From: Pseudooceanicola sediminis
GTDB taxonomy: Bacteria > Pseudomonadota > Alphaproteobacteria > Rhodobacterales > Rhodobacteraceae
Assembly (NCBI RefSeq): GCF_003575965.1
Contig: NZ_QWJJ01000001.1
Coordinates: 186,001 to 250,000, forward strand
Reading direction: 5' to 3'
DNA length: 64,000 bases
This document shows, piece by piece, positions 1-64,000 of this stretch. The position numbers and the translations under genes are program-made. Positions within the stretch are counted from its first letter, which is position 1, and the number at the start of each line of letters is the position of its first letter. Under the pieces are notes generated by a model. The model was not told the DNA's origin. It searched no databases and saw only the letters and a program-made list of their open reading frames with translations.

Positions 1-51
1 AGGGCAGACTTGTCAAGCCCTGCAGGACCGCACGGCCCCGCCAATGCGCCC

Positions 52-966
52 TCACAATTCCTCACCCGTCATGAGCGAGGAAATCGACAACCCGAGCGCG
101 CGGTAGATGTCATTGTACAACACGCCGAAGCTGTCGAACAGAACCTGGTTCAGCAGCGTCCCCGCATCGGTTTGCGAAAGATCGACATAGGCCTCCAGGT
201 CCGAACGCGCCACATCCCCGTAGGCGTGAAACAGGTACCCACGCAGCCAGCGCGCGGACTCCTCTCGCGTTGCCTCTTCCTGCTCCCAGACATCCGACAG
301 GATCTGCCGGTCGTCGACGTCGTAACCGCCGCCGTCCACCAACCCGAGGTAAAAGTTGTAATTGGCCGTCAGGGCGCCGCTCACGTTCCGCTCGATCAGG
401 TCGTTCGCCGCGATATATGCCTCGACCAGCTTCGCAAGCTCGGGGTCAGCCCCTGCGATCTCGGGTGCACGCGCCTCCGCCTCGGTCTCGACGGTGTTAT
501 CCAGAAAGGCCCGCCGCGCCGTCAGTTCGGCGGCAACAAGGCGGGGTCCGGGACCGTCGCGGAAAAACCTGATCAGTTGCGTCATTTCCTGGTCGGAGGC
601 CAGATCCAGCAGGCCGCTCACAAAGGCCTCGCGCATGATCTCGTCCATCGCGGACACGTCATAGATTCGCTGCACCACCGCATCAAACCCAAGCGCGACA
701 CGGTTCGGAAAGTATTCCTCGCCCATGTCAGCGCCCAGTTTCAGACCTTCCTCGCGCATCACGCCCAAAAGGTCCGGCATCGCCATCAGGTCATAGAGCG
801 TCTCTGCCCGCCCCGCCCCGGGGCCGTCGGTCCGCGCCTGCGCGCCGGCCGGCATCACCCACATCAGCGATACCATCATCAGCAGTGTCAGAGGCCGCGC
901 AAACATCCGGCGCACGGCCCCCCGCCCGCTGACTGTCGCGCCCCTGCCGGCCGCGGCCCATGTCAT
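52..966 (-). CDS. Secreted DUF2059-type protein
   Basis: 304-residue protein with an N-terminal basic stretch followed by a hydrophobic segment (about residues 20-42, ending PAGAQA), which reads as a Sec signal peptide, so it is probably periplasmic. The rest is helical and acidic and resembles DUF2059-type proteins (segments such as FVSGLLDLASDQEMTQLIRF). It begins 3 nt after the stop of a second, similar secreted protein, so the two form an operon and probably arose by duplication. No catalytic motif is visible and no biochemical function is known to me. The true start may be the internal Met near residue 21, just before the signal sequence. Confidence 0.8.
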   Translation of the reverse strand: MTWAAAGRGATVSGRGAVRRMFARPLTLLMMVSLMWVMPAGAQARTDGPGAGRAETLYDLMAMPDLLGVMREEGLKLGADMGEEYFPNRVALGFDAVVQRIYDVSAMDEIMREAFVSGLLDLASDQEMTQLIRFFRDGPGPRLVAAELTARRAFLDNTVETEAEARAPEIAGADPELAKLVEAYIAANDLIERNVSGALTANYNFYLGLVDGGGYDVDDRQILSDVWEQEEATREESARWLRGYLFHAYGDVARSDLEAYVDLSQTDAGTLLNQVLFDSFGVLYNDIYRALGLSISSLMTGEEL

Positions 967-969
967 CGC

Positions 970-1869
970 CTACAGATCCTGCGACGGCTGAATACCATGC
1001 AGACGCGACGCGACCTCTTCGAACCGGTTCGCCATGATCTCGTACTGAACGGCATTCATCAGTTCATAGACCCTCTGCATTCCCGGCTGTTCCAGCGCCT
1101 CGGCATAGGTCGTCAGCTCCTGCGTGGTGAAATCGCGATAGGTGTAGGCCGAATTCGCCAGCGCCTGTGCCTTGTTCGCATCGCGCATCGCCTCGGCCTG
1201 TGTCAGCAGCGATTGCCGCAGCGCCTCGTCATCCACCTTGAACTCGATCACCCCGGCATCCCGCGCCGCAGTCAGGAACCGGAACTGGATCTCGACGATC
1301 GAGCGTTCGGAACTGTCCGAGCTGTCGACAGCGCGGTTCAACCGGTCCAGCACCGCGATCCGATCGGTCTCACCCTCGTTCAGGATGCGATCCAGCTCTG
1401 CCGCGGCGTTCTCCGCCCGGTCGGCGCGCTCCGCCAGGTGCGACGTGTTCTCGGTCTCAACCAGACGCTTTCCCAGCTCGGAACCATAGAAATCCTGCGC
1501 GACCTCGAGGTCTTCCTCGGTGATGGTCTTTTCCAGGATGTCCAGGCCCATGTCCTGCATCGTCTTCACATCGAACACGTCCTTCGTCAGGATCGTCCAG
1601 GTCGTTGCGAAATCCGATCCCTCAAGCCCCAGCATCTGCGGCCCGCCCGCCGCCGACAGCTTGATGCTCTCCAGCGCCACATCGAATCCGGTGACTTGCA
1701 AGAACGCTTCCAGGTCTTCGCGGTTGGCCGCACGCCCGGGCACCGCCATGGCCGCCAGCAGCACCAGCGCGCTCAGCGCCATTGTCAGCGCGGTCGCGGC
1801 GCGTCGCAGTCCCGTCATGGGCACCGCGTGCTGCACCCGTGCCTCTGCCGCCGTATACATCGTCATCAT
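970..1869 (-). CDS. Secreted DUF2059-type protein, paralogue
   Basis: 299-residue protein with a signal-peptide-like N-terminus (MTGLRRAATALTM, then a Leu/Ala/Val-rich core ending VPGRAAN). The mature part is helical, with the DUF2059-like segment ITEEDLEVAQDFYGSELGKR, where the pattern of a short helix followed by FY.S..GK matches this domain family. It is the first gene of a two-gene leftward operon with the paralogue 3 nt downstream. The Met at residue 18 is an equally good start because it sits directly before the signal sequence. The function is unknown; a periplasmic location is inferred from the leader. Confidence 0.8.
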   Translation of the reverse strand: MMTMYTAAEARVQHAVPMTGLRRAATALTMALSALVLLAAMAVPGRAANREDLEAFLQVTGFDVALESIKLSAAGGPQMLGLEGSDFATTWTILTKDVFDVKTMQDMGLDILEKTITEEDLEVAQDFYGSELGKRLVETENTSHLAERADRAENAAAELDRILNEGETDRIAVLDRLNRAVDSSDSSERSIVEIQFRFLTAARDAGVIEFKVDDEALRQSLLTQAEAMRDANKAQALANSAYTYRDFTTQELTTYAEALEQPGMQRVYELMNAVQYEIMANRFEEVASRLHGIQPSQDL

Positions 1870-2064
1870 TTACTCTCCCCGAATGGGCCACATCAACGCC
1901 AGGGCCGCTTTCCTGCACCCGCCCCACCGGCACCTGAACCACAGGCAGGCCACGGGCGCGTCGGCCTCGATTACAGAGCCTAGGGTAAATACATTCCCCC
2001 GCAATGCAAAACGCCTCTTGCACCCTCAGCCAATCGTGTTTAAACGGCGCTCCACGATCCCCGC

Positions 2065-2154
2065 GGAGAGGTGCCGGAGTGGTCGAACGGGGCGGTCTCG
2101 AAAACCGTTGAGCGTGCAAGCGTTCCCAGGGTTCGAATCCCTGTCTCTCCGCCA
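2065..2154 (+). tRNA. tRNA-Ser (CGA)
   Basis: A full class II tRNA can be folded by eye. The acceptor arm GGAGAGG pairs with TCTCTCC (last pair G-T), followed by discriminator G and an encoded CCA (2152-2154). The D arm contains GCCGGAGTGGTCGAACGG, the anticodon loop is CTCGAAA with anticodon CGA at 2099-2101, a long variable arm (GAGCGTGCAAGCGTTC region) is typical of tRNA-Ser, and the T arm contains GGTTCGAATCC. It reads UCG codons. A terminator hairpin follows directly. Confidence 0.96.
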
Positions 2155-2180
2155 CTTTCCTCATTGAGGAAAGTTCTTTC
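2155..2180 (+). terminator. Terminator of tRNA-Ser
   Basis: CTTTCCTCA and TGAGGAAAG form an inverted repeat directly after the CCA end, followed by TTCTTTC. The loop is very small, so the actual stem is probably 7-8 bp. Position directly behind the tRNA supports a terminator. Confidence 0.6.
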
Positions 2181-2468
2181 AAGAAAATCAGTCGCTTGGC
2201 CTTATCCCCTGTGGGGGAGCCAACCGGTTGATTTCCTGAAGATCGGCTTTCATTTCACTGATCCCGACCGGACATCAGCCTTCTCGGCATCAGAACCGAT
2301 GCGCGCCGCTGCGCCGGGCGCCGGCGTTTTCTGGCCGACGCGCTGCCACTACGCTGCCCGGATCCGCGCCACAGCCCACCCGTCACATCACGCGGCCATC
2401 AATACTTCGGGATAACGCCGCACAGACAGGCGTGACGGGCCCGTCACAGCCGCTCATCGCAGGCCCCC

Positions 2469-3479
2469 TCAGCGGCGCTCGGCCGCCATGGTTGCCGCAT
2501 GACGCAGCGCCAGCATCATTGACGCGGGATCAGCCACGCCCTGCCCGGCAATGTCGAAGGCCGTGCCATGGTCGGGCGAGGTACGCACGAAGGGCAGGCC
2601 CAGCGTGATATTCACCCCCTGCTCCAATCCGAGGTATTTCACCGGAATCAGCCCCTGGTCGTGGTATTGCGCCACCACCACGTCGAACTGGCCCTTGCGG
2701 GCCTGCATGAAAACGGTATCGCCGGGCCAGGGTCCGCTGACGTCCATTCCCTCGGCTCGCGCTGCCGCGATGGCTGGCGCGATGATCTCGATCTCTTCCC
2801 GCCCGAACAACCCGCCTTCGCCCGCATGTGGGTTCAGGCCGGCCACGGCGATGCGCGGCGCGGCGATTCCGAAGGCCTGGCATCCCTGGTGCGCCAGCCG
2901 GATTGCGCGCATGTTCGCATCATGGTTCGCCATTCCGATGGCATCGCGCAACGACACGTGGATCGTCACAAGCACGGTTCGGATCACGTCATTGGCCAGC
3001 ATCATCGCCACTTCGACACCACCGGCATAGTGCGCCAGCATCTCTGTGTGGCCCGGAAACGGAACCCCTGCGGCAGACAATGCCTCCTTGTGGATGGGCG
3101 CGGTCACGATGCCCCCCACCTGGCCCGCCATCGCCGCGTCGATGGCCGCCCGGATCGCACCGAAGGCCGCCTGCCCGGCGTCCTGCGACACGGCACCATA
3201 AGGCACCGGCGTGACCATCGCCGCGCCGGTTTCGACCAACCGCAGATGCCGCCCGGACAGGGCCGGCTCCTCCGGGTGCGAAACGATCTGAAGGACATGA
3301 TCCGGTGCCACCAGCGCGCGTGCCCGCTCGGCCACGACGTGCGGCCCGTACAGGACGCAATCCGGTGCATCCGGCGCGATCACCGCGCGCAGGGCAATTT
3401 CAGGTCCGATCCCGGCGGGATCGCCAAGGGTCACGGCAAGCGGGGCTGGGCGGTTGTCTGCTATCATGCGCCGCACCAT
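2469..3479 (-). CDS. pdxA: 4-hydroxythreonine-4-phosphate dehydrogenase
   Basis: 336 residues, the usual PdxA length. PdxA oxidises 4-phosphohydroxy-L-threonine in the DXP-dependent pyridoxal phosphate pathway. Family marks: N-terminal AVTLGDPAGIGPEI, HTEMLAHYAG, the metal/substrate His regions VTIHVSLRDA and YHDQGLIPVKYLG, and the C-terminal TSPDHGTAFDIAG. The Met at residue 5 (3467) is an alternative start; neither start has a strong ribosome site. It lies 42 nt after rlmE on the same strand. In many proteobacteria pdxA sits between surA and rsmA; in this window that slot is empty, so the gene appears relocated. Confidence 0.95.
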   Translation of the reverse strand: MVRRMIADNRPAPLAVTLGDPAGIGPEIALRAVIAPDAPDCVLYGPHVVAERARALVAPDHVLQIVSHPEEPALSGRHLRLVETGAAMVTPVPYGAVSQDAGQAAFGAIRAAIDAAMAGQVGGIVTAPIHKEALSAAGVPFPGHTEMLAHYAGGVEVAMMLANDVIRTVLVTIHVSLRDAIGMANHDANMRAIRLAHQGCQAFGIAAPRIAVAGLNPHAGEGGLFGREEIEIIAPAIAAARAEGMDVSGPWPGDTVFMQARKGQFDVVVAQYHDQGLIPVKYLGLEQGVNITLGLPFVRTSPDHGTAFDIAGQGVADPASMMLALRHAATMAAERR

Positions 3480-3521
3480 ACTCGCTCGCCGCGCGGCGAA
3501 AAGCCCCTTCGGCGCTGTCGC

Positions 3522-4256
3522 TCAGCTCTCGTCGTCGGCGCGTCCGCGAAACCCGGTGGCCACGACGAACTTCTCGGACGAATCCGACCGCGACGACGGC
3601 GGCTTCATGTTGGCAACCTTGGTGAATTTCTGTTTCAGCAGCTTTTGCAACTCGCCCTCGGCGCCACCGGCCAGAACCTTGGCGACAAAGGTGCCGCCAT
3701 CCTCCAGAACGTCGAACGCCAGATAGGCCGCGGCCTCGCACAGCGCGATGATGCGCAGGTGGTCGGTCTGCTTGTGCCCCGAGGAAGAGGCCGCCATGTC
3801 GCTCATCACCACGTCGGCGCGCCCGCCCAGCCATTCCTTGACCCGCAGATCGGCGTCATCGCTCATGAAATCCAGCTGATAGACCTCGGCACCGGGAATC
3901 GGGTCGACCTCCTGCAGGTCCACCCCGATGATCTGCCCCACGGCCTTGCCGCTCTTTTCGCCGAGGGCGTTGATCCGGGGCACCGCCACCTGAATCCAGC
4001 CCCCCGGTGCACAGCCCAGATCCAGCACCCGCGCGCCCGGTACCAGAAAGCGGAACTTGTCGTCCAGCTCCATGATCTTGAACGCCGCCCGCCCGCGATA
4101 CCCCTCGGCCTTGGCGCGCACGACGTAGGGGTCGTTCAACTGCCGCTGCAACCACCGGGTCGAAGACAGCGTGCGCCCGCGCGCGGTCTTGACCTTGACG
4201 GTCAGATCCCGCTGACCCCGCCCCGAGGTATTCTTTCCGGTAGGTTTCTTCACCAC
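3522..4256 (-). CDS. rlmE: 23S rRNA 2'-O-ribose U2552 methyltransferase (RlmE/FtsJ)
   Basis: 244 residues from the chosen GTG start. RlmE methylates the 2'-OH of U2552 in 23S rRNA at a late stage of 50S assembly. Visible marks: SAM motif [16 protein letters not shown], and the K-D-K-E catalytic set (K in [13 protein letters not shown] in [10 protein letters not shown] in [11 protein letters not shown] in [13 protein letters not shown]). The frame stays open to 4325, but the GTG at 4256 has a GAGGA ribosome site 4-5 nt upstream and gives the basic N-terminus expected of the family. It follows a ppx/gppA-family gene, a common alphaproteobacterial pairing. Confidence 0.94.
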
Positions 4257-4360
4257 GGCATCCTCGTCATCTTGTCCTAAACCCTTCGGAAGGGCCGCGC
4301 ATCGCACGGCAGGGCAATGCCCCAAACTCCAAGCGGCCCCGATAGCGCACTTCCGCCGTC

Positions 4361-5488
4361 TCAGAAAGGCCCATCCTCCAAAACCCCGTCCGCCGACATC
4401 TGTGCATAGAGCAGCCCTTCGCGCAGACCACGGTCCGCAACGCTCAGCCGGTCCGTGGGCCAGCAGCGCAGCAGCGCCTGCAGGATGGCCGAACCGGACA
4501 TGATCAGCGCCTGGCGATCCTGGCCGATGCGCGGATCACGGCGGCGTCCCTCCTGCCCCAGCTCCAGGTAGCCCCGGATCACCTTGTCGATCTGATCCGA
4601 TGTCATGCGCAGCCCGTCGACCTTGGTGCGGTCGTAACGCTTCAGCCCCAGATGGCTCGCCGCGACGGTCGTGACGGTGCCGCTGGTGCCGACGATCTGA
4701 AACCCCTCGCGGGCCTGCTCGTCCTTGTAGGGCGCGAATTCCGCCAGGCTCTCCTCGAAAAACCACGACATCAGCGCAAAGCGCGCCGAATCGTCCTCGA
4801 CGTCGCGAAACTGGTCGCGCAGCGTCGCCACGCCCAGCGGTACCGAAATCCAGTCCACCACCTTTGCGGCGGGAAACGGGCTCTCGGCGGGGTGGAAACC
4901 AGCGTGCAGGCGCATGATGGCGCGCGGACGCTCGCGGTGCGGCACACTGGTCAGATCGATCCAGACCAGTTCGGTCGACCCACCCCCGATATCCACCACC
5001 AGCAGTTGGTCGGTACGCGTGCTGACCAGCGGCGCACAGGAAATCACCGCCAGACGCGCTTCTTCCTCCGGCTCGATGATTTCCAGCTTCAGCCCGGTCT
5101 CGCGCCGCACCTGCTGGATGAATCCCGCACCATTGGTCGCACGCCGACAGGCTTCGGTCGCCACCAGCCGCATCCGCGTCACCCTGTGTCGCTTCAGCTT
5201 CTGCTGACAAATCCGCATCGCCTGGATGGTCCGTGCCATCGACGATCGAGACAGCCTCCCCGATTGCTCCAGCCCGGACCCGAGCTGAACCGACTTCGAA
5301 AAGCTGTCGACCACATGAAACTGGCTGCCCTTGGGCTGGGCAATCAACATGCGGCAACTGTTCGTTCCCAGATCCAGCGCAGCATAAAGCTCCGACGGAT
5401 CAGGGGTCTGGGGCGCGGGGCTTTCGACCGGCTTCGGGAATGCGCCCGCACCTTTGGGACGCCTGGGCGCCATGGTCGCGCCCTCCAT
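4361..5488 (-). CDS. Ppx/GppA-family exopolyphosphatase
   Basis: 375 residues. Members cleave inorganic polyphosphate or pppGpp. Phosphate-binding loops of the actin-like ATPase fold are present: [15 protein letters not shown] near residue 36 and [15 protein letters not shown] near residue 165, plus the later [12 protein letters not shown] loop. It lacks the C-terminal HD-like part of the long E. coli enzymes, as is usual for alphaproteobacterial members. The N-terminus is Pro-rich and variable. It is the first gene of a leftward cluster with rlmE. Sequence alone does not separate polyphosphatase from pppGpp hydrolase activity. Confidence 0.9.
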
Positions 5489-5653
5489 ATATCGTGTTGT
5501 CTATCAAACTAAACCTTCGACACCCACCGTGCAAGGCGCTTCACGCAGATGCCATCCGGCACCGCTTGCGCAGGCTGCGCCGATCTGGTGACTATGTGCC
5601 CCGAACACCCCCGGTCCCGGCCCCTGCCCGGCCCCGCAAAAGGAACCACCATC

Positions 5654-5950
5654 ATGCCCGACGTCACCATCGTCTATTGGCGCGACATTCCCGCCCAGGT
5701 CATCGTCGGCAAGGGCCGCCGCGCCTCCAAGGCCGTCCTGCCGGAACGTTTCGAACAGGCCATCGACCGCGCCGCGATGAAGACCGGCGCGGCGGAAACC
5801 GACGCCTACCTGGCTGAATGGCGCAAGGGCGACCCCTATCCTGTCGAAGGTGACGCGCAAGAGGTCGCTTCCAGCGAAATCGCCCGCCTCGATGCAGAGT
5901 ACGATCAGGACAGGCTGAAGACCCTGATCGCCGGTGACGGCTGGGCCTGA
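5654..5950 (+). CDS. Small Virulence_fact-family protein
   Basis: 98-residue protein starting MPDVTIVYWRDIPAQVIVG, matching the short conserved family annotated as virulence factor (PF13769-like; identification from memory of the pattern). The name is historical: no toxin or adhesin feature is visible and there is no signal peptide. ATG 5654 has AAGGAA about 8 nt upstream. It is followed 48 nt later by an MTHFR-family gene and then a methyltetrahydrofolate methyltransferase gene. That context suggests a role in one-carbon or methyl-group metabolism rather than virulence, which is inference. Confidence 0.8.
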   Translation: MPDVTIVYWRDIPAQVIVGKGRRASKAVLPERFEQAIDRAAMKTGAAETDAYLAEWRKGDPYPVEGDAQEVASSEIARLDAEYDQDRLKTLIAGDGWA

Positions 5951-5998
5951 GGTCCCCCTCAGCGGGTTTACCCGCCCGGTTATCGGAGATCCGTTCGC

Positions 5999-6928
5999 AT
6001 GAGCCTGCTTCCCTTCCGCCGCAAATCGGCCTCGTCCGACACCGCAGTCCCGGTTCTGGACGGCATCCTGGCGGGGTACTCGATCGAGGTCATGCCCCGT
6101 ACCGCGGAAAAGATCTCCGACTTCCGCGCGCTTCTGCCGAAGGGCACCCGCGTCTACATCGCCCATATTGACGGCACCCCGATCGAGGACATGGTCGCAA
6201 CCGCGAAACGGCTGGCCGGCGAAGGCTTCGACGTCATGCCGCACTTTCCCGCGCGCATCATCCGGGACCGGGCCACGCTGGCCGACTGGATCGCGCGCTA
6301 CCAGGGCGAAGCCGACGTGCACCAGGCCCTGTTGCTCGGCGGTGGCGTCTCCACGCCTCACGGTGACTTCGACAACTCGATGCAGCTGATCGAAACCGGT
6401 CTGTTCGACCGCGCGGGTTTCACCCACCTGCATGTCGCCGGTCACCCCGAAGGCAATCGCGACATCGACCCCGACGGCAGCGATGCCATGGTGATGCAGG
6501 CCCTGCACTGGAAACAGGCGTTCAGCAACCGGACCGATGCGCGCATGGCCATGGCGACGCAATTCGCCTTCGAGGCCGCGCCGGTCATCGCATGGGCCGA
6601 ACGGCTCCGCGCCGAAGGGATCACCCTGCCGATCCACCTCGGCATCGCCGGACCCGCCAAGCTGCAAACGCTGATCCGCTTTGCCATTGCCTGTGGGGTC
6701 GGCCCGTCGCTGAAGGTCCTGCAAAAGCGTGCGCTGGACGTGACAAAGCTGTTGCTGCCGTATGAACCGACCGAAATCCTGTCGGACCTCGCCGCGCATC
6801 GCAGCAGCCACCCCGACAGCCTGATCGAACAGATCCACCTGTTTCCCCTCGGTGGCATCAAGATCGCCGCGCAGTTTGCCATCGACCATGGCGGTCCGGC
6901 GACGCTGCCGGCCCTCGCCCAGGCCTGA
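5999..6928 (+). CDS. Methylenetetrahydrofolate reductase family protein
   Basis: 309 residues with the MTHFR TIM-barrel pattern: GYSIEVMPRTAEKISDF at the start (E of the catalytic SxEfxPPK-like strand), DVMPHFPARII, QALLLGGGVSTPHGDF, FTHLHVAGHPEGNRDID (FAD/folate region), ATQFAFEA and LPIHLGIAGPAKL. It is divergent from E. coli MetF and belongs to the subgroup paired with methyltransferases in marine alphaproteobacteria. Such enzymes interconvert CH2-THF and CH3-THF. Its position before the CH3-THF methyltransferase suggests it works oxidatively on methyl groups delivered from methylated compounds. The methionine-synthesis role (MetF) is the alternative. Confidence 0.85.
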   Translation: MSLLPFRRKSASSDTAVPVLDGILAGYSIEVMPRTAEKISDFRALLPKGTRVYIAHIDGTPIEDMVATAKRLAGEGFDVMPHFPARIIRDRATLADWIARYQGEADVHQALLLGGGVSTPHGDFDNSMQLIETGLFDRAGFTHLHVAGHPEGNRDIDPDGSDAMVMQALHWKQAFSNRTDARMAMATQFAFEAAPVIAWAERLRAEGITLPIHLGIAGPAKLQTLIRFAIACGVGPSLKVLQKRALDVTKLLLPYEPTEILSDLAAHRSSHPDSLIEQIHLFPLGGIKIAAQFAIDHGGPATLPALAQA

Positions 6929-6945
6929 CCGCCTACTCCGCCGCC

Positions 6946-6972
6946 ACCGATACCGATACCGATACCGACGTG
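6946..6972 (+). repeat. GATACC hexamer run ending in ATACCGACGT
   Basis: Three head-to-tail GATACC hexamers end in ATACCGACGT at 6962-6971. This is the same 10-mer found in the 11-bp-phased arrays at 7081, 22234, 30835 and 57175. It lies just after the MTHFR-family stop codon and about 120 nt before the array at 7081. Confidence 0.7.
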
Positions 6973-7080
6973 TGCCGCGCCCTCCGGCGCCGCGCAGCCC
7001 GCGCCATCGTTCACCTTTTCATGGGGCCTGATCCCCGATAGGTCTGTTGTTCCGTCGGCGGCTGCGGCGCGACCAGCTTG

Positions 7081-7122
7081 CACCGACACGATACCGACGT
7101 CATACCGACACGGGTACCGACG
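7081..7122 (+). repeat. Phased ACCGAC array A
   Basis: CCGAC occurs at 7083, 7094, 7105 and 7117 (spacing 11, 11, 12), with ATACCGACGT at 7091-7100. It ends 21 nt before the ATG of the methyltetrahydrofolate methyltransferase gene, so it overlaps the promoter or 5' leader. It belongs to the same family as the arrays at 22.2, 30.8 and 57.2 kb. Confidence 0.75.
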
Positions 7123-7142
7123 CTGTTTTTGAAGGATCTTAC

Positions 7143-8099
7143 ATGACCCGCACCGTTCTTGAATCCGCATCCAAGACCGTGACCATCGGCTTTGACGAGC
7201 CCTTCTGCGTCATCGGTGAGCGCATCAATCCCACTGGCCGCAAGAAGCTCGCCGCCGAGCTTGAGGCGGGGGATTACTCCACCGTGGAACTCGACGCCCT
7301 TGCCCAGGTCGCCTGCGGTGCCGCCGTGCTCGATGTGAACGCCGGTGTGGTCTACAACTCCAACCCCAATCCGAATGAAACCGAACCACCGCTGATGCGT
7401 GCGGTTATCGAGCTTGTTCAAGGGCTTGTGGACGTTCCTCTCTGCATCGACAGCTCGGTTCCCGCCGCGCTTGAGGCCGGTCTCGCCGCCGCGAACGGGC
7501 GCCCTCTCGTCAACTCCGTGACGGGCGAGGAAGAACGCCTTGAGCTGGTGCTGCCGCTGATCAAGAAATACAACGTGCCCGTCGTCGCCATCTCCAACGA
7601 TGATACCGGCATTTCCGAAGATCCCGAGGTGCGGTTTGCCGTCGCCAAGAAGATTGTCGAACGCGCTGCCGATTTCGGTATCCCCGCCCACGACATTGTC
7701 GTCGATCCGCTGGTCATGCCCATCGGCGCCATGGCCACTGCCGGGCACCAAGTCTTTGCCCTGGTTCGGAAATTGCGCGAGGAACTGGGTGTGAACACGA
7801 CCTGTGGTGCCTCCAACATCTCCTTCGGCCTGCCGAATCGTCATGGCGTCAATGCCGCCTTCCTGCCGATGGCGATTGCGTCCGGCATGACCTCGGCCAT
7901 CATGAATCCGCTGCGTCAGCCAGAGATGGAGGCAGTCAAGGCCGCCAACCTGCTGATGAACAACGATGCCAATGGCGGTGAATGGATCCGCTTTGCCCGC
8001 GTCGTCGATGCCATCAAGGAAGGGGCGACCTTCGAGGAAGCCGCCAAGGCCTCCGCGGCCGCCGGTACGGGGCGCGCCGGGCGTCGTCGCCGTCGCTGA
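7143..8099 (+). CDS. Methyltetrahydrofolate:corrinoid methyltransferase
   Basis: 318 residues, cytosolic pterin-binding TIM barrel (DHPS-like). Motifs: VIGERINPTGRKKL (folate-binding start of the family), GAAVLDVNAGV, PLCIDSSVPAALEAGL, PLVNSVTGEE, DIVVDPLVMPIG and GVNTTCGASNISFGLPNR. The protein ends in a basic GRAGRRRRR tail. Members move a methyl group between methyl-THF and a corrinoid protein. No corrinoid protein, reactivase or MttB-like gene lies nearby, so the partner must be encoded elsewhere. The ATG has GAAGGA 6-7 nt upstream. An 11-bp-phased repeat array precedes it and an intrinsic terminator follows. Confidence 0.9.
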   Translation: MTRTVLESASKTVTIGFDEPFCVIGERINPTGRKKLAAELEAGDYSTVELDALAQVACGAAVLDVNAGVVYNSNPNPNETEPPLMRAVIELVQGLVDVPLCIDSSVPAALEAGLAAANGRPLVNSVTGEEERLELVLPLIKKYNVPVVAISNDDTGISEDPEVRFAVAKKIVERAADFGIPAHDIVVDPLVMPIGAMATAGHQVFALVRKLREELGVNTTCGASNISFGLPNRHGVNAAFLPMAIASGMTSAIMNPLRQPEMEAVKAANLLMNNDANGGEWIRFARVVDAIKEGATFEEAAKASAAAGTGRAGRRRRR

Positions 8100-8148
8100 C
8101 AGCACGCGGATCAGCGCGCAACCTCTTGACAACAATTGATGAAATCCC

Positions 8149-8179
8149 GCCGCGCCCTTTACTGGGGCGCGGCTTTTTT
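8149..8179 (+). terminator. Terminator after the methyltransferase gene
   Basis: A 9-bp GC stem (GCCGCGCCC / GGGCGCGGC) with a 7-nt loop is followed by six T residues, 50 nt after the stop codon. This is a classic intrinsic terminator. Confidence 0.9.
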
Positions 8180-8662
8180 CGGGCTGCTTCGGGGGATCGG
8201 CCGGGTAGTCTCGGCGGCCGTTTCATGTCGCTCGGTTGATCGCTCCAATTGAAGACAAATACAAATCCGGCGCGCCGTGCCGCCGCAGGTCCCGCGTATT
8301 TCCGGCTTTGGATCATGCTTCGAGATCGACCCCGGCCGACCTCCGGGCAGGCTCCCCCCGGCGATCACCCCTTGCCCAAAATGCGCTCTAGGCCGCTGAT
8401 AATGCACATGAACACAGTGCCCGCGCCGCGCGCACCCTCTGCCAGATGCACCCGCCATGCAGGCCGTCGCGACACCCGCCAGGGACGGCCCTCGCACCCC
8501 TCGCCCGCATCCCCCGTCGGCGCGCATTGTTCAAAATACAGATAAACCCTCGGGCGGCGTAACTTCGTCTTAACGGCCCCGGTTCTATCACCGCTCTAAC
8601 GCAATGGAACGATGGGAGTCCGGCATGTATTTGCTCCGCCCGCTTGCCACAGGCAGGTGGCC
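8180..8662. other. Intergenic region before the chemotaxis operon
   Basis: About 480 nt without a supportable gene. It should hold the promoter of the chemotaxis operon, but I cannot point to a convincing -35/-10 pair. A locally AT-richer part (8525-8600) is the most likely promoter zone. Open frames here lack a ribosome site and have no recognisable product. Confidence 0.4.
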
Positions 8663-8938
8663 ATGACCGAGCCACTGGTCCTACAACAAAAGCTGGATCT
8701 TCCAGCCGCAGCACCACTGGCAGAAGAGCTCAAGGCGCGCCTCAATGGCGATGTCGTGATCGATGCCGGTCAGGTTACGCATATTGGCGCCTTGTGTCTG
8801 CAGGTTCTGCTTGCCGCTGCGACGTCGCTGAAGGCGGCAGATCACAGCATGAGTTTGACCAACGTGAATGATCGCCTGGTCGAACAACTGGCCCAGATGG
8901 GCTTTTCCCCCGAAACCGTGGCGGAGGGCCGGGTATGA
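8663..8938 (+). CDS. STAS-domain protein heading the chemotaxis operon
   Basis: 91 residues forming a single STAS domain (beta strand VVIDAGQVTHIGALCLQVLL, then SLTNVNDRLVEQLAQMG). Classical anti-anti-sigma STAS proteins have a phosphorylatable Ser in the DSSG loop; the equivalent loop here is IGALC (residues 41-45) and carries no Ser or Thr. ATG 8663 has AGGTGG just upstream. The stop overlaps the cheY start (ATGA). A small protein at this position recalls cheS of Sinorhizobium, where CheS aids dephosphorylation of the sink regulator CheY1. That parallel is positional inference, not homology shown here. Confidence 0.85.
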   Translation: MTEPLVLQQKLDLPAAAPLAEELKARLNGDVVIDAGQVTHIGALCLQVLLAAATSLKAADHSMSLTNVNDRLVEQLAQMGFSPETVAEGRV

Positions 8939-9309
8939 CACTGACAGTTCTGGCGGTCGACGACAGCCGTACGATGCGCGACATGATCCGTATGGCACTG
9001 ATGCCCGCAGGATTTACCGTGCACCTTGCCGAAGACGGCATTCACGGGATCGAGGTGCTCGGCGGGATCAACCCCGACGATATCGATGCCATCATTACCG
9101 ATATTAACATGCCGCGCATGGATGGGTTCGGGTTCATTGATGCCGTGCGCGAACAGGACGATCACCGGGCAACCCCCATCCTGGTGCTGACCACGGAAAG
9201 CTCTCAGGAGCTGAAGATGCGCGCCAGAGAGGCCGGCGCCACCGGGTGGATCGTCAAACCTTTCGATCCGGCCAAGCTGGTCAAGGCCCTGCAAATGGTT
9301 GCCGGATAG
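8935..9309 (+). CDS. cheY: CheY-type response regulator 1
   Basis: 124-residue single receiver domain. Acidic pocket D9/D10, phosphoacceptor D56 (ITDINMPRMDG), switch Thr86-87 (VLTTESS), conserved K108 (IVKPF). There is no output domain, so it acts by binding partners such as the motor switch, or serves as a phosphate sink. It overlaps the STAS gene by 4 nt, and cheA starts 10 nt after its stop. The operon has two CheY paralogues; sequence alone does not tell which drives the flagellar motor. Confidence 0.95.
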   Translation: MTLTVLAVDDSRTMRDMIRMALMPAGFTVHLAEDGIHGIEVLGGINPDDIDAIITDINMPRMDGFGFIDAVREQDDHRATPILVLTTESSQELKMRAREAGATGWIVKPFDPAKLVKALQMVAG

Positions 9310-9319
9310 GAGCGCGATT

Positions 9320-11479
9320 ATGTCCGAACAGAATGATCCGATGGCAGAAATCAGGGCCTCGTTCTTCATCGAATGTGAAGAACTGCTCGAGGCTCTGCAA
9401 GACGGCCTTCAGGAACTTGACGATGGCGCCGATGACCCGGAAACGATCAACGTCGTGTTCCGTGCGGTCCATTCGATCAAGGGCGGTGCCGGGGCATTCG
9501 GCCTCGAGGCACTTGTGCGCTTTGCACACCGCTATGAAACTGTTCTGGACGAGGTGCGGGCCGGGCGCATGACGCCCGACAGCGACTCCATGAAACTGTT
9601 CTTCCTCGCGGCGGACCACGTTTCCGACCTGGTGCGCGCCTGCCGGGACGAAGCCCCTATCCCCGAAGCCACCAGCGACGAACTGCTTGTCCGCCTCGAC
9701 GCCCTTCTCGGGGACGAGGTCGAGGAGGAGGAGGCCGACGCCGCCGATTTTACGCCCCTCGGCTTTTCCATGTCCCTCGACCTCCCCGAGATCGAGCCGG
9801 AACTGAACAGCTTCGAGATCCGCTTCAAACCCGAGCAGGAAATCTTTGCCACGGGCAATGAACCTGCCACACTGCTACGCAATCTGTGCGGACTCGGCAC
9901 CGCGACGGTGCGTTGCAACACCAGCGATCTGCCGGACCTCGAAGACCTGGCCCCCGAAGCCCCCTATATCGAATGGATCATCTCGCTTCAGACCGAGGCT
10001 GCCGAGGCCGAGGTCCGCGACATCTTCGAATTCGTCGATGGGCTCTGCGTGCTGGAAATCACTGGCACCAAATCCGGTGATGACGGCGACGTTGCCCCGA
10101 CCGAGAGTATCGAGACCGAAGTCGAGGTTGAGCAAGCCATTGCCGCGCCGACCGCGATCGCGCCGGTTTCTGTTCCCAAAAAGCCGCAAGGCACCAAGCC
10201 AGCCTCCGACACCGAAGACAGCGGTGCCGACCCTGAGAGCAAGAAAGCCGCCGCGCCCGCCGCCAAATCCGTGGTGCGCGTCGATCTGGAGCGGATCGAG
10301 CGGCTCGTGAACCTCGTGGGCGAGCTGGTCATCAATCAGGCCATGTTGTCCCAAAGCCTCGACGAGGCCGGCCTCTCGCCACACTCGGACGCCATGAACG
10401 GGCTGGAAGAGTTCCAGCGCCTGACCCGCGACATTCAGGACAGCGTGATGATGATCCGCGCGCAGCCGGTCAAATCCCTGTTCCAGCGGATGTCCCGGAT
10501 TGTGCGCGAAGCGTCGGCCGCGGTTGAGAAAGAAGTGCGCCTGGTCACAGAAGGCGAAGGAACAGAGGTCGACAAGACCGTCATCGAACGCCTGGCCGAC
10601 CCCTTGACCCACATGATCCGCAATGCCGTCGATCATGGCCTCGAAATATCTGAAAAACGATTGGCCAATGGCAAGTCACGTGCGGGCACCGTCACACTGA
10701 TGGCCGCGCACCGCTCCGGTCGTGTCATAATCGAGGTCACGGATGACGGCGCCGGTATCAACCGCGAACGCGTGCTGGAAATCGCCGTCTCCAAGGGGTT
10801 GGTCCCGCCCGATGTGCAGCTTACCGATGGCGAGATTGACAACCTCTTGTTCCTGCCGGGGTTTTCCACTGCCAGCCAGGTGTCGGCCTTGTCTGGGCGC
10901 GGCGTCGGCATGGATGTGGTCAAGACCTCGATCCAATCGCTCGGCGGGCGCATCTCGATCTCGTCTGAGGCCGGCAAGGGGACCAAGTTCTCGATCAGCC
11001 TGCCCCTGACGCTTGCCGTTCTGGATGGGATGGTCGTGAACGTCGCCGGTGAAACGCTGGTGTTGCCGCTGAACGTCGTGGTCGAAACGCTCTCTCTGGG
11101 TCCGGATGATGTGCAGATGCTTCGCCCCGGCGCCTATGTGGTCAAGGTCAGGGGCGGATTTGTCCCGCTCTACGATCTGGGCGTCATGCTGGGCTACCGG
11201 GCGCAGCGCAAAACAGATGCCGGCGCGATTGTCCTGCTCATTTCCCTCGAAGACGGCAGCCGCGCGGCGCTGATCATCGACGGCATTCAGGATCAACGGC
11301 AGGTCGTGATCAAGGGGCTGGACGACAGCTTCTATCGCGCCCCGGGAATCGCGGCTGCCACGATCCTTGGCGACGGTCAGATTGCTCTCATTCTGGACCC
11401 GGCGGATATCATCGCCGGCCTGGGTAACCCGCGCGGTGCGGACATCATGCTTTCGGAAAGGAAGATCGCAAATGAGTGA
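9320..11479 (+). CDS. cheA: Chemotaxis histidine kinase CheA
   Basis: 719 residues. Order: HPt domain (about 1-105, phosphoacceptor H51 in AVHSIKGGAGAFG); a P2-like CheY-binding domain (about 155-255); an acidic/Pro/Ala linker (about 255-315); dimerisation helices (about 318-375, VDLERIERLVNLVGELV); HATPase with N box HMIRNAVDHGLE (about 431), DDGAGI, and GRGVGMDVV (about 526); C-terminal CheW-like regulatory domain (from about 563). It phosphorylates CheY in receptor arrays at the inner membrane. ATG 9320 is chosen because AGGAG lies 7-8 nt upstream. Its last 8 nt overlap cheW. Confidence 0.97.
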   Translation: MSEQNDPMAEIRASFFIECEELLEALQDGLQELDDGADDPETINVVFRAVHSIKGGAGAFGLEALVRFAHRYETVLDEVRAGRMTPDSDSMKLFFLAADHVSDLVRACRDEAPIPEATSDELLVRLDALLGDEVEEEEADAADFTPLGFSMSLDLPEIEPELNSFEIRFKPEQEIFATGNEPATLLRNLCGLGTATVRCNTSDLPDLEDLAPEAPYIEWIISLQTEAAEAEVRDIFEFVDGLCVLEITGTKSGDDGDVAPTESIETEVEVEQAIAAPTAIAPVSVPKKPQGTKPASDTEDSGADPESKKAAAPAAKSVVRVDLERIERLVNLVGELVINQAMLSQSLDEAGLSPHSDAMNGLEEFQRLTRDIQDSVMMIRAQPVKSLFQRMSRIVREASAAVEKEVRLVTEGEGTEVDKTVIERLADPLTHMIRNAVDHGLEISEKRLANGKSRAGTVTLMAAHRSGRVIIEVTDDGAGINRERVLEIAVSKGLVPPDVQLTDGEIDNLLFLPGFSTASQVSALSGRGVGMDVVKTSIQSLGGRISISSEAGKGTKFSISLPLTLAVLDGMVVNVAGETLVLPLNVVVETLSLGPDDVQMLRPGAYVVKVRGGFVPLYDLGVMLGYRAQRKTDAGAIVLLISLEDGSRAALIIDGIQDQRQVVIKGLDDSFYRAPGIAAATILGDGQIALILDPADIIAGLGNPRGADIMLSERKIANE

Positions 11480-11930
11480 TCAGGGACAGACAAACGACCT
11501 GGAGCTGCTCACGTTTCGTGTAGCTGACCAGGAATATTCGCTGGATATCATGTCGGTGCGTGAAATCCGCGGTTGGACACGGACAACACCGATGCCCCAT
11601 GCGCCTGATTTCATGCGCGGCGTGATCAACCTGCGCGGCACTGTGCTGCCGGTGATGGATCTGGCGCGGCGGCTGAACCTGCCCTCCCAGGAAACCAATG
11701 ACCGCAACGTCATCATCGTGGTCAAGCTTCAGGGAACGCTGACGGGGCTCCTGGTCGACGCCGTGTCCGACATCGTCGCCATCACCGAGGACGACTTGCA
11801 GGTTCCGCCCGATATCTCATCCGATCCGCAGTTGTCCGTCGTGCGCGCCCTGACAGTCATCGATGATCGCATGATCCGTGTTCTGGATCTCAGGGCTGTT
11901 GTTCCCGCCACGAGTGATGAGGCGGCATGA
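11472..11930 (+). CDS. cheW: Chemotaxis coupling protein CheW
   Basis: 152 residues, a single CheW domain: LLTFRVADQEYSLDIMSVREI, then MPHAPDFMRGVINLRGTVLPVMDL (the typical GVINLRG..PV.DL signature) and LLVDAVSDIVAI. It couples CheA to chemoreceptors. The start lies inside the end of cheA and the stop overlaps cheR by 4 nt, so translation is probably coupled through this part of the operon. Confidence 0.97.
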   Translation: MSDQGQTNDLELLTFRVADQEYSLDIMSVREIRGWTRTTPMPHAPDFMRGVINLRGTVLPVMDLARRLNLPSQETNDRNVIIVVKLQGTLTGLLVDAVSDIVAITEDDLQVPPDISSDPQLSVVRALTVIDDRMIRVLDLRAVVPATSDEAA

Positions 11931-12802
11931 CCAATATGGGGCGGGATACTTCGACGATCGCGATGGACACGCAGTCCTTCAACGCGATTGCCGCTCTGGC
12001 CAAGGAAGAGGCCGGGCTCGTCCTGCCGACTGGCAAGATGACCATGGTGCAATCGCGCCTGCGCAAACGCCTCGTTGAAACCGGGCAGCAGGATTATGAA
12101 AGCTACTGCAAATTCGTCTGTTCCGCCGCCGGTGCAGAGGAACGGCGGTACATGATCTCTGCCCTCACCACGAATGTCTCTCATTTCTTCCGCGAATCTC
12201 ATCACTTCGACATCTTGCGGACCAGAGTTCTGCCAGTTCTGTTGCAAAAGGCCCGGAATGGCGAGCGGATCAGGATATGGTCCGCCGGGTGTTCCAGCGG
12301 CCAGGAGCCATATTCAATTTCGATGTGCCTTCAGGCCGCCGCGCCTGAACTGGCCCAACGGGATGTGTTGATCCTGGGCACGGATATCGACCCCGCGATC
12401 CTGGAAAAGGCCGAGGCGGCGGAATATTCCGAACAGCAGATTGCCGGGATACCGGATGACATGCGGCGCAACTATCTGGAATTCGACAAGGCCAAGCAGA
12501 CGTATCAGGTCACGCCTGCGATCAAACGCCTTGTTCGTTTCCGAGAGCTGAACCTGCTGCGCGACTGGCCGATGAAGGGGCAATTCGACGTCGTCTTCTG
12601 CCGCAACGTCGTCATCTACTTCGACCCGGAAACGCAGGCCTCGCTCTGGCCCCGGTTCCGGCAACGTATCAACAATGACGGCTGGATCTTTCTCGGCCAT
12701 TCGGAACGGATTGCCGACTCGGCTCTCTCTCTTTTTGAACCCAACGGAATGACGGCTTATCGGGTTGCCGGTTCCAAAGCATCCTCAGTCGGGAAGGAAT
12801 GA
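11927..12802 (+). CDS. cheR: Chemoreceptor methyltransferase CheR
   Basis: 291 residues. An N-terminal helical CheR domain (LPTGKMTMVQSRLRKRL, TNVSHFFRESHHF) is followed by a SAM-dependent methyltransferase domain with RIWSAGCSSGQEPYS (SAM loop), LGTDIDPAILEKA, and FDVVFCRNVVIYFD. It methylates glutamates of chemoreceptors using SAM. It overlaps cheW by 4 nt. No cheB methylesterase or cheD deamidase gene accompanies it here, so demethylation must be supplied from elsewhere. The exact start could be the internal Met at residue 4 or 13. Confidence 0.96.
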   Translation: MTNMGRDTSTIAMDTQSFNAIAALAKEEAGLVLPTGKMTMVQSRLRKRLVETGQQDYESYCKFVCSAAGAEERRYMISALTTNVSHFFRESHHFDILRTRVLPVLLQKARNGERIRIWSAGCSSGQEPYSISMCLQAAAPELAQRDVLILGTDIDPAILEKAEAAEYSEQQIAGIPDDMRRNYLEFDKAKQTYQVTPAIKRLVRFRELNLLRDWPMKGQFDVVFCRNVVIYFDPETQASLWPRFRQRINNDGWIFLGHSERIADSALSLFEPNGMTAYRVAGSKASSVGKE

Positions 12803-12806
12803 TTGA

Positions 12807-13193
12807 ATGGCTTTGCGAGACCAGATCAGAATCATGGTTGTTGATGACATGTCCACCAGTCGGGGCCTGATTACCCAGGCGCTGGACGCCTTCGGCATCG
12901 GCAATGTCGCTTCGGCCTCCGACGGGGCCGGCGCACTGAAAGAGCTTGAAAGCAAGCCGGTCCACCTGGTCATCTCTGACTACAACATGCCCGGCATGGA
13001 CGGTTTGCAACTGCTGCACCAACTGCGAAGCGGTCCGAAAACCAAGGGGGTCGGATTCATCCTGATTACGGGCAAGGCTGACAAGGCGATCATCGATCAC
13101 GGCAAAAAGCTGGGTATGAATAACTTTCTCAAGAAACCGTTTGAACCCAACGATCTACGCGCTTGTATCGAAGCGGTCGTCGGACGCCTGTAA
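12807..13193 (+). CDS. cheY: CheY-type response regulator 2
   Basis: 128-residue receiver domain with D13/D14, phosphoacceptor D58 (VISDYNMPGMDG), T88 (LITGKAD) and K110 (FLKKPF). It starts 4 nt after cheR, and its TAA overlaps the ATG of the last operon gene (TAATG). Adjacent placement to the candidate CheT phosphatase suggests that it is that protein's target, which is inference from gene order. Confidence 0.95.
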   Translation: MALRDQIRIMVVDDMSTSRGLITQALDAFGIGNVASASDGAGALKELESKPVHLVISDYNMPGMDGLQLLHQLRSGPKTKGVGFILITGKADKAIIDHGKKLGMNNFLKKPFEPNDLRACIEAVVGRL

Positions 13194-13603
13194 TGCCCCA
13201 GTCCGGTCAGAGCACGTCCGACAGCAATCCGTCGGACCCGATCAATATCTCGGCGGCTGACCTTGCCTCCGTCCTTGCAGGCCAGGTTTCCGGCTTGCAG
13301 GGCATGACCTCGGGATTGGAAGAGGCGCTGTCCGCCAGCTTGTGTTCCTGCAACCCCCTGACCGAAGCAGCCTTTGTCACCTTTCAGCGCATCGACTACA
13401 TGCGCCAATCTCTGAAAGATATCGAAGGTTTGCTATTGGAATTCGGGCCAAACCTCGATTGGCTCGACCGAAGTGCGATCACCAGAGAGGCGTTTTCAAG
13501 ATCCGTCGACATGGCGGCCAGCATCACTCCGATGCTGGGTGGAACAACCACACCACCACCGCCCGATCCCAACAGCGAAGCCGGAGAGCTGGACCTTTGG
13601 TAG
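13193..13603 (+). CDS. Candidate CheT/CheZ-like phosphatase, last gene of the che operon
   Basis: 136 residues, not a standard Che protein. A central helix FVTFQRIDYMRQSLKDIEGL (61-80) contains D68-x-x-x-Q72, the spacing used by CheZ (acidic residue plus catalytic Gln) and by CheT of Sinorhizobium. CheT likewise lies at the 3' end of an alphaproteobacterial che operon. The N-terminal 20 residues are Ser/Asn/Pro-rich. The C-terminus is a Pro-rich linker ending in an acidic/aromatic ELDLW tail, reminiscent of the CheY-tethering tail of CheZ. Start ATG overlaps the cheY stop. Coding status is firm; the phosphatase role is inference from motif and position. Confidence 0.85.
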   Translation: MPQSGQSTSDSNPSDPINISAADLASVLAGQVSGLQGMTSGLEEALSASLCSCNPLTEAAFVTFQRIDYMRQSLKDIEGLLLEFGPNLDWLDRSAITREAFSRSVDMAASITPMLGGTTTPPPPDPNSEAGELDLW

Positions 13604-13653
13604 CAGACAAATCCGCATTATCTGACCACAGGTAACCGCCGGCCATCTTTACG

Positions 13654-13687
13654 CCCTTCGGCCGTGGCCGGAGGGCCGTTTCGCTTT
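13654..13687 (+). terminator. Probable terminator of the chemotaxis operon
   Basis: An 8-bp stem (CCCTTCGG / CCGGAGGG with one T-G pair) around the loop CCGTGG is followed by CCGTTTCGCTTT. The T tract is interrupted, so this is moderate evidence; position 50 nt after the last che gene supports it. Confidence 0.55.
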
Positions 13688-14035
13688 GGCGCCCAATTTC
13701 TTACGCTGGATCACCATAACTGGAGTACAGCCAGAAATCGTGTTCAATCGATATAAGATGTATTTGAAAAACAGGTTACTGACTGGCAAGTCAAATATGA
13801 CTGCCGAATGGAGCGAATGCGCCTCCAGTCACAATAGATCCGCAATCAAGCGGTGCAAAAACACCATGCCAATTCCACAGTGACGGGTACAGGTGGTCTC
13901 ACCTACTCGACAATGGCGCGCCAGTCGGGCTAGATCGCTTTCAATCAAACATCTGTTTCGCGTCGGGCACTCGCCTTGACGGACCAATGAATGCGAGTGC
14001 GTTTTGATCAGTGCGAAAGTGGAGGGCGTAAGGGA
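13688..14035. other. AT-richer region upstream of luxR
   Basis: About 350 nt, visibly less GC-rich than its surroundings (13720-13990). It holds no recognisable gene. It must contain the promoter of the LuxR-type regulator, but I see no clear lux-box dyad in it. Confidence 0.35.
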
Positions 14036-14791
14036 ATGATGCGCCGGGAATACCTGGAACAGCTTACAAATGCTCAATCAATCGAAGAGCTTTGGATTAT
14101 CCATTGCGCCAAGATGGCTGAGTTCGGCTTTGATCGGCTCTTGTATGGGTTCACCCGTTACCGCACTTCGACCTCTCTGGGTGATCCCGAAGATTTTGTC
14201 ATTCTGACAAATCATTCCTCCGAATATCGTGAGAAATTTCTCGATAGCGGTCTTTATTTCCATGCGCCCATGGTACGTTGGGCCCTGGACAACGAAGGCG
14301 CCTGTTCCTGGCGTATTCTCAGCGAGATGACGGCCAGCGGCACCCTGACCGAAAGCGAACGCAAGGTGATCGCGTTCAACAAGTCGATGGGGGTGACGGC
14401 GGGCTATTCGATCTCGTTCAAATCCATCTCGCCGCGCACCAAAGGGGCGATTGCCCTGACTGCGGCCCGCGACATGTCGCAGGCCAGTGTCGATGCCATC
14501 TGGGCGGAACATGGCCGCGATATCGTGATCATGAACAACGTCGCGCACCTCAAGATCCTGTCCCTGCCCTATTACGGCCCGGCAAGGGAATTGACCCGCC
14601 GCCAGAGAGAGGCGCTGGAGTGGGTCGGCGATGGCAAGACGACTCAGGATATTGCGCTGTTGATGGGGCTGACGCCGGCGACGGTGGAAAAGCATCTGCG
14701 CCTGGCCCGCGATACACTGAACGTCGAAACGACCGCCCAGGCCGTGCTCAAGGCGGCCTTCCTGAATCAGATGTTCATCTTCGACGCCTGA
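14036..14791 (+). CDS. LuxR-family autoinducer-binding regulator (solo)
   Basis: 251 residues from ATG 14036. The N-terminal part matches the autoinducer-binding domain (FGFDRLLYGFTRY, LYFHAPMVRWALDNEGACSW, MGVTAGYSISFKS, GAIALTAA). The C-terminal 65 residues form a GerE-type helix-turn-helix (LTRRQREALEWVGDGKTTQDIALLMGLTPATVEKHL). Such proteins bind acyl-homoserine lactones or related signals and then DNA. No luxI synthase lies in the window, so it is an orphan here. ATG 13991 is possible, but 14036 has GGAGG upstream at a workable distance. It stands alone as a single-gene unit. Confidence 0.92.
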   Translation: MMRREYLEQLTNAQSIEELWIIHCAKMAEFGFDRLLYGFTRYRTSTSLGDPEDFVILTNHSSEYREKFLDSGLYFHAPMVRWALDNEGACSWRILSEMTASGTLTESERKVIAFNKSMGVTAGYSISFKSISPRTKGAIALTAARDMSQASVDAIWAEHGRDIVIMNNVAHLKILSLPYYGPARELTRRQREALEWVGDGKTTQDIALLMGLTPATVEKHLRLARDTLNVETTAQAVLKAAFLNQMFIFDA

Positions 14792-15117
14792 AACGGCCTT
14801 CCCCTGAAAAAATTGCGCTTTTATCCCACCTTGGCGTCGGCTCTCCGCGCGCTGAGCCGCTTTGGCATAGATTAATTAACCTAAGGTAAGGATTCCCCTA
14901 CTTTCGACCGACCGATAAAAAATACATTATGCAGAGGTTCCGTGAGTGGTGGCATTTAGGCCATGGGACACCGGCCCGTACCCCTGCGATCACAGGGCTA
15001 GACGCGCCGACCGGGAAACCGGACGCCGGTTGAAAGGTGTATTGATCAGCTTTTCTTCCGGCACAGCAGCGGCGGTAACGTTACATCCCCGTTTCAACGC
15101 CCCCGTTGCTCAATTGG
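14792..15117. other. Unexplained intergenic stretch ending in a strong hairpin
   Basis: There is no convincing gene. The early part has an AT-rich promoter-like zone (14862-14940: TTGGCA, ATTAATTAACC, GATAAAAAATACATTAT). The later part has several small dyads (CCCTG..CAGGG near 14980-14998; CCGG..CCGG near 15010-15030). Together with the hairpin at 15118 this could be a rightward non-coding RNA, but no known RNA family is recognised. Confidence 0.3.
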
Positions 15118-15147
15118 CGGTGCCGGTTGTCCCGACCGGCACCGTTT
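15118..15147 (+). terminator. Perfect 10-bp hairpin, possible rightward terminator
   Basis: CGGTGCCGGT and ACCGGCACCG pair perfectly around a 7-nt loop, followed by TTT. It is 325 nt beyond luxR, too far to be an obvious luxR terminator, and lies on the opposite side of the tsf terminator. It may end an unannotated rightward transcript. Confidence 0.45.
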
Positions 15148-15218
15148 CCGCCTGTCGATCTGCGCCATACCGGTGGCCTCGGCCAATTTCTCGTCCAGAC
15201 AACGGCGTCTCGACAATG

Positions 15219-15249
15219 GAAAAGGGCCGAAGGTTTCCCCCCGGCCCCG
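15219..15249 (-). terminator. Terminator of rpsB-tsf
   Basis: Read leftward: GGGCCG, a GGGGAAACCTT-type loop region, CGGCCC, then TTTTC. It lies 35 nt after the tsf stop and is the natural end of the ribosomal operon. Confidence 0.75.
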
Positions 15250-15283
15250 ATCAGATACAGCAGCGTGCGTGATCCGAAACGGA

Positions 15284-16159
15284 TCAGCCCTTGGCGGCTT
15301 TCGCCACTTCGGCTGCGAAATCTTCGACTTCCTTCTCGATGCCTTCGCCGACTTCCAGACGTACAAAGCCGACAACTTCGACACCGGCTTCCTTGGCCGC
15401 GGCCTCGACCGTCAGGTCGGGGTTGATGACAAAGGCCTGGCCCAGCAGCGTGACTTCGCCGAGGAATTTCTTCATCCGGCCCTTGATCATGTTCTCGATG
15501 ATCGCTTCGGGCTTGCCGGATTCACGGGCCTGCTCGGTCAACACCGAACGCTCGCGCTCGATCAGCGCCGGGTCCAGATCCGCTTCGCCCAGCGACGCCG
15601 GGTTGGCGGCGGCGATGTGCATCGCGACCTGGCGGCCGAAGTCTTCGTTCGACCCCTTCAGCGCAACCAGCACGCCGATCTTGCCCATGCCGTCGGCGAC
15701 AGCGTTGTGCACGTAGGACACGACCTGCTCGCCTTCGATCGACGCCATCCGGCGCAGGGTCATGTTTTCGCCGATGGTGGCGATCTTGTCGGTGATCAGC
15801 GTTTCAACAGCCTTGCCGTTGACTTGCGCCGTTTTCAGCGCTTCGACATCGGACACGCCAAGCGCGGCAGTTGCGATCGAGGCAACCATTTGCTGGAATT
15901 CGGCGTTCTTGCCGACGAAATCGGTTTCCGAGTTCACTTCGACAGCAACACCTTTGCCACCTTCGACCGCCAGGGCAACAAGGCCCTCGGCAGCGGTACG
16001 GCCGGCTTTCTTGGCGGCTTTCGCCAGGCCCTTGGTGCGCAGCCAGTCAACGGCAGCTTCGGTATCGCCGTCGGTTTCGGTAAGCGCCTTCTTGGCATCC
16101 ATCATGCCTGCGCCGGTCATCTCGCGCAGTTCTTTAACCTGAGCAGCAGTGATCGCCAT
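15284..16159 (-). CDS. tsf: Elongation factor Ts
   Basis: 291 residues. EF-Ts exchanges GDP for GTP on EF-Tu. Marks: N-terminal UBA-like domain [19 protein letters not shown], then [23 protein letters not shown], and the core [16 protein letters not shown] (Tu-binding TDFV motif). The ATG has AAGGAG upstream. It lies 116 nt after rpsB on the same strand, the near-universal rpsB-tsf pair. Confidence 0.98.
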
Positions 16160-16189
16160 GGGGGATCTCCTTACGGTCTGAAATGGGGT

Positions 16190-16214
16190 CCGGCCGCGGA
16201 TATCACGCGGCCGG
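16190..16214 (-). promoter_or_regulatory. Intercistronic hairpin between rpsB and tsf
   Basis: CCGGCCGCG and CGCGGCCGG form a perfect 9-bp stem around a 7-nt loop, with no T tract. The site lies 31 nt upstream of the tsf start. It may be an RNA processing or partial attenuation element setting the S2 to EF-Ts ratio. The structure is seen; the role is inference. Confidence 0.4.
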
Positions 16215-16275
16215 TGACAGGTCTGTAACGGCCCGCCCCAAAAATGCGCATGGGCACCGGGGTGGGCCGAAATCC

Positions 16276-17034
16276 TTAGGCTTCTGCGACAGTCTCTTCG
16301 ACCGGCGCGTCAACGAACTCGCCCATGTCGACGCCGGCGGCGCCCAGCTGAGCGGTCATGCCGTCAAGCGCGGCGCGCGATGCCAGGTCGCAGTACAGCG
16401 AAATGGCGCGTGCAGCGTCGTCGTTGCCGGGGATGATATAGTCGATGCCGTCGGGCGAGCAGTTGGTGTCGACGATGGCGACAACGGGAATGCCCAGCTT
16501 CTTGGCTTCCAGGATGGCCAGCGCCTCTTTCTTGACGTCGATGACGAAAAGAAGGTCGGGAACGCCGCCCATTTCACGGATACCGCCCAGCGACGCCTGC
16601 AGTTTGGTCTGCTCGCGTTCCATGCCCAGACGCTCTTTCTTGGTCAGGCCTTCGGCGCCGCCCTCGAGCTTCTCGTCAACTTCCTTCAGGCGGTTGATCG
16701 ACTGGGAAACGGTTTTCCAGTTGGTCAGCGTGCCGCCCAGCCAACGGTGGTTCATGTAATATTGTGCGCATTTTTCAGCGGCTTCCGCGATCGGCGCGGC
16801 GGCCTGGCGCTTGGTGCCAACGAACAGAACGCGGCCGTTTTTCGCGACGGTGTCACGGATGACGTTCAGTGCAGCGTCCAGCATCGGCAGGGTCTGCGTC
16901 AGATCCATGATGTGGATGCCGTTGCGCGCGCCGTAGATGAACTCGCCCATACGGGGGTTCCAGCGTTGCGTCTGGTGGCCAAAGTGAACGCCGGCTTCAA
17001 GCAGCTGACGCATGGTGAACTCAGGAAGAGCCAT
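16276..17034 (-). CDS. rpsB: 30S ribosomal protein S2
   Basis: 252 residues with all S2 signatures: [78 protein letters not shown] and [19 protein letters not shown]. It assembles late onto the 30S subunit. A GAAAGGA site precedes the ATG. It is the first gene of the rpsB-tsf operon; its promoter must lie in 17035-17332, which it shares with the divergent psuK gene. I could not define a promoter there with confidence. Confidence 0.98.
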
Positions 17035-17332
17035 GTCTATATCCTTTCCGGTTTACGCCTTGGCGAGGGGTGTGAACCAGAGCGGCCCGTTGCGGGGCCC
17101 CTCAGGTCAACCGGTGGACGCATGGGGATGTCTCTCCCGTAGGCCCGCCCCCGCCTGCGGGATTGAGTGGCGCTGCATTACACGCCCTTTCCCCCGTTGG
17201 CAACCCCGCTGGTGCCCGGGGCCGACCGAAGCTGTGGGACCAGGGGCACCAGAGGGCCCATGCGCACTGCGCCCGGGTGCTGCGATCCGGCATTTTCCTT
17301 GCGCTTCTTCAAGACAGCGCTAACAAGGCGCC

Positions 17333-18226
17333 ATGAAAAGAGACCCCGACATCCTGTGTATCGGCGCCGTCCTGTGGGACATCATCGGGCGCTCCGCCAG
17401 CCACATGCGCCAAGGCTCCGACGTGCCCGGCCGCATCACCCGCCTGCCCGGCGGCGTGGCGATGAACATTGCCATGACGCTGGCCCGCTTCGGGATGCAC
17501 CCGGCGCTGCTGACCGCGATCGGGCGCGACCCCGAGGGCGACGAACTGGTGCGCGCCTGCGCCGATCTGGGCATGGACACGACCTATATCTACCGGTCGG
17601 ACGATCTGCCCACCGATCGCTACATGGCGGTCGAGGGCGCGAATGGCCTGATCGCCGCCGTGGCCGATGCCCATTCCCTCGAATCCGCCGGGGCCAAGAT
17701 CCTGCGCGCCCTCAACGACGGCACGCTCGGGTCCGCCGATGCGCCCTATAGCGGTCCGGTGGCCCTCGATGGCAACCTGACACTGCACCTGCTGGAAGAA
17801 ATCGCCGCCTCTCCCGCCTTTGCACAGGCCGACCTGCGCGTCGCCCCCGCCTCGCCCGGCAAGGCCGAACGTCTGCGCCCCTTCCTGACGCATGGTCGCG
17901 CGCTGCTCTACGTGAACCTTGAGGAGGCGGGCCTGCTCTGCCAGCGCGAATTCACGACGTCCGAGGCCGCCGCCGCCGGACTGCTGAAGCGCGGCGCGAC
18001 CCGCGTGCTGGTGACCGATGGCGGCGGCGCGGCCTGCGATGGCACCGCCGACGGGCTGATCACCCAGGCCCCGCCCGCCGTTCTGGTGACCCGCGTCACC
18101 GGCGCGGGCGATACGTTCATGGCCGCCCATATCGTGGCCGAGGCCGAGGGCGCGCCGCGCGAAGAGGCGCTGCAACGTGCCCTGATGGCCGCCGCCCGCT
18201 ATGTCAGCGGCGACACCGCGCTTTAG
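17333..18226 (+). CDS. psuK: PfkB-family pseudouridine kinase
   Basis: 297 residues. PfkB signatures: N-terminal LPGGVAMNIAMTLARFG and C-terminal VTRVTGAGDTFMAAH (catalytic Asp in GAGD). PfkB kinases phosphorylate sugars and nucleosides. The specific call rests on psuG, the next gene 75 nt downstream: PsuK makes pseudouridine 5'-phosphate, which PsuG splits into uracil and ribose 5-phosphate. The residual alternative is another nucleoside or sugar kinase. No dedicated nucleoside transporter gene is adjacent. Confidence 0.88.
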   Translation: MKRDPDILCIGAVLWDIIGRSASHMRQGSDVPGRITRLPGGVAMNIAMTLARFGMHPALLTAIGRDPEGDELVRACADLGMDTTYIYRSDDLPTDRYMAVEGANGLIAAVADAHSLESAGAKILRALNDGTLGSADAPYSGPVALDGNLTLHLLEEIAASPAFAQADLRVAPASPGKAERLRPFLTHGRALLYVNLEEAGLLCQREFTTSEAAAAGLLKRGATRVLVTDGGGAACDGTADGLITQAPPAVLVTRVTGAGDTFMAAHIVAEAEGAPREEALQRALMAAARYVSGDTAL

Positions 18227-18301
18227 TGCGCCTTCATTCGACGGGCCGTTCACGCGGCCCGGCATTTTCCGACGAACCGACCACCGAACAAAGGACATCC
18301 C

Positions 18302-19204
18302 ATGGCGATGATCACCAAATCGACCGAGCTGCTGAAAGCCCAGGAAAACGGCCTGCCCGTCGTTGCGCTGGAAAGCACGATCATCACGCACGGAATGCCC
18401 TTTCCGCAAAACCTGGAAACCGCGCGCATGGTCGAAGATGACATTCGCGCCGCCGGCGCGGTGCCTGCCACCATGGCGGTGATCGACGGCACGCTGCACG
18501 CCGGGCTGGAACCTGACCAGTTGGAGGCCCTCGCCCAGGCCCGCGATGTCGACAAGGTCAGCCGCGCCGACATGGCCGTGTGCATGTCCCTCGGGCGCAC
18601 CGGCGCCACCACGGTCGCGGCCACCATGATCGCCGCCCGCCTTGCCGGGATCTCGGTCTTTGCCACGGGGGGCATCGGCGGCGTGCACCGCGGGGCCGAG
18701 GATACCTTCGACATCTCCGCCGATCTGGCCGAGCTGGGCCAGACCGCCGTGACGGTCGTCGCCGCCGGCGCCAAGGCCATCCTCGACGTGCCGAAAACGC
18801 TTGAGGTGCTGGAAACCTACGGCGTGCCCGTCATCGCCTACGGTCAGCCCGACATGCCCGCCTTCTGGTCGCGCCACTCAGACCTGCCCGCCCCGCTCAG
18901 CATGTCCAGCGCCCAGGACATCGCCAAAGCCCACCGGATGCGCGCCGCCCTCGGCCTGCCCGGTGGTCAGCTTGTCGCCAACCCGGTCCCCGAAGAGGAC
19001 GAGATCCCGGCCGCGCAGATCAACCCGATCATCGCGCAGGCCCTGGCCGAGGCCACAGAACAGGGCATCACCGCCAAGCAGGTCACGCCCTTCCTGCTGC
19101 AACGCATCTTCGAGCTGACCGAGGGCCGCTCGCTGGTCACCAACATCGCCCTGGTGCGCAACAACGCCCGCCTTGCCGCTGAAATCGCCCATCATCTTGT
19201 CTGA
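18302..19204 (+). CDS. psuG: Pseudouridine-5'-phosphate glycosidase
   Basis: 300 residues, typical length. PsuG breaks the C-C glycosidic bond of pseudouridine 5'-phosphate, giving uracil and ribose 5-phosphate. Marks: VVALESTIITHGMPFPQN (substrate Glu), ARDVDKVSRADMAVC (active-site Lys region), TTVAATMIAARLAGI, FATGGIGGVHRGAEDTFD and DVPKTLEVLETYGVPVIAYG. AAGGA lies upstream of ATG 18302; a second ATG two codons later is possible. It follows psuK, forming a short salvage operon for modified RNA breakdown products. Confidence 0.96.
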   Translation: MAMITKSTELLKAQENGLPVVALESTIITHGMPFPQNLETARMVEDDIRAAGAVPATMAVIDGTLHAGLEPDQLEALAQARDVDKVSRADMAVCMSLGRTGATTVAATMIAARLAGISVFATGGIGGVHRGAEDTFDISADLAELGQTAVTVVAAGAKAILDVPKTLEVLETYGVPVIAYGQPDMPAFWSRHSDLPAPLSMSSAQDIAKAHRMRAALGLPGGQLVANPVPEEDEIPAAQINPIIAQALAEATEQGITAKQVTPFLLQRIFELTEGRSLVTNIALVRNNARLAAEIAHHLV

Positions 19205-19316
19205 GCAGGGGGTAAAGCCCCTGACCGGCAAGAATAAACCGCGCGCCCCATTGCCGCCCCTCACGCCAGTGCATAGGTTCATCTGCGACGCCTCACCCCT
19301 CCTGTCCGGAACATAA

Positions 19317-20006
19317 ATGAACGACCCGCTCCAAGATAATTCCCCCAGCAAGCCCAAGCTGTTCGCCCGCCTCCGCTCGTCCTTCCTGACGGGGATCGTG
19401 GTGATCCTGCCCGTGGCGCTCACCATATGGCTGCTGTGGTCGCTGCTGGGCTGGGTCGACGGATTCGTGCTGCCGCTGGTCCCCGAACGCTTCCAGCCCG
19501 AGGAATATATCGGCATCAACCTGCGTGGCGTGGGGATCATCTTCTTCCTGATCTTCACCATCATCATCGGTTGGGTCGCCAAGGGGCTGATCGGGCGCTC
19601 TCTGATCCGGTACGGCGAAAGCATCGTCGACCGCATGCCGGTCGTCCGCTCGATCTACTCGGGCGTGAAACAGATCGCGGAAACCGTCTTTGCCCAGCAG
19701 GAACGCAGCTTTGAACAGGCGTGCCTCGTGCAATATCCGCGCCGCGGGGTCTGGGCCATCGGCTTTGTCTCGACCGAGGCAAAGGGCGAAATTGCCATGC
19801 GCGCGGAAACCGGATCGCGCCTGCTGTCGGTCTTCGTGCCCACCACACCGAACCCGACCTCCGGCTTCCTGCTCTACTTCCCCGAAGAAGACGTCTCGAT
19901 CCTCGACATGACGATCGAGGATGCGGCCAAGCTGGTGATCTCTGCCGGGCTGGTTTACCCCACCCCGAAAGACCCCGCCAAACCGCTGGGCCGCGCGGCG
20001 AAATAG
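19317..20006 (+). CDS. DUF502 inner-membrane protein
   Basis: 229 residues with two predicted transmembrane segments (about 22-45, LTGIVVILPVALTIWLLWSL; and about 75-97, GVGIIFFLIFTIIIGWVAKG) and the family pattern P.vRSIYSGVKQIAETVF followed by a soluble beta-rich domain (RGVWAIGFVSTEAKGE, VFVPTTPNPTSGFLLYFP). This matches DUF502. The family's function is unknown. It stands 112 nt after psuG on the same strand, so co-transcription is possible, but no functional link is apparent. Confidence 0.9.
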   Translation: MNDPLQDNSPSKPKLFARLRSSFLTGIVVILPVALTIWLLWSLLGWVDGFVLPLVPERFQPEEYIGINLRGVGIIFFLIFTIIIGWVAKGLIGRSLIRYGESIVDRMPVVRSIYSGVKQIAETVFAQQERSFEQACLVQYPRRGVWAIGFVSTEAKGEIAMRAETGSRLLSVFVPTTPNPTSGFLLYFPEEDVSILDMTIEDAAKLVISAGLVYPTPKDPAKPLGRAAK

Positions 20007-20045
20007 GCCACGCGGCACCAGCTTGGGCACATACGTCAGATCAGA

Positions 20046-21092
20046 TCAGTTGAACATCTCTTTCAGGTTCACGGTCGACACCTTGTTCAGATCGTCGCGA
20101 TGCGCGGCCAGAAACGCATCCGCCGAGGCCCGCCCGGCGGCTTTCAGCGCGTTCAGCAGATAGGCGTTCGGGAACATCTTGGTCACCATCGACAGATCCA
20201 GCATGATCTCGTCGTCCGAGATCATGTGAACCAGCACGTGTTTCTTGTCGGTCCGACTGATCACGCCCTCCTCGATCAGCCGCTGCACGTATTCGACAGC
20301 CCGCAATTCGCGCAACAGCGATGAATTGAAGCTGATTTCGTTGATCCGGTTCTGGATCTGCGTCGGCATCATCGGCACTTCGTCACGTTCCAGCGGATTG
20401 ATATTGACGATCATCACATCGTCGGGCAAGTCCTTGCGATACAACGGAAACAGCGCCGGGTTGCCGCTGTATCCGCCATCCCAGAAGGCCTCCATCCGGC
20501 CCGATTTCTCGTCAAAGAACTCGACCGCCGTGAACACCGTCGGCAAACAGGCCGAGGCCAGCAGCGCCTCGGTCGTCAGCTCCTCGTTGCTGAACACGCG
20601 GATCTTGCCGTCACGCACCTTGGTGGCACAGACGAACAGCTCCGGCCCCGTCCCATCATGCACCGCCGTGAAATCGAACGACTCGACGATCTTGCGAAGC
20701 GGGTTGCGATAGAACGGCCCAAGCGCATAGGGCGTCGTCACCAGCGCCAGCATGTCCGATATCGTGCCCGCATAGGACATCTCCATCGCGCGGCCGATGT
20801 CCATGCTGCCCGGGACCGGCACGCCCGCCATCATCCAGGGCCACAGCCCGCTTTCCTTGACTGCGCCCATCTGTGCCCAGAACCAGTCCAGTTCGGCCCG
20901 CGCGCCCTCTCGGCCGCCCTTGACCCACCCGGCTTTCAGCGCCGCGCCGTTCATCGCACCGGCCGAGGTTCCCGACATCGCCGCGATCTCAAGGTCCTCG
21001 TCTTCCAGCAGCCGGTCCAGAACGCCCCAGGTATAGGCGCCATGCGCGCCGCCGCCCTGAAGCGCCAGGTTGATCCGTTTCTTTTCTGCCAT
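20046..21092 (-). CDS. Patatin-like phospholipase
   Basis: 348 residues. Patatin fold: oxyanion loop ALQGGGAHGAYTWGVLD (residues 9-25), nucleophile elbow SGTSAGAMN (GxSxG), and the catalytic Asp in FWDGGYSGNPALFP. A lipid acyl hydrolase is expected. No signal peptide is present, so it is probably cytosolic. The ATG has AGGAG upstream. It follows bdhA (152 nt), a recurrent pairing in Rhodobacteraceae. Because bdhA works in polyhydroxybutyrate breakdown, a role at PHB granules is possible but not shown. Confidence 0.93.
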   Translation of the reverse strand: MAEKKRINLALQGGGAHGAYTWGVLDRLLEDEDLEIAAMSGTSAGAMNGAALKAGWVKGGREGARAELDWFWAQMGAVKESGLWPWMMAGVPVPGSMDIGRAMEMSYAGTISDMLALVTTPYALGPFYRNPLRKIVESFDFTAVHDGTGPELFVCATKVRDGKIRVFSNEELTTEALLASACLPTVFTAVEFFDEKSGRMEAFWDGGYSGNPALFPLYRKDLPDDVMIVNINPLERDEVPMMPTQIQNRINEISFNSSLLRELRAVEYVQRLIEEGVISRTDKKHVLVHMISDDEIMLDLSMVTKMFPNAYLLNALKAAGRASADAFLAAHRDDLNKVSTVNLKEMFN

Positions 21093-21244
21093 CGCATGTT
21101 CTCCTGACGGATCGCGGCGCGGCCTCCACCCAACGTGGCGGCACGCGCAACGACAAGCCTGCCGATCCTAGCATTTGCTGCACCGCAGCGAAAGCGGGGA
21201 TCGGCGCGCCCGCAGGACGCAGGTGCGCCGCCGGACCGCCTGCG

Positions 21245-22018
21245 TTATTCCGCCGTCCAGCCGCCGTCGACGGAAATCGACGTCCCGGTGATCTGATCCG
21301 CGCTCGGCGAACACAGGAAGGTCGCGATGCCGCCGATCTGCTCGACCGTGGCGAATTCCTTGCTGGGTTGCTTGGCCAGGATGACCTTCTCGATCACCTC
21401 GTCCTCGCTCATGTCGTATTCCTTGGCGGTGTCGGGGATCTGCGCCTCGACCAGCGGGGTCAGCACGTAGCCGGGACAGATCGCGTTGACGGTGATGCTG
21501 TCCTTGGCGGTTTCCAGCGCGACGGTCTTGGTCATGCCCAGAATGCCATGCTTGGCGCTGACATAGGCGGATTTGAACGGGCTGGCGCGCAGACCATGGG
21601 CGCTGGCGATGTTGATGATCCGACCCCACCCGGCCTTGCGCATATGCGGCAACGCGGCGGCGGTGGTGTGAAACGACGAACTCAGGTTGATGGCGATGAT
21701 CGCATCCCATTTCTCGACGGGGAATTCGTCGATCGGCGCGACATACTGAATGCCGGCGTTGTTCACCAGGATATCACAGCCGGGCGCCTTTTCGATCAGG
21801 GCGCGGCACTGATCGCCCTTCGACATATCCGCCTGAATATAGATCGCCTTGACGCCGAACTCTGCCGCCAGGTCGCTGGCGATCTTGTGATCCGCCTCCG
21901 TGTCGCTGAACGAATTCAGCACCACATCCGCGCCGGCGCGTGCCAGCTCCTTCGCGACGCCCAGCCCGATGCCGGAGGTGGAGCCTGTGACGATGGCCGT
22001 CTTGCCGCTCAAACTCAT
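21245..22018 (-). CDS. bdhA: 3-hydroxybutyrate dehydrogenase
   Basis: 257-residue short-chain dehydrogenase. NAD-binding TGSTSGIGLGVA, NNAG motif (ILVNNAGIQYVAP), catalytic Ser in NIASAHGL and YVSAKHG (YxxxK), and the C-terminal TGTSISVDGGWTAE. The insertion QIPDTAKEYDMSEDEVIEKV and the conserved FVAPIDEFP/IQYVAPI region are typical of D-3-hydroxybutyrate dehydrogenases, which interconvert 3-hydroxybutyrate and acetoacetate in PHB/ketone body use. The frame is open further upstream, but ATG 22018 with AAGGAG is the clear start. It heads an operon with the patatin gene. Confidence 0.94.
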   Translation of the reverse strand: MSLSGKTAIVTGSTSGIGLGVAKELARAGADVVLNSFSDTEADHKIASDLAAEFGVKAIYIQADMSKGDQCRALIEKAPGCDILVNNAGIQYVAPIDEFPVEKWDAIIAINLSSSFHTTAAALPHMRKAGWGRIINIASAHGLRASPFKSAYVSAKHGILGMTKTVALETAKDSITVNAICPGYVLTPLVEAQIPDTAKEYDMSEDEVIEKVILAKQPSKEFATVEQIGGIATFLCSPSADQITGTSISVDGGWTAE

Positions 22019-22233
22019 GGCTAATCTCCTTGTCTCATCCGGACCACCCGGATCCCTGCTTCGACAATAATGCTGCGCGCGCGAAAAGCGAGGGGGTCGC
22101 GCCATCTGGCCACGGGCAATCGCCACTTCGTGACCCCGCGCGAGGCGACGAGAGGCGCCAGGACCCGCCCCGGGGCAAGCGCGGGCGTCGGCGCGCAAAC
22201 GGCCTGGACACCCGCGAACGCCGTGCGGATACC

Positions 22234-22290
22234 ACCGCCCAAACACCGTACAGATACCGTTCAGATACCGCTCAAATACCGACGTTGCGG
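22234..22290 (+). repeat. Phased ACCG array B (best copy)
   Basis: ACCG recurs at 22234, 22245, 22256, 22267 and 22278, exactly every 11 bp. The middle units read CAGATACCGTT-type, and the last is ATACCGACGT (22276-22285) followed by TGCGGAT. It lies 216 nt upstream of the bdhA start and 223 nt upstream of the peptide-binding-protein start. Confidence 0.85.
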
Positions 22291-22317
22291 ATCGCCGCCG
22301 CACCGGACTTTCGGCAC

Positions 22318-22346
22318 AAAAAAAACGCCAGCGCGAAGCTGGCGTT
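22318..22346 (-). terminator. Intrinsic terminator facing left
   Basis: A perfect 9-bp stem with a 5-nt loop is followed in the leftward sense by a T8 tract (A-run 22318-22325 on the + strand). Confidence 0.85.
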
Positions 22347-22393
22347 CAGTTATTGAGGCAGGTTTCATACAGGCAAGAAACCTATCGAGCAGT
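22318..22393 (-). ncRNA. Candidate small RNA, leftward
   Basis: Read leftward, a promoter-like TATAAA (22405-22400) is followed by a stem-loop (AGGTTTC/GAAACCT, arms 22377-22383 and 22360-22366) and then an intrinsic terminator. The terminator has a 9-bp stem AACGCCAGC/GCTGGCGTT at 22324-22346 and a run of eight T in the leftward sense. No protein gene lies upstream of this terminator on the same strand, so it must end a short transcript of roughly 75 nt or a longer antisense one. The -35 match is weak. Confidence 0.45.
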
Positions 22394-22507
22394 GACCCCT
22401 TTATAGGCGTTATGACGCCGTCATGGAAGCTAAAAGTTTGAAAAGACGTGAATCCGAAGTTACGGTTCCCGCCAAACAAACAAGGGCAGAGCAGGAACGT
22501 GCAGCAC

Positions 22508-24337
22508 ATGAGAGCGGATTTTTTCCTTAACGGTCCTCTGAAAACGCTCGGTATCGGGCTGATGACCGCCTGCTCGATTCTCGCCACGGCTGCGCAGGCT
22601 GAACCGCAACACGCCATAGCTATGTATGGCGACCCCGCCCTGCCACCGGATTTTGTATCCCTGCCCTACGTCAATCCCGATGCGCCGATCGGCGGAACGC
22701 TGGTGGATGGCAACACCGGCGGCTTTGATTCCCTCAATCCCTTCATCGTGCGTGGCACCCCGCCCTGGCAGCTGCGATTTCTGACGCACGAGTCGCTGAT
22801 GTATCGCAGCCAGGACGAACCCTTCACCGTCTACGGCCTGCTGGCCGAATCGGTCGAGACGGGTCCGAATCGCGATTGGGTCGAATTCACCCTGCGCCCC
22901 GAGGCGCATTTTTCCGACGGCAGCCCCGTCACGGCACAGGATGTGATCTGGTCCTACGAGACGCTGGGCACCGATGGCAACGCCCGCTACCTCGGCCTGT
23001 GGTCGTCGATCGACACCATCGAACAGACCGGCCCCCGCAAGGTCCGCCTGACGTTCAAGACCGACAACCGTGAACTGGCGCTGGTGGCCGGTCTGCTGCC
23101 CATCCTGAAAAAGGCGCAATGGCAGGACAAGGATTTCACCAAGTCCGGCCTGACGGAAATTCCAGTAGGGTCAGCACCTTACGTCGTCGACAGCTTTGTC
23201 GCGGGCCGCAATGTCGTGCTGAAGCGTGACCCCGATTACTGGGGCAAGGATCTGCCCGTGCGCCGTGGCACCAACAATATCGACACGATCCGCATCGAAT
23301 TCTACGGTGATCAGAACGTATTGTTCGAGGCGTTCAAGGCGGGCAACATCAGCTTCATCCGCGAATTCAACGCCGAAAAATGGGCGCGTGACTATGACTT
23401 TCCCGCGGTGCAGCGCGGCGATATCATCCAGACCGAAATTCCCAGCCAACGCCCCTCCGGCATCACCGGTTTCGTGATGAACACCCGCCGCGCGCCCTTT
23501 GATGACATCCGCGTGCGCGACGCGCTGATCCATGCCTTCAATTTCGAATACATTAACGAAACGATCACCGGGGGACGGCAGCCGCGCATCACGTCGTATT
23601 TTTCCCACTCCGAACTGGGCATGCGCGCGGGTCCGGCGACGGGACGCGTAAAAGAGTTGCTGGAGCCTTATGCCGCCGAACTGCCCGAAGGCGCACTTGA
23701 GGGGTATGCCCTGCCACAGGGCGATGGCTCGGCCCGCAATCGCAGGAACCTCGCCGCCGCCGCGAATGAACTCGAAGCCGCCGGATGGACCGTGACGAAC
23801 GGCAAGCGTGTCAATGCCGCAGGCCAGCCCCTGCGCTTCGACATCCTGTTGCGCCAGGGCGATCAACAGAACCAGTCGATCATCGATATTTACCTCAAGG
23901 CATTGGAACGATTGGGAATTGATGCCCGCGTCACCACCGTCGACGACGCCCAATACACCATGCGCGTCCAGGATTTCGATTTCGACATGACGGATATCCG
24001 GCGTCAGTTTTCGCTGTCCCCGGGCAATGAACAGCGCCTCTACTGGGGCACGGCCACGGCCGACGAACCCGGCTCGCGCAACCTGATGGGCATCAGGAGC
24101 CCGGCCGCAGACGCCATGATCGACGCCATGCTGCAAAGCCGCAGCACCGAAGATTTCACCGCCGCCGTGCGCGCGCTTGATCGCATCCTGACCACCGGCC
24201 GCTATGTCATCCCGATCTTCCTGTTCGATACGGGTCGCATTGCCCACGTCAAGGATCTGACCTGGTCCGGCAAGGTGCCGATTTATGGCGATGGCGTGAA
24301 TTTCATGCCCGAAACCTGGTATTTCGCAGGCGACTAG
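22508..24337 (+). CDS. Family 5 ABC transporter peptide-binding protein (YejA-like)
   Basis: 609 residues from ATG 22508. Signal peptide about 1-30 (LGIGLMTACSILATAAQA, cut before EPQHA). Family SBP_bac_5: HAIAMYGDPALPPDF..PYVNPDAPIGGTL near the start, as in YejA-type oligopeptide/microcin C binding proteins, then FTLRPEAHFSDGSPVTAQDVIWSYETL and GSAPYVVDSF. A periplasmic receptor delivering peptides to an inner-membrane ABC importer is expected. No permease or ATPase gene follows. An upstream GTG at 22448 is in frame, but only 22508 places the signal peptide at the N-terminus; AGGAA lies 11-12 nt before it. Confidence 0.9.
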   Translation: MRADFFLNGPLKTLGIGLMTACSILATAAQAEPQHAIAMYGDPALPPDFVSLPYVNPDAPIGGTLVDGNTGGFDSLNPFIVRGTPPWQLRFLTHESLMYRSQDEPFTVYGLLAESVETGPNRDWVEFTLRPEAHFSDGSPVTAQDVIWSYETLGTDGNARYLGLWSSIDTIEQTGPRKVRLTFKTDNRELALVAGLLPILKKAQWQDKDFTKSGLTEIPVGSAPYVVDSFVAGRNVVLKRDPDYWGKDLPVRRGTNNIDTIRIEFYGDQNVLFEAFKAGNISFIREFNAEKWARDYDFPAVQRGDIIQTEIPSQRPSGITGFVMNTRRAPFDDIRVRDALIHAFNFEYINETITGGRQPRITSYFSHSELGMRAGPATGRVKELLEPYAAELPEGALEGYALPQGDGSARNRRNLAAAANELEAAGWTVTNGKRVNAAGQPLRFDILLRQGDQQNQSIIDIYLKALERLGIDARVTTVDDAQYTMRVQDFDFDMTDIRRQFSLSPGNEQRLYWGTATADEPGSRNLMGIRSPAADAMIDAMLQSRSTEDFTAAVRALDRILTTGRYVIPIFLFDTGRIAHVKDLTWSGKVPIYGDGVNFMPETWYFAGD

Positions 24338-24403
24338 CCGCGCGTCTGCGAAAGCCTCGGAACGTCACCGGCTGCCCCGCGTTGTCCTTGCAACAGCAAA
24401 AGG

Positions 24404-24760
24404 ATGACAGACATGCAATGGATCGCCATTTCCCAACATTGGACCGCCTTTATTCCGGCCATCCTGCAACGCTGGCCCGAGGCCGAAGAAGATGACCTGA
24501 TCTCGCTCGACGGGACGCAGACATCTCTGGCCTCCTACCTGGCAAAGAAAACCGGCCGCCCGATTTCAGACCTGGACGAGGAGCTGGAGGAGTGGCGCGC
24601 AGGCGCGACGCCTGCGGATGTGCGCATGGACGAGAGCGAAGACATGCGCAATATCGATGCTTCGGCGCGCTATGTCCCGGTGGGGGAAAACCCGTCGGAT
24701 GACGATGCCGCCTTTGGTGACGACGGGGTGGAGCCAAGCCCGGTCGGGCGCGCGGGCTGA
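24404..24760 (+). CDS. Small acidic CsbD-like protein
   Basis: 118 residues (or 115 from the second ATG at 24413). The first 60 residues (W..I...W......ILQRWPEAEEDDL..LDG....L..YLAKKTG) have the spacing of CsbD-type stress proteins; the rest is an acidic, probably disordered tail. AAAAGGA lies upstream of ATG 24404. The CsbD resemblance is my own pattern match and is not secure. It may be co-transcribed with the preceding binding protein (66 nt gap). Confidence 0.75.
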   Translation: MTDMQWIAISQHWTAFIPAILQRWPEAEEDDLISLDGTQTSLASYLAKKTGRPISDLDEELEEWRAGATPADVRMDESEDMRNIDASARYVPVGENPSDDDAAFGDDGVEPSPVGRAG

Positions 24761-24770
24761 GGCCGCGGCG

Positions 24771-24801
24771 GCCTCCGGCGGGGGTATTTCTGGCCAGATG
24801 A
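24771..24801 (+). repeat. REP-like intergenic element, copy 1
   Basis: The core GCCTCCGGCGGGGGTATTT is followed by TGGCCAGATGA. This short extragenic element recurs widely in Rhodobacteraceae genomes in my experience. A second copy in opposite orientation is at 43577-43598. Confidence 0.65.
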
Positions 24802-24909
24802 CACTGGAGCCGCGCGGCCCCGATCGCAGGAAAGTGCACCGCCGCAGAGGGGCGTGTAGGTGCAGGCGGGCAAATCCGCCCGGGGGTCGCGGCCTTTGGG
24901 TGTCCCGCG

Positions 24910-25533
24910 TCACGCCAGCGAGGTGACCCAGAGGATCGTGGCGTCATCCTCGCTCAGCGAGACGACGTTGTGCCCCATCGAGGCGTCGTAATAGGCGCTG
25001 TCGCCCCGGCGCATTTCTATGGGTTCGTAGAATTCGGTATAGAGGCGGATGACGCCTGTCAGCACGTAGAGGAATTCCTCTCCGTCGTGGCGCACCCAGC
25101 CGTCGAATTCCTCCATCGTGCGGGCGCGGATGCGGGCGCGATAGGGCAGCATCTGCTTTTTCACCAGGGAGGCGGCGAGCAGTTCATGCTCGTAGGTGGC
25201 CGTCGCGTAGGCGCTGCCGTCCCCGGACCTGGTGAAGGCCATCCGGCCCATGACCTGTGCCGCCCTGGGGGGCGTGAACAATTGCGGGACCGAGATGTTC
25301 AGGCCCGTGGCCAGTTTCTTCAATGCCTCGTAGGTCGGTGACATCTGGCCGTTTTCGATCTTGGACAGGGTGGAACGGGCAAGGCCGGCCTGGGCGGCGG
25401 CCTGTTCCAGTGTCCAGTCGCGGGCCTTGCGCAATTCGCGCACCCGTTCGCCGAGGTCCAGCGGCACGGCGCTGGCCTCTTCTCCGCTTTCGCGGGCGAT
25501 CCGGATCAGTTGGCGAGGGTCGGTTTCTGTCAT
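24910..25533 (-). CDS. XRE-cupin transcriptional regulator
   Basis: 207 residues. N-terminal HTH_XRE (about 27-82: LGERVRELRKARDWTLEQAA, GLARSTLSKIENGQMSPTYE) and a C-terminal cupin (about 135-205: GEEFLYVLTGVIRLYTEFYE, MRRGDSAYYDASMGHNVVS), which binds a small effector. Regulators of this build control amino-acid, amine or fatty-acid catabolism genes. It is divergent from an acyl-CoA synthetase gene (114 nt between starts), its most likely target. The reading frame continues upstream, but ATG 25533 directly precedes the conserved domain; no strong ribosome site is visible. Confidence 0.92.
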   Translation of the reverse strand: MTETDPRQLIRIARESGEEASAVPLDLGERVRELRKARDWTLEQAAAQAGLARSTLSKIENGQMSPTYEALKKLATGLNISVPQLFTPPRAAQVMGRMAFTRSGDGSAYATATYEHELLAASLVKKQMLPYRARIRARTMEEFDGWVRHDGEEFLYVLTGVIRLYTEFYEPIEMRRGDSAYYDASMGHNVVSLSEDDATILWVTSLA

Positions 25534-25647
25534 GCCATTGGCTATAGGCAGGCGTTGCGCCGCTGGCAACTGTCCTGCAGTTTCTTGTTCGCCCGCGCCT
25601 GCCTTCCTGCTCTTGCCAGTAGACGCGGCATTGCCTAGCAAGATCCC

Positions 25648-27183
25648 ATGCAATCCGTTTTCGATCAGGGGGCCTGTGCGCCCTGCCCTGCGAGCTTCAA
25701 CCTGGCGGCATATGTCCTGGCCCCGGCTGCGACGCGGCCCGACAAGCTGGCGCTGGCCATCCTCGGCGCCGGTCAGGCGGAACGCTGGACCTTTGCACGA
25801 CTGGAGGCGGCGGTGCGTGGCACCGCGACCGGGCTGCTGGCGCAGGGCCTGGCACCGGGCGACCTGGTGGTGCTGCGCCTCGGCAACACCGTCGATTTTC
25901 CAATCGCCGATCTGGGGGCGATTGCTGCCGGCCTGGTGCCGGTGCCGACGTCGGCCCAGCTGACAGCACCCGAAGTGGCGCGGATGATCGCGAGCCTGCG
26001 CCCCGCCGCCATCCTGCACGCACCGGGTGTCGCCTGTCCCCAAACGCCCTGTCCTGTCATCTCCACAAGCGCCTTGCGTGCCATGCGCGATTTGGTGCCC
26101 GCGCCCTACGCGATGGGCGATCCCGATCGCCTTGCCTATGTCGTGTTTACATCTGGCACCTCGGGACGGCCGCGCGCCGTGGCCCATGCGCATCGCGCGA
26201 TCTGGGCGCGTCGGATGATGCACCACGGATGGTATGGCCTGGGCGGGGACGACCGCCTGATGCATGCCGGGGCCTTCAACTGGACCTTCACCCTGGGCAC
26301 AGGGTTGATGGACCCCTGGTCTGTCGGAGCGACCGCGCTGATCCCGGCCACGGGCATCGCGCCGCACCAGTTACCCGGGTTGATGCAGCAGCACGAGGTC
26401 ACGTTGTTTGCCGCCGCCCCCGGCGTCTATCGCAAGATCCTGCAGGCGCATCCCCGCATCGATCTGCCGCACCTGCGCCACGGCCTCGCGGCGGGAGAGA
26501 AGCTGTCGGCGACGATCCGTGAGGGCTGGCGCAAGGCCACCGGCGGCGGCGCTATTCACGAGGCGTTCGGCATGTCGGAATGTTCGACCTTCATTTCCGC
26601 CAGTCCCGCATCCCCCGCCGCACCCGGTGCGCTTGGCGCCCCGCAGCAGGGGCGCCGCGTGGCGCTGCTGGCCGGGGATGGCACCCCTGTGCCACTGGGC
26701 GCCGTCGGCACCATCGCCGTCCATGCCAGCGATCCCGGCCTGATGCTGGGCTATCTGAATGCGCCCGAGGACACCGCGGCGCGCTATTCGGGGGACTGGT
26801 TCGTGACCGGCGACCTTGGCACCATGGACGCCAGCGGCCAGATCACCTATCAGGGCCGCGCCGATGACATGATGAACGCCGGCGGCTACCGCGTCTCGCC
26901 GATCGAGGTTGAGGCGGCTCTGGCCGATCTGCCCGGCATCACCGAAATCGGCGTGACAGAGGTGGAGGTCAAAACCGATGCCCGCCTCATCGTCGCCTTC
27001 TACACCGGGCCGCAGGCGCTGCCCGACGATATGCTTCACCAGGCCGCCGCGACCCGGCTGGCCCGCTACAAACAACCGCGCGCTTTCCTGCATGTGTCCG
27101 ACCTGCCGCGCAATCCGAACGGAAAGCTGCAACGCCGCGCCCTTGGCGCGCTATGGGAGGCCCACATTGTCCGTCAAGCTTGA
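25648..27183 (+). CDS. AMP-dependent acyl-CoA synthetase/ligase
   Basis: 511 residues, ANL superfamily. P-loop YVVFTSGTSGRPRAVAHAHR (A3), EAFGMSEC (A5), SGDWFVTGDLG (A7), YQGRADDMMNAGGYRVSPIEVE (A8) and the catalytic Lys motif NPNGKLQRRAL near the C-terminus. It activates a carboxylic acid to acyl-AMP and then acyl-CoA; medium-chain or benzoate/cyclohexane-type substrates fit the family, but specificity cannot be read. It is followed by an overlapping FrnE-type gene and controlled presumably by the divergent XRE-cupin regulator. Confidence 0.92.
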   Translation: MQSVFDQGACAPCPASFNLAAYVLAPAATRPDKLALAILGAGQAERWTFARLEAAVRGTATGLLAQGLAPGDLVVLRLGNTVDFPIADLGAIAAGLVPVPTSAQLTAPEVARMIASLRPAAILHAPGVACPQTPCPVISTSALRAMRDLVPAPYAMGDPDRLAYVVFTSGTSGRPRAVAHAHRAIWARRMMHHGWYGLGGDDRLMHAGAFNWTFTLGTGLMDPWSVGATALIPATGIAPHQLPGLMQQHEVTLFAAAPGVYRKILQAHPRIDLPHLRHGLAAGEKLSATIREGWRKATGGGAIHEAFGMSECSTFISASPASPAAPGALGAPQQGRRVALLAGDGTPVPLGAVGTIAVHASDPGLMLGYLNAPEDTAARYSGDWFVTGDLGTMDASGQITYQGRADDMMNAGGYRVSPIEVEAALADLPGITEIGVTEVEVKTDARLIVAFYTGPQALPDDMLHQAAATRLARYKQPRAFLHVSDLPRNPNGKLQRRALGALWEAHIVRQA

Positions 27184-27892
27184 TATCCTGTCCGATCCGA
27201 TCTGCCCCTGGTGCTATATCGGCAAGACCCAGCTGGACCGCGCGCTGGCGCAGCGTCCGGCGCATCCCTTCGTCATCGAATGGCACCCGTTCCAGCTGAA
27301 CCCCGACATGCCGCGCGAAGGCATGGGGCGGCGCGACTACCTGGTCGGCAAATTCGGCGAAGACGGCGCGGACCGCGCCTATGGCCAGATCGCCGAGCAC
27401 GCGCGCAGCCTCGGGATCGAGGCGGATTTCGACGCGATCACCCGCACGCCCAACACGCTGGACGCGCATCGCCTGATCCATTGGGCCGGGCTGGAAAACT
27501 GCCAGGGGCCCGTGATCGACGGCCTGTTCGCCGCCAATTTCCGCGAAGGCCGCGACATCGGCCAGCATGACGTTCTGGCGGATATCGCCGACAGCGCCGG
27601 CATGGACGCCGCCCTGGTCACGCGCCTGCTGCAATCGGACGCCGATGTGCAGGCCATCCGCGACCGCGATGCCCATTCGCGCCAGATGGGCGTCAATTCG
27701 GTCCCCACCTTCATCGTCGCCAACAAGCACGCGGTGCCGGGCGCGCAGCCGGTCGAACTCTGGCTCAAGGTCATCGACGAGATCGCGCAGCAGATCGCCG
27801 CCGATGACACAGCAGACGACACAGCAGATGACACCGCAGAGGCTGCCGGCACGGCCGCGCCGCGCGGCCCCGGGGATACCACCCCCGAATAA
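27167..27892 (+). CDS. FrnE-like DsbA-family oxidoreductase
   Basis: 241 residues from a TTG start. Thioredoxin-fold 2-hydroxychromene-2-carboxylate isomerase/FrnE type: LDILSDPICPWCYIGKTQL with CPWC near residue 14, FQLNPDMP, NTLDAHRLIHWA, and cis-Pro GVNSVPTFIV. The start is TTG 27167, with GGGAGG 6 nt upstream, inside the last 17 nt of the synthetase gene. No Met precedes the conserved strand in this frame at a sensible place. The C-terminus carries an acidic tail from three 12-bp tandem repeats (27803-27838) giving DDTA units. The protein is cytosolic, with a probable redox role. Confidence 0.9.
   Translation: MSVKLDILSDPICPWCYIGKTQLDRALAQRPAHPFVIEWHPFQLNPDMPREGMGRRDYLVGKFGEDGADRAYGQIAEHARSLGIEADFDAITRTPNTLDAHRLIHWAGLENCQGPVIDGLFAANFREGRDIGQHDVLADIADSAGMDAALVTRLLQSDADVQAIRDRDAHSRQMGVNSVPTFIVANKHAVPGAQPVELWLKVIDEIAQQIAADDTADDTADDTAEAAGTAAPRGPGDTTPE
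27803..27838 (+). repeat. Three 12-bp in-frame tandem repeats
   Basis: Units GATGACACAGCA, GACGACACAGCA and GATGACACCGCA encode DDTA three times in the C-terminal tail of the FrnE-like protein. A slippage-prone minisatellite, it may vary in copy number between strains. Confidence 0.85.
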
Positions 27893-28074
27893 TGCCTGTC
27901 ATCCCGGATGGGGCGGTGCCTGCACTGGCCCGTTCCGCGCCGGATTGCGTGGCGCGCGGGGCCAGCTGTTCATTTGCGCACAGCCCGCTCCGCGCATCCC
28001 CGTGCGACCTGCGTCTGGCTTGGCCGCGCAATATCTGCTAGCGGCCAGCCCATTCAACTTTGAAAGGACTGCCC

Positions 28075-29286
28075 ATGGCGCGCCGATTGCACCCGGTGGA
28101 ATTCGTGGCCCTGATGGCGATGATGATGGCGACCGTCGCCTTCTCGATCGATTCAATGCTGCCTGCCCTCTCCGATATCGCGGCAGAGCTGACGCCGGAC
28201 AATGCCAACAACGCCCAGCTCGTCCTGTCGGCCTTCATGATCGGCATGGGCGTCGGTACGCTGTTTTCCGGCCCCCTGTCGGACAGTTTCGGGCGCAAGA
28301 CGGTGATCCTGTTCTGCGCCGCCATCTATATTCTTGGCGCTGTTCTGGCATGGCGCGCGCCCTCGCTCGAGCTGCTGATCATGGCCCGGATGCTTCAGGG
28401 GCTGGGGGCCGCCGGCCCCCGGGTGATCGCCATCGCCATCATCCGTGACCTGTATGCGGGTCGTGAAATGGCGAAGCTGGTCTCCTTCGTCATGATGGTC
28501 TTTACCATCTTTCCCGCGCTGGCACCCTTGCTGGGGGCGATGATCGTCGAATACGGCAACGGCTGGCGCAGCCTGTTCCTGGTGTTCTTTGCCTTTTCCG
28601 CCATCAGTTCTCTCTGGCTGGCGACCCGCCTCGATGAACCGCTGCCCGTGGAACGCCGCGTGCCCTTCAACCCGAAAAAGCTGCTGATCGCCCTGAAACA
28701 GATGCTGACCATCCCGATGGTGCGCCTGACGCTGCTGGTGCAGGTCATGGTGGTGTCGATGATGTTCACCACGATCAGCCTGATCGAACCGGCGTTTTCG
28801 GTGGTCTTCGACCGGGGGGCGGAATTTCCGTACTGGTTCTTCGCCCTTGGCGCGATGGCCGCGACCTCGTCGATGGTCAACGCGATCTTCGTCGTGCGCT
28901 TCGGTATGCGCAAGATCATCACGCTGGCGGTCGGCGGCTTTCTCCTCATCAGCCTGATCACGATGGCGATGTATTTCTTCGGCCCCGGCGGCACGCCGCA
29001 GTTCATCGTCTACATGATCTGGATGGCGGCGCTGTATTACCAGATCGGCCTGACACTGGGGAACCTCAATGCCCTCGCGATGGAGCCACTGGGCCATATC
29101 GCCGGCCTCGCCGCGTCGGTGATGGGGGCGATTTCCACAGTCGTCGGGGCCGTCGTCTCGACCCTGGTCGCGCAGACCTTCAACGGCACGATCTTTCCGC
29201 AACTGCTGGCCTGCACGATTTTTGCGCTGATCGCCCTGCCCGTCATGCTGCGCGTCGGCAAGCTTGAGCGCGTCCGCGACCAGTAG
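28075..29286 (+). CDS. MFS drug-resistance transporter (Bcr/CflA type)
   Basis: 403 residues, 12 predicted transmembrane helices. [23 protein letters not shown] starts helix 1; the MFS motif A loop reads [38 protein letters not shown] matches motif B/C of DHA1 Bcr/CflA exporters. Proton-driven efflux at the inner membrane is expected, with the substrate unknown. ATG 28075 (second Met of the frame) is chosen because GAAAGGA precedes it. A strong terminator follows. No regulator is adjacent. Confidence 0.92.
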
Positions 29287-29309
29287 GATCGCCCGCAAAC
29301 TGCCACCAA

Positions 29310-29343
29310 AACGCGCGTCGGGCCGCCCGGCGCGCGTTTTTTC
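29310..29343 (+). terminator. Terminator of the MFS gene
   Basis: A 13-bp stem (AACGCGCGTCGGG / CCCGGCGCGCGTT, one T-G pair) around CCG is followed by TTTTTT (two of them closing the stem). Very strong intrinsic terminator. Confidence 0.92.
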
Positions 29344-29389
29344 TTCGCCAGCGCCAACAGCGCGGCGCAAATGTCGCAGGCACCTCACG

Positions 29390-29421
29390 GTATACAAAAG
29401 CATACACAGCTTTCCGTACAC
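29390..29421. promoter_or_regulatory. GTATAC-type dyad upstream of icd
   Basis: GTATAC-AAAA-GCATAC (29390-29405) is a near-perfect dyad, followed by a third related half-site GTACAC at 29416. It lies about 75-100 nt before icd. GTATAC dyads are typical of GntR-family operators, so a regulator controlling icd by carbon status is possible. No experimental basis. Confidence 0.35.
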
Positions 29422-29492
29422 CTCTCTTTAGGCTATGCAGGCGCAGAACCCCCGAAAGACCCCGATTCCTGTCAGGTGCAAGGAGCCTTCCC

Positions 29493-30707
29493 ATGACAAA
29501 GATCAAGGTAGCGAACCCCGTCGTCGAACTCGACGGCGATGAAATGACCCGCATCATCTGGGACTTCATCAAGCAAAAGCTGATCTTGCCCTATCTCGAC
29601 ATCGACCTGCTGTACTATGACCTCGGGATCGAGGAACGCGACCGTACCGAAGATCAGGTGACCATCGACGCCGCCAACAAGATCAAGGAAATCGGCGTCG
29701 GCGTGAAATGCGCCACCATCACCCCGGACGAAGCGCGGGTCGAGGAATTCGGCCTCAAGAAGATGTGGAAATCGCCCAACGGCACCATCCGCAACATCCT
29801 CGGCGGCGTCGTCTTTCGCCAACCGATCATCTGCCGCAACGTGCCGCGCCTCGTGCCCGGATGGACCTCGCCCATCGTGGTTGGCCGTCACGCCTTTGGC
29901 GATCAGTACAAGGCGACCGATTTCACCTTTCCGGGCAAGGGCCAGCTGACGATGAAATTCGTCGGAGAGGACGGCACCGAGATCGAGAAAATCGTCTATG
30001 ATGCGCCCTCTGCCGGGGTCTACATGGGCATGTACAACCTCGACCAGTCGATCCGCGATTTTGCCCGCGCCAGCTTCAACTACGGCCTGTCGCTGGGCTG
30101 GCCGGTGTATCTGTCGACCAAGAACACCATCCTCAAGGCCTACGACGGCCGCTTCAAGGATCTGTTCCAGGAGATTTTCGAGGCCGAGTTCGAGGACCAG
30201 TTCAAGGCCGCCGGTATCTGGTACGAACACCGCCTGATCGACGACATGGTCGCCTGCGCGCTGAAGTGGAACGGCAAGTTCGTCTGGGCCCTGAAGAACT
30301 ACGACGGCGATGTGCAGTCCGACACCGTGGCGCAGGGCTTCGGTTCGCTCGGCATGATGACCAGCCAGCTGATGACCCCCGACGGCCAGATCATCGAGGC
30401 CGAGGCGGCGCATGGCACCGTCACCCGCCACTACCGTCAGCACCAGGAGGGCAAGTCGACCTCGACCAACTCCATCGCCTCGATCTACGCATGGACCGGC
30501 GCGCTGAAACACCGGGCCAAGCTGGATGACAACGCCGCGCTGATGACCTTTGCCACGACCCTGGAAAAGGTCGTCGTCGACACGGTCGAGGGCGGTTTCA
30601 TGACCAAGGACCTGGCGCTGCTGGTCGGCCCCGATCAGGGCTGGCTGACGACCATCGGCTTTCTCGAAAAGGTCGACCAGAACCTCAACAAGGCGCTGGC
30701 GGGCTAA
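29493..30707 (+). CDS. icd: NADP-dependent isocitrate dehydrogenase
   Basis: 404 residues, the eukaryote-like homodimeric NADP-IDH class usual in alphaproteobacteria (not E. coli Icd). Marks: [20 protein letters not shown] at the N-terminus, [14 protein letters not shown] (substrate Ser loop), [56 protein letters not shown] and [20 protein letters not shown]. It makes 2-oxoglutarate and NADPH in the TCA cycle. Clear ribosome site AAGGAG. A single-gene unit with a terminator behind it. Confidence 0.98.
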
Positions 30708-30735
30708 GCCCCCCATTTTTCCGATCCATCCCCGG

Positions 30736-30762
30736 GGGGCGTGTCGAAAGGCGCGCCCCTTT
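30736..30762 (+). terminator. Terminator of icd
   Basis: GGGGCGTG / CGCGCCCC pair over 8 bp (one T-G) around an 8-nt loop, followed by TTT. It is 28 nt after the icd stop. Confidence 0.65.
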
Positions 30763-30765
30763 GAC

Positions 30766-30774
30766 TTATCCACA
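30766..30774 (+). other. Perfect DnaA-box match TTATCCACA
   Basis: It matches the strict E. coli DnaA consensus 9-mer. Only one strict copy is seen here, with none of the clustering, AT-rich unwinding element or dnaA/hemE neighbours of an origin. It could be a DnaA regulatory site or chance. Confidence 0.35.
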
Positions 30775-30834
30775 GGCGTACAAGCGTACGGCGTATTAAC
30801 GCCGACGGCGGCCGTGCCCGTCCACTGACGCAAT

Positions 30835-30870
30835 ACCGTCAAGATACCGACGTAGGACCGACAGTGCGAT
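30835..30870 (+). repeat. Phased ACCG array C
   Basis: ACCG at 30835, 30846 and 30857 (11-bp steps). Units are AATACCGTC, AGATACCGACGT (10-mer ATACCGACGT at 30844-30853) and GGACCGACAG, then TGCGATTTG, which matches the 3' flank of arrays B and D (TGCGGAT, TGCGATT). Confidence 0.8.
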
Positions 30871-31098
30871 TTGCCGCCCCGACCTTTGTTTAACAGGTGA
30901 TTCGCGCAAACCGGCAAAGGCCCGACGTCGGTGCACCCCGCCGCACCATTTGCCAAACCGAAACCCGGTCTTCCCCGGCCCGCAGGTCGGGCCGCGCCAC
31001 ACCACTCGGCACGATCATCTTTTCGCCCCACGACCCTAGCCGCCCTTCGTCGCGGCCCTATCTACCGGCGACAGGCAGGCAATCAGAACGAGGATAAC

Positions 31099-31626
31099 AT
31101 GCAGGCATTGCACAATTTTCCGCGCACGCACAGCGCCGCGATCGCGCCCCTGATCGATGAAACCATCACCGAGGGCCTGCACACCCTGACCCATGGCAGC
31201 GCCTCTGCCGGGATGCCCGCCAGCACCGATGTCTGGACGCTGGCCCTGCACTGCAACCCGTTCCGCAACACCCTGTCGCTCAGCGCCGATACACGCAGCA
31301 ATTCGGACGAGGTCGTGGCCCGGATGAACACCTTTTCCCGCGTCCATTTCAAACAGGAAATCGAGGATGGAAATTTTGCCAGCGCGCAACTCTGGCAGGC
31401 AAATCACGGTAGAAACATGGGGTTATCGGATTTCGCCCTGCCCGATATCGCCACCCGCCCCTTGCCTGAGACCCTGGTGCGCGGCGCGGATTTCTTTCTT
31501 GCGCTGACCGAAGGCATGATGCGTCATCAGCGTGCCCTGCTTGCCTGCTGCGCGCCCTCGGTGCCGGTGATCTTTGCCACCACCACCCATGACGAAGAGA
31601 TCGGCATGGTCTGGAGCGCGCGCTGA
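31099..31626 (+). CDS. Hypothetical protein, 175 aa
   Basis: I do not recognise this protein. ATG 31099 has GAGGAT upstream. It looks soluble: no signal peptide or membrane segment, helical N-terminus (HSAAIAPLIDETITEGLHTL) and a mid region of mixed strands (VWTLALHCNPFRNTLSLSAD). A Cys pair ALLACCAP lies near the C-terminus in a region of the form RGADFFLALTEGMMRHQRALLA. A bidirectional terminator follows, and array C lies 240 nt upstream. Coding is supported by the ribosome site, the terminator position and the absence of a better frame. Confidence 0.7.
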   Translation: MQALHNFPRTHSAAIAPLIDETITEGLHTLTHGSASAGMPASTDVWTLALHCNPFRNTLSLSADTRSNSDEVVARMNTFSRVHFKQEIEDGNFASAQLWQANHGRNMGLSDFALPDIATRPLPETLVRGADFFLALTEGMMRHQRALLACCAPSVPVIFATTTHDEEIGMVWSAR

Positions 31627-31690
31627 ATCTCGCCTCCAAACCCCTTGCCAGCCGACCCTTTGTCATTCAACCGCTTGTCACCACGCACAA

Positions 31691-31723
31691 AAAAAGGCCG
31701 GTCCCTCAGGACCGGCCTTTTCG
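31691..31723. terminator. Bidirectional terminator
   Basis: AAAGGCCGGTCC and GGACCGGCCTTT form a perfect 12-bp stem around CTCA, with an A run on the left and TTTT on the right. It serves both the rightward hypothetical gene and the leftward PfpI gene, which converge here. Confidence 0.92.
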
Positions 31724-31768
31724 TCTGACCCCACGTTGCGGGTCGGACAAACCATCAGGCGACAGCGA

Positions 31769-32329
31769 TCAAGCAGCCTGACGGTTATGCGTACCCTCTT
31801 GAATCTCTTCGACGATCTTGCCGACAAAGGCATCCAGATCGCCGGGATTGCGAGAGGTCACGATACCCTTGTCGCAGGCAACTTCGCTATCTTCCCACTT
31901 GCCACCGGCGTTGATCACATCGGTCTTGATCGAGGGATAGGACGTCACCGCGCGGTCCTTCACGATACCGGCTTCGACCAGCATCCAGGGCCCGTGACAG
32001 ATAGCACCTATCACCTTGCCGGCGTTGTGAAATTCCTTCACCAGCGCCACCGCTTCGGGGATCGTGCGCAGGATGTCGGGGTTGATCTGGCCGCCCGGCA
32101 GGACCAGCGCGTCGTAGTCGCTGACCTTGGCCGCGCTCAGCGCCAGGTCGGCCTCGGCCTCACGGCCCCAGTTGCCATCGTCCCACCCCTTCACGGCCTT
32201 GCCGTCGGGTGTGGCGACGTGCACCGTTGCGCCCTTGGCGCGCAGCTGATCGCGGGGCACTTCAAGCTCGGATTGCTCAAAGCCGTTGGTCGAAAGGACA
32301 AGGATACGTGCTTCAGTAATATTAGGCAT
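31769..32329 (-). CDS. PfpI/DJ-1 family protein (type 1 glutamine amidotransferase-like)
   Basis: 186 residues. DJ-1/PfpI marks: ILVLSTNGFEQSELEVPRDQLRAKG (conserved Glu), DALVLPGGQINPD, and the nucleophile elbow GAICHGPWMLVEAG with Cys-His. This is the subgroup of general stress protein 18/YhbO-like proteins, linked to repair of glycated proteins or proteolysis. Cytosolic. Single-gene unit converging on the bidirectional terminator. Confidence 0.94.
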   Translation of the reverse strand: MPNITEARILVLSTNGFEQSELEVPRDQLRAKGATVHVATPDGKAVKGWDDGNWGREAEADLALSAAKVSDYDALVLPGGQINPDILRTIPEAVALVKEFHNAGKVIGAICHGPWMLVEAGIVKDRAVTSYPSIKTDVINAGGKWEDSEVACDKGIVTSRNPGDLDAFVGKIVEEIQEGTHNRQAA

Positions 32330-32590
32330 GATTTTACCTTTCTCGTCTAAGTCTGTGGTCACGAAAGCAGGCTTTGCTTCGCGACGGGGCCTCGTTTTGC
32401 CCCTCGTCGACACAACAGTTGCCGCGCCGCATCGTTCCATCGCGATTACAGTGGCGGCGGGAACCTGCTGATCTGCGCAGCACAAATCCCTCCATCGCCA
32501 CGTCACGTCCGCCGCACGGCGGAATCCGCTGTTCGCCGCGGGTTCATCACCGTATAAAGGAAGTATTGCTGACCTATTATCCGGTGCCCC

Positions 32591-33217
32591 ATGCCCTCTC
32601 CGCTGACGATTCCGAACGAATTCCGCCAGAACCATACGCCGCTGGAGGATGTACAGGGCCTGTCGATCGCGCTGCTGACGGCCTCGGTCGGCCTTGTTTT
32701 CCTGACGCATCTCGGATTTCTGACGGGGCAGACCGCTGGCCTGGCGCTGATCATCTCCTACGTCACAGGCTGGGCTTTCGGCCCGGTCTTCTTTCTGGTC
32801 AACCTGCCGTTCTATGCCTTGGCCTGGAAGCGTCTTGGTGCGGAATTCACACTGAAATCAATGCTCTGCGTGACGATCCTGTCGGTGACGGTCGATTATC
32901 TGCCGCTGGGCCTGTCGTTCGAGCATCTCAACCCCGTGCTGGGCACGGCGATCTTCGGCGTGCTGACCGGCTATGGCCTGCTGGGCGTCTTTCGCCACAA
33001 GGGCAGCCTGGGCGGGCTGGGCGTGATCGCCCTGCTGATCCAGGATCGCACCGGGTTTCGGGCCGGCTATGTCCAACTCATTGTTGACGCAATGCTTTTC
33101 GCCATCGCCTTCTTTCTGTTCGATACGCGCACCGTTGGGTATTCGCTGTTCGGGGCGCTGATCCTGAATGGGGTCATTGCCTTCAACCATCGTCGCGACC
33201 GCTACATCGCGGACTAG
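32591..33217 (+). CDS. YitT-family membrane protein 1
   Basis: 208 residues, five to six predicted transmembrane helices. The family marker is GLTA/QTAGLALIISYVTGWAFGPVFFLVNLPFYALA together with GSLGGLGVIALLIQDRTGFRAG. YitT (DUF161) proteins are inner-membrane proteins of unknown or transporter-like function. It is followed 58 nt later by a close paralogue, so this is a tandem duplication. Both begin with the same motif (N-H-(T/S)-x-LEDVQG). Confidence 0.92.
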   Translation: MPSPLTIPNEFRQNHTPLEDVQGLSIALLTASVGLVFLTHLGFLTGQTAGLALIISYVTGWAFGPVFFLVNLPFYALAWKRLGAEFTLKSMLCVTILSVTVDYLPLGLSFEHLNPVLGTAIFGVLTGYGLLGVFRHKGSLGGLGVIALLIQDRTGFRAGYVQLIVDAMLFAIAFFLFDTRTVGYSLFGALILNGVIAFNHRRDRYIAD

Positions 33218-33275
33218 CTCTGGACACAAAGCACACCCACGCTTACCAGTCAGCGAAAGACGCAGAGGGGCGAAA

Positions 33276-33890
33276 ATGACCGAACCAACCCAGACATCGC
33301 ACAACCACTCGCTGCTCGAAGACGTTCAGGGCGTGCTGTTCGGGGCTACCATGGCCGGTCTCGGCATCGTCATCCTGACGCACCTCGGTCTGGTCACGGG
33401 ACAGACGGCGGGCCTTGCCGTTCTGATCTCCTACGTTACCGGGTGGAGCTTCGGACCCGTCTTCTTCGTGTTGAACATCCCCTTTTACTGGCTGGGATAC
33501 AGCCGCATGGGTCTGCGCTTTACGATCAAGACCTTCATCGCCGTTGCGCTGCTGTCGGTCCTGTCGAAATTCCTCGGCACTCAGATCGTCTTTGACAGCC
33601 TGACACCCTGGACCGGCGCGGTGATCTTCGGGATGATCACGGGCGCGGGTCTGCTGGCCCTGTTCCGCCACGGCGCATCGCTGGGTGGTGTCGGTATTCT
33701 TGCCCTCTATCTACAGGAAAAGACTGGGTTTCGTGCCGGTTACACGCAGCTCTGCTTTGATGCCTGCGTCTTTATCGCGGCCCTGTTCGTTCTGCCGCTG
33801 ACCTCTGTCATATGGTCGCTTCTGGGGGCCGTGATCATCAACCTGGTGATCGCGATCAATCACCGCAAAGACTGGTACGTCGCGACCTGA
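33276..33890 (+). CDS. YitT-family membrane protein 2
   Basis: 204 residues, paralogue of the preceding gene with colinear motifs: LLEDVQGVLFGATMAGLGIVILTHLG, GQTAGLAVLISYVTGWSFGPVFFVLNIPFYWL, GASLGGVGILALYLQEKTGFRAG and the final INHRKDWYVA. ATG 33276 is chosen by position before the conserved start, with AGAGGGG upstream. It is followed 10 nt later by an SMR transporter gene, so all three are probably one operon. The function is unknown beyond membrane location. Confidence 0.92.
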   Translation: MTEPTQTSHNHSLLEDVQGVLFGATMAGLGIVILTHLGLVTGQTAGLAVLISYVTGWSFGPVFFVLNIPFYWLGYSRMGLRFTIKTFIAVALLSVLSKFLGTQIVFDSLTPWTGAVIFGMITGAGLLALFRHGASLGGVGILALYLQEKTGFRAGYTQLCFDACVFIAALFVLPLTSVIWSLLGAVIINLVIAINHRKDWYVAT

Positions 33891-33900
33891 GGAGACTCCT

Positions 33901-34233
33901 TTGCCCACCTATCTGACGCTGATCATCGCGGTTGTGGCCGAAACCATCGGCACCACGGCGTTGCAGGCCAGCCAGCAGTTCACCCGGCCCATTCCCGCGC
34001 TGATCACGGTGCTCGGCTATGCGGCGGCTTTCTATTTCCTGTCGCTGACGCTGCGCACCATGCCCGTCGGCGTCGTCTACGCCCTCTGGAGCGGCCTCGG
34101 CATCGTCCTGATCGCCGTCATCGGGTTCGTCGTGTTCGGGCAGAAACTCGACCTGGCCGCGATCCTCGGCATGGGGCTGATCTTTGCCGGCATTGCGGTG
34201 ATCCAACTGCTGTCGAACACCACGCCACACTGA
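33901..34233 (+). CDS. SMR-family multidrug efflux protein
   Basis: 110 residues with four transmembrane helices and the SMR signature. The essential Glu is in LIIAVVAETIGTTAL (E14 region); YFLSLTLRTMPVGVVYALWSGLGIVLI follows. It works as a dimer, exchanging protons for quaternary or guanidinium compounds (EmrE, SugE types). The start is TTG 33901 with GAGGAG 6 nt upstream; no ATG is available at a sensible place. It is last in the YitT-YitT-SMR cluster. Confidence 0.94.
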   Translation: MPTYLTLIIAVVAETIGTTALQASQQFTRPIPALITVLGYAAAFYFLSLTLRTMPVGVVYALWSGLGIVLIAVIGFVVFGQKLDLAAILGMGLIFAGIAVIQLLSNTTPH

Positions 34234-34289
34234 CGCCCCCGCCGCAGTGTCCACCGGCCCGCCCGCAAATGGGCAGGCCGGTCGCGTTA

Positions 34290-35162
34290 TCAGCCAAGCA
34301 TCGTCAAGCGTTTGATAAGGCTTGAGGTATCCCAACGCGCGCCGCCCAGTTTCTGCACATCCTTGTAGAACTGATCGACCAGCGCGGTCACCGGCAGGCT
34401 GGCCCCGATCTCGTCCCCCGTGTCCAGGCAGATCCCCAGATCCTTGCGCATCCAGTCGACGGCAAAACCGTGCTCGAATTCATCGGCAAGCATGGTCTTG
34501 TAACGATTGCTCATCTGCCAGCTGCCCGCCGCCCCGGCGCTGATCACCTCGACCACCTTTTCGCCGTCCAGACCGGCTTTCTGGCAGAAATGCAGCGCCT
34601 CGCTCAGGCCCTGAACCGCACCCGCGATGGCGATCTGGTTGCACATCTTGGTGATCTGGCCCGCGCCGCTGTCACCGATCAGACGGCAGACCTTCGCATA
34701 GGCGTCGATCACCGGTTCGGCGCTGGCAAAGACATCCGCGTCCCCGCCACACATGACGGACAGTGCCCCGTTTTCCGCCCCCGCCTGCCCGCCTGAAATC
34801 GGCGCATCGACATAACCGATGCCCTTTTCCTTTGCGATCTCATACAGCTCGCGGGTGACCTTCGCGGAGACGGTCGTGTGATCGACAAGCACCGCACCGT
34901 CCTTCATGCCCGAAAACGCGCCCTCGGCCCCGGTGCACACCGCCCGCAGATCATCGTCATTGCCGACGCAGGTCATCACGAAATCGGCGTCCTTTGCGGC
35001 CTCGGCAGGGGTGGCGGCACAGGCGCCGCCATGCTGTGCGACCCAGGCTTCGGCCTTGGCCCCTGTCCGGTTGTAGACCGTCACCTCATGGCCCTTGGCG
35101 GCCAGATGCCCGGCCATAGGATAGCCCATCACACCCAATCCCAGAAACGCGACTTTCACCAT
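34290..35162 (-). CDS. 3-hydroxyisobutyrate dehydrogenase-family oxidoreductase
   Basis: 290 residues, beta-hydroxyacid dehydrogenase family. Rossmann motif VAFLGLGVMGYPMAGHLAAKG, substrate loop DAPISGGQAGAENGALSVMCGG, catalytic Lys in GAGQITKMCNQI, and the C-terminal RMRKDLGI-like WMRKDLGICLDTGDEIGASLP. Substrate candidates are 3-hydroxyisobutyrate, tartronate semialdehyde or 4-hydroxybutyrate; the sequence does not decide. A clear AAGGAA ribosome site precedes the ATG. It is divergent from the penicillin acylase gene. Confidence 0.9.
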   Translation of the reverse strand: MVKVAFLGLGVMGYPMAGHLAAKGHEVTVYNRTGAKAEAWVAQHGGACAATPAEAAKDADFVMTCVGNDDDLRAVCTGAEGAFSGMKDGAVLVDHTTVSAKVTRELYEIAKEKGIGYVDAPISGGQAGAENGALSVMCGGDADVFASAEPVIDAYAKVCRLIGDSGAGQITKMCNQIAIAGAVQGLSEALHFCQKAGLDGEKVVEVISAGAAGSWQMSNRYKTMLADEFEHGFAVDWMRKDLGICLDTGDEIGASLPVTALVDQFYKDVQKLGGARWDTSSLIKRLTMLG

Positions 35163-35288
35163 GGTTCAATTCCTTGTATTGCAGCAGTCGCACAAACTAG
35201 TGTCGGCCCGAGGCCCGGAACGCAAGACCCGGGCCCGTTCGCCGGGCGGCAGGCCGGGAAATTGCCCGGAACAAGGCAAGGGATCTGA

Positions 35289-37769
35289 ATGAGACGTGTT
35301 TTCCGATGGCTTCTCCGCATCGCGGGTGGCATGATCGTTCTTGCAGTTCTCGCCGTTGTCGGCGTCTACTACCTCGCGTCCCGCTCCCTGCCAGACTACG
35401 ACAAGACGCTGAGCGTCAAAGGCATCTCCGCGCCCGTCGAAATCGTGCGCGACAACGCCAACGTCCCGCATATCTTCGGAAAATCCGACGCTGACGTCTA
35501 TTTCGGGCTGGGGTATGCCCATGCGCAGGATCGCCTGTGGCAGATGATCACCATGCGCCGCACGGTGCAGGGCCGCCTGTCCGAAGTGTTCGGTACCCGC
35601 ACCCTGGCCATCGACAAGCTGATGCGGCGCTATGACCTCTATGCCCTGGCGATCAAGTCCGTCGCCGCCCAGGATGCGCGCACGACAACCGCCCTGAATG
35701 CCTATGCTGCCGGCGTCAATGCCCGCCTGGACGAGATCAACCGCGACGCCCTGGGCCGCGGCGCCCCCGAGATGTTCCTGTTCAACGTTCCCGTCGCCCC
35801 CTGGCAGCCCGCCGATTCCATCGCGATCGGCAAGCTGATGGCCGTCCAGCTATCCGGCAGCCTGTCGAGCGAGATCGAGCGCGCGCGTGTGTCCCTCGCC
35901 CTGCCGGATCAGGAAATGCTGGCCGATATCCTGCCCGACACGCCTGGCAAGGGCATTGCCGAACTGCCCGATTACGCCAGCCTCGTGCCCGGCGACCAGC
36001 TCAACCGCTTCGCCCAGGTCAGCGGCCCCGGTCTGCCCGACAGCCCGCTCAGCCCGTTTCCCGCACCGGGTCTGGAGGGGGCCTCGAATGCCTTTGCCGC
36101 CGCGCCCTCTCGCTCGGCCTCCGGCGGCACCCTGCTGGCCAACGATCCGCATCTCGGCTTTTCCGCCCCAACCATCTGGTACCTGGCGCGGCTCGAACTG
36201 CGCCAGGGCGGCGTCATCGGCGGCACCATTCCCGGCATCCCCTCGGTTCTCACCGGGCGTTCGCACTTCCTCGGCTGGGGGCTGACCTCGTCCTACCTCG
36301 ACGACCTCGATGTCTACATGGAGGAGATAAACCCCGAGAATACCGAGGAATATCGCACCCCCGACGGCTGGAAACGCTTCAAGACGCGCAAGTCGATCAT
36401 CGAGATCAAGGACGCGGCCCCCGTCACCCTGACCCTGCGCTGGACCGATAACGGCCCGGTCCTGCCGGGCAGCCACTACAACCTCGATACCATCACTCCG
36501 CCGGGTCATGTCGCCTCGATCAACTGGACCGCCCTGTCGGACCATGACACGACCCTGACCGCGGGTGTCGGCCTGATGTATGCCCGCAATGTCGACCAGG
36601 CGATCGAGGCGACACAGATGCAGATCGCCCCGTCGCAGAACCTGATGCTGGCCGACGCCGATACCATCGCCTTCAAGACCATCGGCGCGATGCCGGAACG
36701 TGACCCGGCGCATGACAGCAAGGGGCGGATGCCCACGCTGGGCTGGCGTGCCGAAAACCGCTGGAAAGGCATCCTGCCCAATCAGGACAACCCGCAGGTC
36801 ATGTCCCCCGACAGCGGCATCCTGGGCAATACCAACAACAAGATGGTCGACCGCCCCTTTCCCCATAACGTGACCTTCGACTGGGGTGACACGCAGCGCA
36901 TCCATCGCTTGCAACGCCTGATGCAATCGCGCCAGGTCCACACCCGCGACAGCTTCATCGAAGCCCAGCTCGACACCGTGTCCTTTACCGCGCGCACCCT
37001 GCTGCCGCTGATCGGCAAGGACCTGTGGTTCACCGGCGATCCCGCGCCCGAAGGGACGCCCGAACGCCGCCGGCAGGATGCCCTGACGCTGCTGTCGGAA
37101 TGGAACGGCGAGATGAATGAACATATGCCCGAACCGCTGATCTACGCGGCCTGGGTCGCCACGCTTCAGGACCGCCTGATCCGGGATGAACTGGGCCCGA
37201 TCGCCGATGATTTCACCCATGTGCAGCCGGTGTTCATCGAACGGGTATTCCGCGATGTCGACGGCGCGGCGCGCTGGTGCGACATCATCCAGTCGACGGC
37301 GACCGAAACCTGCACCGATATCGCCCGTCAAAGCCTGGACGCCGCGCTGATCTGGATCACCGAACGCTATGGCGACAACCTTGAATCGCTGCGGTGGGGC
37401 GACGTCCACCAGGCGGCGCAGGATCACCCGACGCTGGGGGATATCCCGATCCTGCGCTATTTCGTGAACATCCGTCAAAGCACCTCTGGTGGCGACAACA
37501 CGCTGATGCGCGGCGCCACCAAGGGCACCGGCCCCGACCCGTTCCTGAACGTTCACGGCGCCGGTTATCGCGGTGTCTACGATTTTGCGGATCCCGACAG
37601 TTCGGTTTTCATCACCTCCACCGGGCAATCGGGCCACCCCCTGTCACGCCATTACGACGACCTCGCGCAGCTGTGGCGGCGTGGCGAATATATCCCGATG
37701 TCCCTGGACACGGCACTTGCACGGGCCGCCGCGGTCGGGATCACCCATCTCGACCCCCTCGCGCCCTGA
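35289..37769 (+). CDS. Penicillin acylase family Ntn-hydrolase
   Basis: 826 residues. An N-terminal membrane or signal segment (about 9-30, LRIAGGMIVLAVLAVVGVYYL) suggests export. Alpha-chain part: EIVRDNANVPHIFGKSDADVY, GYAHAQDRLWQM. The predicted self-cleavage nucleophile is S266 in GLEGASNAFAAAPSRS, followed by GGTLLANDPHLGFSAP, so the mature beta chain would start at S266. Related enzymes are acyl-homoserine lactone acylases (quorum quenching) and penicillin/cephalosporin acylases. An AHL-acylase role is possible, but the substrate is not predictable here. A LuxR solo exists elsewhere in the window. Confidence 0.92.
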   Translation: MRRVFRWLLRIAGGMIVLAVLAVVGVYYLASRSLPDYDKTLSVKGISAPVEIVRDNANVPHIFGKSDADVYFGLGYAHAQDRLWQMITMRRTVQGRLSEVFGTRTLAIDKLMRRYDLYALAIKSVAAQDARTTTALNAYAAGVNARLDEINRDALGRGAPEMFLFNVPVAPWQPADSIAIGKLMAVQLSGSLSSEIERARVSLALPDQEMLADILPDTPGKGIAELPDYASLVPGDQLNRFAQVSGPGLPDSPLSPFPAPGLEGASNAFAAAPSRSASGGTLLANDPHLGFSAPTIWYLARLELRQGGVIGGTIPGIPSVLTGRSHFLGWGLTSSYLDDLDVYMEEINPENTEEYRTPDGWKRFKTRKSIIEIKDAAPVTLTLRWTDNGPVLPGSHYNLDTITPPGHVASINWTALSDHDTTLTAGVGLMYARNVDQAIEATQMQIAPSQNLMLADADTIAFKTIGAMPERDPAHDSKGRMPTLGWRAENRWKGILPNQDNPQVMSPDSGILGNTNNKMVDRPFPHNVTFDWGDTQRIHRLQRLMQSRQVHTRDSFIEAQLDTVSFTARTLLPLIGKDLWFTGDPAPEGTPERRRQDALTLLSEWNGEMNEHMPEPLIYAAWVATLQDRLIRDELGPIADDFTHVQPVFIERVFRDVDGAARWCDIIQSTATETCTDIARQSLDAALIWITERYGDNLESLRWGDVHQAAQDHPTLGDIPILRYFVNIRQSTSGGDNTLMRGATKGTGPDPFLNVHGAGYRGVYDFADPDSSVFITSTGQSGHPLSRHYDDLAQLWRRGEYIPMSLDTALARAAAVGITHLDPLAP

Positions 37770-37930
37770 ACCTCGCGCCTCTTCTTGCCTCCCTGTGCCT
37801 CTCACGCCGTACGCCACGCCCTGATCTATACGCGTCACGCCTCTGCCGCTGTCCCACGGGCGGGCGACATTTGCTTCCCGCTCGGGCGCGCTAGATGCTG
37901 GGGTCGGACACCATTTCAAAGGAGAACGTC

Positions 37931-38878
37931 ATGAAATCCCTTCCCCTCGGCAAAACCGGTCTGATGACCTCTCCCATCGTGTTCGGCGGCAACGTCTTTG
38001 GCTGGACAGCAGACGAATCGCAGAGCTTTCGCCTGCTCGATCAGATGGCCGAGGCCGGGCTGAACACCATCGACACCGCAGATGTCTATTCCCGCTGGGC
38101 CGATGGCAATTCGGGCGGTGAAAGCGAAACCGTGATCGGTGACTGGCTGGCGGCCAATCCGGGCAAGCGCGACAAGGTCGTGCTGATCACCAAGGTCGGC
38201 TCCGACATGGGCGGCCCGGGTGAAAAGGGCCTCTCGGCCAACTGGATCGAAAAGGCGGTCGAAAACTCGTTGTCGCGCCTCAAGACCGACGTGATCGACC
38301 TCTACCTCTCGCACTGGCCGGACGACGAAACCTCGGACGAGGAAACCCTGACCGCCTTCGACAAGCTGCTCAAGGCGGGCAAGGTGCGCGCCATCGGCAC
38401 GTCCAACCGCGATCGTGCGCAAATGGAACGTGCGGCAAAAGCCGCCGCCGACGCGGGCCTGCCCCGCTACGATGTGCTGCAACCGGAATACAACCTGCAC
38501 GCCCGTGGCACGTTCGAGGGGCCGCTGGCCGACTACTGCATCGAAAACGACATCGGCGTGATCACCTATTTCTCGCTCGCCTCGGGGTTCCTGTCGGGCA
38601 AGTACCGCAGCCAGGACGATGCGAAGGGTGAACGCGCCCGTATGGTCGGCAAATACCTTGATGATCGCGGGATGCGCATTCTGGCCGCCCTCGACGCGAT
38701 TGCCGCCGACACCGGCGCCACGCAGGCCGAAATCGCAATCGCTTGGCTGCGGCACAGACCCGGTGTGACCGCCCCTATCGCATCGGCCACCAGCGGCAGC
38801 CAGCTCGACAGCCTGATCAAGGCCGCCACGCTTGCGCTTTCGGACGAGGCGATGGCCACTCTGAACGACACGCTCTGA
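37931..38878 (+). CDS. Aldo/keto reductase
   Basis: 315 residues, AKR TIM barrel: NTIDTADVYSRWADG (catalytic Tyr with D), VVLITKVGSDMGG (catalytic Lys), DLYLSHWPDDETS (His), AIGTSNRDRAQMERA, LQPEYNLHAR and C-terminal APIASATSGSQLDSL. NADPH-dependent reduction of an aldehyde or ketone. Related to the YajO/IolS group. ATG 37931 has AAAGGAG upstream. A single-gene unit before trkA. Confidence 0.93.
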   Translation: MKSLPLGKTGLMTSPIVFGGNVFGWTADESQSFRLLDQMAEAGLNTIDTADVYSRWADGNSGGESETVIGDWLAANPGKRDKVVLITKVGSDMGGPGEKGLSANWIEKAVENSLSRLKTDVIDLYLSHWPDDETSDEETLTAFDKLLKAGKVRAIGTSNRDRAQMERAAKAAADAGLPRYDVLQPEYNLHARGTFEGPLADYCIENDIGVITYFSLASGFLSGKYRSQDDAKGERARMVGKYLDDRGMRILAALDAIAADTGATQAEIAIAWLRHRPGVTAPIASATSGSQLDSLIKAATLALSDEAMATLNDTL

Positions 38879-38998
38879 CACCGGACAGGGCGAAAACGCC
38901 ACCCTTTCTGCATGGCAGCAAGGGGTGTGGGGAATTGAATTGACCCCCATGCCCCTCTCTGCCATTCAGGTCTTTCAGAGGCAGCGGGACGACAAGAC

Positions 38999-40375
38999 AT
39001 GAAGGTCATCATCTGCGGAGCCGGACAGGTGGGGTGGCAAATTGCCCGTCATCTTTCCGGCGAAAACAACGATGTCACCGTTGTGGACAACAACCCCGAT
39101 CTGGTGCGACGCGCCACCGACACGCTTGATGTGCAGGGCATCGCAGGCTTTGCCTCCTATCCCGACATCCTGGATCGCGCCGGGGCGCGCGACGCCGACA
39201 TGATCATCGCCGCGACCTTCTCGGACGAGGTCAACATGGTGATCTGCCAGGTCGCCCATTCGGTGTTTTCCGTGCCGCGCAAGATCGCCCGCCTGCGCGC
39301 CCGCTCCTATCTCGACGCGATCTACGCCGACCTCTACCGTCGCGATCACATGCCGATCGACGTGGTGATTTCGCCCGAACTTGAGGTGGCCGAGGCCGCG
39401 CTGCAACGCCTTGCCGCGCCCGCCGCCTTCGACGTGGAACAGTTTCTCGACGGCAAGGCGCAATTGCTGGGCATCATGATCGACGATGACTGCCCGGTCG
39501 TGAACACCCCCCTGCGTCAGTTGACCGATCTGTTTTCGACCCTGCGGGCCGTCGTCGTCGGCATCCGGCGCGACGGGCGGCTGTTCGCACCCGACCCCAA
39601 CGACCAGATCTTTCCCAACGACGAATGCTACGTCTGCGCCCATACCGACGACATCTCCCGCACGCTCGAGGTTTTCGGCAAGACCAACCGCCAGCAGGAG
39701 CGGGTGGTCATCGTCGGCGGCGGCAATGTCGGCCTCACCGTCGCCAAGGCGCTTGAGGACAAAGGCCGTCGCATTCGCGCCAAGGTGATCGAAAAGAACC
39801 GCAAAAGCGCCGAACGCGCCGCCGACGCACTGGAACGCACCATCGTCCTGAATGGCGACGGCCTCGATTCCGCGCTGCTGGCCGAGGCCGGGATCGGCCG
39901 TGCCGATGCCATTCTCTGCGTCACAGATGACGACAAGACCAATATGCTGACCGCCGTGCGGGCAAAATCGCAGGGCTGTCCGATGGCCATCGCCCTGATC
40001 AACGACCCGACGCTGGTGCCCCTGCTCGGGCCGCTTGGCATCGACGCCTACATCAACCCCCGCTCCACGACCGTTTCGTCGATCCTGCGCCACATCCGCC
40101 ATGGCCGGGTGCGCGGCGTCTACTCCATCGGCGATGCCGAGGCCGAGGTGATCGAGGCCGAGGTGCTGTCGACCTCGCCCATGACCGGCAAGGCGATCCG
40201 CGACATCGCCTTCCCCGAAGGCGTTCTGGTCGGCGCGGTGATGAAGGGCGGCAACGTGATCAAGCCGAGCGCGGACATGGTCATCGACGAAGGCGACACC
40301 ATCGTCATCTTCGCCCTCGCCAATGACGTGCCCGAGGTGGAGCGACTGCTGCAAGTCTCCATCGACTACTTCTAG
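38999..40375 (+). CDS. trkA: Trk potassium uptake system protein TrkA
   Basis: 458 residues with two RCK/TrkA-N plus TrkA-C halves: VIICGAGQVGWQIARHL at residue 3 and VIVGGGNVGLTVAKAL at about 237, each followed by TrkA-C domains (about 140-220 and 370-455). It is a peripheral cytosolic NAD(H)/nucleotide-binding regulator gating the TrkH potassium channel. It lies 17 nt before trkH in the same operon, and the following hfq-hflX order is conserved in the family. Confidence 0.97.
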   Translation: MKVIICGAGQVGWQIARHLSGENNDVTVVDNNPDLVRRATDTLDVQGIAGFASYPDILDRAGARDADMIIAATFSDEVNMVICQVAHSVFSVPRKIARLRARSYLDAIYADLYRRDHMPIDVVISPELEVAEAALQRLAAPAAFDVEQFLDGKAQLLGIMIDDDCPVVNTPLRQLTDLFSTLRAVVVGIRRDGRLFAPDPNDQIFPNDECYVCAHTDDISRTLEVFGKTNRQQERVVIVGGGNVGLTVAKALEDKGRRIRAKVIEKNRKSAERAADALERTIVLNGDGLDSALLAEAGIGRADAILCVTDDDKTNMLTAVRAKSQGCPMAIALINDPTLVPLLGPLGIDAYINPRSTTVSSILRHIRHGRVRGVYSIGDAEAEVIEAEVLSTSPMTGKAIRDIAFPEGVLVGAVMKGGNVIKPSADMVIDEGDTIVIFALANDVPEVERLLQVSIDYF

Positions 40376-40392
40376 AGCCCGGCCCGCCGCCG

Positions 40393-41925
40393 ATGCGCAA
40401 GCCATTGCATAACACGATAGAAGGGCTGCCGCTCTTTCTGGTGCTCTTCGTCGTGCTGTCCCTGTCGATGTTGCTGCCCGCCGCCGTCGCGCTGGTGCAG
40501 GAAGAATTCCTGACCGCGCGCAACTTTTTCTACACCTCGCTGCTGGGCACGACCGGCGCGGTGCTGGTGGCACTGGCGCGGGGCAATCGCCCGTTCCTGA
40601 TCACCGGTCGCACCGATCTCTATGCGCTTCTGTCGCTCTTTGCGGCCTTTCTGCTGCTTCCGATCCTGCTCGCCCTGCCCTTTTCGGAAAGCCTCAAGGA
40701 CACCCGTTTCATCAACGCCTATGCCGAAATGGTCTCCTGCTTTACCACCACGGGCATGACCTTCTTTGACGACCCGCGCCGCCTGTCGGCACCCTTGCAC
40801 CTTTGGCGCGCGCAGGTCGGCTGGATGGGCGGGTTCCTGATCTGGGTCGCGGCGGCGGCCGTGATGGCCCCGCTGTCGCTGGGCGGGTTCGAGGTCACGG
40901 CGGCAGGGCGTGAACAGGGCGATACCCGCATCGACCGGTTTCAGCGCGCCGGGGTGATCCGCCGCATGGTGCGCGGCAGCCTCCACCTCGGGCCGATCTA
41001 CGTCGCGCTGACCGGAACGCTCTGGGTGGCATTGCTGGTGGCGGGGGATACGCCGCTGGTCGCCCTGACGCACGCCATGTCGACCCTGTCGACCTCGGGG
41101 ATCTCGCCCATCGGTGGCACGCAGAACGCAGGCTCCGGCGTATCTGGTGAAATCGCCATCGCGCTGTTCATGCTGTTTGCCCTGTCGCGCGTGGCGTTTT
41201 CCTCCGATACCGTCACATCGCGCATCGGGCTGCACCGCGACCCGGAATTCCGCATGGGGCTGGCCATCGTCGTCATGGTGCCGCTGCTGCTGTTTCTGCG
41301 GCACTGGATTGCCGCCTTCGACGTCAATGCGGGCGAAGATGTCTGGCTGGGTTTCGGCGCGCTCTGGGGCAGCATGTTCACGGTGCTGTCGTTCCTGACC
41401 ACGACAGGCTGGGAAAGCAGCCACTGGGACACCGCTCAGGCCTGGTCGGGCCTGTCTACGCCGGGCATGATCCTGATGGGCCTTGCCATGATCGGCGGCG
41501 GCGTGGCCACCACCGCCGGCGGCGTCAAGCTGCTGCGGGTCTACGCGCTCTACCTCAATGGCCGTCAGGAGCTGGAGCGCCTGGTCCATCCCTCCTCGGT
41601 CAGCGGCACGGGCATCGCCGGGCGCCGCATCCGCCGCCATGGCGCCTTTCACGCCTGGGTGTTCTTCATGCTGTTCGCGCTCAGCCTGGCGACGTCGATG
41701 GCCCTGCTTGCTCTGTTCGGGATCGGGTTCGAACAGGCCACCGTTCTGGCCGTCGCGGCGCTGTCCAACACCGGCCCCGTGACAATCCACGGCGGCGCCG
41801 AACCGATCGCCACCGCCTTTCTGCCCGCCGGGGCCAAGATTGTGCTCAGCGGCATCATGATCCTCGGCCGGTTGGAGCTGCTGGCGATCATCGCTCTGTT
41901 CAACCCGGATCTGTGGCGCGATTGA
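40393..41925 (+). CDS. trkH: Trk potassium uptake channel TrkH
   Basis: 510 residues, multi-spanning. Four pore-loop repeats carry selectivity-filter-like segments: VSCFTTTGMTFF, STLSTSGISP, SFLTTTGWESS and LSNTGPVTIH. Four M1-P-M2 units make a potassium uptake channel at the inner membrane, gated with TrkA encoded directly upstream. The N-terminal extra helices (about 12-110) are usual for the family. Confidence 0.95.
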   Translation: MRKPLHNTIEGLPLFLVLFVVLSLSMLLPAAVALVQEEFLTARNFFYTSLLGTTGAVLVALARGNRPFLITGRTDLYALLSLFAAFLLLPILLALPFSESLKDTRFINAYAEMVSCFTTTGMTFFDDPRRLSAPLHLWRAQVGWMGGFLIWVAAAAVMAPLSLGGFEVTAAGREQGDTRIDRFQRAGVIRRMVRGSLHLGPIYVALTGTLWVALLVAGDTPLVALTHAMSTLSTSGISPIGGTQNAGSGVSGEIAIALFMLFALSRVAFSSDTVTSRIGLHRDPEFRMGLAIVVMVPLLLFLRHWIAAFDVNAGEDVWLGFGALWGSMFTVLSFLTTTGWESSHWDTAQAWSGLSTPGMILMGLAMIGGGVATTAGGVKLLRVYALYLNGRQELERLVHPSSVSGTGIAGRRIRRHGAFHAWVFFMLFALSLATSMALLALFGIGFEQATVLAVAALSNTGPVTIHGGAEPIATAFLPAGAKIVLSGIMILGRLELLAIIALFNPDLWRD

Positions 41926-42053
41926 CGCAAAGGCATGATGGGGTAAACATTGCGCCCGAGGGGGGTTTAAACTTGCCCGCCCGCACTCCATAATAATCAA
42001 AAGATCTGAAAAGCCGCCACCGGCAATAAACAAGAAAAAAAGGCTTAGCGAGA

Positions 42054-42293
42054 ATGGCTTCCGACAGACAGAATCTCCAGGATGCATTCCTGAATCATGT
42101 CCGCAAGACCAAGGTCCCGGTCACCATCTTCCTGATCAACGGCGTCAAGCTGCAGGGCGTGATCACCTGGTTCGACAATTTCTGCGTGCTGCTGCGCCGT
42201 GACGGCCAGGCACAGCTGGTTTACAAACACGCGATTTCCACGATCATGCCGTCGCAGCCGATCTCTCTCTATGAAGGCGAAGACACCAATTGA
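42054..42293 (+). CDS. hfq: RNA chaperone Hfq
   Basis: 79 residues. Sm1 motif [27 protein letters not shown], Sm2 motif [13 protein letters not shown]. Hexameric ring pairing sRNAs with mRNAs. Its stop overlaps the hflX start by 4 nt (position 42290), the usual hfq-hflX coupling. Relevant to the candidate sRNA at 22.3 kb as a possible partner. Confidence 0.98.
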
Positions 42294-43564
42294 TCCCACA
42301 TGAGGCAGCGTCGACGCGCGCCTTCGTGATCCACCCCGACATGCGGCGCGATGACACGCGCCATGCTCCGATATATGCACTGGGCGAGGCCACAAGCCTC
42401 GCCCACGCATTGCCGGGGCTCGAAGTCGTTGGCTCCGAAGTCGTCCGTCTGGCCACACCACAACCCAAGACCCTGTTCGGCTCCGGCAAGGTAGACGAGC
42501 TCAAGGCCCTGTTCGCCGCCACCGAGGCCGAACTGGTGCTGATCGACGGCCCCGTCAGCCCGAAACAGCAACGCAACCTGGAAAAGGCCTGGGACGTCAA
42601 GATCCTCGACCGGACAGGCCTGATCCTCGAGATTTTCTCGGATCGCGCCCGCACGCGCGAAGGTGTGCTCCAGGTCGAAATGGCGGCCCTGTCCTATCAG
42701 CGCACGCGCCTGGTGCGCGCCTGGACCCACCTTGAACGGCAACGTGGCGGGCTCGGTTTCGTCGGTGGCCCCGGCGAAACCCAGATCGAGGCCGACCGCC
42801 GCGCCATCGACGAACAGCTCACCAGCCTGAAACGGCAGCTGGAAAAGGTCGTGCGCACCCGCGAATTGCATCGCGCCGGCCGTGCCAAGGTCCCCTTCCC
42901 GATCGTCGCATTGGTGGGCTATACCAACGCGGGCAAATCGACGCTGTTCAACCGTCTGACCGGCGCCGACGTGCTCGCCAAGGACATGCTCTTCGCGACG
43001 CTGGACCCGACCATGCGCCGGGTCAAGCTCGATACCGGGGCCGAGGTGATCCTGTCCGATACGGTGGGCTTCATCTCCAACCTGCCGACACAGCTCGTCG
43101 CCTCTTTCCGCGCCACGCTCGAAGAGGTGCTCGAGGCCGATCTCATCCTGCACGTCCGCGACATCTCTCATCCCGAAACGGAAGAACAGAAGGCGGATGT
43201 GGAGGATATCCTGTCGGACCTGGGAATGCCCGATACCATCCCGGTCCTGGAGGTCTGGAACAAGATCGATCTTCTGGGCGAGGAAAAGGCCCAGGCCCTC
43301 GCCCTGCGCGCCGAACGCGAAGATGGCATTCTCGCGATCTCCTCGCTCACCGGCGCCGGCCTGCCGCGCCTGCTCGAATCGGTCACGACCACGCTGGCCT
43401 CGGAACGCCATGAAACCACGCTCTCGCTTGCGTTCAGCGCCGGGCGCGAACGCGCCTGGCTGTTTCGGGAAGGTGTCGTACAGGCCGAACGCCAGACGGA
43501 GGACGGGATCGAGTTCGACGTGCTCTGGACAGCACGCCAATCTGCCCGTTTTCGCGATCTCTGA
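42290..43564 (+). CDS. hflX: Ribosome-splitting GTPase HflX
   Basis: 424 residues. N-terminal HflX domain ([50 protein letters not shown]), linker [23 protein letters not shown], then the G domain with G1 [13 protein letters not shown]3 DTVGFI and G4 NKID. It splits stalled or idle 70S ribosomes. The start codon is ATT/GTG-like within the hfq stop overlap: the frame opens at 42290 (TTGATCCC context, read as TTG), which needs confirming; no better ATG exists before the conserved domain. Confidence 0.93.
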
Positions 43565-43565
43565 C

Positions 43566-43690
43566 CGTTTCCCTGTGTAAAATATCCCCGCCGGAGGCCT
43601 GGACCGGCGCAGCCGGGCCAGTTCGGCAAACCCTCGGCACATGGCGCTCCGCGCCATCGCTTCGCGGAGGATATTTGAAACAGGGAAACA
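43566..43690. repeat. Imperfect inverted repeat with REP-like core, copy 2
   Basis: The left arm (43567-43588: GTTTCCCTG...ATATCC) and right arm (43669-43689: GGATATTT..CAGGGAAAC) are inverted copies of each other, enclosing the reverse of GCCTCCGGCGGGGATATTT (43581-43598). It occupies the gap between the convergent hflX and holC genes. The core matches the element at 24771-24801. Confidence 0.7.
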
Positions 43691-43702
43691 ATCCGCGGCA
43701 GC

Positions 43703-44170
43703 TTATCGCCCGGCGGTCTCGGCCTTTTTCTGCCATCGCCCGGATTCCTCGGACCAGTAGACGGCGGCGCACCCTGCGCCGGTGAGCGATTTCCATTGGA
43801 TCCGTGCATGGGCGACGGCTTGCTCGTCCGAGCCATCAAACAGGATGCAGCTGCGCTTTGACGATTCGACTTCGGCGACGTCCAGCGGGGCGCCGTCGAT
43901 GCTCATCAGGCAATCGGGCGCGTTTGACGCCGCTCCGAGCGTCAACAGGATAGGTTGCAATTCAGGGTGGGGATCCTTGTCCTGGCCATGGGGCAGGAAA
44001 TCGTCGTCCCGTCCCAGCCAGAGCTTCTGGTCCAGCCAGTCCAGTCGCTCTGCCTCCTGGCCACGCACCGCCACGCGCCAGCCGGCGCCGAGGGCGCGCG
44101 GCAGCAGGTTTTGCAGCGCCCCGTCCACGGAAGAATGCGTCAGGTGGTAGAAGTAGACCTCGCCCATCAT
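43703..44170 (-). CDS. holC: DNA polymerase III chi subunit
   Basis: 155 residues. HolC signature: VYFYHLTHSSVDGALQNLLPRALGAGWRVAVRG and LDWLDQKLWLGRDDDFLPHG, which is very close to the family pattern (LD..LW......FLPHG). It links the clamp loader to single-strand binding protein. It lies 16 nt after pepA on the same strand, the classical pepA-holC pair. Confidence 0.95.
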   Translation of the reverse strand: MMGEVYFYHLTHSSVDGALQNLLPRALGAGWRVAVRGQEAERLDWLDQKLWLGRDDDFLPHGQDKDPHPELQPILLTLGAASNAPDCLMSIDGAPLDVAEVESSKRSCILFDGSDEQAVAHARIQWKSLTGAGCAAVYWSEESGRWQKKAETAGR

Positions 44171-44186
44171 GCGCTCCCGTCGCTGG

Positions 44187-45647
44187 TCATCCCTCGAACC
44201 CGTCTTTCACCAGGCGGTTCAGCGCCATGACGCCCCAACCGGTCGCCCCCGCGGGCGCCGTCGCCGTTTCCCCCTTGAGCGAAGCCACACCCGCGATGTC
44301 CAGATGGATCCAAGGGGTCTCGTCGCGCACGAAGCGCCTGAGGTATTGCGCCGCCACGATGGCCCCGCCGGGCCGCCCGCCGACGTTTTTCATATCGGCG
44401 ATCCGGCTTTTCAGCGCGTCGTCGTAGCCCTGGCCCATCGGCAATCTCCAGGCGCCTTCTCCCTCGGCGGTGGCGGCCTTGAGAAACGCGTTGCACAGCG
44501 GATCGGAGTTCGAAAAGACACCGGCATTTTCGTGTCCCAGGGCCACGATGCAGGCCCCCGTCAGCGTTGCGAGGTCGATCATCGCCTTGGGATGGAAACG
44601 CTCCTGCGCGTACCACATCACGTCGCACAAGACGAGGCGACCCTCGGCGTCGGTGTTGATCACCTCGACCGTGTCGCCCTTCATCGTCGTCACCACGTCA
44701 CCGGGGCGCACCGCGCTGCCCGAGGGCATGTTCTCGACGATACCGACAAGGCCGACCACGTTTGCCGCTGCCTTGCGCAGGGCCAGGGCCTTCATCGTGC
44801 CCGCGACGGTGCCTGCACCGCCCATGTCCATCGTCATGTCCTCCATCCCGGCGGCGCCTTTCAGCGATATGCCGCCGGTGTCGAACACCACGCCCTTGCC
44901 TACCAGCGCCAGCGGCGCATCGTCCCCTGTGCCACCGCGCCACTGCATGACCACGACGCTGGACGGGCTGTCCGACCCCTGCCCGACCGCGAGCAGCGCG
45001 CCCATCCCGAGGTCGCGCAGGCGATCTTCGGACAGCACCTCGATCTCGATCCCCAGATGCGACAGCTCGGCAAGCTGGTCCGCAAAGCGGGTCGTGGTCA
45101 GCACGTTGGCCGGGGCGTTGATCAGATCCCGGGTAAAGAACACTCCGGATGCAATCGCTTGCAGGGCTGCCACGTCGACGTCGGGCCTGGCGCACATCAC
45201 CTGCACCGGGCCATTGGGCGTGGCCTTTTCGGTCTTTTGCGCGTCATAGGCGTAGGCGCGCAGCATCATCCCCAGGGCCAGCTCCCCCGGCAGGTTGAGA
45301 TTGCCCGCCAGCACCAACATGCCGTCTGCGCCGAGCAGCTTGGCCAGTTTGCCACCGGTCTTGCGCAGCAGTGCCGTTTCGGCCCGTCGCGGCAGCAGCA
45401 CGACATCCAGTGCCTCGGCGGCCAGACCTTGCGGCCAGGCCAGCGTGATCACCTCTCCGGCCTTCTTGTCGGCAAAACCCGCGGCCTCGGTCAGCCGGGT
45501 CAGCGCGCCCCGCGTCAGCTTGTTGACACGTCGCGCCACCACCGACAGCCCGCCGTCGGGATCAAGCACGACGGCGATCCGGCCCTTTTGTGCGGCAATG
45601 GCATCCAGGTCGGTTTCGGCAAAGGTCAGGGCCAGCGGATCGGTCAC
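44187..45647 (-). CDS. pepA: Leucyl aminopeptidase (M17)
   Basis: 486 residues from the GTG start. Di-metal M17 peptidase: VGKGVVFDTGGISLKGAAGMEDMTMDMGGAG (metal Lys/Asp), VVTTMKGDTVEVINTDAEGRLVL (Asp/Glu, Arg) and CIVALGHENAGVFS. It releases N-terminal residues from peptides in the cytosol. GTG 45647 is chosen because GAGGAG lies 7-10 nt upstream; the frame runs on to 45746 with a low-quality N-terminus. Followed by holC. Confidence 0.95.
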   Translation of the reverse strand: MTDPLALTFAETDLDAIAAQKGRIAVVLDPDGGLSVVARRVNKLTRGALTRLTEAAGFADKKAGEVITLAWPQGLAAEALDVVLLPRRAETALLRKTGGKLAKLLGADGMLVLAGNLNLPGELALGMMLRAYAYDAQKTEKATPNGPVQVMCARPDVDVAALQAIASGVFFTRDLINAPANVLTTTRFADQLAELSHLGIEIEVLSEDRLRDLGMGALLAVGQGSDSPSSVVVMQWRGGTGDDAPLALVGKGVVFDTGGISLKGAAGMEDMTMDMGGAGTVAGTMKALALRKAAANVVGLVGIVENMPSGSAVRPGDVVTTMKGDTVEVINTDAEGRLVLCDVMWYAQERFHPKAMIDLATLTGACIVALGHENAGVFSNSDPLCNAFLKAATAEGEGAWRLPMGQGYDDALKSRIADMKNVGGRPGGAIVAAQYLRRFVRDETPWIHLDIAGVASLKGETATAPAGATGWGVMALNRLVKDGFEG

Positions 45648-45866
45648 ATCGTCACTCCTCGGATATATCTGCGGCGCGGGCGTGTCGGGCCCGAAGCGGC
45701 CCGGCCTGCGCTGTTTGAGCGGGAGGCTACCGCCTTGGCCCCGCATTGACCAGATTGCAGTTTTCCCCCCTCCCCAAACCCGCTAGAGTGAGCTGCACCG
45801 CCTGCCGGGGTGCATGGCAGGCCCGATACGGGCCGGAAACGAAATAACTGCACTCGGGGGATATGC

Positions 45867-47018
45867 GTGCCGCGATTCGACAGATACCTGCTGTCGCAAC
45901 TGATGACGCTGTTCGCCTTTTTCGCGCTCGTCCTGGTTGCGATCTACTGGATCAACAGCGCCGTGCGCCTGTTCGATCAGCTGATATCTGAAAATCAGTC
46001 CAGCTGGGTCTTTCTGGAATATACCGCGCTGACACTGCCCAACGTGATCCGCAACACCCTGCCGATGTCGGTGTTTGCCGCGGCCGTCTACGTGACCAAC
46101 CGCCTGTCGGGTGACAGCGAACTGGTGGTCATGCAGGCCACCGGGTTCTCGCCCTGGCGCCTGGCCCGTCCGGCCCTGATCTTCGGGCTGATCACAGCCG
46201 TGCTGATGACCGTCATGACCAATTTCCTGGTGCCGGCCAGCCAGCAGCAGATCCAGCGCCGCAACCACGAGATTTCGCAGAACGTCACCGCCCGCCTGCT
46301 GAGCGAGGGCAGCTTTCTGCACCCCTCGGCCGGTGTGACCTTCTATATCCGCGAGATCGACGAGGATGGCACCCTGCGCGACGTGTTCCTGTCGGACCGC
46401 CGCACTCCGGGCGAGCCGCAGACCTATACCGCCGCGCGCGCCTATATCATCAACGCCAATGACGACCCCGAAGGCGTGCCGGAGCCGAAGATGGTCATGG
46501 TCGACGGGCTGGCCCAGGATTTTCATGCCGAGACGGGCAAGCTCTTCACCACCCATTTCCAGGATTTCTCCTATGATATCGCGGGCCTGGTCAATGCCTC
46601 GGATTACCTCGGGATTTCGCTGCGCACCGCGCCGACCTGGCAGATGATGACCCGGCCCCAACAGGTCGCGGACCTGACCGGCGACCAGATCGGCCGCATC
46701 GTGCAGGAGGCCCATGGCCGCGTCACCCAGGCACTGGTCTGCATCGTTGCCGCCCTGATCGGCTTTGCCGCGTTGCAGATCGGCGGTTTCAGCCGTTTCG
46801 GCGTGTGGAAGCAGATCGTCTTTGCGATCCTGCTGCTGGTCATCGTGAAATTTGCCGAGGGCGTGGTCACCGGCCCGGTGCGCAAGGATGCCACGCTCTG
46901 GCCCATCCTGTACCTGCCGGTGCTGCTGGGGCTGGCCATATCCTGCCTGCTGTTGTGGTGGGCCGCCCGGCCGCGGCGCCCCCGCGGCCAGGCGCAAATG
47001 ACCGGGTCGCCCGCATGA
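45867..47018 (+). CDS. lptF: LPS export ABC permease LptF
   Basis: 383 residues. YjgP/YjgQ family: N-terminal RYLLSQLMTLFAFFALVLVAIYWINSAVRLFDQLI, two-helix core, a large periplasmic beta-jellyroll (about 105-270) and three C-terminal helices. It extracts LPS from the inner membrane with LptG and LptB. The start is GTG 45867 with GGGGG upstream; no ATG fits before helix 1. The stop overlaps lptG (ATGA). It is divergent from pepA. Confidence 0.96.
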   Translation: MPRFDRYLLSQLMTLFAFFALVLVAIYWINSAVRLFDQLISENQSSWVFLEYTALTLPNVIRNTLPMSVFAAAVYVTNRLSGDSELVVMQATGFSPWRLARPALIFGLITAVLMTVMTNFLVPASQQQIQRRNHEISQNVTARLLSEGSFLHPSAGVTFYIREIDEDGTLRDVFLSDRRTPGEPQTYTAARAYIINANDDPEGVPEPKMVMVDGLAQDFHAETGKLFTTHFQDFSYDIAGLVNASDYLGISLRTAPTWQMMTRPQQVADLTGDQIGRIVQEAHGRVTQALVCIVAALIGFAALQIGGFSRFGVWKQIVFAILLLVIVKFAEGVVTGPVRKDATLWPILYLPVLLGLAISCLLLWWAARPRRPRGQAQMTGSPA

Positions 47019-48130
47019 TCCTGCACCTGTACTTTGCCCGCCGGTTCCTGCGCGTCTTCTTCGGCATCTTCGCGGTGTTCTTCCTGTTGACGGGCATGAT
47101 CGACCTGGTCGAACAGATGCGCAAGCTGGCCAATGTCGACGTCAGCCTCGGTCGCGTGCTGGAGCTGGTGTTGCTGAACATTCCCAAGGGGTTGTACGAC
47201 ATCCTTCCGCTGATCATGATCCTGGCCACGCTGACGCTTTTCCTGACCTTGGGGCGCACATCCGAACTGGTCGTGGTGCGGGCGGCGGGGCGCTCGGCGC
47301 TGCATACGCTGGTGTCGCCGCTGATCGTCGCCTTCCTGATCGGCGTGTTGACCGTGGCGGTGCTGAACCCGATCGTCGCCAGCACCAGCACCCGCTATAC
47401 CGACCTCTACGAACAGTACCGCAGCGGTGGCGCCGATACGCTGTCGCTCTCGGCCGAGGGGCTGTGGCTGCGCCAGGGCGGCACCGATGGGCAGACCGTG
47501 ATCCGCGCCGCGCGGGCCAACCCGCAGGCGACGGAGCTCTACGACGTCACGATGCTCACCTATGCGCCGCAATCCCCCGATGGTGCGGGCGGTGGCCCCG
47601 TCCGCCGCATCGAAGCCGCCAAGGCGCAACTGATCCGGGGCGCCTGGGCGCTGGAAAAGGTCAAGGTGTGGCCGCTGGAAAACGGCGTCAATTCCGAGGC
47701 AGGCGCGCAGCAGATGAGCACCTACGAACTGCCCTCGGCCCTGACCGAGGAACGCATTCGCGACAGTTTCGGCGAACCCTCCGCCATCGCGATCTGGGAT
47801 CTGCCCGCCTATATCGCCCAGCTTGAACAGGCCGGGTTCTCGGCCCGCCGCCATTCCGTCTGGTTCCAGATGGAGCTTGCCCGCCCGCTGTTCCTTGTTG
47901 CAATGGTGCTGATCGCCTCGGCCTTCACCATGCGCCCCGCCCGCTTCGGCAAGACGGGCGAGGCCGTCACCGCAACGATCCTGCTTGGATTCACGCTTTA
48001 TTACATCCGCAACTTCGCGCAGGTGCTGGGAGAGAACGGTCAGATTCCCGTGCTCCTGGCCGCATGGGCCCCGCCGGTGGCGTCCGTCCTGCTTGCAATT
48101 GGTATCCTGTTACAGATGGAGGACGGCTGA
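47015..48130 (+). CDS. lptG: LPS export ABC permease LptG
   Basis: 371 residues, same fold as LptF: LHLYFARRFLRVFFGIFAVFFLLTGMIDLVEQMRKL, ILATLTLFLTLGRTSELVVVRAAGRSAL and C-terminal LARPLFLVAMVLIASAFTMRPARFGKTG. Starts inside the lptF stop and ends one base into the lptD start, so lptF-lptG-lptD are tightly coupled. Inner membrane. Confidence 0.96.
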   Translation: MILHLYFARRFLRVFFGIFAVFFLLTGMIDLVEQMRKLANVDVSLGRVLELVLLNIPKGLYDILPLIMILATLTLFLTLGRTSELVVVRAAGRSALHTLVSPLIVAFLIGVLTVAVLNPIVASTSTRYTDLYEQYRSGGADTLSLSAEGLWLRQGGTDGQTVIRAARANPQATELYDVTMLTYAPQSPDGAGGGPVRRIEAAKAQLIRGAWALEKVKVWPLENGVNSEAGAQQMSTYELPSALTEERIRDSFGEPSAIAIWDLPAYIAQLEQAGFSARRHSVWFQMELARPLFLVAMVLIASAFTMRPARFGKTGEAVTATILLGFTLYYIRNFAQVLGENGQIPVLLAAWAPPVASVLLAIGILLQMEDG

Positions 48131-50427
48131 TGCCGACCCCCCGCCCCACGTCCCCCGCTCATGTTCCCGCCCTGCGCACGGCCCTGCGCACGGCCCGGCC
48201 GCGCCGCGGCCTGCGTCGGCTGGCCTGCGCTACGGCCCTCGGCGCGGCGCTGCTGTCCGGCACCGCCATTGTGCCCCTGACGGTACAGGCCCAGACCGCC
48301 GGCCAGACGGCCGATCAGAGCGAGACCGCCAATGACGCCGTGCTGATCGCCGACCGCGTCTTTCTGGACGGACGAGAACGTATCATTGCCGAGGGCAACG
48401 TGGAGGTCCTGCAAGGCACCTCGCGCCTGCGCGCCAGCCGCGTCGTCTACGATCAGGACACCGACCACCTGACCCTCGAAGGCCCGATCACCCTGACCGA
48501 GGAATCCGCCACCCCCGACGGCCCCGTCAACACGATCGTCCTCGCGGATTCTGGGGAACTGGACCGCGACATGCGCAACGGACTGTTGAACGGCGCGCGC
48601 ATGATGCTGGACCAGCAGGTGCAGATCGCCGCCACGCAACTGTCGCGGGTCGAGGGGCGCTATTCCCAGCTCTACAAGACCACCGTCTCCTCCTGTCACG
48701 TCTGCCAGGATGGCAAGTCTCCGCTCTGGCAGATCCGCGCCAGCCGTGTCGTGCACGATACCGTCGAACGTCAGCTCTACTTCGACAATGCCATCATCGA
48801 GGTGCTGGGCCTACCGGTGTTCTACCTGCCGCACCTGCGCCTGCCCGACCCCTCGCAACGGCGCGCGACCGGCTTTCTGCTGCCCTCGATCAAGCGCAAT
48901 TCGCTGCTCGAAACCGGGCTGAAACTGCCCTATTTCATCAGCATCGACGACCAGCGCGACCTGACACTGACGCCCTATGTGTCGTCCAAGACAAAGACGC
49001 TGGAATACCGCTATCGCCAGGCCTTTTCCAATGGGGCCCTCTCCATCAACGGGGCGCTGTCCAAGGATACGCTCAGCCCGGGGCCGATGCGCGGCTATCT
49101 CGAGGCCGCGGGCAAGTTCTACCTGCCGCGCGATTTCGAACTCAAGTTCAACATCGAGGCCGTTGGCGACGATTCCTATCTCACCGACTACGACTATTCC
49201 GACAAGGACCGCCTTGATAGCGAGGTGGCGATCCAGCGGGCCAGTCGTGACGAATGGATTCACACGGCGCTGACCTTCTACCACTCCATGCGCACGACCG
49301 AGGACAACGCCACCATCCCGTCGATCATCGGGGATGCAGATTATGAAAAAAGGTTGTTTCCCACCTCTCTGGGCGGCGAGGTTCGCCTTGGTTTCGATCT
49401 GCACGGGCATTTCCGATCCTCCGATCAGGACTTTGACGGCACCGACGCGGACACGATCACCGACGGGCGTGACGTCACGCGGCTGACCACGACCGCCGAC
49501 TGGCTGCGCACCTGGACCCTGCCGATGGGGGTACGCGCCGAGGTTCTGGGCGGCATCGCCATCGACAGCTTCCGCACCAGCCAGGACATATCCCTGCCCG
49601 AAAGCGAAACCGGCGTCACCCCGACCGGCGCCGTCACCCTGCGCTGGCCGCTGCAAAAGGTCGCCGCCTCGGGCGCCACGCATATCCTTGAACCCGTCGC
49701 CCAGATCGCCTGGTCGGGTGGTCATGCGCTGGATATCGCCAACGACGAATCCACGCGCCCCGAACTGGACGAAGGCAACCTGCTGGGCCTGACACGCTTT
49801 GCCGCCCCCGACCGGCGCGAACGCGGCTGGCGCGGCGCCTATGGCCTGCAATGGAGCCGCTTTACCCCCGCGGGATGGCAAAGCCAGCTGGTTCTGGGGC
49901 AGGTCGTGCAGGAACACCCCGATTCCGCGATGACCCGCTCCTCCGGCCTGCAAGAGACGTTCTCGGATTTTCTGATCGGCGGCCAGGTCAAGACGCCCGG
50001 CGGCCTGTCGATCACCGCGCGCGGCCTGTTCGACACCGAATTGCAGGCAAACAAGGCCGAAGGGCGCGCCTCGTGGTCCTTTGCCAAGGCCTCGATCGGC
50101 GCGTCCTATATCTGGCTGGGTCCCGATACGGTGGAAAAACGCCCCGACGTCCTGTCGGAATGGGCGCTCGGCGGGGCCTACCAGGTCACCCCGAACTGGG
50201 GCGCATCGGCGAATATCCGCTATGATGTCGCCGCGGATTCCCCCGCGTCGGCGGGCCTCGGGATCACCTATGTAAACGAATGCGTCGACGTCGCATTCTC
50301 GCTCAGCCGCAGTTTTGCCTCCTCCACCGTGGTCACACCGTCCACCGCCTTCGCCTTCACCATCGGCCTGCGCGGCTTTTCCGCCGGGACTGCCGGCGGT
50401 CCGGTGCAGGGCCAGTGCAGGAACTGA
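48130..50427 (+). CDS. lptD: LPS-assembly outer-membrane protein LptD
   Basis: 765 residues. Signal peptide about 1-50 with an unusually Arg/Ala-rich n-region (ending VQAQT). N-terminal OstA/LptA-like jellyroll (about 60-170: VLIADRVFLDGRERIIAEGNVEVLQGTSRLRASRVVYDQ, cut by me into pieces), then the C-terminal beta-barrel (FYLPHLRLPDPSQRRATGFLLPS marks the LptD domain). It inserts LPS into the outer leaflet. The Met overlaps the lptG stop. The family's Cys pairs are partly visible (SSCHVC near 200; the last residues include NECVDV and GQCRN), consistent with periplasmic disulfides. Confidence 0.95.
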   Translation: MPTPRPTSPAHVPALRTALRTARPRRGLRRLACATALGAALLSGTAIVPLTVQAQTAGQTADQSETANDAVLIADRVFLDGRERIIAEGNVEVLQGTSRLRASRVVYDQDTDHLTLEGPITLTEESATPDGPVNTIVLADSGELDRDMRNGLLNGARMMLDQQVQIAATQLSRVEGRYSQLYKTTVSSCHVCQDGKSPLWQIRASRVVHDTVERQLYFDNAIIEVLGLPVFYLPHLRLPDPSQRRATGFLLPSIKRNSLLETGLKLPYFISIDDQRDLTLTPYVSSKTKTLEYRYRQAFSNGALSINGALSKDTLSPGPMRGYLEAAGKFYLPRDFELKFNIEAVGDDSYLTDYDYSDKDRLDSEVAIQRASRDEWIHTALTFYHSMRTTEDNATIPSIIGDADYEKRLFPTSLGGEVRLGFDLHGHFRSSDQDFDGTDADTITDGRDVTRLTTTADWLRTWTLPMGVRAEVLGGIAIDSFRTSQDISLPESETGVTPTGAVTLRWPLQKVAASGATHILEPVAQIAWSGGHALDIANDESTRPELDEGNLLGLTRFAAPDRRERGWRGAYGLQWSRFTPAGWQSQLVLGQVVQEHPDSAMTRSSGLQETFSDFLIGGQVKTPGGLSITARGLFDTELQANKAEGRASWSFAKASIGASYIWLGPDTVEKRPDVLSEWALGGAYQVTPNWGASANIRYDVAADSPASAGLGITYVNECVDVAFSLSRSFASSTVVTPSTAFAFTIGLRGFSAGTAGGPVQGQCRN

Positions 50428-50669
50428 TTGAGACCGGGCCGCAAAACGATATAGAAAGGCCGCGAAACACAGCTTCGGCCATCCTGCGAACCGGCCACGA
50501 CGCCCCCCGCATCGCGGGCACGCCGGCCAAGGGACATGACCGCAAGACCCACAGGCAAAAGACCCACAGACACACCGCCGACACTGGCCCCAGGGGGCGC
50601 GTCCAGACCCCACAGCCCGCGTCGCCCGGCACCCCGCCGACCGACAGGCAAGATCGAAGACAGGCAGAG

Positions 50670-51950
50670 ATGACAATGACACACCGCCCGATTATCCGCC
50701 CTGCGCACTCCACCGGCCGCCAATGGCTGCATGGCATGACCACGGCGCTGCTTGTCGGCCTGACCGCGCTGACCGCCACCACCGGGCCCGCCGCCGCGCA
50801 AAGCTTTGCGCCGGTGATCCGCGTCAACGACAAGGTCATCACCCAGTACGAAATCGACCAGCGCATCCGCCTGCTGCAACTGTTGAACGCCCCCGGTGAT
50901 CCGCGCAGCCTGGCCCGCGATCAGCTGATCGAGGACCGCCTGAAACTTGGTGCCACCGAACAGTTCGGGGTCAAGCCGGACGAAACCGCGATCACCGACG
51001 GCATCGCGGAATTTGCCGGGCGTGCCAACATGGAACCCGATGCGTTTATCGCCGCGTTGGCAAGCGACGGCGTGTCCCGCCAGACCTTCCGCGATTTCAT
51101 TACCGCCGGCGTCGCCTGGCGGACCCTGATCCGGGGGCGCTTCGGCTCCAAGGTCGAGATTTCCGAACAGGACGTCGACCGCGCCATTGCCAGCCAGGGC
51201 AGCGTCGGGGGCGTGCGCGTGCTGATCTCCGAAATTTTCATCCCCACCGGCCAGAACCCCGCCCAGGCCGAGGCGCTGGCCAATCAGCTCAGCCAGATCC
51301 GCTCGATCTCCGAGTTTTCCGCCGCCGCCTCGAAATATTCGGCCGCCTCGACCCGCCAGAACGGCGGTCGCGTCGACTGGATGAACATCACCAGCCTGCC
51401 GCCCGCGCTGCAATCGGTCCTGCTGGGCCTGTCGACCGGCCAGGTCACCCAACCCCTGCCCGTCGATGGCGCGCTGGCGCTGTTCCAGCTGCGCGGGATG
51501 CAGGAAACCGCCGCGCCAAAGGTCACCTACTCGGCCATCGACTATGCCATCTACCACATCGACGGCGGCCGCACCGCCGAGGCGCTTGGCCGCGCAAAGG
51601 CGATCACCGATCAGATCGACACCTGCGACGATCTCTACGGCACCGCAAAGGGTCAGCCGCCGCAGGTGCTGACGCGCGAAACCAGGGCGCCCGGTGAAAT
51701 CCCGCAGGACGTCGCGATGGAACTGGCCAAGCTGGACGAAAACGAAGCGTCGACCAACCTGACCGCAAACAACGGTCAAACGCTGGAACTGCTGATGCTG
51801 TGCGGGCGCACCCCCGCCAATGCCCCGGCAACCGAGAACGGCGAGGTCAACCGCGCCCAGATCGTCACCCAGTTGCAAAACCGCCGCCTCGCCTCCTACG
51901 CCGATGGCTACCTTGCCCAGTTGCGCGCCGAAGCGCGCATCGTCGAATAA
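50670..51950 (+). CDS. surA: Periplasmic chaperone SurA
   Basis: 426 residues with a signal peptide (about 1-44, LLVGLTALTATTGPAAAQS). SurA N-domain: APVIRVNDKVITQYEIDQRIRLLQLL, RDQLIEDRLKLGATEQFGVKPD; one parvulin-like domain (about 180-290: VRVLISEIFIPTG, AAASKYSAASTRQNGGRVDWM). It escorts outer-membrane proteins including LptD to the Bam complex. ATG 50670 is chosen to place the leader correctly; ATG 50676 is nearly as good. 242 nt separate it from lptD, with no gene between. rsmA follows 3 nt later; pdxA, often found between them, is absent. Confidence 0.93.
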   Translation: MTMTHRPIIRPAHSTGRQWLHGMTTALLVGLTALTATTGPAAAQSFAPVIRVNDKVITQYEIDQRIRLLQLLNAPGDPRSLARDQLIEDRLKLGATEQFGVKPDETAITDGIAEFAGRANMEPDAFIAALASDGVSRQTFRDFITAGVAWRTLIRGRFGSKVEISEQDVDRAIASQGSVGGVRVLISEIFIPTGQNPAQAEALANQLSQIRSISEFSAAASKYSAASTRQNGGRVDWMNITSLPPALQSVLLGLSTGQVTQPLPVDGALALFQLRGMQETAAPKVTYSAIDYAIYHIDGGRTAEALGRAKAITDQIDTCDDLYGTAKGQPPQVLTRETRAPGEIPQDVAMELAKLDENEASTNLTANNGQTLELLMLCGRTPANAPATENGEVNRAQIVTQLQNRRLASYADGYLAQLRAEARIVE

Positions 51951-51953
51951 CCG

Positions 51954-52796
51954 ATGGCCACCATCGACGGCCTGCCGCCGCTGCGCGACGTGATCAACAC
52001 GCATGGTCTGTCCGCCCGCAAATCGCTGGGTCAGAACTTTCTGCTCGACCTCAACCTGACGGCCAAGATCGCGCGCCAGGCGGGCGATCTGTCAGGCTGC
52101 GACGTGCTTGAGGTCGGCCCCGGCCCCGGTGGCCTGACGCGCGGGTTGCTGGCCGAAGGCGCGCGCCGTGTTCTTGCCATCGAAAAGGATCGCCGCTGCC
52201 TGCCCGCGCTGGCCGAAATCGCCGATCACTATCCCGGCCGCCTTCAGGTGATCGAAGGTGATGCGCTGGAAATCGACCCTCTTGCCTATCTGACGCCGCC
52301 GATCCGCATTGCCTCGAACCTGCCCTACAACGTCGGCACCGAACTTCTGGTGCGCTGGCTGACACCGCCCGAATGGCCGCCCTTCTGGGACAGCCTGACC
52401 CTGATGTTCCAGCGCGAGGTGGCGGAACGTATCGTCGCCACCCCCGGGTCCAAGGCCTACGGGCGCCTGGCACTGCTGGTCTCGTGGCGGGCCGAGGCGC
52501 GCATTGCCATCTCGCTCCCCCCCGAGGCATTCACCCCGCCGCCCAAGGTCTCCTCTGCCGTGGTTCATCTGACCGCGCTGCCCGAACCCCGCTATCCCGC
52601 CGATCCCAAGGTGCTGGAACGCGTGGTCGCCCGTGCCTTCAACCAGCGTCGCAAGATGCTGCGCGCGGCGCTCAAGGGGTTGGTCCCGGATCTGGAGGAC
52701 CGGCTGCTCGCCTCTGGCATCCAGCCGACCGACCGGGCCGAAACCGTCGGGCTGGAACAGTTCTGCGCCCTGGCCCGCAACATCAAGGCCAGCTGA
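51954..52796 (+). CDS. rsmA: 16S rRNA dimethyladenosine transferase RsmA (KsgA)
   Basis: 280 residues. [25 protein letters not shown] motif [27 protein letters not shown] and the catalytic [10 protein letters not shown]-terminal helical domain [15 protein letters not shown]. It dimethylates A1518 and A1519 of 16S rRNA. Starts 3 nt after surA, so it is operonic with the envelope genes. A bidirectional terminator lies 130 nt beyond. Confidence 0.97.
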
Positions 52797-52927
52797 GCCG
52801 CCCTCGCGCGGCCCCGTGCCCGTCCTCCCTGCCCGACGCCGCGTCTTGCGCGGCTTGCCACCGGCGTCACGTCACGGTCCCCCCCGGGCCCTGCTCCGCA
52901 GCCGGCCCTCTCTCTCTCGCAGGCAAA

Positions 52928-52962
52928 ACAAAAGGCGGCCCCCTCAGAGGGACCGCCTTTTG
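52928..52962. terminator. Bidirectional terminator between rsmA and the DUF4167 gene
   Basis: AAAAGGCGG(T/C)CCC and the matching GGGACCGCCTTTT form a stem with loop CTCAGA, flanked by A-rich and TTTT ends. rsmA (+) and the DUF4167 gene (-) converge here. Confidence 0.85.
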
Positions 52963-52985
52963 CGTAAATCCAGCCTGCGCCGCGT

Positions 52986-54002
52986 TTATTCGGCGGCAGT
53001 CTTGTTTCCGTCGGTCGCATCGGTCGCGCCGGTGCCCTGATCCTCGGACGAGGCAGGCTCCTGCGCCGCCGGCTCCGCGGCTTTCTTGGCCCGCGGGGCG
53101 CGTTTGCGCGGTGCGGGTTTTTCGCTGTTTTCGGGCGTTTCGACCAACATCGACTCGCTCTCTTCCGAGGTGTCGATCACATCGTCCTGCACGGTATTGC
53201 GGGCGCGTGTCCGACGCGGTGTCTTTGCAGGTGCGGCACCCTCGCCGGCAGGCTTGCGATTGGCGCGCGACCGGTTCGGCTTGTCCGAAGCAGAGGCCGC
53301 ACCGCCGTCGGGCGCGTCCACCGCACGATCCTGCTGCGCGTCCTGCTGGGTGTTGCCATCCTGACGATTGCCGTCGCCGCGGTTGTCATGACGGCCATTG
53401 CCGTCGCCCCGGCTGTCACGGCCCTGCTGGTCGCGCCCCTGGGTGTCCCGGCCCTGCTGGTCACGGCCCTGCTGGTCGCGCCCCTGAGACTCACGTCCCT
53501 GGCCCGCGTCGTCACCCTGCTGGCCCGACGGACCGTTGCCGTTGTTGCCGTTATTCTGGCCCGAGTTGTTCTGGCCCGAGCTATTTTGGCCCGAGTTACC
53601 TTGGCCCGAATGACCATTGCCGTCGCGGTCCTGGCGGTGGTTGCCATTCCCGTTCCCATTCCCGTTCCCGTTCCCGTTACCATTTTGACGGTCGCGGTCG
53701 TTGTTCTGGCGCTGACGGTTGTCCTGGTCCTGCTGCTGGTCGCGGCGCTGCTGGTCCTGCTCGCGCTGCGCCTCTGCCAGCATCCGCAGATAGTGCTCCG
53801 CGTGCTGCTGGAAATTCTCGGTTGCAACACGGTCACCGGACAGCTGCGCATCGCGCGCCAGCTGGTTGTACTTGTCGATGATTTGCTGCGGCGTGCCGCG
53901 CACCTTGCCCTCCGGCCCCGACGAATCGAAGACGCGGTTGGTGATATTGCCGACGGACCGGCTGCGGGACTTGCTCCGCGAGCGTGATTTAGAAGATCTC
54001 AT
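52986..54002 (-). CDS. DUF4167-domain protein with low-complexity repeats
   Basis: 338 residues. N-terminal Arg/Ser/Lys run (RSSKSRSRSKSRSRS) and DUF4167 (about 17-82: NRVFDSSGPEGKVRGTPQQI, QLARDAQLSGDRVATENFQQHAEHYLRMLAEAQ). The rest is disordered: Asn-Gly repeats, a GQNNS block, QQGRD pentapeptides, then a basic Lys/Arg/Ala-rich tail. Likely nucleic-acid or ribosome associated; function unknown. ATG 54002 is chosen because it begins the family domain. It lies downstream of prfA-prmC, a constant neighbourhood in the group. Confidence 0.9.
   Translation of the reverse strand: MRSSKSRSRSKSRSRSVGNITNRVFDSSGPEGKVRGTPQQIIDKYNQLARDAQLSGDRVATENFQQHAEHYLRMLAEAQREQDQQRRDQQQDQDNRQRQNNDRDRQNGNGNGNGNGNGNGNHRQDRDGNGHSGQGNSGQNSSGQNNSGQNNGNNGNGPSGQQGDDAGQGRESQGRDQQGRDQQGRDTQGRDQQGRDSRGDGNGRHDNRGDGNRQDGNTQQDAQQDRAVDAPDGGAASASDKPNRSRANRKPAGEGAAPAKTPRRTRARNTVQDDVIDTSEESESMLVETPENSEKPAPRKRAPRAKKAAEPAAQEPASSEDQGTGATDATDGNKTAAE
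53410..53690 (-). repeat. In-frame 6- and 15-bp tandem repeats
   Basis: Three tracts inside the DUF4167 gene: 15-bp units encoding QQGRD (about 53410-53500), 15-bp units encoding GQN(N/S)S (about 53554-53612) and 6-bp units encoding NG (about 53644-53682). All keep the frame, so copy-number change would alter only the linker length. Confidence 0.85.
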
Positions 54003-54249
54003 AAGGTCTGCTGTCCAGCCTTGTTCTCTTAAGCTGCCTATTCGCCCCTGCGGCGCCTCATTGCGTCGTAAGCGGGGGTGTCGGCTCTTGTCTGGCTTGG
54101 TATCCGAGGGGAGCGCTAAACGACGAGCTTCCGCGTCCCGGATACATTGGACTAACCATGCCAACGTGCGAAAGACAAGAGGTAAGTGACAGTTTTAAGC
54201 AGATTACCGGCATTTCCCGAAGATTCTTTCGGATATCCATGTCCGACTC

Positions 54250-55110
54250 TCACTTCGGCGGCGCGGCACCCCACCGGGCACTGACAACCCTGTCCTTGCC
54301 ATTGATATCGGGGTGCAGGCGCACGTCTTCAAGGTCCGCGCCGGCCAGAATGGCACAGACATCGGCGCCCTGCCGCCAGCCGATCTCGACCAGCAGCCGC
54401 CCACCGGGCCGCAGATGCGCCCCCGCGCCCGCCGCGATCACGTGATAAGGTGCCAGACCATCGCCCCCGGGCGTCAGCGCCAGGCGTGGCTCATGCAGCA
54501 CCTCGGGCGACAGCTGGGCCATCTCCGCCTCCGAGATATAGGGGGGATTCGACACGATCAGGTCGAACTGCCCCGCCACCGCGCCGTACCAGTCCGACAC
54601 CAGGAACCGGGCCCGCCGATCGAGGCCAAGGGCGGCGGCATTTTCTGCGGCGACCGCCAGTGCGGCGTCGGACACATCCACCCCAACCCCGGTTGCATCG
54701 GCGCATTCCGCAAGCAATGTCAGCAGGATACAACCCGATCCTGATCCAAGGTCCAGCACGTCGCGAAACCCCTCACGTACCGCCAGTTCAATCAGGGTCT
54801 CGGTTTCGGGGCGCGGGTCCAGCACCGCGGCGCTGACGTGAAAGCTGCGGCCATAGAACAGACGCGTCCCCGTGATGTGGGACAGCGGTTCGCTCGCGGC
54901 ACGGCGCGCAACGGCGGCGGCAAGGGCCGCATCCGCCGTCGGCTCCAGCTGCTGCGGCATATCGACCACCAGCCGCTCGGGGGCGATGCCCAGCACATGC
55001 GCCAGCAGGCGCCGCGCATCACGCATCGCATCGTCGATCCCGGCGGCGCGCAACTGCGCCGCCGCGTCGCGCAGGGCCACCCCCGTCGGCTTCATCCCCG
55101 TCGGCGTCAC
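54250..55110 (-). CDS. prmC: Release factor glutamine methyltransferase PrmC
   Basis: 286 residues. SAM domain with [29 protein letters not shown] and the catalytic [15 protein letters not shown] (NPPY). N-terminal helical domain and RPETETLIE as in HemK/PrmC. It methylates the Gln of the GGQ motif in RF1/RF2. The frame starts at a GTG at 55110 that overlaps the prfA stop (GTGA); the Met at 55095 is an alternative. Directly coupled to its substrate's gene. Confidence 0.96.
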
Positions 55111-56156
55111 CCCGTCGCCTCGGCCAGCAGCATCGCCTGATGATCCGCGATCAGCGCATCGATCACCTCGTCCAGATCGCCCTGCATGACCTGATCCAGC
55201 TTGTACAGCGTCAGGTTGATCCGATGGTCCGTCATCCGCCCCTGCGGGAAATTATACGTCCGGATCCGCTCTGAACGGTCGCCGCTGCCCACCTGCGCCT
55301 TGCGATCGGCTGACCGCGCGTCATCCGCCTTCTGCCGCTCCATGTCGAACAGGCGGTTGCGCAGGACCTGCATGGCAATCGCCCGGTTCTGGTGCTGGCT
55401 CTTTTCCGATGACGTCACGACAATGCCGCTGGGAACATGGGTGATCCGCACCGCCGAATCGGTGGTGTTGACGTGCTGCCCGCCCGCGCCCGACGCCCGC
55501 ATGGTATCGATGCGGATATCGTTCGGGTCGATCTTGATGTCGACCTCCTCGGCCTCGGGCAGCACCGCCACCGTCGCCGCCGAGGTATGGATGCGCCCGC
55601 CACTCTCGGTGCTGGGCACCCGCTGAACGCGGTGCACGCCGCTCTCGAACTTCAACCGGGCAAAGACGTTGCTGCCCCGGATCGCCGCCGTCAGCTCCTT
55701 GATGCCGCCCAGCTCGGTCATCTGCTGCTCGACGATATCGAAGGTCCAGCCGCGCGCCTCGCAGTAACGTTGGTACATGCGCAGCAGGTCGCCCGCGAAC
55801 AACGCCGCCTCATCCCCGCCCGTGCCGGGGCGAATCTCGATCATCGCCGGGCGCGAATCTGCGGCGTCACGCGGCAACAGCGCCAGTTGCACCTCGTGTT
55901 CCAGCGTGGGCAGGCGTGCGCGCAGCCCGCTGACCTCTTCCTCGGCCAGCGCCTTCATCTCCGGGTCCGACAGCATCGCCTCGGCCTCGCGCAGGTCCGC
56001 GATCAGCCCCTGATAGGCGCGCACGGCTTCGACCACCGGCTTCAGCTCGGCGTATTCCCGTGCCAGCGCGGCGAAATCCCCGCCGCCCGCCGACATCTTC
56101 GCTTCCAGATATTCATATCGGCCCGTGATGAGGGCTAGCCTGTCTTCCGAAATCAT
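55107..56156 (-). CDS. prfA: Peptide chain release factor 1
   Basis: 349 residues. GGQ motif in [17 protein letters not shown], codon-recognition tripeptide PST in [15 protein letters not shown] (RF1 P-x-T), and [23 protein letters not shown] of domain 2. It ends translation at UAA and UAG. ATG 56156 is chosen because it gives the family N-terminus ([21 protein letters not shown]). First gene of the prfA-prmC pair. Confidence 0.97.
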
Positions 56157-56217
56157 GGCGCGACCTGTCCATGATCGACGGGCTTTGGTCAAGGCCCCGC
56201 CCATGCTATACTGGTTC

Positions 56218-56610
56218 ATGCGCCCGTTTCATGCCGTGCCCTGCCTGCCGTTTCTGGTGGCATTCGCCGCCGGTTCCGCCATGGCCGATACCGGCACCGC
56301 CCGAAAGCCGCAGGACTGCTATTGCACCGACAAGACCGGGGCCCGGATCGAACTGGGAGAGGTTCTGTGCATGGAGGTCGGGGGCCGCCTGTTCACCGCG
56401 CAGTGCCAGATGTCGCTCAACGTCCCGATGTGGAGAGAGCTGGCCGTGGGGTGCCTGACGTCGCGGGCCGCTCCTCCATCGCCGCCCAAATCGTCACCCA
56501 CGTCCTCCCCCATGGCGGCCCCCTGGCCAGGTCACGCCTCTGCCCACCGGGTCATGCCCTCCCTGGTCGCAGATCTCACGACATCCCCAAATCTCACTGG
56601 GTCTCACTGA
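56218..56610 (+). CDS. Small secreted Cys-containing protein
   Basis: 130 residues. Signal peptide about 1-24 ([16 protein letters not shown]) and a compact core ([49 protein letters not shown]) with five Cys, matching a small hypothetical family common in Rhodobacteraceae whose members end just after the GC. The last 50 residues here are Pro/Ser/Ala-rich and run 17 nt into the convergent DUF1499 gene, so they may be a read-through extension after loss of the usual stop. ATG 56203 is also possible. No function known. Confidence 0.7.
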
Positions 56611-57001
56611 CAAGGGCCTCGCGCCAGTGGTCTAGCCGCGCCGCGTTGACCCCGAAATCATCGGTGCCATAGCGCTGGCGCGCCCATATCAACAGCGTCT
56701 CTCCGTCCTGACGCGCCGTGGTGTAGTCGGGAAACCCCATCAGCCTGCTACGTGTCACCCAGGTCATCATGCCGCTCTCGACGCTGCCGGCCAGGGGGCG
56801 GGTGCGCGGCGTCGCCTGCGCGATGTCACGCAGTCTCGCCAACCCGTCGGCGCCGGTGTCGATCCGAACCATCTCGCCCCGGTGCCCCGCGTCTGGCATC
56901 CGGTGCCATGCCACGGCATCCGTCGGGGCCAACCGCACCCACAGCGCCAGTCCCACCACCGCAAGCCCAAGCGCGACCATCGCAATCCAAACGTATCGCA
57001 T
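56594..57001 (-). CDS. DUF1499-domain protein
   Basis: 135 residues: one N-terminal membrane or leader segment (MRYVWIAMVALGLAVVGLAL) and a DUF1499-like domain (SGMMTWVTRSRLMGFPDYTTAR, LLIWARQRYGTDDFGVNAARLDHW, where the FGVN..R motif is characteristic). Probably periplasmic or membrane-anchored. ATG 57001 is chosen to put the hydrophobic segment at the N-terminus; the frame extends upstream. Array D lies 170-210 nt upstream of this start. Function unknown. Confidence 0.82.
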   Translation of the reverse strand: MRYVWIAMVALGLAVVGLALWVRLAPTDAVAWHRMPDAGHRGEMVRIDTGADGLARLRDIAQATPRTRPLAGSVESGMMTWVTRSRLMGFPDYTTARQDGETLLIWARQRYGTDDFGVNAARLDHWREALVSETQ

Positions 57002-57307
57002 GGCGTTCCCCTTCAAAGGTCGTCCCATTCTGCCACGCCGCATCGCCACTCGCCAGCCATAGCGCGGGTCCCGCAAGGCAGGACGCCGCCAGGGGCGCCT
57101 TGGCTGGACCTTGGGCCGCTGCGCCGGTCGCCCCGTTAACCTTTACCTGCGGAGGCGCGACACCGGCGCAAAGTACCGTTCAGTTACCGCTCGGATACCG
57201 TTCAGATACCGACGTTGCGATTTCGCGATTTCCTCAGTTAACGTGCAGAATTCGCCAAAACAGCACCGCAGGCGCACCGACACGCCGTGCGGTCGCTTTT
57301 CCGGGCG
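57002..57307. other. Intergenic region holding array D
   Basis: 306 nt between the agmatinase stop and the DUF1499 start. Apart from array D and the TTTCGCGATTTCC stretch behind it, nothing is recognisable. Confidence 0.5.
57175..57222 (+). repeat. Phased ACCG array D
   Basis: ACCG at 57175, 57186, 57197 and 57208, exactly 11 bp apart. Units GTACCGTTCA, TTACCGCTCG, ATACCGTTCAG and ATACCGACGT (57206-57215), then TGCGATTTCG. The CCGTTCAG linkers match array B. Confidence 0.85.
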
Positions 57308-58279
57308 TTAACCTGCCGCGTTCCGCCGGGTCCAGCACCACAACGCGATGATCTCCATCGCCACGTGTGCCCCGGCGATGGCTGTCGCGCCAGTGGTGTC
57401 GAACGGCGGAGAAACCTCAACGATATCGCCCCCTTGCAGGTTGACGCCAGCAATTCCGCGCAGGATCGCCGCGGCCTGCGCGCTCGACAACCCGCCCCAG
57501 ACCGGTGTGCCGGTGCCGGGCGCAAAGGCCGGGTCCAGGCAATCAATGTCGAAACTCAGGTAACACGGCCTGTCCCCGACAATCTCGCGAATACGTTCGG
57601 CGGTCTTTTTTGCCCCGATTTCATGCACTTCCGGGGCGTCTATGATGTTCATTCCCCAGGCATTGTCGTTCACCGTCCGGATCCCCACCTGCACGCTGGT
57701 CGCCGGGTCGATCAGCCCCAGCTTGATCGCCTTGTAGAACATCGTGCCATGGTCGATCCGCCCCATGTCGTCATCTTGCCAGGTGTCGGAATGGGCATCG
57801 AAATGGATCAACGACATCGGCCCGAACTTCTCGGCGTAAGCCTTTAGAATCGGAAAGGAAATATAGTGATCGCCGCCCAGTGCGACACTGCCCGCGCCCT
57901 GTGTCAGGATGCCCCTGATATGCGCGGTCAGGGTGTCGGGAAACTCCGCGACCCGGGCATAATCAAAGGCCAGATCGCCGTAATCCGCGATGGCAAATTC
58001 CCCCAGCGGATCGAACCCCCAACCATAAGGCGGATCATAGGGTTGCAGGGTCGATGCCTCGCGGATCGCGCGCGGTCCGAGGCGCGTTCCCGGGCGATTG
58101 GTCACCGCCTGGTCGAAGGGAATCCCCGTCACCGCCAGGTCGAACCCGCCGAGGTCCTTGGTATAGCGGCGGCGCAGGAAACTGGTTGCGCCGCCAAAGG
58201 CATTCTCAAAGCTCGCGCCGCGTGAGCTGTCCCGTGTAAAAGCCTGATCGACTTGGTTTTTTGCATCTTCCAGCGCCAT
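57308..58279 (-). CDS. speB: Agmatinase / ureohydrolase
   Basis: 323 residues. Mn-binding motifs GSVALGGDHYISFP, IHFDAHSDTWQ and LSFDIDCLDPAFAPGTGTP of the arginase/agmatinase family. It removes urea from agmatine (putrescine synthesis) or a related guanidino compound such as guanidinobutyrate. It follows an M20 amidohydrolase gene by 3 nt, so the pair may process acylated guanidino or amino compounds; the specific substrate cannot be fixed. Confidence 0.9.
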   Translation of the reverse strand: MALEDAKNQVDQAFTRDSSRGASFENAFGGATSFLRRRYTKDLGGFDLAVTGIPFDQAVTNRPGTRLGPRAIREASTLQPYDPPYGWGFDPLGEFAIADYGDLAFDYARVAEFPDTLTAHIRGILTQGAGSVALGGDHYISFPILKAYAEKFGPMSLIHFDAHSDTWQDDDMGRIDHGTMFYKAIKLGLIDPATSVQVGIRTVNDNAWGMNIIDAPEVHEIGAKKTAERIREIVGDRPCYLSFDIDCLDPAFAPGTGTPVWGGLSSAQAAAILRGIAGVNLQGGDIVEVSPPFDTTGATAIAGAHVAMEIIALWCWTRRNAAG

Positions 58280-58282
58280 TGA

Positions 58283-59473
58283 TCAGGCCTCCTCCGCCAA
58301 GCGTGAATGCTGCTCATACGGCAGCGCGGTTTCGACCAGCCGTGCGAAAAAGCTGGCCCCGATTGGCGCGATCCGGTCATTGAAATCATAGGTGGTCTGG
58401 TGCACAGCGGCCGTTTCCCCCTGTCCGATGAACAGAAAGGCACCCGGTCTGGCGTTCAGCATGAACGAGAAATCCTCGGCCCCCATCTCTCTTCCCTGAT
58501 CCCACAGCACCATGTCCGGCCCCGAAATTTCCCGAGCAATATCAGCGGCAAAGGCAGCTTTCTCGGCGTTGTTGACCGTGGCGGGATACCATCGTTCATA
58601 GATCAGCTCCGCCTCGACGCCATAGGCAGCTGCCTGCCCCTTCACGATCTCGTGCAGGCGCCGCTCAACCATGTCTTGCACCTTCGGGTCATAGGTGCGG
58701 ATGGTGCCGTTGACATAGGCGGTTTCGGGCACGACGTTTTCAGCGCTCCCCGTATGGATCTGGGTTATGGAAATAACCAGATCGTCCAAGGGGTTATGAT
58801 TGCGCGTGATGATGTTCTGTATCGCCGTGACCATGCCGATCACCGCCGGTATCGGATCGCGGGTTTCCTGTGGTGTGGCGGCGTGCCCGCCGACCCCCTT
58901 GATGTGGATATGCAGCGTGTCGACCGCCGCCATGATCGGACCGGGCGTGGTCATGAACGCCCCCTCGGGCAGCCCCGGCGCATTGTGCAGCGCATAGACC
59001 TGGGCAATGTCGAAACGGTCCATGATACCTGCCTCGACCATCCGCCCGCCACCGCCGCCGTCTTCCTCTGCCGGTTGAAAGATCAGCGCCACGCGCCCGG
59101 AAAATTTTCGTGTCTCTGCAAGGTACTTGGCCGCCCCCAGCAACATCGAGGTATGGCCATCATGTCCGCAGGCGTGCATTCGCCCCGGCACATCTGACGC
59201 ATAATCCGCCCCCGTTTCCTCCTGCATCGGCAGGGCGTCCATGTCGGCCCGCAGACCGATGGTGGGGCCGGTGCCCTGCCCGTTCACGATGGCGACGATG
59301 CCGGTCTTCGCGATTCCCTCGTGTATCTCGTCCACGCCGAATTCACGCAGGCGTGCCACCACGAAACGCGCGGTTTCGTGGCATTCGAACCCCAGTTCGG
59401 GATTGGCGTGGATGTGTTTGCGCCACCCCTCCATTTCAGAGGCCAGGCCTGCTATTCGGTTCACCACGGGCAT
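58283..59473 (-). CDS. M20 family amidohydrolase (hippurate hydrolase type)
   Basis: 396 residues. Metal motifs GLRADMDALPM, MHACGHDGHTSMLLGAAKYL, FQPAEEDGGGG, plus the dimerisation domain HIKGVGGHAATPQETRDPIPA and C-terminal GAEDFSFML. It hydrolyses N-acyl amino acids or amides in the cytosol. It forms an operon with the agmatinase gene (3 nt gap) and is divergent from mazG. Confidence 0.92.
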   Translation of the reverse strand: MPVVNRIAGLASEMEGWRKHIHANPELGFECHETARFVVARLREFGVDEIHEGIAKTGIVAIVNGQGTGPTIGLRADMDALPMQEETGADYASDVPGRMHACGHDGHTSMLLGAAKYLAETRKFSGRVALIFQPAEEDGGGGGRMVEAGIMDRFDIAQVYALHNAPGLPEGAFMTTPGPIMAAVDTLHIHIKGVGGHAATPQETRDPIPAVIGMVTAIQNIITRNHNPLDDLVISITQIHTGSAENVVPETAYVNGTIRTYDPKVQDMVERRLHEIVKGQAAAYGVEAELIYERWYPATVNNAEKAAFAADIAREISGPDMVLWDQGREMGAEDFSFMLNARPGAFLFIGQGETAAVHQTTYDFNDRIAPIGASFFARLVETALPYEQHSRLAEEA

Positions 59474-59536
59474 CGGCTGGACTCCTTGTCATGCTGCCGT
59501 CAGGGTGCAGAAAAGCTGAAACCGAGAGGGGCTGCA

Positions 59537-60364
59537 ATGCCTGAGACGCGCCAAGATCCGATCCATGACGTTCCCGCGGGCCTGCCGCGCCTGTTGCAGA
59601 TCATGCGCCGGTTGCGCGATCCCGACACCGGCTGCCCTTGGGATATCGAACAGGATTTTGCCTCCATCGCGCCTTATACCATCGAAGAGGCCTACGAGGT
59701 CGCGGACGCCATTGAGCGCGATCAGATGGGAGAGTTGGAAGGCGAATTGGGCGATCTGTTGCTTCAGGTCGTTTTCCACGCGCAAATGGCGGAAGAGAAA
59801 GACATTTTCACATTCGACAGCGTTGCAGAACGGGTTGCGCAAAAGATGATCTCGCGGCATCCGCACATCTTTGCGGGCGAGAATCGTGACAAGAGTGCCG
59901 AACAGCAGACCGTTGACTGGGAACAGATCAAGGCGGCCGAGCGCGCGAACAGTCAGGACACGCGGGTGCTCGATGGTGTCGCCATGGGCCTTCCCGCATT
60001 GATGCGCGCGGTAAAGTTGCAAAATCGCGCGGCCCGCGTCGGCTTCGACTGGCCCGATGCCGCCAACGTGCTGGACAAGATTGCCGAGGAAACGGCCGAG
60101 CTGGTCGAGGCGCGCAACGAGTTGACACAGGCCGAGGTCGAGGAAGAATATGGCGACCTGTTGTTCGTCATGGCCAACCTGGGGCGTCACCTCGAACTGG
60201 ACCCGGAACAGGCACTGCGCGATGCGAACGCAAAATTTACCCGCCGTTTCAATGCGGTGGAGGATGCTCTTGCAGCGCAGGGCAGAACGCCGCAGGAAAG
60301 CAACCTTGCCGAACTCGATGCGCTGTGGGATCAGGCAAAGATCCGCGAAAAAACCGCACGATAA
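59537..60364 (+). CDS. mazG: Nucleoside triphosphate pyrophosphohydrolase MazG
   Basis: 275 residues with two MazG domains: first LRDPDTGCPWDIEQDFASIAPYTIEEAYEVADAI and GELGDLLLQVVFHAQMAEE; second KIAEETAELVEARNE and EEEYGDLLFVMANLGRHL (EExxE and ExxD metal motifs). It converts NTPs to NMPs and removes damaged or regulatory nucleotides. ATG 59537 follows GAGAGGGG. Confidence 0.96.
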   Translation: MPETRQDPIHDVPAGLPRLLQIMRRLRDPDTGCPWDIEQDFASIAPYTIEEAYEVADAIERDQMGELEGELGDLLLQVVFHAQMAEEKDIFTFDSVAERVAQKMISRHPHIFAGENRDKSAEQQTVDWEQIKAAERANSQDTRVLDGVAMGLPALMRAVKLQNRAARVGFDWPDAANVLDKIAEETAELVEARNELTQAEVEEEYGDLLFVMANLGRHLELDPEQALRDANAKFTRRFNAVEDALAAQGRTPQESNLAELDALWDQAKIREKTAR

Positions 60365-60426
60365 CCACCTGCCTTAAACTGACACCTCGGCAGCCTGCTG
60401 CCCCTCAAGCCGACAGGAAGACTGCG

Positions 60427-61440
60427 ATGCCCGCCACCCGTTTCACACCCCTCCTTCTTGCCCCGCTCGCCCTGGGCGCGGCACCGGTGCTTGCCGATGA
60501 CGTCAACCTCTACTCCTATCGCCAGCCCGAGCTGATTGCCCCCCTGGTCGAGGCCTTCACGAAGGAAACCGGGATCGACGTCAATGTCGCCTTCCTGGAT
60601 CAGGGCATGGTCGAACGGTTGAAGGCGGAAGGCGCGCGGTCGCCCGCGGACCTGGTGCTGACGGTCGATATTGCGCGGCTCTCGGCCATCGTCGAGGCCG
60701 GTGTGACGCAACCGATCGAAAGCACTGTGCTGCGCGAAAAGGTCCCCGAGGCATTTCACGATCCGAAAGGTCATTGGTGGGGTCTGACCACGCGCGCGCG
60801 GATCGTCTATGCCAGCAAGGAGCGTGTCGCGGATGGCGAGGTCACGACCTACGAAGACCTCGCAAACCCCAAGTGGCAGGGCCGCATTTGCACCCGGTCC
60901 GGTACGCATCCCTACAACATCGCCCTGACGGCGGCCTACCTTTACCACCATGACGAGGCCGAGACGAAAGATTGGCTGACCGCGCTGAAATCCAACCTGG
61001 CACGCAAGCCGCAAGGCAACGATCGCGCGCAAGTCAAGGCGATCTGGGCGGGAGAGTGCGACATCGCCATCGGCAATACCTACTACCTCGGAGAGATGCT
61101 GGCAGATCCGACCGAGCGCGAATGGGCCGAAACCGTACGCCCGATCTTTCCGACCTTCAAAGACGGTGGGGCGCACGTGAACATCTCTGGGATCGCGATG
61201 ACCAAAGCGGCACCGCATAAGGAAAACGCGCTCAAATTTGTTGAATTCCTGGTATCCCCCGAGGCGCAGCAGATCTATGCCAGCGCAAACTACGAATACC
61301 CCATCGTTCCGGGTGTAGAGCCTGCACCGCTGGTCAAAAGCTGGGGGGATTTCACGCCGGATGATGTCAACCTGATCGATCTGGCCAAGCTGCGTCCGGA
61401 TGCGCTGCGCCTGATGGAAGAGGTCGATTTCGACGGTTGA
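60427..61440 (+). CDS. Fe(III)-type ABC transporter substrate-binding protein
   Basis: 337 residues. Signal peptide about 1-23 (LLLAPLALGAAPVLADD). FbpA/FutA-type: VNLYSYRQPELIAPLVEAFTKETGI, then QGRICTRSGTHPYNIALTAAYLYHHDEAE, GECDIAIGNTYYLGEML (iron-binding Tyr pair) and HVNISGIAMTKAAPHKENALKF. A periplasmic receptor for ferric ion is expected. No permease or ATPase gene follows in the window. ATG 60427 has AGGAAG upstream. Confidence 0.9.
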   Translation: MPATRFTPLLLAPLALGAAPVLADDVNLYSYRQPELIAPLVEAFTKETGIDVNVAFLDQGMVERLKAEGARSPADLVLTVDIARLSAIVEAGVTQPIESTVLREKVPEAFHDPKGHWWGLTTRARIVYASKERVADGEVTTYEDLANPKWQGRICTRSGTHPYNIALTAAYLYHHDEAETKDWLTALKSNLARKPQGNDRAQVKAIWAGECDIAIGNTYYLGEMLADPTEREWAETVRPIFPTFKDGGAHVNISGIAMTKAAPHKENALKFVEFLVSPEAQQIYASANYEYPIVPGVEPAPLVKSWGDFTPDDVNLIDLAKLRPDALRLMEEVDFDG

Positions 61441-61551
61441 TCCAGGGGCGAGCATGCTGATCACGCGGGATTTCCGCCGGCCTCATCTCGCCCCATGGAC
61501 ATTGCCACGGGCGCACGCCACATTCGCCGCGATTTCGATACAGGAGTGCCC

Positions 61552-62490
61552 ATGGCCCGCAAGATCATCATCGACACAGACCCCGGACAGGATGATGCCG
61601 TGGCCATCCTCCTTGCGCTCGCCAGCCCGGAAGAGATCGACGTCCTCGGGATCACTGCAGTCGCTGGCAACGTGCCACTGTCGCTGACCGAAAAGAATGC
61701 CCGGATCGTCTGTGAGCTGGCAGACCGCACGGACGTAAAGGTCTTTGCGGGATGTGACAAACCGATGGGTCGGGTTCTTGTCACCGCCGAACATGTGCAT
61801 GGTCAGTCCGGGCTGAATGGCCCCGTCCTGCCTGATCCCGAAATGCCGCTACAGGACCAGCACGGCGTCGACTTCATCATCGACACACTGCGCAGCGAAC
61901 CTGCGGGCACGGTCACGCTGTGTCCTCTGGGGCCACTGACCAATATCGCGACTGCCTTTGAACGGGCGCCGGATATCGTGGAAAAGGTGCAGGAAATCGT
62001 GCTGATGGGTGGCGCGTATTTTGAGGTGGGCAATATAACGCCGGCGGCCGAGTTCAACATTTATGTCGATCCGCAGGCTGCTGAAATCGTGTTCAAATCC
62101 GGCGTCCCCATCGTTGTGATGCCGCTCGACGTGACGCACAAGGTGCTGGTCACACGTGCGCGCAGTACCCCCTTTCGTGAATTGGGCACAAAGGTCGGCA
62201 TCGCCGTCGCCGAGATGACTGATTTTTTCGAGCGTTTCGATGCCGAGAAATATGGCACAGATGGCGCCCCGTTGCATGATCCCTGCGTGACCGCCTATCT
62301 GATCAAGCCCGAGCTGTTTTCTGGTCGCCATATCAACGTCGAGATCGAAACCAAATCCGAACTGACGATGGGCATGACCGTGGCCGACTGGTGGGGGGTG
62401 ACCGACCGCACCCCGAATGCGATGTTCATGGGCGACGTCGACGCGGATGGCTTTTTCGACCTGCTGACAGAGCGGCTTGCCCGTCTATGA
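61552..62490 (+). CDS. Inosine-uridine-type nucleoside hydrolase
   Basis: 312 residues. N-terminal Asp cluster KIIIDTDPGQDDAVAILLAL, then GLNGPVLPDPE, CPLGPLTNIATAFERAPDI, EIVLMGGAYFEVGNITPAAEFNIYVDPQAAEIV (cut across the calcium-binding part) and LHDPCVTAYLI. It cleaves ribonucleosides to base and ribose. The ATG at 61552 follows AGGAG. A GNAT gene overlaps its end by 4 nt. It could work with psuK/psuG in nucleoside salvage, but lies far from them. Confidence 0.94.
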   Translation: MARKIIIDTDPGQDDAVAILLALASPEEIDVLGITAVAGNVPLSLTEKNARIVCELADRTDVKVFAGCDKPMGRVLVTAEHVHGQSGLNGPVLPDPEMPLQDQHGVDFIIDTLRSEPAGTVTLCPLGPLTNIATAFERAPDIVEKVQEIVLMGGAYFEVGNITPAAEFNIYVDPQAAEIVFKSGVPIVVMPLDVTHKVLVTRARSTPFRELGTKVGIAVAEMTDFFERFDAEKYGTDGAPLHDPCVTAYLIKPELFSGRHINVEIETKSELTMGMTVADWWGVTDRTPNAMFMGDVDADGFFDLLTERLARL

Positions 62491-62939
62491 CCACCTCATT
62501 GCATTTGGCGAATGCGGCAGACCTGGAACGGCTCCTGCCGATGGTGCGTGCCTGTCACGAAGAACTGGGCTACGCCATGTTGACCCCCGAAGCGCTGAGC
62601 GAGTCCGTCTTGCCGTTGCTGGAAGGCGACCCGCATGGGGCGATTTACATCATCGGGCCGAACCGTGCGCCGATCGGTTACGCCGCGTTGTCCTTCGGGT
62701 GGTCGTTGGAGTTTGGTGGCCTGGATGGCAGCCTGCAACAAATCTGGATACGTCCGGGTGTGCGTGGCCGTGGGATCGGAACCGAAGTGCTGTCGTCGCT
62801 GCCGCGTGCCTTGGCGCAGGCTGGTTTGGCGGCGCTGCATCTCGAGGTCAAACGCGAAGATGAAAAGACGCGCCGCCTCTACCATCTCAGCGGGTTCCGC
62901 GCGCGCGACAACTACATGCTGATGTCCCGGCGCTTTTGA
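62487..62939 (+). CDS. GNAT-family N-acetyltransferase
   Basis: 150 residues, single GNAT domain: QQIWIRPGVRGRGIGTEVLSS (acetyl-CoA loop R-G-x-G-I-G) and LHLEVKREDEKTRRLYHLSGF. Substrate unknown. Translationally coupled to the nucleoside hydrolase gene by an ATGA overlap. Confidence 0.93.
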   Translation: MTTSLHLANAADLERLLPMVRACHEELGYAMLTPEALSESVLPLLEGDPHGAIYIIGPNRAPIGYAALSFGWSLEFGGLDGSLQQIWIRPGVRGRGIGTEVLSSLPRALAQAGLAALHLEVKREDEKTRRLYHLSGFRARDNYMLMSRRF

Positions 62940-62993
62940 AGCGGCGTGCCAGAGCTATGGAAAGTCGCCCCATGGCGCCTTAGATTGGTACCC

Positions 62994-64000
62994 ATGAAAC
63001 CCAGCATCCCATTCGACAATTCCTACGCCGCGCTGCCCGAAGGCTTCTTTGCGCGCATGCAGCCGCGTACGGCCTCCAACCCGCGTCTGCTGGCCTTCAA
63101 CGCTCCGCTCGCGCAGGATCTGGGGATTGCGCCGACCAGCGATTTGGCCAGCCTGGCCGAGACGTTTTCGGGCAATGCCCTGCCCGAGGGCGCCGATCCG
63201 CTGGCGCAGGCCTACGCGGGCCATCAATTCGGCGGCTTTTCCCCGCAACTGGGCGATGGACGTGCCCTCTTGATCGGCGAAGTGGTTGATCGGCACGGCA
63301 AGCGGCGCGATCTGCAATTGAAGGGATCGGGGCGGACGCCGTTTTCGCGCGGCGGCGACGGCCTGGCGGCCATGGGGCCGGTGCTGCGGGAATACCTGAT
63401 CTCCGAAGCGATGTTTACACTCGGTGTACCGACGACCCGCTCCCTGGCGGCTGTTGCAACGGGCGATGATGTCCTGCGGGAAACGCCCCTGCCCGGCGCA
63501 GTTCTGACGCGTGTGGCTGCCTCGCACCTGCGCGTCGGTTCCTTCGAATTCTTTGCCGCCCGTCGCGACGCCGCGCGCACGTCTCAATTGCTGGGTTTTG
63601 CGACAGAGCGGCACTATCCCCAAGTCAGCACACCGCTGGAGTTTCTCAAGGCCGTCATCGCCGCGCAGGCACAGCTGGTCGCGCATTGGATGTCCATCGG
63701 TTTCATCCACGGCGTGATGAACACGGACAACACGACGATTTCCGGTGAAACGATCGACTATGGCCCCTGCGCCTTCATGGATGGTTATCACCCGGCGACG
63801 GTCTACTCCTCGATCGACCGGCAAGGACGCTATGCCTACGACAACCAGCGTCACGTGCTTCCTTGGAACATGGCACAGCTGGCGTCATCACTGCTCTTGC
63901 TGGAGGAAGACACTGAGACTGCCGTTCAGGCATACACGCAGGCGGTACACGAAATGCCTGCCCTGATAGATGCCGCCTGGTTGCAGCGCTTTGGTGCCAA
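62994..64000 (+). CDS. selO: Protein adenylyltransferase SelO (YdiU), cut at the right edge
   Basis: At least 335 residues, open to the window end. Pseudokinase-fold AMPylase: [19 protein letters not shown] at the N-terminus, [55 protein letters not shown] (nucleotide loop and Glu) and [26 protein letters not shown] (metal-binding N and D). SelO AMPylates redox-linked proteins. The ATG at 62994 directly precedes the family N-terminus. About 120-150 residues of the family are missing beyond position 64000. Confidence 0.95.

Follow-up and report, generated by a model that had tools for sequence, protein, structure and literature searches.

Evenly spaced arrays of an 11-bp repeat in Pseudooceanicola sediminis and other Rhodobacteraceae, candidate sites of a chromosome-organising or self-marking system

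The window analysed here is a 64-kb stretch (contig C1, 186001-250000) of the 4.44-Mb draft genome of Pseudooceanicola sediminis (G000), and positions are those of the window unless a contig is named. In the divergent gap between a 3-hydroxybutyrate dehydrogenase gene (- strand) and the gene of a family 5 solute-binding protein (+ strand), the tetramer ACCG occurs five times, at 22234, 22245, 22256, 22267 and 22278, with a step of exactly 11 bp and an end formed by ATACCGACGT-TGCGGAT, just as the initial annotation had described. The five occurrences of the 10-mer ATACCGACGT that it listed (6962, 7091, 22276, 30844 and 57206) were recovered by exact match, all five on the + strand and all five between called genes. 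The features of the window are the following:

22232..22286, + strand, array of five 11-bp units (copy B): CCACCGCCCAA, ACACCGTACAG, ATACCGTTCAG, ATACCGCTCAA, ATACCGACGTT
57136..57141, + strand, TTAACC flank, upstream of the array at 57173
57173..57215, + strand, four-unit array with units GTACCGTTCAG, TTACCGCTCGG, ATACCGTTCAG, ATACCGACGT; first ACCG array position 57175
57216..57242, + strand, 3' segment of the element, TGCGATTTCGCGATTTCCTCAGTTAAC, weakly conserved, following the last unit and ending here in GTTAAC
30833..30864, + strand, three-unit array with units ATACCGTCAAG, ATACCGACGTA, GGACCGACAG; array start 30835
7080..7120, + strand, array of three in-phase units and a fourth displaced by 1 bp; array start 7082
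6946..6971, + strand, ATACCGACGT (10-mer at 6962) closing a 6-bp repeat (ACCGATACCGATACCGATACCGACGT), with no 11-bp array

The array at 57173..57215 is flanked by genes for a DUF1499 protein and an agmatinase, both on the - strand. It has an orthologue of equal orientation in Pseudooceanicola spongiae, as does copy B, and its stretch also matches many further places on the P. spongiae chromosome. The array at 30833..30864, located downstream of the gene for an NADP-dependent isocitrate dehydrogenase, corresponds to a place in P. spongiae that retains two perfect units, and the one at 7080..7120, which precedes a methyltetrahydrofolate methyltransferase-like gene by about 25 bp, corresponds to an imperfect four-unit array (both judged by eye). 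Just past the copy B array there is a terminator-like hairpin, AACGCCAGCGCGAAGCTGGCGTT, with a T run on the - strand (22325-22347), and the hairpin sequence also stands at the P. spongiae orthologue of copy B. A tRNA-Ser (CGA) at 2065-2154 is the sole tRNA found in the window and its sole Rfam match at gathering scores.

Within the window, the pattern TACCGN6TACCG gives 7 matches, compared with 0 in each of 100 dinucleotide shuffles. Over the whole P. sediminis genome ATACCGACGT occurs 166 times (102 forward and 64 reverse), against 4 (2 and 2) for the reversed pattern, and ACCGN7ACCGN7ACCG occurs 153 and 97 times on the two strands, with control counts of 3 and 2. The excess over chance noted earlier is therefore borne out, while the exclusive use of the + strand is a property of the window and does not extend to the genome. 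The proposed family of four loci proved far too small, the sites being chromosome-wide; moreover, the copy at 6962 belongs to a 6-bp repeat and the fourth unit of the array at 7082 is off by one base. When all 4-mers were counted at eight step sizes on both strands of 750 kb of this genome, ACCG at step 11 stood far ahead with 41 triples, compared with a mean of 0.0 at the seven other steps, and the runners-up, TACC and ATAC, are parts of the ACCG unit.

The sites lie mostly between genes, as delimited by gene calls from our codon-usage script, which was trained on the P. sediminis genome and applied to all genomes. A comparison of intergenic with coding sequence, proposed as a check by the initial annotation, gave a density of TACCGACGT that is 33 times higher between genes than within them. 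Strict arrays, defined by three in-phase ACCG of which two are preceded by T, are intergenic in 23 of 24 cases in P. sediminis and 19 of 20 in P. spongiae (42 of 44), where intergenic sequence represents 11% and 13.9%, respectively. A looser weight matrix gave 31 matches in P. sediminis, 22 between genes and 9 in called genes; among the latter, one has four in-phase ACCG (C1:340233) and two are within 12 bp of a gene edge. Accordingly, the statement that the 10-mer is always intergenic holds for the window, and genome-wide some copies (3 of 32 entries) fall in called genes.

The usual element consists of four units, GCACCG-N5, ATACCG-N5, ATACCG-N5 and ATACCG-ACGT, followed by the weaker 3' segment, and there are about 100 sites each in P. 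sediminis and P. spongiae. In Roseovarius and Salinihabitans many elements extend over about 130 bp and comprise TTAACC, the array, a T-rich stretch, GTTAACC and GATTCG. TTAACC/GTTAAC motifs are 9.1 times denser beside arrays than in the rest of the intergenic sequence in P. sediminis (11 in 2907 bp) and 10.6 times denser in P. spongiae (12 in 2211 bp). Some loci carry further repetition: at C1:380813-381002 (L014-L016) the 10-mer occurs three times, 90 bp apart, as tandem copies of a whole imperfect array, and at C27:18159-18328 three times, 80 bp apart. Contig C2 carries an identical array and flank at both ends (L019, L028), which implies that the assembly was interrupted at a repeated sequence. 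Towards the 3' end of the gap C1:380553-381463, and in the orthologous gap of P. spongiae, there is a short ORF starting MTTLIVIVGV, followed by a GC-rich hairpin and a T run, which by eye resembles an amino-acid leader peptide attenuator.

Conservation at orthologous loci, the other check that had been proposed, was assessed between P. sediminis and P. spongiae HQ09 (G315/G316). In the stretches compared, 310 reciprocal best hits with a median protein identity of 91% gave 288 shared adjacent gene pairs. Strict arrays are present in 9 of these gaps in each genome, and of the 11 array-bearing gaps 7 are common to both, compared with a mean of 0.66 and a maximum of 4 in 5000 draws from a length-weighted null. 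Array orientation is equal in all seven, and in the remaining four gaps the second genome shows, by eye, an imperfect, partial or duplicated array. The arrays are thus conserved in P. spongiae, and neither of the two refuting outcomes named by the initial annotation occurred. Identity within the units was determined for the seven pairs together with L025/L112 (8 orthologous pairs, 32 units), giving 0.94-0.97 for the ACCG positions, 0.78 for the A, 0.81 for the T and 0.34-0.59 for the linker positions. The linkers of units 2 and 3 are as dissimilar between orthologues (0.35 and 0.35) as between non-orthologues (0.36 and 0.35), but resemble each other more within a genome (0.51 and 0.49 in P. 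sediminis; 0.43 and 0.56 in P. spongiae), and those of unit 1 retain some orthologous likeness (0.68 versus 0.57). These values indicate that the arrays retain their position, phase and core, whereas most linkers adopt the style of their own genome.

The distribution of the arrays along the chromosome is more even than expected by chance. The P. spongiae chromosome holds 96 arrays of the pattern CACCGN6TACCGN5ATACCG (control 0), with a gap CV of 0.727 compared to 0.985 under random placement (P=0.00035), and for the 67 arrays on 10 contigs of P. sediminis none of 5000 within-contig simulations was equally even. The same within-contig test gave modest values for P. atlanticus 22II-s11g (G299; 43 arrays, P=0.027) and genome G312 (38 arrays, P=0.023), and no significant evenness for the 13 arrays of G298 (P=0.11). 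Under a null that draws real intergenic regions, evenness was retained by 24 arrays of P. sediminis (P=0.011) and 20 of P. spongiae (P=0.0007), while the control features GTTAAC (P=0.34 and 0.065) and an AAATAC-type motif of P. sediminis (P=0.94) were not even. Site density ranges from one per 26 kb in P. sediminis (median gap) to one per 45 kb in P. spongiae (mean gap, 96 arrays counted). Regarding strand, the 96 P. spongiae arrays show no replichore polarity (strand runs, z 0.43; best two-arc polarity, P=0.13), and a bias like that of KOPS or Chi was not observed.

For these tests arrays were merged by hand from the listings and contigs with fewer than three arrays were excluded. The P. sediminis set covers the contigs with ACCG triples up to C13, plus C17, after removal of two positions at contig ends (C2:72 and C2:192952), of C6:1, which lies about 90 bp from C6:94, and of C12:31503, which does not belong to the family. 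In G175 position 102993 was dropped (called coding), in G298 one position was added from the exact-match listing, and in G145 the single array on C7 and three positions whose units do not resemble those of the family (C6:180024, C10:270788 and C13:53377) were dropped; G285 was kept outside the evenness tests.

The position of the arrays relative to genes was examined for 150 arrays (36 from P. sediminis and 114 from relatives), of which 143 are intergenic and 127 have both neighbours known. These 127 run along both genes in 47 cases and against both in 32, and lie in convergent gaps in 39 and in divergent gaps in 9, so that array direction is independent of gene direction. On the complete stretches, tandem, convergent and divergent gaps hold 26, 10 and 6 of 42 arrays, compared with 50%, 16% and 34% of intergenic bases, which means that divergent gaps (27% of gaps) are depleted.

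This distribution bears on three other explanations. The arrays could constitute the operators of a large regulon, through which a response regulator of the OmpR/PhoB type, or a different winged-helix protein that binds 11-bp direct repeats in tandem, controls the genes nearby; PhoP and CarH are described as binding 11-bp-step repeats three or four in a row (PMC4832192, PMC9304148), and an array stands shortly upstream of lpd in several genera. Such a regulon is nevertheless unlikely given the depletion of divergent gaps in both sets, an array direction that does not track that of the genes, the even spacing, and CenR and CarH motifs, as they are given in the cited reports, that do not resemble the array units. 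Between the two functions that the initial annotation offered, an operator array or a chromosome-organising site, the second fits copy number, spacing and divergent-gap depletion better. Protein-covered arrays might also act as roadblocks at gene ends, stopping transcription or separating converging transcription units. The share of convergent gaps (10 of 42 arrays for 16% of intergenic bases; 39 of 127 in the wider set) is in line with this, but most arrays lie in tandem gaps (26 of 42) and some in divergent ones, and the even spacing would be left unexplained, which makes a roadblock distinctly improbable. An RNA element transcribed in untranslated regions would agree with the closeness of many arrays to genes. 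Against it stand the independence of array and gene direction, the folding of two window arrays on both strands, which was no better than that of shuffles (z 0.00, 0.84, 0.84 and -0.74), and the lack of Rfam matches at gathering scores at the window arrays; this explanation is already disfavoured and its probability is close to negligible.

To look for a candidate binder among the neighbours, we clustered the 1150 proteins whose genes lie no more than 4 kb from an array, and no likely specific binder recurs among them. The 14 largest groups have 3 to 5 members and, as far as the beginning of one sequence per group shows, appear to be common or housekeeping families with no relation to one another: ArfB-type release factor, amidohydrolase, SDR, ABC ATPase, dihydrolipoamide dehydrogenase, a GyrB-like protein (4 loci) and cold-shock proteins.

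In GTDB contigs, ATACCGN5ATACCGN5ATACCGACGT was found in at least 112 stretches; the matches listed belong mainly to Rhodobacteraceae of the Roseobacter group (Pseudooceanicola, Roseovarius, Shimia, Salinihabitans, Silicimonas and others), and a few of those listed are labelled only Rhodobacterales or Alphaproteobacteria. The distribution is patchy. TACCGN6TACCGACGT is present in 17 of 295 genomes of the family, with 1 to 167 copies, and absent from 278. Within the genus, 6 of 23 genomes have an exact match and 5 more than one. Since 18 of these 23 have 0 or 1 match and 278 family genomes none, the role of the arrays is dispensable or otherwise filled. The distant congener G192 shares 25 conserved gene pairs with P. 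sediminis, only 2 of which bear a P. sediminis array; by eye, G192 holds a degenerate four-unit array at one of these gaps and none at the other. In a 400-kb sample of G192 the weight matrix finds a single array, and no family of 11-bp triples is present.

Patchy copy number (0 to 167 exact matches), local tandem duplication (C1:380813-381002) and scarcity in divergent gaps are features that would be expected of REP-like or MITE-like repeats with no host function. REP/BIME are dispersed foldback elements at gene ends whose copy number varies by species; the window arrays, on both strands of the two that were folded, have no unusual fold. The positions are moreover fixed in two species, the core is conserved against free linkers, and no gene family is strongly recurrent beside the arrays. 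A mobile repeat is already disfavoured, and we regard it as very improbable.

The sequence of the units varies between lineages, and other genera combine the 11-bp architecture with different units. The reversed control was raised in a few genomes, and in G175, G145 and G285 this revealed units of the form GCCA[T/G]ACGC (GCCAKACGC), also at 11-bp steps, with 53, 47 and 30 matches and controls of 1, 2 and 4, respectively; raised reversed controls were also seen in G215 and G262. Of 21 distinct GCCA-type matches examined 14 are between genes, and a few are not family members. Arrays of this type are evenly spaced both in G175 (32; P=0.019) and in G145 (29; P=0.007). To survey one locus, we inspected the 150 bp that precede lpd in each of 30 selected genomes, comprising 10 with ACCG arrays, 3 with GCCA arrays and 17 others. 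A significant lag-11 repeat is present in 14 of the 30 (6 of 10, 3 of 3 and 5 of 17, respectively), 13 of them at the floor of P=0.0025 (400 shuffles) and G242 at 0.0075 with no clear unit; no other tested lag is as high as lag 11 in any of the 14. Twelve of the 17 genomes not picked for arrays have no array at lpd. The unit types found there are ACCG, including a CACCG form (G080), GCCA, GGTGCACG (G200), TATGTATG (G063) and GARTTAYG (G001), the TATGTATG and GARTTAYG types at one locus each.

The pattern GGTGCACGN3GGTGCACG occurs in 9 of 295 genomes (15 copies in G200, 10 in G018, 7 in G038 and 1 to 3 in six), with a control of 0 throughout. Of 24 distinct GGTGCACG arrays examined 22 are between genes, and some have a TTAACC or GTTAACC...GATTCG flank. 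Genome G261 carries both ACCG-type and GGTGCACG-type arrays, which shows that dialects can coexist. The dialect labels do not follow the tree of the single gene lpd (29 of 30 rows, G125 omitted; 14 of 26 inner branches open): they are scattered, requiring 15 changes compared with a shuffled mean of 13.9, and 182 of 200 shuffles were as low. A second dispersed intergenic element of Rhodobacteraceae, approximately AAATACTCCGGGGGAG and in several cases followed by a GC-rich inverted repeat, was noticed by eye. It is found in P. sediminis at C17:97638-97979 and upstream of lpd in L401, L405, L409, L410, L416, L417, L424, L430 and others, often occupying the lpd gap where other genomes carry the array, and has no match in the window.

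The dialects, the even spacing and the many copies would also fit self-recognition or uptake sequences, which mark a cell's own DNA for uptake, recombination or defence machinery, in the manner of DNA uptake sequences or Chi. BLAST searches of 72,556 plasmid records produced nothing credible (no match for one query at E<=1; 3 partial, unrelated matches for two queries at E<=10), and a single query against 50,697 phage records had no match, which agrees with this explanation; these tests are weak because linker and dialect differences lower BLAST sensitivity, and among 24 stretches of viral contigs the element is resembled clearly by one (L356) and perhaps by another (L349). One site per 26-45 kb is sparse for uptake, and no uptake sequence built from four units is known to us. 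An uptake or self-recognition role, taken by itself, is quite unlikely.

Taken together, some marine Rhodobacteraceae carry dozens to about 100 short four-unit arrays with an 11-bp step, evenly spread and kept in position in a related species, the letters of which depend on the lineage, and this pattern suggests that a DNA-binding protein uses them to mark or organise the chromosome as a whole. It is very likely that the arrays are a family of sites of a DNA-binding protein. Each array would accommodate about four protomers of a single protein that binds cooperatively and head to tail, and from the anatomy we infer one protomer per 11-bp unit, all on one face of the helix. The cooperative binding along one helix face suggested by the initial annotation gains indirect support from the 11-bp phase and core conserved at orthologous loci, the variable linkers and the phase that other units keep in other genera; the protein itself did not emerge from the neighbourhood search. 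The assembled complexes may act on the chromosome as a whole, in folding, anchoring, segregation or self-marking, and not on single genes, which appears most likely because the roughly 100 sites are evenly spread and under-represented between divergent genes. Their recognition sequence would drift and the sites of a genome would follow, which would produce lineage-specific dialects while the 11-bp scaffold stays fixed, and many lineages may lack or have lost the system. For this combination of head-to-tail cooperative sites, chromosome-wide role and drifting recognition, in which binding and function are deduced, we see about an even chance. Counting against a chromosomal role, copy B itself lies in a divergent gap, and the lpd arrays, within 150 bp upstream of the gene, could be used by a regulator.

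We tentatively propose, with a little less than even confidence, a new chromosome-organising or self-marking system of Rhodobacteraceae, with evenly spaced four-unit 11-bp sites that number about 100 in the richest genomes and change together within a genome, a drifting reader protein and at least three genome-wide dialects, probably five, which in part occupy the same chromosomal positions. Known chromosome-wide protein sites are few and come mainly from model bacteria. The present class can be recognised from sequence alone; its arrays are evenly placed, stay in position and vary their letters in concert. One family could therefore serve to test which factors determine how far apart chromosome-organising sites lie, and likewise how a DNA-binding protein changes in step with a hundred sites, and the presence or absence of arrays combined with their dialect provides a phylogenetic profile for finding the protein.

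Mobile repeats, an RNA element and the motifs of CenR, CarH and LexA fit the arrays poorly. The alphaproteobacterial LexA box is GTTC-N7-GTTC; the window has two matches, neither at an array, for a chance mean of 1.59, and elsewhere in P. sediminis TTCAG linkers can, by eye, create GTTC-N7-GTTC in some arrays. DNA uptake sequences, KOPS, Chi and matS exist in many dispersed copies with a chromosome-wide role and are single short words; uptake sequences have dialects, and KOPS and Chi are strand-polar. The arrays are likewise multi-copy and dispersed, but in P. spongiae (96 arrays) they are not polar as KOPS and Chi are. Direct-repeat arrays as such are known, but we know of no set that covers a chromosome at even intervals and keeps a fixed phase while its dialect changes with the lineage, and no description of such an element stood out among the open PubMed Central papers listed by our searches.

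Several characterized proteins recognise direct repeats of similar geometry. A CarH tetramer binds three or four tandem 11-bp direct repeats, nnnnTnnACAn, at carotenoid gene promoters (PMC9304148); the step is the same, but TnnACA is absent by eye from the consensus units. CenR of Rhodobacter sphaeroides uses two half-sites of the direct repeat TGA-N8-TGA at promoters (PMC9275681), and has in common with the arrays the 11-bp step and the bacterial order but not the core, which differs from ACCG; by eye, the window array units contain no TGA-N8-TGA, although some units of relatives, GTGATACCG, fit it. The retrieved text on S. meliloti CenR and on KfrA describes nothing closer to the arrays. BldC, a promoter regulator of Streptomyces, binds cooperatively and head to tail to a variable number of direct repeats (PMC5859096), but its units are of 9 bp with an AT-rich motif. 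PhoP of the OmpR/PhoB family recognises a 7-bp motif with a 4-bp spacer and binds in tandem up to three and four units (PMC4832192), thus with the same 11-bp step, although at promoter operators and with another motif. In the case of StbA of plasmid R388, the stbDRs are two sets of five 9-bp repeats spaced by 2 bp, which again gives an 11-bp step (PMC3098194). These repeats form a plasmid locus with the unit TTGCATCAT and not a chromosome-wide set, and the available part of that report mentions no dialects; like the arrays described here, they are direct repeats in 11-bp steps, and the single protein that binds them serves to position DNA within the cell (PMC3098194).
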